Assembly: GCA_003152095.1 (NCBI GenBank)
Contig: PLZI01000045.1
Location: 29,218-66,058, forward strand
Source of the DNA: Acidobacteriota bacterium
GTDB lineage: Bacteria; Acidobacteriota; Thermoanaerobaculia; UBA5066
DNA length: 36,841 bases
Direction of reading: 5' to 3'
Shown: one piece after another, positions 1 through 36,841 of the stretch
How positions within the stretch are numbered: the stretch's first letter is position 1
Layout of the letters: each line of letters begins with the position of its first letter
Program-made: the position numbers and the translations under genes
The notes under the pieces: model-generated
Seen by the model: the letters and a program-made list of their open reading frames with translations, nothing else
Database searches by the model: none
What the model was told of the DNA's origin: nothing

Positions 1-1023
1 GCCGATCCCTATCGCGTCTGGCTGTCCGAGGTGATGCTGCAGCAGACCACCGTGCCGCACGCCACGGCCTACTTCCTGAAATTCCTCGAGCGCTGGCCGA
101 CCGTCGGGGCCCTGGCCGCCGCGCCGGACGACGCCGTGATGGCCGCCTGGGCCGGCCTCGGCTACTACGCCCGCGCCCGCAACCTGCACCGCGCGGCACG
201 GGTGATCGCCGCACGCAAGGAGTTCCCGAACACCCTTGAAGGGCTGCGCGAGTTGCCCGGGATCGGCCCGTATACCGCCGCTGCGGTGGCGTCGATCGCC
301 TTTGGCATTCCCGAGGCCGCCGTGGACGGAAACGTTGTGCGCGTCCTCTGCCGGCTGCGCGGCTTCAAGCTCGACCCGAAGGCTCCGCGCACACTCGCGC
401 GCCTTCGGAACGAGGCCCAGGCGCTCGTGCCGGCTCGGGGCGCGGGCGACCATAACCAGGCCGTCATGGAGCTCGGCGCGCTCGTCTGCACGCCGCGCGC
501 GCCGCGCTGCGGCGCGTGTCCACTGCGGAAGCTCTGCAAGGCCGCGGCGAGCGGGAAGCCGGAAGCCTTCCCGCGGGCGCCACAGCGGGTGAAGCCTAGA
601 TCCATCCATCTCGTCGCGGGGGTCGTCGAACGAAGAAAGAAAGTTTTGCTCGTAGAAGACGAATACATGGTCAAAGGCCACCTGAGCGTCCCCATGTTTC
701 CGGTACGCGACGGGGAGCGGCCTGCAAATGTTCTTAGAAAGGGGTGGGAGCGGATCGCGCGCCGTGCGGTGACCGCCTTAAGGCCGGTGGCCACGCTTCG
801 CCACTCGGTGCTGGACAGGCGATACGTCGTTTCCCTCTTCACCTTCAAAGAAAAAACACCCTCGCCCCCGCGCAGCTGCCAGCCCGAAGCGGACGAGCGT
901 TCTTCTCCCATTCCCTTCCCTCCGAGCAAAATCCGTCTCCTCTCTCCGAGCCAGATTGCCCGCCATCCCCATGGCGGCCTTCTCTTGAAGGTTCTCGCTG
1001 CCTGGCGGGAGCACGGGCGCTGA
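1..1023 (+). CDS. mutY: A/G-specific adenine glycosylase MutY (5'-truncated)
   Basis: Base-excision repair enzyme that removes adenine mispaired with 8-oxoguanine or G. The frame is open from base 1, so the N-terminus lies outside the window. Visible in order: WLSEVMLQQT, holding the catalytic Glu (E37 in E. coli numbering); the helix-hairpin-helix LPGIGPYTAAAV; VDGNVVRVL with the catalytic Asp; and a 4Fe-4S cluster pattern C-x6-C-x2-C-x5-C (about residues 165-180). A divergent C-terminal NUDIX-like recognition domain follows, with RHSVLDRR as its conserved His region. The last 70 residues are Pro/Ser-rich and less GC-biased than the core, so the C-terminal domain is poorly conserved. It is followed 21 bp downstream by the membrane protein gene. 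The family call is very secure. Confidence 0.96.
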   Translation, partial: ADPYRVWLSEVMLQQTTVPHATAYFLKFLERWPTVGALAAAPDDAVMAAWAGLGYYARARNLHRAARVIAARKEFPNTLEGLRELPGIGPYTAAAVASIAFGIPEAAVDGNVVRVLCRLRGFKLDPKAPRTLARLRNEAQALVPARGAGDHNQAVMELGALVCTPRAPRCGACPLRKLCKAAASGKPEAFPRAPQRVKPRSIHLVAGVVERRKKVLLVEDEYMVKGHLSVPMFPVRDGERPANVLRKGWERIARRAVTALRPVATLRHSVLDRRYVVSLFTFKEKTPSPPRSCQPEADERSSPIPFPPSKIRLLSPSQIARHPHGGLLLKVLAAWREHGR

Positions 1024-1030
1024 GGTCAGC

Positions 1031-1036
1031 TATCCT
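1031..1036 (+). promoter_or_regulatory. -10 element of a leaderless-type promoter
   Basis: TATCCT lies 8 nt before the ATG at 1045. No Shine-Dalgarno precedes that ATG. The same arrangement recurs at six other unit-leading genes in the window. No convincing -35 is seen. Inference: transcription starts at or next to the start codon. Confidence 0.45.
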
Positions 1037-1061
1037 CGCGACGCATGGCGCGTCGCGAGGA
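1033..1061. repeat. Perfect 12-bp inverted repeat around a start codon
   Basis: Arms 1033-1044 and 1050-1061 are exact reverse complements separated by five bases, ATGGC. The ATG at 1045 therefore sits in the loop. As DNA it could be an operator covering the -10 and start site. As RNA it is a 12-bp GC-rich hairpin at the very 5' end of, or just before, the reading frame. There is no T tract, so it is not a classical terminator for mutY. Confidence 0.75.
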
Positions 1062-2904
1062 CAGGACGCCGGCACCGGAGGAGTCCGAAGTGTCGCGGGC
1101 GAACGCTCCGGCGCTCGTCCTGGTCGGGATCCTCGCGGCGCTCGCGTTCCCCTTCCTCGTCTTCTCCACGGCCTCCAGCGATGCGCTCCGTGAGTCGAAG
1201 CTCCTGGTTCAGGCGCTCGGTGCGTCGCTTGCGCTTCTCGGCCTGGCGCTCGGCGGAGCATTCCCGGCGTTTGGGCGTGGGCGAGCGGCGCGCGTCGCCG
1301 TCCTCGGCCTGCTCGCGGCCGTCGTTCTCGCGCTCCTGTCGGCCTTCGCGAACGCGGACGTCGTGGACCCGCTCACGGCCGCGGCCGTCCTCTCCCCTCT
1401 CGCGCTCCTCCTCGCCGGATCGTCCGCGGCAGGAGCCCACGTCGTGCCCGCGGCGGCCGCCGCCCTGATGGCGGCCGGGGCCTTCACCGGCGCGCTCGCG
1501 GCGCTCCAACGGTGGGCCGGCCTCTTCCGGCTCCCCCTTGATGCCCCGGAGCCCCGGTTTCTCGCCGCCGGCCTCATCGGAAACGCGGGCGACGTCGGGA
1601 TGGCGCTCGTCGTGCCCGCACTTCTCCTCTTCACGATGGCCTCGGAACCCGGTACGAACGCGCGGCGCCGCAGCCTCGCCGCACTCGGCCTCGTGCCGAC
1701 GCTCCTCGGCCTTCTCGCGACGGAGTCCGTCGGGCCCGCGCTTGCCTTCGGCGCGGGGGCGATCGTCTTCGTCGCGCTCGATCTCCGCCGGCGGCGGCTC
1801 GCGCTCGGCGCCATCGCCCTCGCCGCCCTCCTCGCGGGGGCGACGGGAACGGGTCGGCGGGCTCTCGTGAAGCTCGACCAGCTTCGAAAGGGTGACGTCG
1901 CGGCGGCCTCCACACAGCGCGACATCGGACTCCTCGCGGCGCGGGAGATGCTCCGCACGCGGCCCCTCCTCGGCGCCGGCCCGGGCGCGTTCTCGAACCG
2001 ATTCGTCCCCGCGCGCCTCGCGGCCGAGGAACGCGCGGGCCGGCGGCTGTGGCACCGGAGCGGCTCCGCCCACTTCGACAACGCTCATAGCGAGCCCGTG
2101 ACGCTCGCGGCCGAAGCCGGCCTTCCCGCCGCATGCGCAGCTACCGCGGCGGCGCTCGCGCTCTTCGCAGGTCTTCTCGCCCGCCGGCGGGAGGGGACAA
2201 CGACGCCTCTTCCGGCCCCGACGACCGACGCGCTTTTCGCCGCGCTTTGCGCCGTTGCGCTTCTCGCCCTCGGTGACTTTCCGCTTCGGATCGCGGTCGC
2301 CTCGGGGCCCGCAGCCTTCCTCGCGGGCGTGGCGCTTCGCCGCATCGCGGGAGGCGGATCCGAACCTCCCTCGCCCATTCGCGGCGCTCGCGTTCTCCTC
2401 GCTGCGCTCGGGCTTCTCGTCGCCGTCCTCGCGGGCGTGCGCTCTCTCGCGACACTCGCACAGGCGGAAGGCGAAAACCTCCTGCGCGACGCCGCCTCGG
2501 CGCCGGAGGAAGCGGCAGCGGAACGGGCCGAACTTCTCTCGGCCGCCGGTGCGCGGCTCGAACGAGCCATCGCCCTTCGCTCGCGCTCGGCGACCGCGCT
2601 GCTCGCACTCGGCTCGGTCCATGCGCTCCGGGGCGAGCGTGAGCGTGCGTATGCTCTCTACGCGCGGTCGGTGCGGCTCGAGGAGCGCGCCGAAAGCGAC
2701 CTCAATCTCGGGCGCGCCGCGCTCTCGCTCGGACGCACCGACGAGGCGAACGCTCTTTTCCGCCGGTCCGTCTGGATCCTGCCGCGCCTCCTCGAGGTGC
2801 TGCCACCGGAGGTCGACCGCGAACGGCTCGCGGTCGAGATCGACGCGGCAGCGCAGGCACTGCCACGGGGAGGCCATGCTCCCGGGCTACCGCCGACACG
2901 CTGA
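1045..2904 (+). CDS. O-antigen ligase/polymerase-like membrane protein with C-terminal TPR
   Basis: Predicted inner-membrane glycan polymerase or ligase of the Wzy/WaaL superfamily. About ten hydrophobic segments span residues 20-420. A large periplasmic-type loop near residues 275-345 contains the family-like stretch LGAGPGAFSNRF and the HFDNAHSE region, where such enzymes carry conserved His/Arg. Residues 470-600 are soluble and contain TPR-like helices (ALLALGSVHALRGERERAYALYARS). Start choice: ATG 1045 has a TANNNT -10 eight bases upstream. An alternative GTG at 1090 has a GGAGGAG 6 nt upstream, so a protein 15 residues shorter is possible. The glycosyltransferase operon converges on it, consistent with shared surface-polysaccharide work. 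The exact substrate cannot be read from sequence. Confidence 0.8.
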   Translation: MARREDRTPAPEESEVSRANAPALVLVGILAALAFPFLVFSTASSDALRESKLLVQALGASLALLGLALGGAFPAFGRGRAARVAVLGLLAAVVLALLSAFANADVVDPLTAAAVLSPLALLLAGSSAAGAHVVPAAAAALMAAGAFTGALAALQRWAGLFRLPLDAPEPRFLAAGLIGNAGDVGMALVVPALLLFTMASEPGTNARRRSLAALGLVPTLLGLLATESVGPALAFGAGAIVFVALDLRRRRLALGAIALAALLAGATGTGRRALVKLDQLRKGDVAAASTQRDIGLLAAREMLRTRPLLGAGPGAFSNRFVPARLAAEERAGRRLWHRSGSAHFDNAHSEPVTLAAEAGLPAACAATAAALALFAGLLARRREGTTTPLPAPTTDALFAALCAVALLALGDFPLRIAVASGPAAFLAGVALRRIAGGGSEPPSPIRGARVLLAALGLLVAVLAGVRSLATLAQAEGENLLRDAASAPEEAAAERAELLSAAGARLERAIALRSRSATALLALGSVHALRGERERAYALYARSVRLEERAESDLNLGRAALSLGRTDEANALFRRSVWILPRLLEVLPPEVDRERLAVEIDAAAQALPRGGHAPGLPPTR

Positions 2905-2930
2905 CCGGGCTCCAACACCGGAATCGACCG

Positions 2931-3863
2931 TCAGGGCACGCGGAAGAACGAGAGAGCAAAGCGCGCCTTCTCGTCGATCCAGGAACATTCACACGGAAAG
3001 CCCGCGTCACCAAGGGCGGATCTCAGACCGCTCTCGGTGTATTTGTAGGAAGCTTCGGTGAAGATCGTCTCACCGCGACGAAAGCGGGCGGTCAGTCGAG
3101 CGCCCGGGACCTCGACGCTCTGCGAGACGCAGCTGACCAGATGCATCTCGACGCGACTCCTTCCGGCGTCCCACAGGGCACGGTGCCGAAAAGTGTCCAG
3201 GTCGAACCCGGCGCCGAGCTCGTCGTTCATCCGCCGCAACAGGTTCTTGTTGAAAGACGCCGTCACGCCGAGCGGGTCGTCATAGGCGAGGACGAGGTCC
3301 GCCTCCGGCTTGACGAGATCAGCGCCGAGGAGAAGGCCATCCCCGGGCCGCAGGGCTCGACGAATCCTGGTCAGAAAACGGCGGGCTTGCGGCGGGTCGA
3401 AATTGCCCAGGTTGGATCCGAGAAAGACGACGAGAGCCGGTCCTCGCGCGCGCTGCAGAAGTGCGCTTCCGAGCCCGACCCGATAGTCGGCCCGGAAGGT
3501 CTGAACCGAGAGTCCGCCCCGAACGGCGAGGCGCGACGCGGTCAGGGCGAGCGCCTCCCGCGAGACGTCCACGAGAGCGACGCGCGTCCTCTCGCGCGGC
3601 CCGAGGAGGCCCTCCAAGAGGAGCGCGAGCTTTTCCCCGGTTCCGCAACCGAGCTCCACGACGAGCCCCGGCTTCCCCATTCGCCGGCGGACGACGTGCG
3701 ACGCGCCCGTGAGCAAGCCGAGCTCGGCTCGCGTCACCCGATACCACGGCAGCGCGCAGATCGCACCGAAAAGCCGCGAGCCGAGGTCGTCGTAGAACCA
3801 GCGCGGCGGAAGCCGCTTCGGATCACGCGACAGGCCCGCTCTCACGTCCGCGGCGAAGCTCAC
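2931..3863 (-). CDS. egtD: L-histidine N-alpha-methyltransferase EgtD
   Basis: Makes hercynine by transferring three methyl groups from SAM to the alpha-amine of histidine, the first step of ergothioneine synthesis. The 310-aa length is usual for the family. Visible: PRWFYDDLGSRLFGAICALPWYRVTRAE (about 20-46), typical of the N-terminal part; the SAM-binding ELGCGTGEK (70-78); FLGSNLGNF; and FNKNLLRRMNDELG. Start: GTG 3863 overlaps the egtB TGA as GTGA, the coupling used throughout this window. The open frame continues about 110 codons upstream, but that stretch is a shadow of egtB and has no family similarity. It is the last gene of the desaturase-egtB-egtD unit. Confidence 0.93.
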   Translation of the reverse strand: MSFAADVRAGLSRDPKRLPPRWFYDDLGSRLFGAICALPWYRVTRAELGLLTGASHVVRRRMGKPGLVVELGCGTGEKLALLLEGLLGPRERTRVALVDVSREALALTASRLAVRGGLSVQTFRADYRVGLGSALLQRARGPALVVFLGSNLGNFDPPQARRFLTRIRRALRPGDGLLLGADLVKPEADLVLAYDDPLGVTASFNKNLLRRMNDELGAGFDLDTFRHRALWDAGRSRVEMHLVSCVSQSVEVPGARLTARFRRGETIFTEASYKYTESGLRSALGDAGFPCECSWIDEKARFALSFFRVP

Positions 3864-5149
3864 GCATCCACCGTCCGAAACTTCGCATAGACGAAGGGGT
3901 AGTGCGGCTGGAACCAGTTCCGGAACGAGCGCCGCACGAGCGGCGTCGCGGTCGCCGGCGATGCCCCTTTCAGAACGAAATGGCGGCCGTCGAAAAAATC
4001 CGCTGAATACCCCGGATAGAGCGGCATCGGACGGAAGCCCGGGAAACCGGCAAAGGGCGTCGACGTCCATTCCCATCCGTTCCCGACGAGGTCCTCGATG
4101 CCCCATGCGCTCGCTCCGGCTGGAAAACGGCCCACCGGCAGGGGATCCCAATGTCCGAGGCCGAAGTTGCCGGAGGCCGTTCCGGCCCCCTCGTCGCCCC
4201 ACGGGAACGCCGCCTCGCGGGAGGCGGGACGCCCGAACGCCGCACGGTGGTATTCCGCTTCACTCGGAAGACGCCGGCCTCTCCAGCGCGCATATGCCGA
4301 GGCCTCCGCGTGGCTGACGAAAACGGGCCACGCCGGCGGAAGCGGGATTTCATGGAATTGCGCGCGCCAGAACCAGCGGTCTCCATGCCAGGTCCAGAAT
4401 GCCGGCCGCTCGACGCGCTCGCGCGTCACCCAGCGAAACCCGTCTTCGGTCCAGAGGTCGGCGTCCCGGTAGCCGCCAGCATCCACGAAGTCGAGCCAGC
4501 TCGCGTTCGTCACGGGATAAACGTCCATCTCGAACGTCGCGACGTCCATCGTCCGCTTGGGAAACTCGTTGTCCCAACCGAAAGCGACCTCGCCCGCGCC
4601 GGCGCCCAGCGTCGCACGCCCGGCCGGGATTCTCACGGCCGCGCGTGACGGCGGCCGGCCGCCTGCGTCCGGCGGTGGCACGCCGAGCGGCTCGCGCTTC
4701 AGCGCGTACGCGAGGCGGTGCAACATGTACAAGAGAGTTTCCTGATGCATCTCCTCGTGTTCGAGGATGACGAGGAGCGCCTTGACGGCCTTGGCGGGCA
4801 TTCGAGACTCGAGGATGGCCGCGACCCCTTCATCCGCGGCACGGATGTAGGCCCCGATGCGGTCGCGTTCGGGCCAGGACGACGATCGAACGCCGGAAGC
4901 GTCGAGCGGATCGATCCCGCGCTCGAAGAGCGTCTCCATGCCAGGATCGATTCCAGGTTTTCCGAGAGCCCGCCGGAGAAATGTGTTGACCGCAAAGGCC
5001 GCGAGATGCCCTTCGTAGAACACGAACGGGTGACGAAGGTCGATGGGGCGCTCGAGCCACGCTTGGGGCGTCAGAATCTCGTGAAAGAAGCGGCGCGTCC
5101 ATTCCCGGTTGCGTTTCCACCGCGCGGCGAGAGCCGCGCCCGGCCCCAT
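3860..5149 (-). CDS. egtB: Ergothioneine sulfoxide synthase EgtB
   Basis: Non-haem iron enzyme that joins a thiol (cysteine or gamma-glutamylcysteine) to hercynine with O2. N-terminal DinB-like domain: iron ligand candidates H48, H131 and H135 lie in YEGHLAAF and EHEEMHQE, spaced as in characterised EgtB. Residues 165-429 form the FGE-sulfatase-like domain (FGWDNEFPKRT, YPVTNASWLDFVDAGGY, GNGWEWTSTPF, RNWFQPHYPFVYAKFR). Length 429 aa is normal. ATG 5149 has GAGGG just upstream and lies 7 bp after the desaturase stop. No egtA, egtC or egtE is nearby, as is common outside actinobacteria, where EgtB may use free cysteine. Which thiol is used here is not decided by sequence. Confidence 0.94.
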   Translation of the reverse strand: MGPGAALAARWKRNREWTRRFFHEILTPQAWLERPIDLRHPFVFYEGHLAAFAVNTFLRRALGKPGIDPGMETLFERGIDPLDASGVRSSSWPERDRIGAYIRAADEGVAAILESRMPAKAVKALLVILEHEEMHQETLLYMLHRLAYALKREPLGVPPPDAGGRPPSRAAVRIPAGRATLGAGAGEVAFGWDNEFPKRTMDVATFEMDVYPVTNASWLDFVDAGGYRDADLWTEDGFRWVTRERVERPAFWTWHGDRWFWRAQFHEIPLPPAWPVFVSHAEASAYARWRGRRLPSEAEYHRAAFGRPASREAAFPWGDEGAGTASGNFGLGHWDPLPVGRFPAGASAWGIEDLVGNGWEWTSTPFAGFPGFRPMPLYPGYSADFFDGRHFVLKGASPATATPLVRRSFRNWFQPHYPFVYAKFRTVDA

Positions 5150-5156
5150 AGCGCCC

Positions 5157-6173
5157 TCAGGCGGCCGGTGCGACGGGGGTCGCTGCGGCGGACCTCACCG
5201 TCCGGACCGTCCGGCTGAAGAGCGAGAGATTCCGGTCGAAGATGAATCGCAGAAGCAGCCGCGTCCACGAACGGTGCGACGCGAGAGCGCCGTAAACCTC
5301 GGGGACGGCCCTGCGCACGGCCGGAAGGCGGTTCCATGGCACGGACGGAAAATCGTGGTGCTCGTTGTGGAGGCCCACGTTCAGAGCGACGACATTCAGC
5401 GGCCCGTAATAGCTCGACGTCTCCTGGTCGCCAAAGACGAGAAAATGCTCCTGGATCCATCGCGCTCCGAGCGGGTGGAGCCCCACGGAGAAGAAGAACG
5501 AAACCGCGAGGTAGAGGAGCGCCTTCGGGCCGAGGAGAGCCCAAACGGCGGCGTCGTAGGCAAGCTGGACGCCGATGTTGAAGAAGACCCACGGGCTGAA
5601 CAGGGCAATCTCCTTGAGCCGCGGAGGCCTCGTCACCTGAAAAAACGGGAAGAAGAGGAGCCAGAGCGCCTTTCCCGCCGCGGAATTCCCGACAAGGCGA
5701 GCCTCCCAGAGGCTCGGAAGGTCCGCGTCGAGCTCGTAGACGCCCTGAAAAGCATGATGTTTCAGGTGGTACGTCTGGAACGAGATCGCGCTCGGCAGGA
5801 GGTGCGGAAGGTTCGCGCCGATGGCGAGAAGCCGGTTCGAGGAAGCGCGCGCGAAAACGAGATTATGCGAGCACTCGTGAATGAGAACCCACAGAGCGTG
5901 GTCCAAGAAGGCGCCAGCCGCGAACGCGGCGACGAGGCCGGCCCAAAGCGGCGCCCCCGTGAGGAACCCCGCGATGGACGTCTGGAGAACCACGAGCACG
6001 ATGACGAGAGGCGCGCTCCATGCGTTCCGGCCCGCCAAGGCACGGACCTCGGCGTGACCGCGGAGGATCTCCCGCGCGCGGAGAGCGTGCGGCTCGCGTG
6101 ACGGTGAAAACACGAAGGCGCCGCCCCGCGACGTCTCGGGCACCGGGATTCCGGGTTCGACCGCATTTCTCAC
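5157..6173 (-). CDS. Sphingolipid Delta4-desaturase (DES1/DEGS1) homologue
   Basis: Membrane di-iron fatty-acyl desaturase resembling eukaryotic dihydroceramide Delta4-desaturase along its length. The N-terminal PHALRAREILRGHAEVRAL matches the DES1 signature of PHADRRREIL type. Histidine boxes are HECSH (99-103), HLKHH (136-140) and HNEHHDFP (269-276). The segment GLHPLGARWIQEH...SSYYGPLN is also DES1-like. Several hydrophobic segments lie near 55-95 and 165-235. Length 338 aa is close to animal DES1. Start: GTG 6173 gives an N-terminus that aligns; TACACT lies 9 nt upstream and there is no Shine-Dalgarno, so this unit probably has its own leaderless promoter. The expected reaction is a trans double bond at C4 of a sphingoid base, but the real substrate is unknown. 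egtB and egtD follow directly. Confidence 0.88.
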   Translation of the reverse strand: MRNAVEPGIPVPETSRGGAFVFSPSREPHALRAREILRGHAEVRALAGRNAWSAPLVIVLVVLQTSIAGFLTGAPLWAGLVAAFAAGAFLDHALWVLIHECSHNLVFARASSNRLLAIGANLPHLLPSAISFQTYHLKHHAFQGVYELDADLPSLWEARLVGNSAAGKALWLLFFPFFQVTRPPRLKEIALFSPWVFFNIGVQLAYDAAVWALLGPKALLYLAVSFFFSVGLHPLGARWIQEHFLVFGDQETSSYYGPLNVVALNVGLHNEHHDFPSVPWNRLPAVRRAVPEVYGALASHRSWTRLLLRFIFDRNLSLFSRTVRTVRSAAATPVAPAA

Positions 6174-6182
6174 GAGATGAAG

Positions 6183-6188
6183 AGTGTA
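6183..6188 (-). promoter_or_regulatory. -10 element for the desaturase-egtB-egtD unit
   Basis: TACACT on the minus strand lies 9 nt before GTG 6173, in the 38-bp gap after the sugar transferase stop. The identical hexamer precedes the TetR gene at 17279. It suggests a leaderless transcript separate from the glycan genes upstream. Confidence 0.45.
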
Positions 6189-6211
6189 TCCCCCGAAATG
6201 ATGTCCCGAAA

Positions 6212-7531
6212 CTAGATCCCGCTTCCCTTCAGAACGGTGACGACCGTCCGCAACAGGATGAAGACGTCGAGTAATGGCGTCCAGTGGAAAAGGTAGCCGA
6301 GGTCGTAGCGCAGCTTGACGTCCGGCTGCGTCGCGTACGCTCCCATCACCTGCGCGAGGCCCGTGAGGCCCGGTTTGAGCGCGTGGCGGAGGCGGTAGGC
6401 GGGAATCTCGTTTTCGTACGTTGCCACGAATTCCGGGCGTTCCGGTCGCGGTCCGATGAGGCTCATCGAGCCGCCCACCACATGCAGCAGCTGCGGCAGC
6501 TCGTCGAGCCGCGTCCGGCGGAGGAGAACGCCAGTCCGGGTCACGCGTTCGTCGTCCCGGCCCGAAAGCGTGGGGCCTGTCTGAGCCTCGGCGTCGGCCC
6601 GCATCGTGCGCACCTTCCACAGGAGAAACTCCCGCCCCCCCCTGCCGACGCGGCGCTGCCTTATCCACGGAGCGCCCTGGCTGCCGAGCGCAACGACAAG
6701 CGTCACCGCGAGGAGAACCGGGGCCGCCGCAAGGAGGAGAAGAGTCCCGAGGAGGATGTCGAGCGAGCGCCGCCACGCGAACGCAAAGAGACTCGCGCCG
6801 CGTGTCGCCACGGGCGTCAGCGGCAGGTCGGCAAGACTCTTCGTGACGGCGCGCGAGGACACGATGTCGGCGAGGCCTGGAAGGATCCACAAGTCGAAGT
6901 CGTTCTCGAGGCTCCGTTCGAGCAGCGCGACGAGTCTCGGCCGGTCCTCCGGCCGGTCGGACGCGAAGATCACGTCCTGCGCCGCCGTCACCTCCTCGAG
7001 CGACACGCCCTCGCTCCAGCCCGCGAGCGAGTGGCCGGTGATCTGGCCCGAGCGCAGGGCTTCGGCCGCGCGGCGCGCATCCTCTCCGGAACCGAGCACG
7101 AGGACCGCGCGCGTGCCGATGGGTGCGAGGACCTCCGCAAGGGACCTCCAGCCGCCGAGCGCGAACGACAGGAGCGGCACCCAGACGAGGAGGACCGTGC
7201 GCGGTACGGCCCGACCCGCGAAGAAGTACGCGGCCACGAGCAGGCCGCCCGCGACGAGCGCGGCCACGAGAAGGCCTCCCCGCTCTTTCACCGACGCCAA
7301 GGGCTCGTCATACGTCGCTGCGAGCCAGAGCGCCGCGACGGTCGCGAAGGCCACGAGGGCGAGCCACGGAGGCTCCAGCGGGAGATTCGAGGCCGGCAGC
7401 CTTCCGAGCGTGCCCGGCAGCGAGAGAAGGCGGCGCACCACGACGACCAGCGCGAAGAGGCCGGCGGCCACGCACGCGTCGCCGCCCGCGAGGAGCCAGC
7501 CGCGGCCCGGACGGCGCCCGCGCGGCTTCAC
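6212..7531 (-). CDS. Polyprenyl-phosphate glycosyl-1-phosphate transferase
   Basis: Initiates glycan assembly by moving a sugar-1-phosphate from a nucleotide sugar to undecaprenyl phosphate at the inner membrane (bacterial sugar transferase family, WbaP/EpsE-like). Residues 1-130 carry N-terminal membrane segments. A Rossmann-like middle part begins with VLVLGSGEDARRA. The catalytic C-terminal domain starts at RRSLDILLGTLLLLAAAP and has IRQRRVGRGGREFLLWKVRTM, RTRLDELPQLLHVVGGSMSLIGPRPERPEF and KPGLTGLAQVMG. The Asp-Glu of LDELPQL is the catalytic dyad of the family. GTG 7531 overlaps the previous TGA (GTGA). Length 439 aa is normal. The open frame upstream of the GTG is a shadow of the preceding gene. 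The sugar transferred is unknown. Confidence 0.92.
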   Translation of the reverse strand: MKPRGRRPGRGWLLAGGDACVAAGLFALVVVVRRLLSLPGTLGRLPASNLPLEPPWLALVAFATVAALWLAATYDEPLASVKERGGLLVAALVAGGLLVAAYFFAGRAVPRTVLLVWVPLLSFALGGWRSLAEVLAPIGTRAVLVLGSGEDARRAAEALRSGQITGHSLAGWSEGVSLEEVTAAQDVIFASDRPEDRPRLVALLERSLENDFDLWILPGLADIVSSRAVTKSLADLPLTPVATRGASLFAFAWRRSLDILLGTLLLLAAAPVLLAVTLVVALGSQGAPWIRQRRVGRGGREFLLWKVRTMRADAEAQTGPTLSGRDDERVTRTGVLLRRTRLDELPQLLHVVGGSMSLIGPRPERPEFVATYENEIPAYRLRHALKPGLTGLAQVMGAYATQPDVKLRYDLGYLFHWTPLLDVFILLRTVVTVLKGSGI

Positions 7532-8679
7532 GGCTTCTCCCTCGCGGCGCGGTACGCGGCCACGAGAGCGGCGACGGAGACCCGGCGGTCCGCATGCGCC
7601 TCGGCGAACGCGCGTCCGGCCGCGCCGTCGCGTGCTGCCCGCACCGAATCGGTGAGATAGCCCGCGATCTCGCGCGCGAACTCCTCGTCCATGACGGCGG
7701 AGCGCGCGGGAGGAGGCGCGCCGGACGACGCGGCGCGTGCGATGACGCCGGGCGAGGCGACGACCGCCGCCCCGGCTTCGAAGGCTTCGAAGAGCTTGTT
7801 CGGCGTGCCCGTTCCAAGATCCACGGGCGCCACCACGATACGGGCCCTTCGCAGGAAGGCCGCCATGTCCGGCACCGGGCTCACGACTTCGACGCCCTCG
7901 CGGCCATGAGACGCGCGGATCTCGTCGGGGGCGTCGGCCCCGCCCAGCAGCAGGCGCGCGTCCGGCACGGCGCGCCGCACGCGCGGCCAGATCTCGCGGA
8001 GCAGTCGTCGCGCGGCCAAGCGATTCGGACGGTACATGAGACGCCCGGTGAAGGCCACGGCGGGCGCGCGCTCCGCCGGGCCAGGCGGCAGCAGCATGAC
8101 GCCGTTCGCGACCGCTCGCGTGCCCGCCGGAAGATGCGCGGCGTCGAACGGCGTCGTCGCCAGGAGGCCGGCCGCGCCCGCGGCGGCCCTCGCCTCCGCC
8201 CGTGCGAGGCGCGGCGCCTCGACGGCCCAATAGCCCCGCCGCCACGGCGCGGGATCGTGCCGAGCCGCCTGGCGCGCGGCCTCAGCGAGCGCATCCACGA
8301 AATCCACGACGAGCGGGGCTTCCCCCAGCGCGCCGACGACATGCGGAAGCAGGCGCGGAAGAAGGATGGCGACCACGAGGTCCATCCGGCCGGCCTGTTT
8401 CAGGGCGGTGCGGAAGGCGCCGGAAAAAAGCGCCGACTGGAGCGGATCGCCGGAGACGAGAGCCCGCGCAAGCGCGAAAGGCAGCCGGGATGGCGCGAGC
8501 GGAACCGCGCGGACACACGCCGCGAGAGGGACCCGCGGCTCCTCCCCAGGAGCGGTACCCCCGATGACAGTCGTCTCGAATCCCGCGTCGTTGAGCGCCA
8601 GGAGGTGGATCTCGGCCCTCAGGCGATCGCCTGTGAAGCCCGTCCCAGGGAGGCGCGGAACGAGGAGGACGGCTTTCAC
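7528..8679 (-). CDS. GT-B fold glycosyltransferase (exopolysaccharide-type)
   Basis: Soluble glycosyltransferase of the GT1/GT4 type. It begins VKAVLLVPRLPGTGFTGDRLRA, the usual N-terminal beta strand and loop, and has VDFVDALAEAARQ, AVAFTGRLMYRPN (start of the second Rossmann domain) and GTGTPNKLFEAFEAGAAVVAS, the nucleotide-sugar-binding Glu region. It resembles the sugar transferases found with EpsH/PEP-CTERM-type exopolysaccharide loci. Length is 383 aa from GTG 8679, which overlaps the upstream TGA by GTGA; a longer frame exists but has no support. It sits between a membrane GT2 and the initiating phosphotransferase, so it likely adds a sugar to the lipid-linked glycan. Confidence 0.85.
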   Translation of the reverse strand: MKAVLLVPRLPGTGFTGDRLRAEIHLLALNDAGFETTVIGGTAPGEEPRVPLAACVRAVPLAPSRLPFALARALVSGDPLQSALFSGAFRTALKQAGRMDLVVAILLPRLLPHVVGALGEAPLVVDFVDALAEAARQAARHDPAPWRRGYWAVEAPRLARAEARAAAGAAGLLATTPFDAAHLPAGTRAVANGVMLLPPGPAERAPAVAFTGRLMYRPNRLAARRLLREIWPRVRRAVPDARLLLGGADAPDEIRASHGREGVEVVSPVPDMAAFLRRARIVVAPVDLGTGTPNKLFEAFEAGAAVVASPGVIARAASSGAPPPARSAVMDEEFAREIAGYLTDSVRAARDGAAGRAFAEAHADRRVSVAALVAAYRAAREKP

Positions 8680-9887
8680 GCGGGAGGCCGTGCCCGATGC
8701 CAGCGCGACGGCACGACGAGCGCGCGTCCGGCCGCACGCGCCCACATCGCAAGCGAAGAAAAAAGATCAGAAAGGGTCACTGCGGGGGTTTCGGGTGGAG
8801 TGCCGATGTGCCGGCGAAGTGCTACGACGGACAGGCCCTCGAACACGAGAGCGAGTTTTGCTTCGAGGGAAAGGACAAGGAGGAAGAGCACCCTCCACGC
8901 GCCCTTTGAAGAAAAAAACAACAAAGCGATATCCGCGCCGATTGCCAGAAACGCGAGAGCGACGAGGACGAACAATCTCGGCCTCAACCAAAGGTCGCAG
9001 GCGAGCACGAACGCCCCCTTCGGGCTTTTCACCGCGATCTTGAGCAGATCGACGAACCCCGTGAAGAGGAGCTTGAGGTGTCCGCCGAGCCAGCGCGCGC
9101 GCGAGCCCGACATCGCCCGCGTGCTCGAAACCGGCTCGTCGAACGCGACGGGAGCCTCGAGCGCGCGCACGCGAATTCCTGAAGCGAAGAGCAGGAGCGT
9201 GGCCTCGGAATCCTCGGCCGTCGTACGCGTCGCGGCGGCCGGCCCAAAACGGAATGCACGCGGCGAGAAACCCATGGCCTTGCCCCTCAGGCGTACCGGA
9301 AGCCCTTCGGCGTCGCGCGCGAGGTCGTCCCGCGCGGCCTGGGCGAGCGAAAGCGCTTCGACACGGGGCGCGCCGGAACCGGGGACTCCCGCGGGCCGGA
9401 CCGGGAGCTGGAAGACCTCGGTTCCGGGGGAAATGGCGAGATCGGCGAAGAAGCCGCGGGGAAGGCGCATGTCGGCGTCGAAGACGAGAACGAAGTCGAA
9501 GGCGTCGAGCTCGGAGCCCAGGCGCTGGGCGAGGAAAGCCAGAGCATGTCCTTTCGCAGGACCGGGGGGATTCTTCGAAAGGTAAAGGACCCCTTCGCTC
9601 TCCAAGCGCGCAGCGGCTTCTGGGTCGGGTCCGTCAAGGAGGACGCGCAGGTCCGCCGTCGTCGCGGCGCCCGCTGTTGTCGCTTCTCGCCGGACGTCCG
9701 CGGCCAGATCTGCAACGCGCGTGCCCTCCCCTCGTGACGGCACGAGAACGAGCAGGCGATTCGGCTTCTCTCCTCCGCGCGCGGGCGCCAGCGGCCGCCC
9801 GAGCCGGCGCAGTCTCAGATACGCGTCGAGCGCAGGTAAGGCAGCCACGGCAGCGAGCAGGCCGCAGAGGACCGTCGGAATGTCCAC
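8676..9887 (-). CDS. Membrane-bound family 2 glycosyltransferase
   Basis: GT-A glycosyltransferase with membrane segments. An N-terminal TM lies at 3-22; the nucleotide-sugar-binding region starts LLVLVPSRGEG (about 45-55). FDADM (136-140) is the metal-binding DxD, ED at 225-226 is the catalytic-base position, and SRARW (262-266) matches the (Q/R)xxRW motif of processive enzymes except that the first residue is Ser. TM helices follow at about 300-355. Length is 403 aa. GTG 9887 is preceded 9 nt upstream by TACGAT and has no Shine-Dalgarno. It is first in the operon with the GT-B transferase and sugar-phosphate transferase, each joined by a GTGA overlap. The product glycan is not identifiable. 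Confidence 0.85.
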   Translation of the reverse strand: MDIPTVLCGLLAAVAALPALDAYLRLRRLGRPLAPARGGEKPNRLLVLVPSRGEGTRVADLAADVRREATTAGAATTADLRVLLDGPDPEAAARLESEGVLYLSKNPPGPAKGHALAFLAQRLGSELDAFDFVLVFDADMRLPRGFFADLAISPGTEVFQLPVRPAGVPGSGAPRVEALSLAQAARDDLARDAEGLPVRLRGKAMGFSPRAFRFGPAAATRTTAEDSEATLLLFASGIRVRALEAPVAFDEPVSSTRAMSGSRARWLGGHLKLLFTGFVDLLKIAVKSPKGAFVLACDLWLRPRLFVLVALAFLAIGADIALLFFSSKGAWRVLFLLVLSLEAKLALVFEGLSVVALRRHIGTPPETPAVTLSDLFSSLAMWARAAGRALVVPSRWHRARPPA

Positions 9888-9896
9888 GCGGCCTGC

Positions 9897-9902
9897 ATCG
9901 TA
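9897..9902 (-). promoter_or_regulatory. -10 element of the glycosyltransferase operon
   Basis: TACGAT on the minus strand lies 9 nt before GTG 9887, between maeB and the GT2 gene. No -35 is recognised. It is one of seven leaderless-type arrangements in the window. Confidence 0.4.
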
Positions 9903-9912
9903 GCGGAGAAGG

Positions 9913-12171
9913 TCAGCGAGCCGTGCGCGACTGGGCGTCCACCACGCCGAAGGCGGCCATGTTCACGATGTCGGTCACCTCGACGCCGCGCTGGAGGACA
10001 TGTACGGGCTTGCCCATCCCCATGAGGATCGGCCCGATGGCCTCCGCCTTCGCGAGGCGCCAGACGAGCTTGTAGGCGGCGTTCGCGCTCTGGAGCTCGG
10101 GAAAGACGAGGACGTTGGCCGGGCCGGTGAGCGCCGTCCACGGGTAGTTTTCCTGCAGGAACTCGGGCAGGACGGCGGTGTCGGCCTGCATCTCGCCGTC
10201 ACACTCGAGGTCCGGCCGCCGCTCGTGCACGATCTTTACGGCCGCGCGCACCTTGTCGGTCTCCGGCGAGCGCGTGGAGCCGAAGTTGGAGAAGGCGATC
10301 ATCGCGACGCGCGGCACGATGTTGAAAAGCTTCGCGGTGTCGGCCGACCGGATGGCGATCTCCGCGAGGTCTTCGGCCGACGGGTTGATGTTGACCGTCG
10401 TGTCGGCGAAGAAGAAGACCCGGTCCTGCAGGATGAGAATATAGAGTCCCGAGACCTTCTTCGCGTCCGGGGCGACGCCGATCGTCAGCAGCGCCGGCCT
10501 GATCGTCTCCGGGTAATAGGTCGTCAGGCCCGAGAGCGCCACGTCGGCGTCGCCCATCTCGACCATCATCCCGGCGAAAAAATTCCTCACGCGCAGCATG
10601 TGCTGCGCGTCCTCCTTCGTCACGCCCTGGCGCTTCCGTTTCTCCCAGAAGGCCTCGACATAAGCGTTGAAATTCGGGTGCTCCTCGGGGTCGATGACCG
10701 TGACGGGCGCCTTCACGTCGAGCGCTTTCAGCGCCGCCTCGGCCTTCTTCCCGCGCGAGAGGAGGATCGGCGAGGCGATTCCCTCCTCGGCGAGGATCTT
10801 GGCCGCGCGCTGGATTTTCGGGTGGTCGCCCTCGGCCAGAACGATCCGCTTCGGGTTCGACTTCGCCTTTTCGTGGATCACCTGCATGAACGACCGCGAG
10901 CGCGAGAGCATGCCTTCGAGCTTCCGGCGGTACGCGTCCATGTCCTCGATGGGCCGCTTGGCGACGCCCGTCGCCGCGGCCGCCTCGGCCACCGCCGGGG
11001 CGACACGCAGGAGCACGCGCCAATCGAACGGCTTCGGGATGAGGTACTCGCGCCCGAACCTGAAGCCCTCCACGCCGTACGCGCGGGCGACGGAGTCGGG
11101 CACGTCTTCCTTCGCGAGATCCGCGAGGGCCTTCGAGGCGGCGAGCTTCATGGCCTCGTTGATCTGCGTTGCGCGGCAGTCGAGCGCGCCTCGGAAGATG
11201 AACGGGAAGCCGAGGACGTTGTTGACCATGTTCGGATAGTCCGCGCGGCCCGTCGCCATGATGACGTCGGGACGCGCGGCCTTCGCCTCCTCCGGAAAAA
11301 TCTCCGGCACAGGGTTCGCCAGGGCGAAGATGATCGGATCCTTCGCCATCTTCCTGATCATTTCCCCGTTGATGAGCTTCGCGGCGGACACGCCGATGAA
11401 GGCATCCGCGCCCTCGAGCGCCTCGGCGACCGTGCGCTTCTTCGTGTCGCGGGCGAAGCGCTCCTTGTACGGGTTCATGTTCTCCTTCCGGCCCTTCCAG
11501 ATCACGCCGGTCCGGTCGACCATGAGGATGTTCTCGAGGCGGACGCCATACGTGATGTAGAGGTTCGCGCACGCGTTGGCGGCGGCGCCGGCGCCCGCGA
11601 AGACGACCTTCACGTCCTCGAGCTTCTTACCCGCGAGCTCGAGCGCGTTCAGGAACGCCGCGGCGGAGATGATCGCGCTTCCGTGCTGGTCGTCATGGAA
11701 AACGGGGATCTTCATCCGCGCCTTGAGCTTCTCCTCGATGTAGAAGCACTCGGGCGCCTTGATGTCCTCGAGGTTGATGCCGCCGAACGTGGGCTCGAGG
11801 CGGGCGACGCACTCGACGAACTTGTCGGGGTCCTTTTCGTCGACTTCGATGTCGAAAACGTCGATGTCGGCGAACCTCTTGAAGAGGACGGCCTTTCCTT
11901 CCATGACGGGCTTACTGGCGAGCGGGCCGATGTCGCCCAGCCCGAGCACGGCCGTGCCGTTCGAGATGACGGCGACGCGATTCCCCTTTCCCGTGTACTC
12001 GTAGACGAGCTCGGCGTCCCGCGCGATCTCGAGGCACGGCTCGGCAACGCCGGGCGAGTAGGCGAGAGAGAGGTCGCGGGCCGTCGCGCAGGGCTTGCAG
12101 GGGACGACCTCCAGCTTTCCCTTGCGACCAGTCGAGTGATAGTCGAGGGCGTCCTGTTTGGTAAAACTCAC
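9913..12171 (-). CDS. maeB: NADP-dependent malic enzyme with phosphotransacetylase-like C-terminus
   Basis: Oxidative decarboxylation of malate to pyruvate, giving NADPH. The N-terminal malic domain (1-160) includes [11 protein letters not shown] and the metal-site motif FHDDQHGSA. The NAD(P)-binding domain (about 165-400) has [16 protein letters not shown] and [12 protein letters not shown]-terminal phosphate-acetyltransferase-like domain (about 430-750) has [16 protein letters not shown] and [18 protein letters not shown]. In MaeB proteins that domain is regulatory and usually lacks transacetylase activity. Length 752 aa is typical. GTG 12171 has AAAGGAG 8 nt upstream, a clear ribosome site in contrast to the leaderless starts nearby. 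The gene stands alone. Confidence 0.96.
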
Positions 12172-12229
12172 GCTGGGTGCTCCTTTCGTCGGTCCAGCGG
12201 CGATTCTAGAACTCCCCCCCCTGGCCCGT

Positions 12230-12249
12230 ATGATGCGGACGCATTAAGG
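12230..12249. repeat. Imperfect direct repeat, copy 1
   Basis: A 20-bp segment with core ATGCGGACG and end TAAGG matches 16 of 20 bases with the segment at 13787-13806, in the same orientation. The two copies bracket the MBL hydrolase-vapC-vapB module. Confidence 0.4.
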
Positions 12250-12260
12250 TCGCGCACGCG

Positions 12261-13121
12261 TCAAGTCGGCGGCACTCGTTTCAGGGTGCTCAGGCGCTTC
12301 ACGGAGTCACGAACGACCAGGGCAAGGAGATGGTCCGGGAAGGCCCGCGTCAGAGCAGCACAGGCGTCCTCTTCCGTGCCGGTCCTGAGAGCCGAGCGCA
12401 CGATCCGCTCCGCCTCGTCCAGATACAGGAGCTGGTCATCCACGCCCTCACGCCCACCCGCCCACCCGTGACCCGGCACGAGCATCCAGAACGGCAGGGA
12501 CCGCAGGCGCTCGAGCGCGGCGCGCCATCCGGCGACGTCCGCGTCTTCGAGGTTCGGGTGATAGCCGATCGAGACGAGGTCTCCTGCCACGAGGACGCCG
12601 AGCGCCGGCGCGTAGACGCAGAGGTCCCCGGGCGTGTGCGCGTGTCCCGGATGGAAGACGTCGAGGCGCAGGCCGCCCCCATCGAGAAGGAGGCCGTCGG
12701 AGACGACGTGTGAGGGGACGTACGGCGCCGCCGATTCAAAGAGGTGCGCGACTTCCGGTATCCTCCGCCGCTCGGCGATGAGGTTCGGGTGTTCGGCCTC
12801 CATCCGTGCCGCGGCCTCCGCGTGCGCGATGACCTCGGCGCCGCGCTTGGCAAAGTAGCCGGCGCCGAGCGCATGGTCCGTGTGGTGATGCGTGAGGACG
12901 ACGTGCGTCACGGGAACGGCCGTGCGCGTGCGGAGCTGCGCGTCGAGCTCGGCCGCCAGCACCGGAGACACGAAGGGGTCCACGAGAACGATCCCGCGAT
13001 CGCCGAAGAACGCCACGGCGTTCGTGCCGTAGCTCGTCGCAAGGGTCTCACCGCCGTACGTGAAGACCGAGACGGTCTCGGAGAGGCGATTCTCGGCGAG
13101 CGAAGAGGCGATGACCGTCAC
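12261..13121 (-). CDS. MBL-fold metallo-hydrolase
   Basis: Metallo-beta-lactamase-fold hydrolase with a complete dinuclear zinc site: HHHTDH at 78-83 (HxHxDH), FHPGHAHTPGD downstream for the third His, GDLVS with the bridging Asp, and VPGHGW with the C-terminal His. There is no signal peptide, so it is cytoplasmic. Its 286-aa length suits general MBL hydrolases. Whether it acts on thioesters, lactones or phosphodiesters cannot be told. GTG 13121 overlaps the vapC stop as GTGA, so translation is coupled to the toxin-antitoxin operon, an uncommon partnership. An internal start cannot be excluded, but none has a better ribosome site. Confidence 0.87.
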   Translation of the reverse strand: MTVIASSLAENRLSETVSVFTYGGETLATSYGTNAVAFFGDRGIVLVDPFVSPVLAAELDAQLRTRTAVPVTHVVLTHHHTDHALGAGYFAKRGAEVIAHAEAAARMEAEHPNLIAERRRIPEVAHLFESAAPYVPSHVVSDGLLLDGGGLRLDVFHPGHAHTPGDLCVYAPALGVLVAGDLVSIGYHPNLEDADVAGWRAALERLRSLPFWMLVPGHGWAGGREGVDDQLLYLDEAERIVRSALRTGTEEDACAALTRAFPDHLLALVVRDSVKRLSTLKRVPPT

Positions 13122-13531
13122 GATTCCTTCAACAGGTGCAAATTCGAGACTGCCGCAATGCGATCGAAGTCCCGGTCGAGCGTGAAGAGGTGGGCGTCGG
13201 CGCGAATAACCTGAGCGGTAATGAGACAGTCGATCGCGGCAGCCGCAACGCCCCTCTGGCGGCAGTCGTCACGGATCGTCGCAGCCAGTCGATGGTCTTC
13301 GACGGACGCGGTCCGCACTTCAAAGCCTTCGAGGATCTCTTCCAGGCGGAGGCGCTGCGCAGCCGAGCGCGTACCCGACAGGAGCTCCTGCAGGACGATC
13401 CCCGGGACGAACATCGGCTCGTCCGACTCTACGAGGCGCCGAAAGAACGCGGCTTCTCTCGGCTCGGAGCCAGGCGATGATCTCCGCCGGCGGAACACCG
13501 CCGAAAGCAGCGAAGTGTCGAGAGCAATCAC
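13118..13531 (-). CDS. vapC: VapC-type PIN-domain ribonuclease toxin
   Basis: Type II toxin that cleaves RNA and is neutralised by VapB. PIN acidic residues are visible at D5 (ALDTS), E49 (VLQELLSG), D101 (AIDCLITAQ) and D119/D121 (FTLDRDFD). Length is 137 aa. Start: GTG 13531 overlaps the vapB TGA (GTGA) and places ALDTS at the N-terminus as usual for PIN toxins. A TTG ten codons upstream lies inside vapB and is less likely. The stop overlaps the start of the MBL hydrolase. Confidence 0.9.
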   Translation of the reverse strand: MIALDTSLLSAVFRRRRSSPGSEPREAAFFRRLVESDEPMFVPGIVLQELLSGTRSAAQRLRLEEILEGFEVRTASVEDHRLAATIRDDCRQRGVAAAAIDCLITAQVIRADAHLFTLDRDFDRIAAVSNLHLLKES

Positions 13532-13728
13532 CGGCGCCGGCGATCCGCCTTGTAGTTCCAACGCGGAGCGAACTGGATCGTCCCGAGCTGCTTTAGAGCG
13601 CTCCGCCGCTTCCGGGAACGGATGAAATCTTCGAGAGCCTGATTGACCGTCTCTCTCTTCGTCTTGAGGCCGCCGAGCTTCAGCGCCTCAGCGAGGAGGT
13701 TGTCGTCGATCGCGAGGTTCGTAGGCAC
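13528..13728 (-). CDS. vapB: VapB-type antitoxin
   Basis: Sixty-six residue antitoxin. The N-terminal stretch NLAIDDNLLAEALKLGGLKTKRETVNQALEDFIRSRK is the DNA-binding ribbon-helix-helix-like part shared by one VapB family, and a short basic C-terminal tail would wrap around VapC. GTG 13728 has GGAGGTGG centred about 8 nt upstream. Start codon and ribosome site lie within a perfect inverted repeat (13721-13747), the probable autoregulatory operator. vapC follows with a GTGA overlap. Confidence 0.88.
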   Translation of the reverse strand: MPTNLAIDDNLLAEALKLGGLKTKRETVNQALEDFIRSRKRRSALKQLGTIQFAPRWNYKADRRRR

Positions 13729-13747
13729 GTTCCACCTCCGTGCCTAC
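13721..13747. promoter_or_regulatory. vapBC operator candidate: 9-bp inverted repeat over the vapB start
   Basis: Arms GTAGGCACG (13721-13729) and CGTGCCTAC (13739-13747) are exact reverse complements with a 9-bp spacer. The spacer holds the vapB Shine-Dalgarno and the left arm holds the GTG start codon. VapBC complexes are known to bind inverted repeats near their own promoter. In mRNA the same sequence could fold with the ribosome site in the loop. Confidence 0.65.
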
Positions 13748-13786
13748 ACATCATCTCACACAACCGCCAGCTTCTTCGCCCCGCCC

Positions 13787-13806
13787 ATCATGCGGACGTG
13801 CTAAGG
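13787..13806. repeat. Imperfect direct repeat, copy 2
   Basis: Partner of 12230-12249 (16 of 20 bases identical, same orientation), about 1.56 kb apart. It lies upstream of vapB, in the gap before proS. Confidence 0.4.
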
Positions 13807-13808
13807 CG

Positions 13809-13985
13809 TCATTGGCGCGGAAGCTTCTCCGGGCATGGAGGCCTGTGTCCCGGGCCGTCGCCGAGAGCACTCCAACCTTCGATGTCCCGGTCGAAAGATC
13901 TGTTCTTGACGAGGTTCTCCGAAGCGCTGGCTCGCAGGGAAAGCCCCACGAGCAGCGTGGCGAGCGCGCCAAAGACGCAACGCAT
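13809..13985 (-). pseudogene. Remnant of a secreted carbohydrate-binding-type protein
   Basis: A 58-codon frame in the 389-bp gap between vapB and proS, which otherwise holds no gene. It starts MRCVFGALATLLVGLSLRASA, a good signal peptide. NLVKNRSFDRDIEGW follows, the typical opening of a jelly-roll carbohydrate-binding-like domain (N-L-x-x-N-x-S-F-E...GW). The frame then turns basic and Pro-rich and stops. TAGGCT lies 9 nt before the ATG, the same leaderless layout as neighbouring genes. I read it as the live 5' end of a truncated gene, though a small secreted protein is possible. No continuation of the domain was found in the other minus-strand frames. Confidence 0.4.
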
Positions 13986-14067
13986 CGTGCATCGAGCCTA
14001 GCACCCGTCTATCCGGGACGGACGGCGGGTCGCGACCGTTGGCGACTCCATCACGATCTGGGAGTTG

Positions 14068-14084
14068 CCCTCCGTGCCGGAGGG
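14068..14084 (-). terminator. Weak stem-loop downstream of proS
   Basis: CCCTCCG and CGGAGGG form a 7-bp stem around a 3-nt loop about 45 bp beyond the proS stop. There is no T run, so termination is uncertain. Confidence 0.25.
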
Positions 14085-14128
14085 GCCATGAGTCCAATGG
14101 AGGTGCCGCGGCGCTGAGAAGTTCAGGC

Positions 14129-15907
14129 TCAGACCGCCAACGTCGTCGCCCCTGCCGCGAGCGTCCTCTTCACGACCTCGACGACGCGGTCCGGGGCGAT
14201 CTCAGAGGCCTTCCTCTCACGGCGCGTGGACACCTCGACGACGCCGCGCGCGAGGCCCTTGCCGCCGACGACGACGCGCACCGGGAAGCCGACGAGGTCG
14301 ATGTCCTTGAACTTCACGCCGGGGCGCTCGTCGCGGTCGTCGTAGAAGACCTCGACGCCCGCCGCCTTCAGCTCCTCGTAGAGCTTGTCCGCCGCCGCGA
14401 GGACCGCCGCGTCCCGCTGGAGCGACGCGACGACGCACGCATACGGCGCGAGCGGCACCGGCCAGACGATTCCGACGTCGTCGTGATGCTGCTCGATCGC
14501 CGCCGCGATCGTGCGGCCGAGGCCAAGCCCGTAACATCCCATCGCGAGAGGGACCATTTTCTGATTCTGGTCCGCGACTTCGCATTTCATCGACTCGGAA
14601 TATTTCGTCCCGAGCTTGAAGATGTGCCCCACCTCGATGCCGCGTTTGATGTGAAGCGTGCCCGCGCCCATGGGCGAGGGGTCGCCCTCACGCGCGGTCG
14701 CGATCTCGACGACGCTGGCGAACGCGGGCTGCGACATCACGTCGCGGGCGATGCTCACGCCGGAGTGATGAAGCCCCTCACGATTGGCCCCGCACCAGAG
14801 GTTTGCGCCATGCTCGAGTGAGCGGTCGATGAAGAGGGAGATCGGATTTTCTTCGAATGGAAGAAGACCGAGGGGACCCACGAAACCGGGCCGCGTTCCC
14901 GTCACCTTTCGAAGAATCTCCTCCGAAGCCAGCCTCACATGGAGCGCGCCGATCGCCTTGGGGAGCTTGACCTCGTTGATGTCCAGATCGCCGCGGATCA
15001 GGACGGCGGCGAGGCGCGCCTTGCCGTCCGCTCCGACCGCTTCATAGATCATCGTGTTGACGATGCGCGCAGGAGTCGTCCTGAGATGCTTCGCCTGCCC
15101 CTCGGTCGTCGTAATTCCCGGCGTCGGAGCGTTCGCCTCGCCGAAGGGGCGCGCTTCCTCCCCCGCCCACGGCTCCGGCAGCTTTCCCGTCATGGCCTTC
15201 TCGATGTTCGCGCCGTAGTCGCCCGCATCGGAGAAAACGAGAGCGTCCTCGCCCGTGTCGGCGACGACCATGAACTCCTCGGAGGCCGAGCCGCCGATCG
15301 CGCCCGAGTCGGCCTGGACGACCGCGAACTCGAGGCCGCAGCGGTCGAAAATCCTCCGATACGCTCCGTCCATCTTCTTGTAGTGGGCGTCGAGCCCCTT
15401 CTGGTCGATGTCGAAGGAATAGGCGTCCTTCATCAGGAACTCGCGTCCGCGCAGGAGGCCGAAGCGCGGCCGGATCTCGTCCCGGAACTTCGTCCGGATC
15501 TGATAGAGGTTGAACGGGAGCTGGCGCCAGGACGTGACGGACCGGCGCACCATGTCCGTCACGGCTTCCTCGGCCGTCGGCGCGAGCGCGAACTCCGCGT
15601 CCTTGCGGTCCTTCAGGTGGAAGAGGATCCCCTCGTTCATGTACCGGTCCCAGCGCCCGGACTCCACCCAGAGCTCCTTGGGTTGCAGGATGGGCAGGTC
15701 CACCTCGAGCGCACCGGCGGCGTCCATTTCCTCACGGACGATCTCGGTCATCTTCCGGAGCGATCGAAAGCCGAACGGCGTGTAGGAGTAAATGCCTGCG
15801 GCGAGCTTGTGGACGAGCCCTGCGCGGTAGAGAAGCTGATGGGAGACGACTTCCGCGTCGCCGGGCACTTCCCGCAAAGTGACGAGGAAAGACTGGGACC
15901 AGCGCAT
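14129..15907 (-). CDS. proS: Prolyl-tRNA synthetase, bacterial type
   Basis: Charges tRNA-Pro. The class II core has LLYRAGLVHKLAAGIYSYTPFG (motif 1 region), FRDEIRPRFGLLRGREFLMKDAYSFD (motif 2) and GCYGLGLGRTIAAAIEQ (motif 3). An insertion of about 180 residues between motifs 2 and 3 is the editing (INS) domain that deacylates Ala-tRNA-Pro. The C-terminal anticodon-binding domain covers about 485-592. Length 592 aa is standard. ATG 15907 is chosen because the protein then begins MRWSQSFLVTLREVP, as the family does. TATCCT lies 9 nt upstream and there is no Shine-Dalgarno. Only 37 bp separate it from the divergent aminotransferase. Confidence 0.96.
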   Translation of the reverse strand: MRWSQSFLVTLREVPGDAEVVSHQLLYRAGLVHKLAAGIYSYTPFGFRSLRKMTEIVREEMDAAGALEVDLPILQPKELWVESGRWDRYMNEGILFHLKDRKDAEFALAPTAEEAVTDMVRRSVTSWRQLPFNLYQIRTKFRDEIRPRFGLLRGREFLMKDAYSFDIDQKGLDAHYKKMDGAYRRIFDRCGLEFAVVQADSGAIGGSASEEFMVVADTGEDALVFSDAGDYGANIEKAMTGKLPEPWAGEEARPFGEANAPTPGITTTEGQAKHLRTTPARIVNTMIYEAVGADGKARLAAVLIRGDLDINEVKLPKAIGALHVRLASEEILRKVTGTRPGFVGPLGLLPFEENPISLFIDRSLEHGANLWCGANREGLHHSGVSIARDVMSQPAFASVVEIATAREGDPSPMGAGTLHIKRGIEVGHIFKLGTKYSESMKCEVADQNQKMVPLAMGCYGLGLGRTIAAAIEQHHDDVGIVWPVPLAPYACVVASLQRDAAVLAAADKLYEELKAAGVEVFYDDRDERPGVKFKDIDLVGFPVRVVVGGKGLARGVVEVSTRRERKASEIAPDRVVEVVKRTLAAGATTLAV

Positions 15908-15944
15908 AGGCGCGCGAGGATAACAGGCGATAGACTGAAGATCC
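15908..15944. promoter_or_regulatory. 37-bp divergent leaderless promoter pair (proS / aminotransferase)
   Basis: Minus strand: TATCCT (15922-15917) lies 9 nt before the proS ATG. Plus strand: TAGACT (15931-15936) lies 8 nt before the aminotransferase GTG. The two -10 elements are 8 bp apart. Neither gene has a Shine-Dalgarno, and any -35 would lie in the opposite gene's start region. Confidence 0.5.
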
Positions 15945-17255
15945 GTGGACGTCGCTCCGTACCTCGACTCGCCCGAGAAGAGCGACGCCGGGCTCTCCGC
16001 GCTCGCGCGCGGCGTCGTCGGTTCGGAGATCCTGCGCATCGCGGGAGAGATCCGTGCCGTGCAGGCGACGGGTGTGCCGGTTTGCGACCTGACGATCGGC
16101 GACTTCGATCCGAAGTACTTCCCGATCCCGAAAGAACTGCTCGAAGCCACGCGCAAAGCGCTCGAGGCTGGCCAGACGAACTACCCGCCCGCCGAAGGCA
16201 TCCTGCCGCTGCGCGAAGCGGTCTTGCGGCTCTACGAGAGGGACCTCGGCCTTACGTATCCCGTCGATTCCATCGTCATCGCGGCGGGAGCGCGCCCGCT
16301 CCTCTATGGCGCCTATCGCACGCTCGTCGATCCGGGCGACATCGCGATCTACCCCGTCCCAACCTGGAACAACAACCACTACGCCTACCTGTCGGGCGCA
16401 CGCGGCGTCCCGGTGCCCGTCACGGCCGCGTCCAACTTCTTCCCGACGCCCGACCAGCTCCGCCCGCACCTCTCGTCTGCGCGGCTCCTCATCCTCAACT
16501 CGCCGCTCAATCCCACCGGCACCGTCATCTCGAAGCAAGCCCTGACGGCGATCACGGCGATGGTCTTGGAGGAGAACCGGCGGCGCGAGGCGTCGGGCAA
16601 AAGGCCGCTCTATTTCGTCTTCGACCAGGTCTACTGGACGCTCACGTTCGGTTCGGCCACTCACCACACTCCCGTCGAGGTCGTGCCCGAGAGCGCCCCG
16701 TACGTGATCTTCCTCGACGCGATCTCGAAGGCCTTTTGCGCGACCGGAATGCGCGTGGGCTGGGGCGTCATGCCGCCCGCGATGCGCAAGCGCGTGTCCG
16801 ACATCCTCGGCCACGTGGGCGCGTGGGCGCCGAAAGCCGAGCAGGTCGGCGTCGCGGCACTTCTGAACAAGCCCGAGGCCGTTCAAGTCTTCCGCGACTC
16901 CGTGCGCCAGAAGCTTTCCCAGCGCCTCGAAGCCCTGTACGGCGGCATGATGGACATGAAAAAGGACGGATTTCCCGTGGACGCGATCGAGCCGCAGGGG
17001 GCCATTTACCTCTCGGCGCGTTTCGACCTCTGCGGCCGCAACGTGAACGGGACCGTCCTCAAGACGAACGACGACGTGCGGCGCCTCCTCCTCGGAGCTG
17101 GCCTCGGCGTCGTCCCGTTCCAGGCGTTCGGTCTCGCGGGCGAGTCGGGCTGGTTCCGGCTCTCGGTCGGCGCGGTTTCGATGGACGACATCGCCGCCGC
17201 GTTCCCGCGGCTACGCGCCCTCCTCGCCGCCGTGCCTGCGCCCGCCGTGCGCTGA
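15945..17255 (+). CDS. Class I/II PLP-dependent aminotransferase
   Basis: Fold-type I aminotransferase. The motif NSPLNPTGTV, FVFDQVYW with the PLP-ring Asp and Tyr, and ISKAFCATGMRVGW with the Schiff-base Lys are all present; FRLSVGA near the C-terminus carries the substrate-carboxylate Arg. Length 436 aa is slightly above the aspartate aminotransferase average. It is cytoplasmic. The amino-acid substrate cannot be assigned; the SKAFCATG form departs from the usual SKSF-type sequence. GTG 15945 is in a leaderless arrangement. The TetR gene begins 23 bp after its stop, with its own -10 element. Confidence 0.9.
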   Translation: MDVAPYLDSPEKSDAGLSALARGVVGSEILRIAGEIRAVQATGVPVCDLTIGDFDPKYFPIPKELLEATRKALEAGQTNYPPAEGILPLREAVLRLYERDLGLTYPVDSIVIAAGARPLLYGAYRTLVDPGDIAIYPVPTWNNNHYAYLSGARGVPVPVTAASNFFPTPDQLRPHLSSARLLILNSPLNPTGTVISKQALTAITAMVLEENRRREASGKRPLYFVFDQVYWTLTFGSATHHTPVEVVPESAPYVIFLDAISKAFCATGMRVGWGVMPPAMRKRVSDILGHVGAWAPKAEQVGVAALLNKPEAVQVFRDSVRQKLSQRLEALYGGMMDMKKDGFPVDAIEPQGAIYLSARFDLCGRNVNGTVLKTNDDVRRLLLGAGLGVVPFQAFGLAGESGWFRLSVGAVSMDDIAAAFPRLRALLAAVPAPAVR

Positions 17256-17266
17256 CCCCTCGGCGC

Positions 17267-17272
17267 TACACT
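17267..17272 (+). promoter_or_regulatory. -10 element of the single-domain tetR gene
   Basis: TACACT lies 6 nt before GTG 17279. The hexamer is identical to the one before the desaturase gene. There is no Shine-Dalgarno. Confidence 0.42.
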
Positions 17273-17278
17273 CCAAGT

Positions 17279-17935
17279 GTGGAGCAGGACAAGAAGTCCG
17301 AGAGGAGCCAGGCGGCCATTCTCGATGCCGCGCTGGATCTGTTCTCGAGCCAGGGCTACCGGGGAACCAGCATCCGCGAGATCGCAGGGGCGGCCGGCCT
17401 TTCGACCGGAAATGTCTACCACCACTTCCCCGACAAGGAGACGATCTTCCAGACCGTCCTCGGCCAATACTGGAGGGCGATCGAGAGCCCGGACTTCCCG
17501 TTCAACAAGGCCCTCGCCTCGGGGGCGTTCCCGGACAACCTCGAGGAGCTCGCCGTCGCCGCGCGCGAGAGCGTCCGGCTCTGGCGGCGCCACGTCGCCC
17601 TCATCTACGTCGACGTCGTCGAGCTCTCCGGAAACCACATCCGGAAGTTCTATTCGGAGATGGCCACGCGCTTCGAGCGGTTCATCGTCGCGCACGGCGA
17701 CTCCGTCTCGGGCGAGATCCGCCCCGGCGTTCCCGTCACGACCGCCGTCATACTCGCGAGCCGCGTCTTCCTCCAGTACTACGCGGTCGAGATCCTCTTC
17801 GGCGTCCCGGAGCAGTTCGGCAAGGACAGCGACCTCGTCATGGCCGAGATCGCCGAGATCCTGCGGCACGGGATGTTGCGCGAGTGCACCGCCCCGACCG
17901 GGACGCGCCAGGTGCTCGCGCGCGCCCGCCGCTGA
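17279..17935 (+). CDS. TetR/AcrR-family transcriptional regulator
   Basis: A 218-aa one-domain TetR repressor. The N-terminal HTH is QAAILDAALDLFSSQGYRGTSIREIAGAAGLSTGNVYHHFPDKETIF (about 10-57). The rest is helical and would bind a ligand, probably an acyl-CoA or lipid-like effector given its neighbours. GTG 17279 is the only start fitting the family N-terminus; a far longer frame upstream is a shadow of proS and the aminotransferase. It is convergent with the SDR gene. Its operator is not identified. Confidence 0.9.
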   Translation: MEQDKKSERSQAAILDAALDLFSSQGYRGTSIREIAGAAGLSTGNVYHHFPDKETIFQTVLGQYWRAIESPDFPFNKALASGAFPDNLEELAVAARESVRLWRRHVALIYVDVVELSGNHIRKFYSEMATRFERFIVAHGDSVSGEIRPGVPVTTAVILASRVFLQYYAVEILFGVPEQFGKDSDLVMAEIAEILRHGMLRECTAPTGTRQVLARARR

Positions 17936-18006
17936 CGCGTCGGGACCGCCCGGCCTCGTCGAAGGAGCGCACGACGCGCGCCCACGCCGGAAATTAGGTC
18001 GACGGG

Positions 18007-18801
18007 CTACTTCGCGATCCCCCCGGGGTAGCACAGGCCGCCCGTGATTTCGATCGTGGTGGCGTTCAACGCCTCGTTCTCGACGCAGAAGCCAATCATG
18101 GAGGCGACCTCCTCGGGCGCGACGAGCCGGCCGAGATGCACGTCCTGGAGGATCGCCTTCAAGGCGTCCTGATTCATGCCGGTGAGCATGGGAGTCGCCG
18201 TGTAGCCGGGAGCGATCGCCACGCAGCGAACGTTCCGGATGCCCCGCATCAGAAATTCCCCGACGATGATCTTCGGCATCAGAGCGTCGGCGACCTTCGC
18301 GGACGAGTAGTTGATCTGGCCCACCTGGCCGACCTTGTTGACGGACGAGATCGGCACGAGAAGGCCCGGCCAGCCGCCGTTCACCATGGCCTCCGCCGCG
18401 TCCCGCATCGTGAGGAAGGTGCCGGTCAGGTTCGTGTCGATCACCGCCTGCCATTTGTCGAGGCCGAGCTTCCTGGACACCTGGCCCGTTTCCTTGTCGA
18501 GGTTCAGCATCATGCCGTCGCGGATGACGCCGGCCGACGACACGGCGATGTTCAGCTTGCCGAAGGCCTCGATCGTTCCCTTGATGAACCGGGCCGTATC
18601 GGCTTCGCTCGTGACGTTCGCCTGGATGCCGATCGCCTCGCCGCCCATCTTCTGGACGTCGGCGACGACGCGGTCGATGTTCTTTTGCACGAGGTCCACG
18701 ACGGCGACCTTCGCGCCCCGCGCGACGAAGTGCTTCACGACCGCCTCGCCGATCCCGTTCCCTCCGCCCGTGACGAGCGCAACGCTGTTCTTCAGTTCCA
18801 T
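18007..18801 (-). CDS. Short-chain dehydrogenase/reductase (FabG-like)
   Basis: A 264-aa classical SDR, NAD(P)(H)-dependent, likely acting on a 3-oxoacyl or 3-hydroxyacyl thioester. Visible: cofactor motif VTGGGNGIG (10-18); the SSAG of the central strand; PISSVNKVGQVGQINYSSAK, containing the catalytic Ser and YxxxK; and VAIAPGYTATPML. It ends GGLCYPGG, close to the GG-x-x of FabG proteins. ATG 18801 has GGAAGGA about 8 nt upstream. It is the last gene of the minus-strand operon starting at 22452, after the 105-aa repeat protein. A role in reducing or oxidising a beta-keto intermediate is inferred from context. Confidence 0.9.
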   Translation of the reverse strand: MELKNSVALVTGGGNGIGEAVVKHFVARGAKVAVVDLVQKNIDRVVADVQKMGGEAIGIQANVTSEADTARFIKGTIEAFGKLNIAVSSAGVIRDGMMLNLDKETGQVSRKLGLDKWQAVIDTNLTGTFLTMRDAAEAMVNGGWPGLLVPISSVNKVGQVGQINYSSAKVADALMPKIIVGEFLMRGIRNVRCVAIAPGYTATPMLTGMNQDALKAILQDVHLGRLVAPEEVASMIGFCVENEALNATTIEITGGLCYPGGIAK

Positions 18802-18863
18802 GGCGCATCCTTCCGCATCGAACGTTCAGTCGAATGAAACCGGAGGAACCCGCCGGCGTCCGG

Positions 18864-19181
18864 TCAGGGTTCCTTCGGGCACGAAACGCTGTCCTTGTCC
18901 CAGTAGACGAAATTGGGGTGCGCGACGTCCGGCCCCACGATCTTCAGGTCGCCGATGGTGTTGGGATGGGCGACGTCCGGGCCGACGGACTTCACGCCAA
19001 CCGGAAACAACGTCCGGATCAGCGCGAGCGCCCGCGCCCGCGCCTCGGCCTCCGGGAGTCCGGCGAAGAGACCGGTGCCCGCCGTCGCGCTGGAACCGTC
19101 CGCCAACGTGCAGCGGATGTTCCACCGGTCGCCGTCTTTCTCGACCGTGAAGTCCATGTCGTTGTAACGAATGGGTTGCAT
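18864..19181 (-). CDS. 105-aa protein with tandem VGPDVAHPN repeat
   Basis: Unrecognised small cytoplasmic protein. Residues 1-60 (MQPIRYNDMDFTVEKDGDRWNIRCTL...) look like a compact alpha/beta domain with an LPEAEARARALALI helix. The C-terminal third has two exact copies of VGPDVAHPN, 16 residues apart. The DNA of the two 27-bp copies differs at five sites, all third codon positions and all silent, which shows selection on the peptide. ATG 19181 has GAGAGGA about 6 nt upstream and lies 17 bp after the thiolase stop, so it belongs to the operon. It has no cysteine ribbon, so it is not the DUF35 partner often seen with such thiolases. Confidence 0.72.
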   Translation of the reverse strand: MQPIRYNDMDFTVEKDGDRWNIRCTLADGSSATAGTGLFAGLPEAEARARALALIRTLFPVGVKSVGPDVAHPNTIGDLKIVGPDVAHPNFVYWDKDSVSCPKEP

Positions 19182-19198
19182 GAGCGTCCTCTCGCGCG

Positions 19199-20440
19199 TC
19201 AGAGCTTCTTCAGGACCGTGACGCAGTTCGTGACCGCCGAGCCGCCGACGTTGAACGACACGCCGACGTCGGCCTTCTTCGCTTTCACCCCGATCGGCTC
19301 GCCGATGAGCTGCTTGTAGATGAGGGCGTGCATCGAGACGCCCGTGGCGCCCACGGGGTGCCCCTTGGACTTCAGTCCGCCCGAGAGGTTGATCGCGACC
19401 TTGTCGTCGGGCGTGAAACGCCCGTCGAGGTAGTCGTAGCCGGCGCGGCCGTCCTTCGAGAAGCCGAGCGTCTCGGTCGACATGATCTGGTTGATCGTGA
19501 AGCAGTCGTGAACCTCGGCGAAGTCGACGTCGGCGGCCGTGATGCCGGCCTCCTTGTAGGCCTTGGCCGTCGCGTCCCTGCCGGCCATGAGGTCGTACAT
19601 GTTCGGCCTCACGTTTTCGGGCAGGCGCTCGACGGAGTGGCCGATGCCGGCGATCACGGCGGCGCGCTTCTTGTTCGGGACGTCCGGAGTGCGGGTGATG
19701 ACGACGGCCGCGGCCCCGTCCGTGACGAGCGAGCAGTCGTGCAGGCGGAGCGGGGGCGCGATCATCATGTTCTTGCACTTGCCCTTCGCGTCCGGCTCGT
19801 TGAGCTTCATGATCGCCTCGACGGTCGTCGGGCCGTTTCTCACGTGGGCGAGCGGGTTCTCGGCGCCGTTCTTGTAGCAGAGGGCGCCGGCGGTCCAGAG
19901 CATCTTCTCGAGGTTGGCGTCCTTGATCTTGTAGTGCGCCTGGTATCCCTTTGCGTATTCCGCGAAGAGCATCGGGAACGACATGCCGCGCGAGCCTTCG
20001 CTCGGCCAGTGAGACGAGCAGGCCAGCACGTGGGTCATCTGTGGAGTCGGGAGGAGGTTCATCTTCTCGACGCCGATTACGAGGACGCGCTTCGCGCGGC
20101 CGGCTTCGACGGCGTAGAGGGCGCTGTAGAGGGCGACCGAGCCGGACGCGCAGGCGCACTCGCAGCGCGTCATCGGTTTGAACCTCAGGTCCGGATGGAT
20201 TTCGGCGGCGATCGGGGCGACGTGCTCCTGGTTGATGAAGGAGCCCGGCGAGCACGACCCGACGAAGACGGCGTCGATGTCCTTCGCCTCGAGGCCGGCG
20301 TCGGCGATCGCGCCGCGGCCCGCCTCGACGAGCAGGTCGTAGTACGTCTTCGTGTCGGTCATCAGGCCGCGCGCCTTGTCCTTCTTCACGAAGGCGCCGA
20401 ACTGGGTGTTGTGGGCGCCAATGATGCTCACGTTGCTCAT
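19199..20440 (-). CDS. Thiolase-family acyl-CoA acyltransferase
   Basis: A 413-aa thiolase of the SCP-x/lipid-transfer branch. The nucleophilic Cys lies in RCECACASGSVALYSA (about 93-108). EVHDCFTINQI carries the His of the NEAF-equivalent region. GGLKSKGHPVGATG is the GHPxGATG motif, and the C-terminal FNVGGSAVTNCV replaces the usual Cys-Gly box (CxG) with a Gly-Gly-Ser form. This suggests thiolytic cleavage or condensation of an unusual 3-oxoacyl-CoA. ATG 20440 overlaps the hydrolase stop (ATGA). Its neighbours are a KAS III-like protein, an alpha/beta hydrolase and an SDR. Confidence 0.88.
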   Translation of the reverse strand: MSNVSIIGAHNTQFGAFVKKDKARGLMTDTKTYYDLLVEAGRGAIADAGLEAKDIDAVFVGSCSPGSFINQEHVAPIAAEIHPDLRFKPMTRCECACASGSVALYSALYAVEAGRAKRVLVIGVEKMNLLPTPQMTHVLACSSHWPSEGSRGMSFPMLFAEYAKGYQAHYKIKDANLEKMLWTAGALCYKNGAENPLAHVRNGPTTVEAIMKLNEPDAKGKCKNMMIAPPLRLHDCSLVTDGAAAVVITRTPDVPNKKRAAVIAGIGHSVERLPENVRPNMYDLMAGRDATAKAYKEAGITAADVDFAEVHDCFTINQIMSTETLGFSKDGRAGYDYLDGRFTPDDKVAINLSGGLKSKGHPVGATGVSMHALIYKQLIGEPIGVKAKKADVGVSFNVGGSAVTNCVTVLKKL

Positions 20441-21402
20441 ATCGGGTGTCCTTTCGGATGTGGACCGGTGGCGGGTGATTGCGGGAGCGCAGGCGCGTCG
20501 CCGAGCGCCTTCTCGAGGGCGGAGAGGAAACGCTCGGCGGCCTCCTGCTGGGGCACGTGCCCGCAGCGCTCGACGGGGATGAGCGCGACGTCGGGCAGGA
20601 CGGCCGCCATGCGCCGGGCGTAGTCCAGGGGCATCAGTCCGTCGGAGACGCCCCAGACGAGGCGGACGGGGACCTCAAAGGCGCGCAGCTGGTCCTCGCC
20701 GAGGAGGAACGGCGCCATCCCCGCCGCCGCGGCCGCGAGGCGGGCGATGGGGCTGGTCGCGCTGCGCCGCACGACGTCGTCGAGGACCCGGTCGGGAATG
20801 GCCGGGCTGCCGGCGTCCCGCAGCCGCGCCATCGTCTCCCGCGCCTCCTCGCGCGTCTTCGGCAGGAGATTCGGGCCGCCGCCCGAGCCCACCAGGGGCC
20901 CGCCGTTCACGGCGACCACCCGTTCGACCCGCTCGGGATGCCGGGCCGCGAAGACCATGGCCATCCAGGCGCCGAGGGAGTTGCCCACGAGGGTCACCCG
21001 GCCGCCCGCCGCCTGGTCCGAGATCACCGCTTCGAGGCCGCCGAGAACGTCGGAAAACGGGATGGGGCCGACGGACGGCGCGCTGTCGCCGTGGCCGGCG
21101 AGGTCGGGAATCACGAGCGTGTAGCGCCGCGCCAGGGACGGAGCCACGTGGAACCACGTGCCCGCCTGGTCCCCGGCCCCGTGCAGGAGCACGAGCACCG
21201 GGCCCGATCCTCCGACGAAGGCCGTCTGGGAGCCGGCGGGCGCCCGGACGACGATCTTCTTCAATCCGGCTCGGCGCAGCGAGCGCCGTGCACCCCACGC
21301 AAATACTTCGAGAGGCCGTTTGACGAGCAGCCAGCCCGCGAAAAGACCACCGGCGACGAGCAGAGCGAGTAGCACGGTCGCCGCGATCTCCCACGTCGTC
21401 AT
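20437..21402 (-). CDS. Alpha/beta hydrolase with N-terminal membrane anchor
   Basis: A 321-aa alpha/beta-hydrolase-fold protein. Residues 6-28 are strongly hydrophobic (IAATVLLALLVAGGLFAGWLL), suggesting a single membrane anchor. VLLHGAGDQAG is the oxyanion-hole strand, GNSLG the nucleophile elbow, and the downstream VWGVSDGLMPLDYAR and ERCGHVPQQEAAERF supply the Asp and His. It probably hydrolyses an ester, thioester or C-C bond in the operon pathway. ATG 21402 has GGAGG upstream. Thiolase translation is coupled through ATGA. Confidence 0.88.
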   Translation of the reverse strand: MTTWEIAATVLLALLVAGGLFAGWLLVKRPLEVFAWGARRSLRRAGLKKIVVRAPAGSQTAFVGGSGPVLVLLHGAGDQAGTWFHVAPSLARRYTLVIPDLAGHGDSAPSVGPIPFSDVLGGLEAVISDQAAGGRVTLVGNSLGAWMAMVFAARHPERVERVVAVNGGPLVGSGGGPNLLPKTREEARETMARLRDAGSPAIPDRVLDDVVRRSATSPIARLAAAAAGMAPFLLGEDQLRAFEVPVRLVWGVSDGLMPLDYARRMAAVLPDVALIPVERCGHVPQQEAAERFLSALEKALGDAPALPQSPATGPHPKGHPI

Positions 21403-21438
21403 GCGGCCTCCTTCCTCGAGGACGTTCCCACGGCCGTC

Positions 21439-22452
21439 TCACCCGGCACAGGGCCCCCACTGGATGACGGTGGCGGCCCAGACGAAGCCGAGGCCCGCGC
21501 CCACGAAGACGACGTGCGACCCGTCCCGGATCTTTCCGTCCCGGAGGCCGAGCTCGAGGGAGAGAACTTGGTCGTTCTGGCCGAGGTGGCCGTAGTCGTC
21601 GAGGTAGGTGCTCTGCTCCGGCTTCAGGCCCAGCTCCGCGAGCACGGCGTCGTGGGCGCTCTTCTTGAAGTGGAGGATGGCGAGGTAGTCGATGGCGTTC
21701 TCCGGCAGGCCCGAGAACTTCAGCGCCTCGCGGATCACGGCGTAGAAGTTGGGCATCGTGACCTCGTTCAACTTGTTCTTGAACGCCTCCTCGTCGGGCA
21801 CGACGAAGTGGGCGCGTGCGACGTCTTCCGGCGCGGGCGGCCAGGCCGAGGCGCCGAGCGCGGGCACGATGCACATCTCGGACAGGGAGCCGTCTCCACG
21901 GAAGGCGGACGCGAGGACGGCATTTCGCCCCGCGTTCTTCTTCAGGACGACGGCCGAGCCGCCGGACCCGATGTCGAGCATGAAGCGCGTCGCGGGGACG
22001 GACAGGTCGATGAGATCGTTGTTCCGGTAGCCCGAGACGAGGAGGACGGTGTCGAGCCCGGGGTGCGTCAGCATCAGGGACTTGGCGACGTCGAGGGCGG
22101 CCATCATGGAGCCGCACATCGCTTCCATGTCGAAGCTCCACGCTTTCTTTGCTCCGATCTTGTCGGCCACGTAGAGGCCCGCGAGCCAGCAGGGATAGTC
22201 CTTGTGCTGGGCTCCGCACCAGATCACGAGGTCGACGGCGGCGCCCTCGATGCCCGCGGAGGCAAGGGCCTTCCGGGCGGCGGCCAGTCCCATGAAGGCG
22301 GTCGTTTCGCCGGGGCCCGCGACGGGTTTTTCCTTCACGCCGAATTTCAGGGCGATGACGTTTTCGGGGATCCCGGTCGCCGCGGCAAGGTCCGCCGCGG
22401 TCATCCTGCCCGGAGGGAGCCAGGTTCCGTGGCCGAGGATACCGACGTGCAT
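21439..22452 (-). CDS. FabH-like ketoacyl synthase III homologue (His-for-Asn active site)
   Basis: A 337-aa thiolase-superfamily condensing enzyme. The nucleophilic Cys is C113 in DMEAMCGSMMAAL. The region of FabH His244 reads DYLAILHFKKSAHD, keeping a His. The region of Asn274 (HGNTSAAS in E. coli) reads YGHLGQND, so Asn is replaced by His. The C-terminal VVFVGAGLGFVWAATVIQW is typical. Such changes are seen in KAS III relatives that do not make fatty-acid primers. ATG 22452 has GGAGG 6 nt upstream; ten upstream codons are rejected because they would sit in the promoter/operator. It is the first gene of the operon to 18007. Confidence 0.88.
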   Translation of the reverse strand: MHVGILGHGTWLPPGRMTAADLAAATGIPENVIALKFGVKEKPVAGPGETTAFMGLAAARKALASAGIEGAAVDLVIWCGAQHKDYPCWLAGLYVADKIGAKKAWSFDMEAMCGSMMAALDVAKSLMLTHPGLDTVLLVSGYRNNDLIDLSVPATRFMLDIGSGGSAVVLKKNAGRNAVLASAFRGDGSLSEMCIVPALGASAWPPAPEDVARAHFVVPDEEAFKNKLNEVTMPNFYAVIREALKFSGLPENAIDYLAILHFKKSAHDAVLAELGLKPEQSTYLDDYGHLGQNDQVLSLELGLRDGKIRDGSHVVFVGAGLGFVWAATVIQWGPCAG

Positions 22453-22465
22453 TTGATTCCTCCAT

Positions 22466-22484
22466 GAGAAGTGAATCAACTCTC
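22466..22484. promoter_or_regulatory. Operator candidate O1 for the double-TetR regulator
   Basis: A 19-bp imperfect palindrome of form GAGAnnTGAnTCAnnTCTC. It abuts the -10 of the minus-strand promoter and covers its start site. A related site, inverted, lies at 22627-22645; the two share GAGAAGTGA plus the TCA half-core. Confidence 0.6.
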
Positions 22485-22512
22485 AATATAGGCCGATTCG
22501 CCCGTCTCTCAA
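22485..22512 (-). promoter_or_regulatory. Promoter of the KAS III-thiolase-SDR operon
   Basis: Minus strand: TTGAGA (22512-22507), 16-bp spacer, TATATT (22490-22485). The predicted start near 22478 lies inside operator candidate O1 and leaves a short 5' leader with GGAGG before ATG 22452. Confidence 0.62.
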
Positions 22513-22591
22513 GGGAAAAGTGGAGCGAACTCCGGGTTCCCGGAAGCTGCCTGCAACGAGCCCGGGTCTCGCGTTTCTTCCTGCTTTTCGC

Positions 22592-22620
22592 TTGCCGATG
22601 GCGAAAACAGGGGCTACCTT
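22592..22620 (+). promoter_or_regulatory. Promoter of the double-tetR / CoA-transferase unit
   Basis: Plus strand: TTGCCG (22592-22597), 17-bp spacer, TACCTT (22615-22620). The predicted start near 22627 falls on operator candidate O2. It supports ATG 22655 over the further upstream in-frame ATG at 22520. Confidence 0.5.
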
Positions 22621-22626
22621 GTATGT

Positions 22627-22645
22627 GACGACTGAATCACTTCTC
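22627..22645. promoter_or_regulatory. Operator candidate O2 for the double-TetR regulator
   Basis: The core ACTGAATCACT is a near-palindrome. Read on the minus strand, the 19-bp site begins GAGAAGTGATTCA, matching O1 in 12 of its first 13 bases. It overlaps the predicted plus-strand start site. Confidence 0.55.
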
Positions 22646-22654
22646 ACGCCAGGC

Positions 22655-23881
22655 ATGGAGGTCGGATTGCCGCCCCGGGCGAAGCAGGCGAAGGCGTCGA
22701 ACAAGGGCCGAGGCAATCCGGAGGCGGCGGAACGCCTCCTGACGGCCGCAGTCGAGCTCTTCTCGAAGAAGTGGTACGGCACCGTGTCCGTGGCCGAGAT
22801 GTGCCGCGCGGCGGGCCTCTCGAACGGCGTCTTCTACCGCTACTACGACGACAAGGAAGCGCTCTTCAAGGTTATCCTCGGCCGGATCCTCGACCAGGTG
22901 CGGGAAGCGCTCGAGCGCGTCGACGGAGAAACGCCCCGCGAGCGCCTGCGCAGCTATGCCGAGGCGATCGTCCGCTTCTCCGAGGAGCACGCCGACCTCG
23001 TCTCCGTCTTCCGCGAGGGGCAGTATCGCTACTTCGAGTACGAGCGGCGCCTCGTCGCCATCTACATGCGGAGCCTCGGCGCCGCCCTCGGAAGGGAGAT
23101 CGGCCTCGCCGAATACCTCTTCGCCCTCGGCGGCCTCCGATTCTGCGCGATCAACTGGGCCTTCAACGCCGCCCCCGTCCAGCTCGAAGCGGTGTGCGGC
23201 ATCCTCACGGACGGCCTCTTCCGCGGCCTCGACTTCGACCCCGACAAGGTCTTCGGCGGGACCGCCACGCCCCTTCCCGTCGCCCTCGAGGAGGGGGCGC
23301 GCGAGCGCCTCCTCCGGTCCGGACGCAGGCTCTTCGGGGACAAGGGCTTCTTCGAGACGAACGTCCACGAGGTGACGGACGGCGCGCAGCTCTCGGTCGG
23401 CGCCTTCTACACCTACTTCGACTCCAAGGAAGCCTTCTACGGCGAGCTCATCGCGAAGGTCGGCCACGACGCGCGCGCCTTCATCGCGGGGAACCTGGCG
23501 GCTCCCGGGGCGGCGCCGCTCAACGCCCTCGAGTTCGAGCTGCGCGGGCTCTGGCTCTGGCTCATCTACCTCTCGATCGACAAGTATTGTTACAACATCG
23601 TGCGCGAGGCCGAGTTCGTCCTTCCCGCGGCCGTGCGCGACTACTACGCGGCCTTCGCGGCCGGCTACCGGAAGCGGCCGGCCCGACTCCGGGTCACGAG
23701 CGCCGCTCCCGGAGTGGACGAGGGGACCGCGATCGAATACCTCATGGGCCTCGCCCATTACTTCGGAATGGAGACCGCCTTCGACGGATCGCCCGTGGAC
23801 GCGCGGGTCCTCGTCGAGACCATCGGACGCTATCTGGCCCGGGGTCTATCGGAGTTTCTGTCCCGAGAGGAGCTGACATGA
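22655..23881 (+). CDS. Tandem double-TetR transcriptional regulator
   Basis: A 408-aa polypeptide with two complete TetR N-terminal DNA-binding domains. The first is at about 24-75 (AAERLLTAAVELFSKKWYGTVSVAEM, then SNGVFYRYYDDKEALF). The second is at about 212-266 (ARERLLRSGRRLFGDKGFFETNVHEV, then SVGAFYTYFDSKEAFY). Each is followed by a helical segment, so the gene looks like a fused TetR pair, twice the usual 190-220 aa. The two halves are clearly diverged. ATG 22655 lies downstream of the mapped promoter; an earlier in-frame GTG at 22625 is possible. The CoA-transferase overlaps its stop (ATGA). It likely represses both divergent promoters by binding O1 and O2, perhaps with one polypeptide acting like a dimer. 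Confidence 0.85.
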   Translation: MEVGLPPRAKQAKASNKGRGNPEAAERLLTAAVELFSKKWYGTVSVAEMCRAAGLSNGVFYRYYDDKEALFKVILGRILDQVREALERVDGETPRERLRSYAEAIVRFSEEHADLVSVFREGQYRYFEYERRLVAIYMRSLGAALGREIGLAEYLFALGGLRFCAINWAFNAAPVQLEAVCGILTDGLFRGLDFDPDKVFGGTATPLPVALEEGARERLLRSGRRLFGDKGFFETNVHEVTDGAQLSVGAFYTYFDSKEAFYGELIAKVGHDARAFIAGNLAAPGAAPLNALEFELRGLWLWLIYLSIDKYCYNIVREAEFVLPAAVRDYYAAFAAGYRKRPARLRVTSAAPGVDEGTAIEYLMGLAHYFGMETAFDGSPVDARVLVETIGRYLARGLSEFLSREELT

Positions 23882-25185
23882 ACCCGCAGGACATCTACCG
23901 CAGCAAACTGGTCGCCGTGGACGACGCGGTCTCCCGCATCGCCAGCAACAACGACGTGATCGTCGCGATGTGCGCCTCCGAGCCCCAGGGCTGCATGTCC
24001 CGCTTCCACATCGTGGCCGACCGCGTGGAGAACGTCCGCGTCTTCTCCTGCCTCACGCTGAAGCCCTACGACTTCTACATGAAACGCGAGATGAAGGGGC
24101 ACTTCGAGCTCGCGAGCTGGTTCCACGCGCCCGGGTCGCGCGAAGCCCTGAAGAACGGCGTCGGGACCGTGACGTACGTCCCCAACATGCTCCACCGCGC
24201 GGCCATGGACCGCATCCACGCCCGCCGGCCCGACATCTTCTTTGGCACCTGCACCCCGCCCGACAAGCACGGGTTCGTTTCCCTGTCCCTCGGCATCACC
24301 TACGAGCAGGACATCATCGAGGCCGCCCGCCTCGTCGTGCTCGAGGTCAACCCGCGCCTCCCGCGGACTCTGGGCGACACCCAGGTCCACGTCTCGAAGG
24401 TGGACTTTTTCGTCCTGAACGACCAGGAGGTCCCGACGCTCCCTTCGCCCGTGCCGTCCGCGACCGACCTCGCGATCGGCGCGTACATCGCGGACCTCGT
24501 CGAGGACGGGTCGACCATCCAGCTCGGCATCGGCGGCATCCCGAACGCGGCCGCCCTCGCCCTGAAGGACAAGAGGGACCTCGGCGTCCACACGGAGATG
24601 TTCGTCGACTCGATGATGGAGCTCTACGAGATGGGCGTCATCACGAACACGAGGAAGGCCCTCAAGCCGGGCAAGTTCGTCACGACGTTCGCGATGGGCT
24701 CGCGCAAGCTCTACGACTGGCTCGACGACAACGTCGCCGTGGAGTTCATCCGGGGGAACTGGGTGAACAACCCCGCCGTCGTCAGCCAGAACTCGAGGAT
24801 GGTCTCCATCAACACCTGCATCTCGGTGGACTTCACCGGGCAGGTCGCGAGCGAGTCGATCGGCACGAGCCAGTACTCGGGGACGGGCGGCCAGTCCGAC
24901 ACGGCCCAGGGCGCCGTGGCCGGCTTCGACGGTCTCGGGAAGAGCATCATCGCCTGCGCGAGCACGGCCCGGGGCGGGAAGCTCTCCACGATCGTCCCGA
25001 CCCTGCCGGAGGGCTCGGCCGTGACGCTGCACCGCTCCCACGTGGACCACGTCGTCACCGAGAACGGCGTCGCCCGTCTCCGGGGCAAGACGGTGCGCGA
25101 ACGGACGCGGGAGCTCATCGCGATCGCCCACCCCGACTTCCGCGCCGACCTCACGGCGAAGGCGAAGGCCCTCGGGTACCTCTGA
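23878..25185 (+). CDS. Acetyl-CoA hydrolase / 4-hydroxybutyrate-type CoA-transferase
   Basis: A 435-aa family I CoA-transferase of the acetyl-CoA hydrolase group. It moves CoA between carboxylates, so it can activate an imported acid with acetyl-CoA or similar. Visible: QLGIGGIPNAAALAL (oxyanion loop) and GVHTEMFVDSMMELYEMGVITN, which carries the catalytic Glu that forms the glutamyl-CoA thioester. GQVASESIG and GTGGQSD are also conserved. ATG 23878 has GAGAGGAG upstream and overlaps the regulator stop. Within the family, 4-hydroxybutyrate, butyrate and succinate enzymes are alternatives; the acid cannot be named. Confidence 0.9.
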   Translation: MNPQDIYRSKLVAVDDAVSRIASNNDVIVAMCASEPQGCMSRFHIVADRVENVRVFSCLTLKPYDFYMKREMKGHFELASWFHAPGSREALKNGVGTVTYVPNMLHRAAMDRIHARRPDIFFGTCTPPDKHGFVSLSLGITYEQDIIEAARLVVLEVNPRLPRTLGDTQVHVSKVDFFVLNDQEVPTLPSPVPSATDLAIGAYIADLVEDGSTIQLGIGGIPNAAALALKDKRDLGVHTEMFVDSMMELYEMGVITNTRKALKPGKFVTTFAMGSRKLYDWLDDNVAVEFIRGNWVNNPAVVSQNSRMVSINTCISVDFTGQVASESIGTSQYSGTGGQSDTAQGAVAGFDGLGKSIIACASTARGGKLSTIVPTLPEGSAVTLHRSHVDHVVTENGVARLRGKTVRERTRELIAIAHPDFRADLTAKAKALGYL

Positions 25186-25193
25186 CCGCGGAA

Positions 25194-25219
25194 GGCGCCT
25201 CCCCCGGCAGGGAGGCGCC
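25194..25219. terminator. Bidirectional stem-loop between convergent genes
   Basis: A perfect 10-bp stem (GGCGCCTCCC / GGGAGGCGCC) with a 6-nt loop in the 39-bp gap between the CoA-transferase and the hydrolase, which converge here. There is no T run on either side, so termination efficiency is uncertain. Confidence 0.6.
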
Positions 25220-25224
25220 CGTCC

Positions 25225-26022
25225 TCAGGCCGCGTGCTTCGCGAGGAACCCGAGGATGATCGTGTTGACCTCCGCCGCCTTCTCGAGCACGGCGACGTGC
25301 CCCGCGCCCGGGATCAGCAGGAACTCGGAGCCCGCGATCGCCGCGTGCATGATCTCGCCGTAGCGCGGCGGCTTGAGGACATCGAGCTCCGCGGAGGCGA
25401 TGCAGGTCGGGACCTTGATCCGGCCAAGATCGGCCCGGACCTCGAAGCGTGCGAAGCTCTCAATGAGGCGGACGGCCGCCGGCAGGTCGAGCATCGCGTA
25501 GCGCTGCTCGGCCATCGGGATGAGGTCGGGCCGGCCGGCGAGAAAACTCTCCGAGTAGGTGTCGGCGCAGATCAGCCGGAAGAACAGGGGCCCGTCGCCG
25601 AGTCCGGCCGCCAGCCTCCAGCGCTCGATGATCGCCGCGAGCAGCGGCTCGCTGTGCGAGACGGAGGTGATGATCGTCAGCGTCCGGCAGCGCGCCGGGT
25701 GGTGGATGCCCATCACGAGGTTGAGCTCGCCGCCGTACGACGTCCCGACCATGTGCGCCGGGCCGAGGCGCAGGTGGTCCATGAGCGCGTCGAGGTCCTC
25801 GCCGTGCTGCTCGAGGGAGTACGGGCCCTCGGGGTGCTCGCTCTGCCCCTGCCCGCGCATGTCGTACGCGAGCACGCGGTAGCGCTTCGCGAGATCGGGC
25901 ATCTGGAAGGCCCAGGACGTCGTGTTCATGAACACGCCATTGTTGAGGATCAGGAGCTCGCCGTCCTCGGGGCCGTGGAACTCGTAGAACAGCTGGACGC
26001 CGTTGACGCGCGCGAGAGTCAT
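25225..26022 (-). CDS. Alpha/beta hydrolase (lactonase/esterase-like)
   Basis: A 265-aa soluble alpha/beta hydrolase resembling 3-oxoadipate enol-lactonases. LILNNGVFMNTTSW is the oxyanion strand, YDMRGQGQSEHP the conserved DxRGxGxS, and VGTSYGG the nucleophile elbow. SAELDVLKPP supplies the Asp and IPGAGHVAVLEKA the His. There is no signal peptide. ATG 26022 has GGAGGG upstream and overlaps the livM stop (ATGA), so it is translated with the transporter. It probably opens or hydrolyses the imported substrate or an early intermediate (inference from coupling). Confidence 0.88.
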   Translation of the reverse strand: MTLARVNGVQLFYEFHGPEDGELLILNNGVFMNTTSWAFQMPDLAKRYRVLAYDMRGQGQSEHPEGPYSLEQHGEDLDALMDHLRLGPAHMVGTSYGGELNLVMGIHHPARCRTLTIITSVSHSEPLLAAIIERWRLAAGLGDGPLFFRLICADTYSESFLAGRPDLIPMAEQRYAMLDLPAAVRLIESFARFEVRADLGRIKVPTCIASAELDVLKPPRYGEIMHAAIAGSEFLLIPGAGHVAVLEKAAEVNTIILGFLAKHAA

Positions 26023-27089
26023 GTCGCCCTCCTCGCTTTCGCCCGGAGCTTGCCGACGATGCCGAACGGAAAGCGGTAGACGCTGAGGATGAAGAGCAGG
26101 CCCAGCCACAGGAGCCAGCGGTCGGGGTTCACGAGGTCCCTGAGGAGCGGCACCCCGGCGAAGCCGTGGCTCGCGAGCTTCATGACGTCCTGCAGGTAGT
26201 TCTCCGTCACGATGAAGAGCGTCGCCCCGAGCACGGCCCCGTAAAGGGTGCCCATCCCGCCGATCACGACCATGAGCAGGATGTTGATCATGATCTCGAA
26301 GGAGAGGGACGTGTCGGGGCCGTTGTACCGCAGCCACAACGCCAGCAGGGCGCCCGCGAGGGTCGCGAACGCCGCGGAGAGCACATTGGAGCAGGTGCGG
26401 TAAACAACGATTCGGTAGCCCAGCGCTTCGGCGCGGAACGCGTTTTCGCGTATCGCCTGCAGCACGCGGCCGAAGGGCGAGTTGACGATGCGCAGCATGA
26501 CGAGAAACAGCGCCACGGTGGCGGCGGCCAGCAGGTAGTAGGAGATCAGTCTGCCGTTCAGGGAGACGCCCAGGAAAGGACGTTCGGAGAACGAGAACCC
26601 CGGGGACAGCAGCTCGGGGACCTTGAAGCTCAGCCCGTCCTCGCCGCCCGTGAAGTCCGACAGCTGCGACGCGAGCGTCTGGAACGCCGTCGCGACGGCG
26701 AGCGTGATCATCGCGTAGTACAACGCCTTCACGCGCAGGCTGAAGAGGCCGATCACGAGGGACAGCACGAGGGACACGGCGAGAGCGGCGCCCACGCCGG
26801 CCGCCACGGCGGGCCAGGTCGGCCCCATGCGCGTGATCGCGATCGCGACCCCGTAGGCGCCGATCCCGAAGAACATCGTGTGCGCGAACGAGATGATGCC
26901 CGTGTAGCCGAGCAGGAGGTCGAAGCTCGAGACGAGGACGACGAACGTGCAGATCTTCGCGGCCACGTTCAGCGCCCTGGCGCCGGGGAAGACGAACGGG
27001 GTGAAGAGGAGACCCAGGCAGATCACGGCGAGGACACACGCGAGCACGCGGCTGCGCGGAAGGTCGCCGGAGAGCAGGCGGCGGAACAT
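26019..27089 (-). CDS. livM: Branched-chain amino acid-type ABC permease LivM
   Basis: A 356-aa inner-membrane permease with about ten TM helices. LLLGYTGIISFAHTMFFGIGAYG is the LivM/LivH signature, and AIRENAFRAEALGYR is the cytoplasmic coupling loop that contacts the ATPases. ATG 27089 shares one base with the livH TGA (TGATG). It is part of livKGFHM. Family members also import aromatic acids, urea or short acids, so the substrate need not be leucine. Confidence 0.92.
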   Translation of the reverse strand: MFRRLLSGDLPRSRVLACVLAVICLGLLFTPFVFPGARALNVAAKICTFVVLVSSFDLLLGYTGIISFAHTMFFGIGAYGVAIAITRMGPTWPAVAAGVGAALAVSLVLSLVIGLFSLRVKALYYAMITLAVATAFQTLASQLSDFTGGEDGLSFKVPELLSPGFSFSERPFLGVSLNGRLISYYLLAAATVALFLVMLRIVNSPFGRVLQAIRENAFRAEALGYRIVVYRTCSNVLSAAFATLAGALLALWLRYNGPDTSLSFEIMINILLMVVIGGMGTLYGAVLGATLFIVTENYLQDVMKLASHGFAGVPLLRDLVNPDRWLLWLGLLFILSVYRFPFGIVGKLRAKARRAT

Positions 27090-28111
27090 CAGCGCTTGCC
27101 CACCGGATAGAGCCCCTCGGGCCGCCACAGGAGGACGATCACCATCAGCAGGATGTTCGAGAAGAGCGCCACCTTCGGCGCGAGGAAGCCGGCGTAGTTC
27201 GAGACGAGGCCCACGAGGAGCGCGCCGATGAAGCAGCCGCCGACCGAGCCCATCCCCCCGATGATGATCACGATGAAGAGCAGCACGATGACGAGCTCGC
27301 CCATCTGGGGGATCACGCTCTGCTGGTAGAGGCCCCAGAGGACGCCGCCGAGGCCCGCGAGGGCCGCGCCGGTCACGAAAACGCCGACGAACAGCCTCCG
27401 GATGCGGTAGCCGAGGCTCTCGACCATCTCCCCGTCCTGGACGCCCGCGCGGATCAGGAGACCGATCTTCGTCCGGACGAGCACCCAGAACATCGCCGCG
27501 AAGACGATCAGTCCGACGACGACCGCGATGAGCCGGTACCTCTCGACGGCGGCCTCTCCGAACAGGATGGAGCCCCGAAACGCCACCGGCAGCGGCAGCG
27601 GGATCGCCTGCGGGCCCCAGACGACCTTGATCAGCTCCTCGCCGACGATCGCCCCGCCCATCGTGATCATGATCTGCTTCAGCGGCTGGCCGTAGACCGG
27701 GCGGATGATCACGCGCTCGAACGCGAGGCCCACGACTCCCGTCACGGCCACTGCGACGAGTATCGCGGCCAGCACCGCGAGCAGGTTGAAGAGCAAGCTG
27801 TCGCGTCCGGTCCAGTTGGTCATGGTGCCGAGCACGGCGGTCGCGAGGAAGGCACCGAGCGTGATGAAGACGCCGTGGCCGAAGTTCAGGACGTCCATGA
27901 GGCCGAACACGAGTGTCAGGCCCGAGGCGATGATGAAGATGATCATCCCCATCGCGAGCCCGGCGAACGTGAGCGTGACCCACGTGGAGAAGGACTTCAC
28001 GAGCGGCAGCGCGACGAGCGCGAGGACCGGGATCAGGAGCAGCGGCAGGCGGTCCGGCCGGATCGCGGGCAGGGCGTCGGAGGCCGGGGCCGTCGGGGAA
28101 GAAGCGCTCAT
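27089..28111 (-). CDS. livH: Branched-chain amino acid-type ABC permease LivH
   Basis: A 340-aa inner-membrane permease. IASGLTLVFGLMDVLNFGHGVFITLGAF is the family signature near the second TM, and GLAFERVIIRPVYGQPLKQIM the cytoplasmic loop. A long soluble N-terminus of about 25 residues precedes the first TM. ATG 28111 lies 13 bp after the livF stop. It pairs with LivM. Confidence 0.92.
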   Translation of the reverse strand: MSASSPTAPASDALPAIRPDRLPLLLIPVLALVALPLVKSFSTWVTLTFAGLAMGMIIFIIASGLTLVFGLMDVLNFGHGVFITLGAFLATAVLGTMTNWTGRDSLLFNLLAVLAAILVAVAVTGVVGLAFERVIIRPVYGQPLKQIMITMGGAIVGEELIKVVWGPQAIPLPLPVAFRGSILFGEAAVERYRLIAVVVGLIVFAAMFWVLVRTKIGLLIRAGVQDGEMVESLGYRIRRLFVGVFVTGAALAGLGGVLWGLYQQSVIPQMGELVIVLLFIVIIIGGMGSVGGCFIGALLVGLVSNYAGFLAPKVALFSNILLMVIVLLWRPEGLYPVGKR

Positions 28112-28124
28112 CCGGCCTCCGTCG

Positions 28125-28862
28125 TCATTGGTGGGCCGCCAGCGACAGGCCCAGCAGGCGCTGCTGCAGGGCCTCGTCCGCGGCGAGAGCGGCCATCTCG
28201 CCCACGTGGACGATGCGGCCTCCGTCCATCACCGCGACGCGGTCGCCGACCTGGCGAGCAAAATTGAAATTCTGCTCCACGAGCAGGATGGTGGTGTCGG
28301 TTCGTTTAAGCTCCCGGACGGCTCCGACCATGTTCTGGATGATGGCCGGCGCAAGGCCCTTGCTCGGTTCGTCGACGAGCAGCAGTTTCCGGGGTTCGAC
28401 GATGGCGCGGGCCACCGCGAGCATCTGTTTCTGCCCGCCCGACAGCAACCCTGCGGGGTGCTGCCAGAAGCGCTTCAGCGCCGGGAACTGTCCGAAGATC
28501 AACTCCAGACGCCCGGGGTCGATGTCTTCAGCTCGTCTGGCCCCCCGGGCCGCGAGGAGCAGGTTCTCGCACACGGTGAGGTCGGCGAAGATCCCCATGT
28601 TCTCGGGCACGTATGCGATCCCCCGCCGCGCGATCTCCGGCGTCTCGAGGGCGCTGATGTCCTCGTCCTCGAACCGGATCGCGCCCAACGAGACGTGCCA
28701 CAGGCCCATGATGCTGCGCAGCGTCGTCGTCTTGCCCGCGCCGTTCCGGCCGAGGAGCACGGTGAGCTCGCCGCGGGAGACCTCGAGGTCGACGCCGTGC
28801 AGGATGTGGTAGGCGCCGATGTGGGTGTGGACGCCCGCGAGCTGCAGGAGAGGGCCGCTCAC
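28125..28862 (-). CDS. livF: ABC transporter ATPase LivF
   Basis: A 245-aa ATPase with Walker A GRNGAGKTT, signature LLSGGQKQM, Walker B LLLVDEP and the switch His replaced in VEQNFNFA, as usual for LivF. GTG 28862 overlaps the livG TGA (GTGA), and the longer frame upstream is a shadow of livG. It forms the heterodimeric motor with LivG. Confidence 0.93.
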   Translation of the reverse strand: MSGPLLQLAGVHTHIGAYHILHGVDLEVSRGELTVLLGRNGAGKTTTLRSIMGLWHVSLGAIRFEDEDISALETPEIARRGIAYVPENMGIFADLTVCENLLLAARGARRAEDIDPGRLELIFGQFPALKRFWQHPAGLLSGGQKQMLAVARAIVEPRKLLLVDEPSKGLAPAIIQNMVGAVRELKRTDTTILLVEQNFNFARQVGDRVAVMDGGRIVHVGEMAALAADEALQQRLLGLSLAAHQ

Positions 28863-29617
28863 CGGGCGACCTCGACGCCCAGGTAGGCTTCCTGCACCAC
28901 GGGAGAGGCGATCACGGCGGCCGGCTCGCCGTCGGCCACGAGGGCGCCGTTGTGCAGCACGACGATGCGATCCGACAGCTCCCGGACCACGTCCATCTTG
29001 TGCTCGACGAGCAGGATGGTCTTGTTGCGCCGGGCCTTGAGCGAGCGGATCAGGTCCAGGATCACCGGCACCTCGTCCACGCTCATGCCCGCAGTCGGCT
29101 CGTCGAACATGAAGATGTCCGGTTCCAGCGCCATCAGGATGCCGACCTCCAGCTTGCGCTGGTCGCCGTGGGGCAGCGCGTAGGCGGCGACGTCGCACTT
29201 GGCCGAAAGCGCGACCGTCTCGAGCACCTCCTCGGCACGGCCGATCAGCTCCTTGTGGCTGCTCCACACGCTCCACAGGTTGAACCCGAGGCCGGCGCGG
29301 GACTGCACGGCGAGGCGGACGTTTTCGAGCACGGTCAGGTTCGGAAAGAGGTTCGTCAGCTGGAAAGCGCGGCCGATGCCGAGGTGGCTGCGTTTGGGGG
29401 CTGAGAACGCGCTGATGTCCTCGCCGTGAAGAAACACGCGGCCGGAGGTGGCCCGGAGCTGGCCCGAGATCAGGTTGAAGTACGTGGTCTTGCCCGCGCC
29501 GTTGGGTCCGACGATCGCCGTCAGGGTCCCCGCTGCGAATCCGCACGACACGTTGTCGACAGCCACGTGGCCGCCGAACCGGATGGTCAGGGCGCGGGTT
29601 TCCAGGGAGAGGTTCAT
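28859..29617 (-). CDS. livG: ABC transporter ATPase LivG
   Basis: A 252-aa ATPase with Walker A GPNGAGKTT, Walker B IFMFDEPTAGMS and the switch His in VEHKMDVV. The signature region reads LPHGDQRKLEV, a known LivG-type variant of LSGGQ. ATG 29617 is chosen for the family N-terminus (LETRALTIRFGGHVAVDNVS). It is separated from livK by a strong hairpin. Confidence 0.93.
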   Translation of the reverse strand: MNLSLETRALTIRFGGHVAVDNVSCGFAAGTLTAIVGPNGAGKTTYFNLISGQLRATSGRVFLHGEDISAFSAPKRSHLGIGRAFQLTNLFPNLTVLENVRLAVQSRAGLGFNLWSVWSSHKELIGRAEEVLETVALSAKCDVAAYALPHGDQRKLEVGILMALEPDIFMFDEPTAGMSVDEVPVILDLIRSLKARRNKTILLVEHKMDVVRELSDRIVVLHNGALVADGEPAAVIASPVVQEAYLGVEVAR

Positions 29618-29653
29618 CGGCTCACGACGTCGGTTTCGGCGGTCCGGACGGGC

Positions 29654-29683
29654 GCCGGCCGCGCGATCGGGCGCGCGGCCGGC
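29654..29683 (-). terminator. 12-bp perfect hairpin between livK and livG
   Basis: Arms GCCGGCCGCGCG and CGCGCGGCCGGC are exact complements with a 6-nt loop, just after the livK stop. There is no T run. Probable role: partial termination or 3' protection so that the binding protein is made in excess over the ATPases and permeases, as in many ABC operons. Confidence 0.6.
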
Positions 29684-29694
29684 CCAGGGGATTT

Positions 29695-30888
29695 TCAGCG
29701 CTTGTTGCGAATCGGGATGTCCATCTCGTCGATCTTGATTTCGTGCACCAGCTCGGGGATCGCCCAGGCCACGTTCGGATCGACCTTGATCTTGAAGTGA
29801 TACATGGACTGAAGGGCCTGGTGGTCTTCCTTGCGGAAGATCATCGTTCCCTTGGGTGTCTCGAAGGACATGCCTTCCATGGCGGCGATCAGCTTTTCCG
29901 TGTTGGTGTTGCCGCCCGTCTTCTTCAGCGCATCCACGATGGCGAGCCCGGCGGCCATGCCGCCCGCCGTGAAGAAGTCGGGGGGTGTCTTGAACCTCTT
30001 CTCGTGCTCCGCCACCAGCCACTTGTTGATTGGATTCTTGGGAATGTCGTAGTAGTAGTACGCCGCTCCTTCCATGCCCGGGAAAGGCTTGTAGGCGGCC
30101 AGGGCCGGCAGGATGTTGCCGCCGGTCGCGATCTCGATGCCGTAGCGCTTGGGGTCGAGGTCGGCGATCTTGAACGGGTTGCCCGCACCCGCCCAGTTGA
30201 TGAAGATGATCTTGCGGCCCTTCTTGTCCTTGAGGGCGTCGAAGAGGCGCTGCGCACCGGCCGTGAAGTCGGTCGTGTTGGCCGGCAGGTATTCCTCGTG
30301 CACGAGCGTCGCATGCTTCAGGGCTCCCTTGAACGCCGTGACGAAGTCACGGCCAAAGGCATAGTCCTGCGCGAGGGTGGCGATGAACACGCCCGACTTG
30401 TCCAGGGCCACGGCGTTCGAAATCGCGTCCTGGGACGAATTGCGGCCGGTGCGGAAAATGTAACGGTTCCACTTGTCGCCGGTGATCGAATCCGCCACGG
30501 CCGGCTCGACGATCAGGATCTTCTTGTACTCCTCCGCCACCGGCAGCATCGCGAGCGCCACGCCCGAGCTCGTCGGCCCGACGGCGAGGTCCGCCTTGTC
30601 GTCGGCGAACGCGGCGGCAAGCTGGGACTTGCCCACATCGGGCTTGCCCTGATCGTCCTTCTCGATCACGACCAGCTTGTGGCCGTCGACCATCATCGTG
30701 CCGCCGGTCCCGTATTCCAGACCCATCATCAACCCGGTCTGGGTCTGCTTGGCATAGGCCTCGAGCGGCCCGGTCTTGTCGTAGACATGGGCGATCTTGA
30801 TCTCCTGCCCGACGGCGACACCCGCGCAGAGAGCGAGCGCGGCGAAGCCGGCGCCCAGCGCCCGGCCGATCCTACGGTTGTTCTTCAT
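29695..30888 (-). CDS. livK: Periplasmic substrate-binding protein of the Liv/aromatic-acid type
   Basis: A 397-aa periplasmic binding protein. The signal peptide is MKNNRRIGRALGAGFAALALCAGVAVG, cleaved before QEIKIAHV. The type I periplasmic-binding fold shows IAHVYDKTGPLEAYAKQTQTGL (opening of lobe 1), AVGPTSSGVALAMLPVAEE, and EEYLPANTTDFTAGAQRLFDALK. Relatives bind branched-chain amino acids, aromatic acids or short-chain acids; the ligand pocket cannot be assigned here. ATG 30888 has GGAG upstream. It follows the porin, separated by a terminator. Confidence 0.92.
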   Translation of the reverse strand: MKNNRRIGRALGAGFAALALCAGVAVGQEIKIAHVYDKTGPLEAYAKQTQTGLMMGLEYGTGGTMMVDGHKLVVIEKDDQGKPDVGKSQLAAAFADDKADLAVGPTSSGVALAMLPVAEEYKKILIVEPAVADSITGDKWNRYIFRTGRNSSQDAISNAVALDKSGVFIATLAQDYAFGRDFVTAFKGALKHATLVHEEYLPANTTDFTAGAQRLFDALKDKKGRKIIFINWAGAGNPFKIADLDPKRYGIEIATGGNILPALAAYKPFPGMEGAAYYYYDIPKNPINKWLVAEHEKRFKTPPDFFTAGGMAAGLAIVDALKKTGGNTNTEKLIAAMEGMSFETPKGTMIFRKEDHQALQSMYHFKIKVDPNVAWAIPELVHEIKIDEMDIPIRNKR

Positions 30889-30972
30889 GTCATCTCCTCG
30901 TCCGGGCGCACCCGCCGGCGCGACGTCCCGGCGGTCCGGCCGAAGCGCGCGTCGAGGGTCAGCCCGGGCTCG

Positions 30973-31007
30973 AAAAGGGGCGACGGCGAATCCGCGCCGC
31001 CGCCCCT
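30973..31007 (-). terminator. Intrinsic terminator after the porin gene
   Basis: A 13-bp stem (one G-U pair; arms 30995-31007 and 30976-30988) with a 6-nt loop, followed on the minus strand by TTTT. It is the only rho-independent terminator of standard form seen in the window. No clear promoter follows it before livK, so read-through may supply the transporter. Confidence 0.72.
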
Positions 31008-31030
31008 GCCCTGGTTCCCCGGGGGTATTT

Positions 31031-32386
31031 CTAGAACCAGTAGTTGAGGTTGAGGCCGAGGTCCCACCAGTTCTCCCCGGCCACACTGTTGGTCGTGGGG
31101 CCCAAGGAGTAGCCGGAGAGGAACGGTGTGTAGTGCGCGTTCTTGTCGTTCTTGATCGAGGTGTAGAAGAGGCCGATGAAGGCCCGCTTCGTGAGAGCGT
31201 AGTCGTACCCGATGTTCAGCTGCGTGGCGCCCGTGTCCGCCGCCGAGCTCGTGTTGCCCGCGATGCCGTACGTCACGTAGACCGCGTGGGGCCCGAAGCC
31301 GTAGGAAACCGGGATCAGGAAAACGCCGCGCTTGGCCGCGTCGCTCGCAACGGCGCTCGTCGGAGTGGCGTAGACCGAGTTGTCGTACGAGGTGTGGTCG
31401 TAAACCACGCCGACCTTCAGGTTGATCGGAAGCGTGTACGAGGCGCCGGCGCGGTAGGCCAGAAGGTCCGGGGGGCCGGCCTGAACCGTCGGGCTGTACA
31501 CGCCTCCCAGGATGGCCTGATCGACCACGCTGGCCTGGATCGACAACGGCCCTTTGTTGTAGCGAGCCGTGGCGTACCACCCGTCGCCGTTCGTGTAGCT
31601 CCTCGCGTAGCCGGCCGTCCCCGGGGCGGTGTAGTGCAACTCGTCGCCCGAGAAGTTCTTGCTCCAGGCCAGCGAGAAGTCGAAGCCGCTGTAGTTGACG
31701 GAGCTGTAACGCACCACGTTTCGGGACCGGGTATTGCCCAACGTGAAGACACTCGAGGCACCGACGCCCGTCTTGGTCAACCCAGTGACCTGGTCCAGCA
31801 TGTTGAAGGTGCCGAGGCCGTTGGCATCCCAGATCCGGTAGCCCTCACCGGGTGAAGCCGGCAGGCCGAGATAGCCCACGTTGATCGTGTCGGTGTAGTA
31901 AACGGTCGACTTGCCGAACACGATCGATCCGTAGGGCGAGGAGATGCCGCCCCACGTGTCGCCGTCCGCCCAGCCGGTGATGTCGCCGCTGTGGATGCTC
32001 TGCGTGCCGACGAGGACGGCGCTGTTGACGGCGGGGTCGACGGGCCGGACGTCCGCCTGGAACCGGCTCTCCACGCGGAAGATGACGTTCCAGCCGTTCG
32101 CGATCTTCGAGGTGCTCGAAATGATGAGGCGCGACGTGTTGTCATCGAGACGCGTCTCGGTGTTCATTCCCGGGCGCGAGGTGTTCGTGACCTGGCTTTC
32201 CTTGAGCCCGACCGCGAGCAGGCCCGTGATCGAGACGTTGGTGAAGGACCCGACGTAGAAACCCAGCGAGGGCGCCGGCGCGAACGGCGCAGGCGTGGGC
32301 GCCGCGGGCGTCTGGGCCCAGGCGGGGAAGCTCGCCGCGAGGGCGAATGCGGCTAAGACGGCTAGAACTGCGAGGCGAAACTTCAT
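31031..32386 (-). CDS. Outer-membrane beta-barrel porin
   Basis: A 451-aa Gram-negative porin. The signal peptide MKFRLAVLAVLAAFALAASFPAWA ends before a Pro/Ala-rich linker. The barrel has alternating aromatic/polar strands (for example VRYSSVNYSGFDFSLAWSKNF, NGDGWYATARYNKGPLSIQASVV) and the terminal strand ends NLNYWF with the C-terminal Phe recognised by the BAM machinery. ATG 32386 has GGAGGAGG 4 nt upstream; the longer frame upstream is rejected. Its place between a KAS III homologue and the Liv transporter suggests it admits the same substrate. Confidence 0.9.
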   Translation of the reverse strand: MKFRLAVLAVLAAFALAASFPAWAQTPAAPTPAPFAPAPSLGFYVGSFTNVSITGLLAVGLKESQVTNTSRPGMNTETRLDDNTSRLIISSTSKIANGWNVIFRVESRFQADVRPVDPAVNSAVLVGTQSIHSGDITGWADGDTWGGISSPYGSIVFGKSTVYYTDTINVGYLGLPASPGEGYRIWDANGLGTFNMLDQVTGLTKTGVGASSVFTLGNTRSRNVVRYSSVNYSGFDFSLAWSKNFSGDELHYTAPGTAGYARSYTNGDGWYATARYNKGPLSIQASVVDQAILGGVYSPTVQAGPPDLLAYRAGASYTLPINLKVGVVYDHTSYDNSVYATPTSAVASDAAKRGVFLIPVSYGFGPHAVYVTYGIAGNTSSAADTGATQLNIGYDYALTKRAFIGLFYTSIKNDKNAHYTPFLSGYSLGPTTNSVAGENWWDLGLNLNYWF

Positions 32387-32522
32387 GACCTCCTCCATGT
32401 TTACGAAAATTGAATGTGTTCCCTGATTCACGCAACCGGCATGACGGTTCTCGTCGATCGACACCTCCTTGACTCTCGGTGACATCGGGCCTCTGCTCGA
32501 TCAGGAGGACTGCTCGGACTCT

Positions 32523-33515
32523 TCACGGCATGATGAACGCAGCGGCGGCCTGGTTGTATCCGACGCCCGAACCGACCATCACGAGCCGGTCGCCTGAACG
32601 GATTCTCTTCTTTGCGAGCGCGTCGTCGAGGGCCATCGGGATGCACGCGGACCCTGTGTAGCCCCACTCCTCCATGATGGTGTGCGTCCTCTCCATCGGC
32701 AGGCCGAGGTCGGCCATGACGAGGTCGATCGACGGCTTGCGGACCTGCGTGAAGATGATGAAGTCGATGTCGGAGACGGAAAACCCGGATCCCGCGGCGA
32801 GCTTGCGCACGAGCCTCGGCCAGCCCTCGTGGTTGATCTCCGGCGGGTAGCGCTCGAGCATCTTCACCGTCGTCCGGCCGGCCTTCACCGACTCCACGGT
32901 CGCGGGCTCGTAGGTGCCCCCCGAGTAGATTCCCCAGTACTTGTGGTACGCGCCGCCCGCCTGCGCGGCGGCGCCCGCGAAGCCGGGCCGGTCGGCGCCG
33001 ACGAGCACGGCCGCGCCGGCTCCGTCCCCGTAGAAGAAGTTCAGCGGGTCGTCGGTCGCGGCCAGTTTGTGCATGAGGTAGACGCCGACCACGAGCACCG
33101 TGCGGATCGCCGGGTTGGTCGCGATCCAGCCGGCCGCGGAGGCCAGCGCGGTGGGAAACGACGCGCACGCGCACCCCACGTCGAAGGTGCCCGCGTTCAC
33201 GGCACCCAGCTTGTACTGAAGGACGACCGAGGTCGCCGGTGTGATGTAGTCCGGCGAGTCGGTGCCGAGGATGATCAGGTCGACGTCCTCGGGCCGCACG
33301 CCGGCGCGCTCGAGCGCCTGCCGGGCGGCGGGCAGAGCCACGTCCGAAGTGGCCCAGTCCTCAGGAGCGTTCCACCGGCAGCGGATCCCGGAGGACGCCT
33401 CCATCTTGTCGACGAACTCGGGTAAATGCGCGAACCGCTTGCGCAGGTCGTCATTGTGCACGCGGATCTCGGGGAGGTAACACCCTGTCGAAACGATCGA
33501 CGCGAATCGGTTCAT
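32523..33515 (-). CDS. KAS III homologue with non-canonical active site (Cys-Thr-Tyr)
   Basis: A 330-aa FabH-superfamily protein. The nucleophile is kept: C117 in FDVGCACASF aligns with E. coli FabH C112. Aligning DFIIFTQVRKPSI with DWLVPHQANLRII puts T256 at His244; 30 residues on, as in FabH, WGYTGSACIP puts Y286 at Asn274 (HGNTSAASVP). The His and Asn that drive malonyl decarboxylation are therefore absent, so a non-decarboxylating acyl transfer, hydrolysis or a different condensation is more likely (inference). ATG 33515 has only a weak ribosome site. A strong promoter lies 100 bp upstream with a palindrome just after its start point. The porin follows 136 bp downstream; the gap between them holds no gene. 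Confidence 0.88.
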   Translation of the reverse strand: MNRFASIVSTGCYLPEIRVHNDDLRKRFAHLPEFVDKMEASSGIRCRWNAPEDWATSDVALPAARQALERAGVRPEDVDLIILGTDSPDYITPATSVVLQYKLGAVNAGTFDVGCACASFPTALASAAGWIATNPAIRTVLVVGVYLMHKLAATDDPLNFFYGDGAGAAVLVGADRPGFAGAAAQAGGAYHKYWGIYSGGTYEPATVESVKAGRTTVKMLERYPPEINHEGWPRLVRKLAAGSGFSVSDIDFIIFTQVRKPSIDLVMADLGLPMERTHTIMEEWGYTGSACIPMALDDALAKKRIRSGDRLVMVGSGVGYNQAAAAFIMP

Positions 33516-33587
33516 GCCTGATCTCGTTCCGCTCGCCGCCCGGTCGGGCTAACGCGGCGGGAACCTTTCTCCCTACGCTCCAAAACC

Positions 33588-33604
33588 AAACACTCGGTAT
33601 GTTT
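33588..33604. promoter_or_regulatory. Operator candidate downstream of the KAS III/porin promoter
   Basis: AAACACTCGGTATGTTT is a 17-bp imperfect palindrome (5-bp arms AAACA/TGTTT plus an inner C/G pair). It sits about +5 to +21 relative to the predicted start, where a repressor would block transcription. It differs from O1/O2, so another regulator is likely, perhaps the single-domain TetR. Confidence 0.5.
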
Positions 33605-33615
33605 TCATTTTCGTG

Positions 33616-33645
33616 ATGCTAGGCACAGGCCATACAGTGTGTCAA
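33616..33645 (-). promoter_or_regulatory. Sigma70-type promoter of the KAS III-porin unit
   Basis: Minus strand: consensus TTGACA (33645-33640), 18-bp spacer, TAGCAT (33621-33616). The predicted start is near 33609, leaving a leader of about 95 nt before ATG 33515. Confidence 0.7.
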
Positions 33646-33671
33646 GCCGCCATTTGAACGGTTCGCTCCGT

Positions 33672-34535
33672 TCAGAGCCCCTTCAGGATTTCCTGCCTTT
33701 TCTTTTCATACTCGTCGGCGGTGATCAGGCCCTTGTCCCGGAGGTCCTTCAGCCGGCGGAGGCGTTCCGCCGGGTCCGCGGGCGCGGCGGCGGGGGCCGG
33801 AGGCGGTGCCATGACGGGAGGGACCGCGGGGGTCGCGGCGACCGGCTGAGGCTCGGGCGGCGTCGCGGCGGCCGGCGACAGGTCGAACACGAGCCAGTTC
33901 GTCCGCTCGCGTCCGAGCCACCGATCGCCGGGGACCAGGGCAGGCAGTCCGCCGCGCACCTCCGGCGCCTTCGCCGTCAGACGCACGTTCTCGGAGGTCT
34001 TCGCATCCCGCGGGTCCATCTTGGACGGCAGCGTGTCGACGTTCTCGACGTAGCCGATGTTGTCGAAGACGAGGTTGAGCTTCCCGTCCTTCACGAAGGC
34101 GATTCCGTCAGAGAACCGGACCGCCCCGAAGGTGAGGGCCTTCGGGACGTTGCGAACGGAGAAATAGACCCACTGGTCCGCGCCCGCCTTTCGCAGACCC
34201 TCCGTCAGCCTCGGCGCCAGCTGCGGGACGTCCTCGGCGGCGAGAAGTACGCTCTCGTCCCGCCACTTGAAGAACGAGAATTCCTCGATCCCGACGGCCG
34301 CGAGGATCTTCCCGACCTGCTCGCTCGAGAGCGTCGCCGGGTGCTCATACCGCGGCGCCGGGCCCGTTCCCGTTTTGGCGGACGATCGCAGGGAAACGAC
34401 CACCTGGCCTTGCTTGTAGAGGGAAATCTCGCGCGTGGTCGAGCTGCAGCCGGCGGCGGAGAGGAGCGCGCCCGAGAGAAATCCGGACACGGCGAACCGG
34501 CGGAATCGCCAGCGAGCGTGTGACCCCAAGGGCAT
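33672..34535 (-). CDS. SHOCT-domain lipoprotein
   Basis: A 287-aa secreted lipoprotein. The N-terminal RWRFRRFAVSGFLSGALLSAAGCSS is a lipoprotein signal with lipobox LSAAGC, so Cys is lipidated. The middle (35-215) is an unrecognised mixed alpha/beta domain (VVVSLRSSAK, KWRDESVLLAAEDVPQLAPRL, WVYFSVRNVPKAL). A Pro/Ala linker follows, and residues 255-287 (ERLRRLKDLRDKGLITADEYEKKRQEILKGL) are a SHOCT motif, a short helical oligomerisation module. GGGAGG abuts ATG 34535, so the in-frame TTG at 34529 with proper spacing may be the real start. Function unknown. Confidence 0.82.
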   Translation of the reverse strand: MPLGSHARWRFRRFAVSGFLSGALLSAAGCSSTTREISLYKQGQVVVSLRSSAKTGTGPAPRYEHPATLSSEQVGKILAAVGIEEFSFFKWRDESVLLAAEDVPQLAPRLTEGLRKAGADQWVYFSVRNVPKALTFGAVRFSDGIAFVKDGKLNLVFDNIGYVENVDTLPSKMDPRDAKTSENVRLTAKAPEVRGGLPALVPGDRWLGRERTNWLVFDLSPAAATPPEPQPVAATPAVPPVMAPPPAPAAAPADPAERLRRLKDLRDKGLITADEYEKKRQEILKGL

Positions 34536-34578
34536 CCTCCCTTTCCGGCCCGTCGAGACCGGACAGTTGGTTTATTTT

Positions 34579-34608
34579 AAGGTAGCGCCGGCGCTAACGC
34601 GGTGTCAA
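34579..34608 (-). promoter_or_regulatory. Promoter of the lipoprotein gene with palindrome in the spacer
   Basis: Minus strand: TTGACA (34608-34603), 18-bp spacer, TACCTT (34584-34579). A perfect 14-bp palindrome, TAGCGCCGGCGCTA, occupies 34583-34596, overlapping the -10 and half the spacer. A repressor bound there would block RNA polymerase. Confidence 0.62.
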
Positions 34609-34646
34609 GCATGAGCCTGCATCGCCTGCGTTTACGCGTCTGAGAC

Positions 34647-36500
34647 TCAGATCAGACGGGTCTTCTTGCGGTTCGCGAGCTTCTCGGTGAGCTGGAGGTT
34701 CCTCCGGATCTGCTCGAGCATCTTGGCCTCGAGGCCGCGCCCCACGGACACGCGCGTGTCCCGCCTCTTGGCGCGCCCGAATGCCTGGCGTGCGGCGCGC
34801 GCGTCGCCCAACGCGAGATACGCGAGGCCGAGATGCGTGAGACCCGTGGGCGTCTCGCCCAGGTCCGTGGCGCGGCGCAGACATTCGACCGCGCGATCGT
34901 ATTCGCGGCGCTTGTAGTGAACCCACCCCTTGGCGGCGAGGGGGAACTGGCGCATCTCCTTCGGCGAGAGCTTGAGCGAGAGGTCGGCGAGCTCCAGGGC
35001 CGCGTCGAGGTCCTCCCCCATCTCCGCCAGGGTCGACGCTCGCTGAAAATACGCGATCGAACGCGCGTAATTGGACTTCACGGCCCCGAGCATCTCTTCG
35101 GCGACGCGGCTGCCTTCACGAAACTTCCCCTCGGCCTTGAGAGCCTCGAGAAGCGTCGTGTACGCCGCCGCCGCGACCATCTCGCCCGGCGCACGCGAGA
35201 GGACGCGGCGCGTCGTGGCGACCGCTTCCGACGTCCGGCCCACGGCCGAGCACAGGAGCGCGTACGCGATGAGAAGCGTGGGGTTCTCCGGGTCGAGCTT
35301 CAGCGCGCGGCGATAGAGCGCCATGGCCTTCTGCGGGTCGCGTACCGCAGCTGCCTCGGCCTTGCGGGCGAGCTGAGCCGCCTCTCCCGTCACCTTCGGC
35401 AGCGCCCGCGCTCCTGACGGCGCGAGGAGCTTCGAAGCTTCCTGGTACTCGATGCGGTTCGGGTTCAGCTCGAGCGCCGACTGGAACCGCTCCGCCGCCT
35501 TCTGCGTCCATCCGCGGTCGAGGTAGCAGAGTCCGAGCTGGTAGAGCGCGTCCTCGTCGTCGGGATCGAGGCGCACGGCCTTCTGGAACGCTTCGGTCGC
35601 CTCGGCGAGCCGCCCGCGCTCGTAGGCGATCGTGCCGAGGAGCGAATAGGCCTGCGCGTTCTCGTCGAGCGTGACGGCCTTCTTCAGAAAAGTCTCCGCG
35701 CGCGCGAGCTGGCCCTTGAGCGCGAACAGAGCACCGAGCGTGAAATGCGGCAGGAAAGCGTCGGGCTTGACCGCGACCGCCTCCTTGAGGACCTCGAGCG
35801 CGTGGTCCGACCGACCGGCCTCGTTCTCGAGGACGCCCACGTACACGAGCGCGTCGAAGTGCTTCGGCTCCTTCGCAAGGACGGCGCGCAGCATCGCGGC
35901 CGCCCGATCCGTCTCGCCCTCGTTGAAGTACGTCTCGCCGAGAAAAAAGGCGAGGTCGGCGTTGCCCCTGTCCAGCCGATACGCGTCCTCGAGGACCTTT
36001 ACCGCCTTGTCCGGGTCGAGCGCGTAGAACGCGAACTCGGCGTCGGAGAGCAGCCCTTTGAAGCGCTCGCGCCGGTCCCCGGAAAAACCGCCGAGCATTC
36101 GCTCCTTGCGCTCGAGGAAGCGCTCGCGTTTCTCCATCGCGGTCATGTGGTGGTCGACGCGCGTCTCCCAGAGGTCGAGCAGCTCTTCCTCGACGAGGAG
36201 GCCCTTGCGCTCGAGCAGGTCCTTGAGTGCGAGGAGACCGGTCTGGGCGACGAAGCCGTTCTTCTCCTGGCGGTTGAGCGCATCGAGCAGCATCTTGAGC
36301 GTCTCGGCGCTGCGCTTGACGATCTCCTCGAGCACGCTGACGCGCTCGAGAAGGTGCTCGTCCATCGAGACGCCCTCTTCCTGCTGCGTCCCCTCCTCGT
36401 ATGCCTCGGCGGCTCCGGAGACGACGAGGAGCTTGCTCTGGCACTTGATGCAGTACTCGCGATCGAGCTCGTTCACCGCCCCGCAGACCTGGCAGATCAC
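34647..36500 (-). CDS. Zinc-ribbon and TPR-repeat protein
   Basis: A 617-aa cytoplasmic scaffold-type protein. The N-terminus [18 protein letters not shown] has C-x2-C-x11-C-x2-C, a zinc ribbon. Residues 45-140 are charged and helical, likely a coiled coil ([23 protein letters not shown]). From about 150 to 590 there are about a dozen TPR units (for example [64 protein letters not shown]). The C-terminus is basic. GTG 36500 overlaps the dehydrogenase TGA (GTGA), so it is translated with a beta-oxidation-type gene. TPR proteins mediate protein contacts; the partner is unknown. Confidence 0.85.
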
Positions 36501-36841
36501 GGGAGCCTCTCGCCTCCCGGCCCGTCGTAGCGGTAAAAGCCGCGTCCCGTCTTCCGTCCATGCCAGCCCGCGTCGACCATCTGCACGAGGAGCGGGCACG
36601 GGCGGTACTTGTCGTCGCCGAGCCCCTGATGCAGGACGCGCAGGATCGCGAGGCACGTGTCGAGACCGATGAAGTCGGCGAGCGCCAACGGGCCCATCGG
36701 GTGGTTCATGCCGAGCTTCATGATGCCGTCCACCGCTTCGGGCGTTGCGACCCCCTCGTGCACCGCGAAAAACGCCTCGTTCAGCATCGGCAGGAGGATG
36801 CGGTTCGCGACGAAGCCGGGAAAGTCGCGGCACAAAAGCGC
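36497..36841 (-). CDS. 3-hydroxyacyl-CoA dehydrogenase, C-terminal part (truncated by window)
   Basis: The last 114 residues of a 3-hydroxyacyl-CoA (3-hydroxybutyryl-CoA) dehydrogenase; the NAD-binding domain lies beyond base 36841. The C-terminal domain is complete and typical: [58 protein letters not shown], and [17 protein letters not shown]. It oxidises L-3-hydroxyacyl-CoA to the 3-oxo form in beta-oxidation or butanoate metabolism. Its stop overlaps the start of the zinc-ribbon/TPR gene. PaaH, HbdA and Hbd cannot be separated on this fragment. Confidence 0.92.

Follow-up and report, generated by a model that had tools for sequence, protein, structure and literature searches.

A double-TetR regulator in an Acidobacteriota locus and its paired, asymmetrically conserved predicted operators

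Most TetR proteins are symmetric homodimers. In such a dimer both half-sites must co-evolve, a constraint from which a fused pair is freed. The window analyzed here, a stretch of 36,841 nucleotides from an Acidobacteriota bacterium, contains a gene that a sequence-only reading had described as encoding one 408-residue chain with two full TetR DNA-binding domains (about residues 24 to 75 and 212 to 266), each with its own helical region. This raises the questions of whether the fusion is real and how a chain with two diverged DNA-binding domains might recognize its operators.

Fusion of two TetR units in one gene

The regulator gene (P0001; 22655..23881, plus strand) is a single, uninterrupted open reading frame with its ATG at 22655 and its TGA at 23879-23881, the same frame being open from position 22520. 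The Pfam TetR_N profile (PF00440) matched the protein twice, with an E value of 1.1e-22 for the whole protein, and searches with the isolated halves located the matches at residues 28-72 (E value of 3.2e-11) and 219-264 (E value of 3.5e-10), near the proposed positions. The scores of 43.2 and 39.9 bits both exceeded the curated cutoff of 24. The HTH of the N-half lies at 22736..22870 and that of the C-half at 23309..23446 (both plus strand), with the recognition helices LSNGVFYRY and LSVGAFYTY, respectively. The halves are homologous to each other at 28% identity (E value of 2e-9), and this value and the differing recognition helices agree with the earlier proposal that they had diverged. An AlphaFold2 model of the full chain, built with 68 family members, had a pLDDT of 90.3 and a pTM of 0.89, with both halves modeled confidently and, as in other TetR proteins, an all-helical region following each HTH (helices 67-186 and 258-396). 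The concern that the second half might not be an HTH domain was removed by this model and by the profile match of the C-half to the full TetR protein SaFadR (E value of 1e-40). With two TetR units carried on one continuous chain of about 400 residues, the regulator has the architecture of the double-TFR proteins.

The other concern was that an assembly or sequencing artifact had joined two adjacent TetR genes. Apart from the unusual length, nothing was found in favor of this explanation, whereas unbroken orthologs were present in three related genomes (G003, 96% identity; G004, 83%; G010, 82%) and the same fusion was shared by dozens of independent assemblies, including the single-contig genomes G150 and G453. 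An assembly join or frameshift, which has virtually no chance of being correct, was therefore rejected; two fused, diverged TetR proteins are encoded here as one real gene.

A scan with one genome per species returned 76 loci, mostly single open reading frames of about 360 to 470 residues. Beyond the three close orthologs, about 65 further double-TetR loci were found in Holophagaceae (including Geothrix fermentans), in Spirochaetota, where carriers were many, and in Thermotogota and Bipolaricaulota, which widens the range of double-TetR repressors past the Actinomycetes that the Mce3R paper mentions. Among the genomes of the window's own relatives the regulator was patchy (4 of 61), yet it was 64 to 78% identical in Holophagaceae, another class, which suggests that the locus was horizontally transferred.

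When the model was compared with the PDB by Foldseek, the top match over both halves was Mce3R (Rv1963c) of M. tuberculosis, a double TetR of solved structure (PDB 9b7y; PMC11667970), with an E value of 4.5e-8, TM scores of 0.48/0.51, and an rmsd of 8.6 Å. Next came single-chain acyl-CoA regulators (SaFadR, FadR, and FasR) among other TetR proteins. A profile match of Mce3R to the whole chain was also obtained (E value of 2.7e-21). Since the TM score is only about 0.5 at this rmsd, the model does not establish that the halves are placed as in Mce3R. The confident full-chain model, the top rank of Mce3R, and the finding that the Mce3R monomer forms an intrachain TetR-like assembly (PMC11667970) nevertheless favor a pseudodimeric chain, in which the two halves would pack like the subunits of a TetR dimer to give two nonidentical HTHs per chain.

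Predicted operators at two putative divergent promoters

The genes around the regulator encode enzymes of the acyl-CoA and thiolase superfamilies. Divergent from it lies a KASIII-like gene (PRK06840; 21439..22452, minus strand; ATG at 22452 after GGAGG), the first in a presumed operon whose remainder (18007..21402, minus strand) includes an alpha/beta hydrolase (20437-21402), a thiolase (19199-20440), and a FabG-like SDR (18007-18801). Downstream, the ATG of a CoA-transferase/acetyl-CoA hydrolase family gene (23878..25185, plus strand) overlaps the TGA of the regulator (ATGA at 23878-23881). The KASIII neighbor and the downstream CoA-transferase were conserved at orthologous loci. A second KASIII-like gene occurs elsewhere in the neighborhood (32523-33515, minus strand), and in Spirochaetota a second KASIII gene immediately follows the regulator, ahead of the CoA-transferase (L061:5091-6140). 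A branched-chain-type ABC transporter is encoded on the minus strand past the CoA-transferase. An ordinary single-domain TetR gene (17277-17935, plus strand) adjoins the SDR gene; its TetR_N match comprises residues 794-838 of the 14939-17935 frame, and its DNA-binding region is 40% identical to that of the double TetR. Farther away (2931-5149, minus strand), a gene for a histidine-specific methyltransferase (Methyltransf_33) neighbors one for an FGE-sulfatase protein. The two form an EgtD/EgtB-like pair, which suggests biosynthesis of the ergothioneine type.

Two operators, predicted from conservation, were found upstream of the regulator. O1, TGAGAAGTGAATCAACTCTCA (22465..22485, plus strand), is an imperfect 21-bp palindrome with 8 of 10 pairs matched, whose strict arm is the right-hand one when read along the plus strand; O2, TGACGACTGAATCACTTCTCA (22626..22646, plus strand), is a similar palindrome with 7 of 10 pairs. 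They are oriented as direct repeats 161 bp apart. Such sites were first spotted by eye in upstream alignments, and a symmetric model then recovered them in nearly all orthologs. The two operators were kept at about 45 orthologous loci, mostly facing a divergent KASIII gene, and the conserved core was found at orthologous loci of two phyla. In 14 of 15 genomes, two to four exact core sites were counted per genome, while the control with the pattern reversed matched once overall; this points to a regulon that is mainly local. Outside the locus, a few genomes carry one or two additional exact matches to the core (G785 at C69:18288 and C122:45889; also G449, G453, G003, and G004), and these are possible further regulon members. 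Double-TetR loci below about 42% identity mostly lacked the motif, and a palindrome scan of the distant ones (below 40%) gave no shared motif except relaxed core sites at L133 (two) and L132 (one). At L133, whose double TetR is 38% identical, the motif occurred at -348 and -43 with TCTTA replacing TCTCA.

O1 abuts the -10 element of TTGAGA-16-TATATT (22485..22512, minus strand), a putative promoter for the KASIII operon that scored 10 of 12 in a consensus scan, with 0.1 expected in shuffled sequences. O2 lies between the start codon and the -10 element of a putative regulator promoter (TTGCCG-17-TACCTT; 22592..22620, plus strand), which the consensus scan did not return and which was read from the sequences; its hexamer spacing was retained in G003, G004, and G010. 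Both operators are positioned in a manner that appears suited to repression. The presence of two operators with a near-invariant core, lying at the putative promoters, and the conservation of the KASIII and CoA-transferase genes favor a repressor. We therefore consider it fairly likely that the regulator is a single-chain pseudodimeric TetR repressor of its own operon and of the KASIII operon, with one strict and one loose HTH and release by an acyl-CoA-type ligand. It would bind O1 and O2, each just downstream of one of the two divergent promoters; binding at O2 would cause autorepression of the regulator and CoA-transferase operon, and binding at O1 would repress the divergent KASIII-hydrolase-thiolase-SDR operon, until a pathway intermediate of acyl-CoA type probably relieved repression.

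The ligand is suggested by analogy. SaFadR, the FadR of Sulfolobus acidocaldarius, is an acyl-CoA-responsive repressor (PDB 6el2/6en8; PMC6449355), and its match to the C-half runs over both the DNA-binding and the ligand-binding domains, the homology through the ligand domain placing the C-half with the SaFadR subfamily. The locus also resembles that of SaFadR, which represses a local acyl-CoA/beta-oxidation cluster at semipalindromic sites; unlike the regulator, SaFadR is a single-domain chain that forms a homodimer. The SaFadR-like C-half and the acyl-CoA enzyme neighbors make an acyl-CoA ligand plausible, although the SaFadR CoA contacts are only partly kept: in the alignment, only Arg73 (R274) of Arg73, Lys77, Arg86, and Arg132 was clearly retained in the window protein, and the equivalent of Arg86 was A291, this position being R in the family consensus.

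Unequal conservation of operator arms and recognition helices

In both operators a nearly invariant arm, GAATCRNYTCTCA, is paired with a degenerate mirror arm, and the orientation was constant at nearly every site. The 21-bp palindrome is centered on GAWTC, and its strict arm, YTCTCA, is nearly invariant. Across 72 nonredundant sites the mean mismatches of 5 were 0.01 for the strict arm versus 2.3 for the mirror arm, a contrast that is partly by construction because the sites were gathered with a pattern fixing most of the strict arm. Independent support came from a symmetrized matrix, which favors neither orientation and yet recovered this strict arm, facing one way, at almost all sites. The first 18 sites, chosen by similarity to the symmetric ideal, were already asymmetric in a flip test that ignored relatedness (pooled P value of 0.0009; 0.12 for O1 and 0.04 for O2 separately). 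At L067/L068, loci without a divergent KASIII neighbor, one operator (at about -151 relative to the start of the regulator) was reversed, indicating that motif and orientation are not strictly coupled.

The sequence-only reading had suggested that one chain might read two half-sites of different sequence. The invariant and degenerate arms and the differing helices give this idea indirect and only partial support, as the arms mirror one palindrome rather than being unrelated in sequence. Consistent with the latter, a purely nonpalindromic 14-bp operator with unrelated half-sites was dropped as the main reading, O1 and O2 being imperfect 21-bp palindromes whose loose arm is a degenerate mirror. 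The mirroring also bears on an arrangement that is unlikely but credible, in which like halves pair with like (N with N and C with C) or two chains occupy overlapping sites as a dimer of dimers in the manner of QacR or SaFadR. The 14-bp core TGAATCRNYTCTCA would then form a single site from two differing half-sites, TGAATC and TGAGAR, with the loose arm serving as a second, weak site in mirror orientation. The loose arm does mirror the strict arm about GAWTC, position -4 being A in 76 to 100% of sites; two single chains of Mce3R also form a homodimer (PMC11667970), and with SaFadR a further dimer can be loaded to one side of its inverted repeat (PMC6449355). However, symmetric sites would be expected from such pairing, yet the sites are conserved asymmetrically.

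In favor of a single-chain pseudodimer with unequal HTHs is a parallel between the strict and loose arms and the invariant and variable recognition helices. The SaFadR residues Y47, G48, L49, Y51, and F52 contact bases (PMC6449355), and two N-half residues that align with these contacts, N57 and R62, were present in 45 of 45 and 44 of 45 core orthologs, respectively. In contrast, C-half position 253, the equivalent of F52, varied (T/K/R/L). From this correlation of conservation, the N-half HTH is probably the one that fixes YTCTCA, and the second HTH would read the mirror arm loosely.

The same variability at position 253 could mean that only one HTH is functional and that the other half is a dimerization or ligand domain whose HTH is decaying, leaving a loose arm, and in Spirochaetota sites this arm was indeed near background at several positions. 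Such a decay is quite improbable given that the G, F-Y, and K positions of both helices were kept in all or nearly all of the 45 core orthologs, that identity to the window protein was no lower in the C-terminal DNA-binding domain (0.73) than in the N-terminal one (0.70), and that the A at -4 of the mirror arm was kept. The dozens of natural operators with one arm frozen and the other free make a division of specificity between two HTHs testable.

O1-O2 spacings ranged from 108 to 353 bp, and helical phasing was tried. A best period of 10.6 to 10.7 bp was obtained in-sample, with P values of <0.001 to 0.05 depending on how relatives were collapsed. It was not upheld with one median for each of seven clusters (P value of 0.64) or in six held-out loci (P values of 0.29 to 0.51), and neither phasing nor looping is claimed.

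Known double TetRs and the origin of the fusion

Laboratory-built single-chain TetR (scTetR) fusions also carry two TetR units per chain and can read asymmetric operators; these were engineered from TetR, whereas the regulator is natural and anciently diverged. Double TetRs are already known as a kind, and the architecture is not unprecedented: 204 putative double TFRs have been predicted in Actinomycetes (as cited in PMC11667970), with the same architecture in another phylum. Searches of the open-access literature for other double-TetR families gave Mce3R as the sole relevant result. It has about 406 residues, two full TetR halves per chain, and two diverged HTHs, and an autoregulated lipid-gene regulon, two sites upstream of the target operon, and asymmetric recognition are traits that are predicted for the regulator as well. 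At 18% identity and a TM score of about 0.5, the regulator resembles Mce3R but is not clearly its relative by descent. The Mce3R sites are described as nonpalindromic, whereas the predicted sites here are degenerate palindromes. Compared with the Mce3R pattern of an asymmetric operator occurring twice at its target, each locus here has two predicted sites that are asymmetrically conserved.

A tree of 24 N-halves and 24 C-halves, with several long branches, placed all N-halves in one group and all C-halves in another (100/98), consistent with one fusion event for this family. A branch at 100/98.6 separated the C-halves together with SaFadR from the remaining sequences. Mce3R, included only as the fragments M1 and M2 from printed alignments, grouped elsewhere; forcing these fragments to join the family gave p-AU values of 0.0353 (M2 with C-halves) and 0.0745 (M1 with N-halves), so a fusion separate from that of Mce3R is favored but not proven. 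No description of this double-TetR lineage, its SaFadR-like C-half, or its operator design was found in the open-access literature, and these look undescribed. Their status apart from Mce3R rests on the operator design and on a probably separate fusion, and it would be weaker if the fusion were shared. A bolder proposal, which we put forward tentatively and regard as rather unlikely, is a separately evolved cross-phylum family in which one HTH has nearly all the specificity and the other is relaxed, the operator, one arm of it frozen and the other free, occurs twice in fixed orientation, and the two divergent promoters may be brought together in a loop by a pair of dimerized chains. The actinobacterial double TetR encountered here, from Gordonia rhizosphera (L097, 3914-5170), apparently arose by its own tandem duplication, as its two halves were sisters in the tree (100/98).
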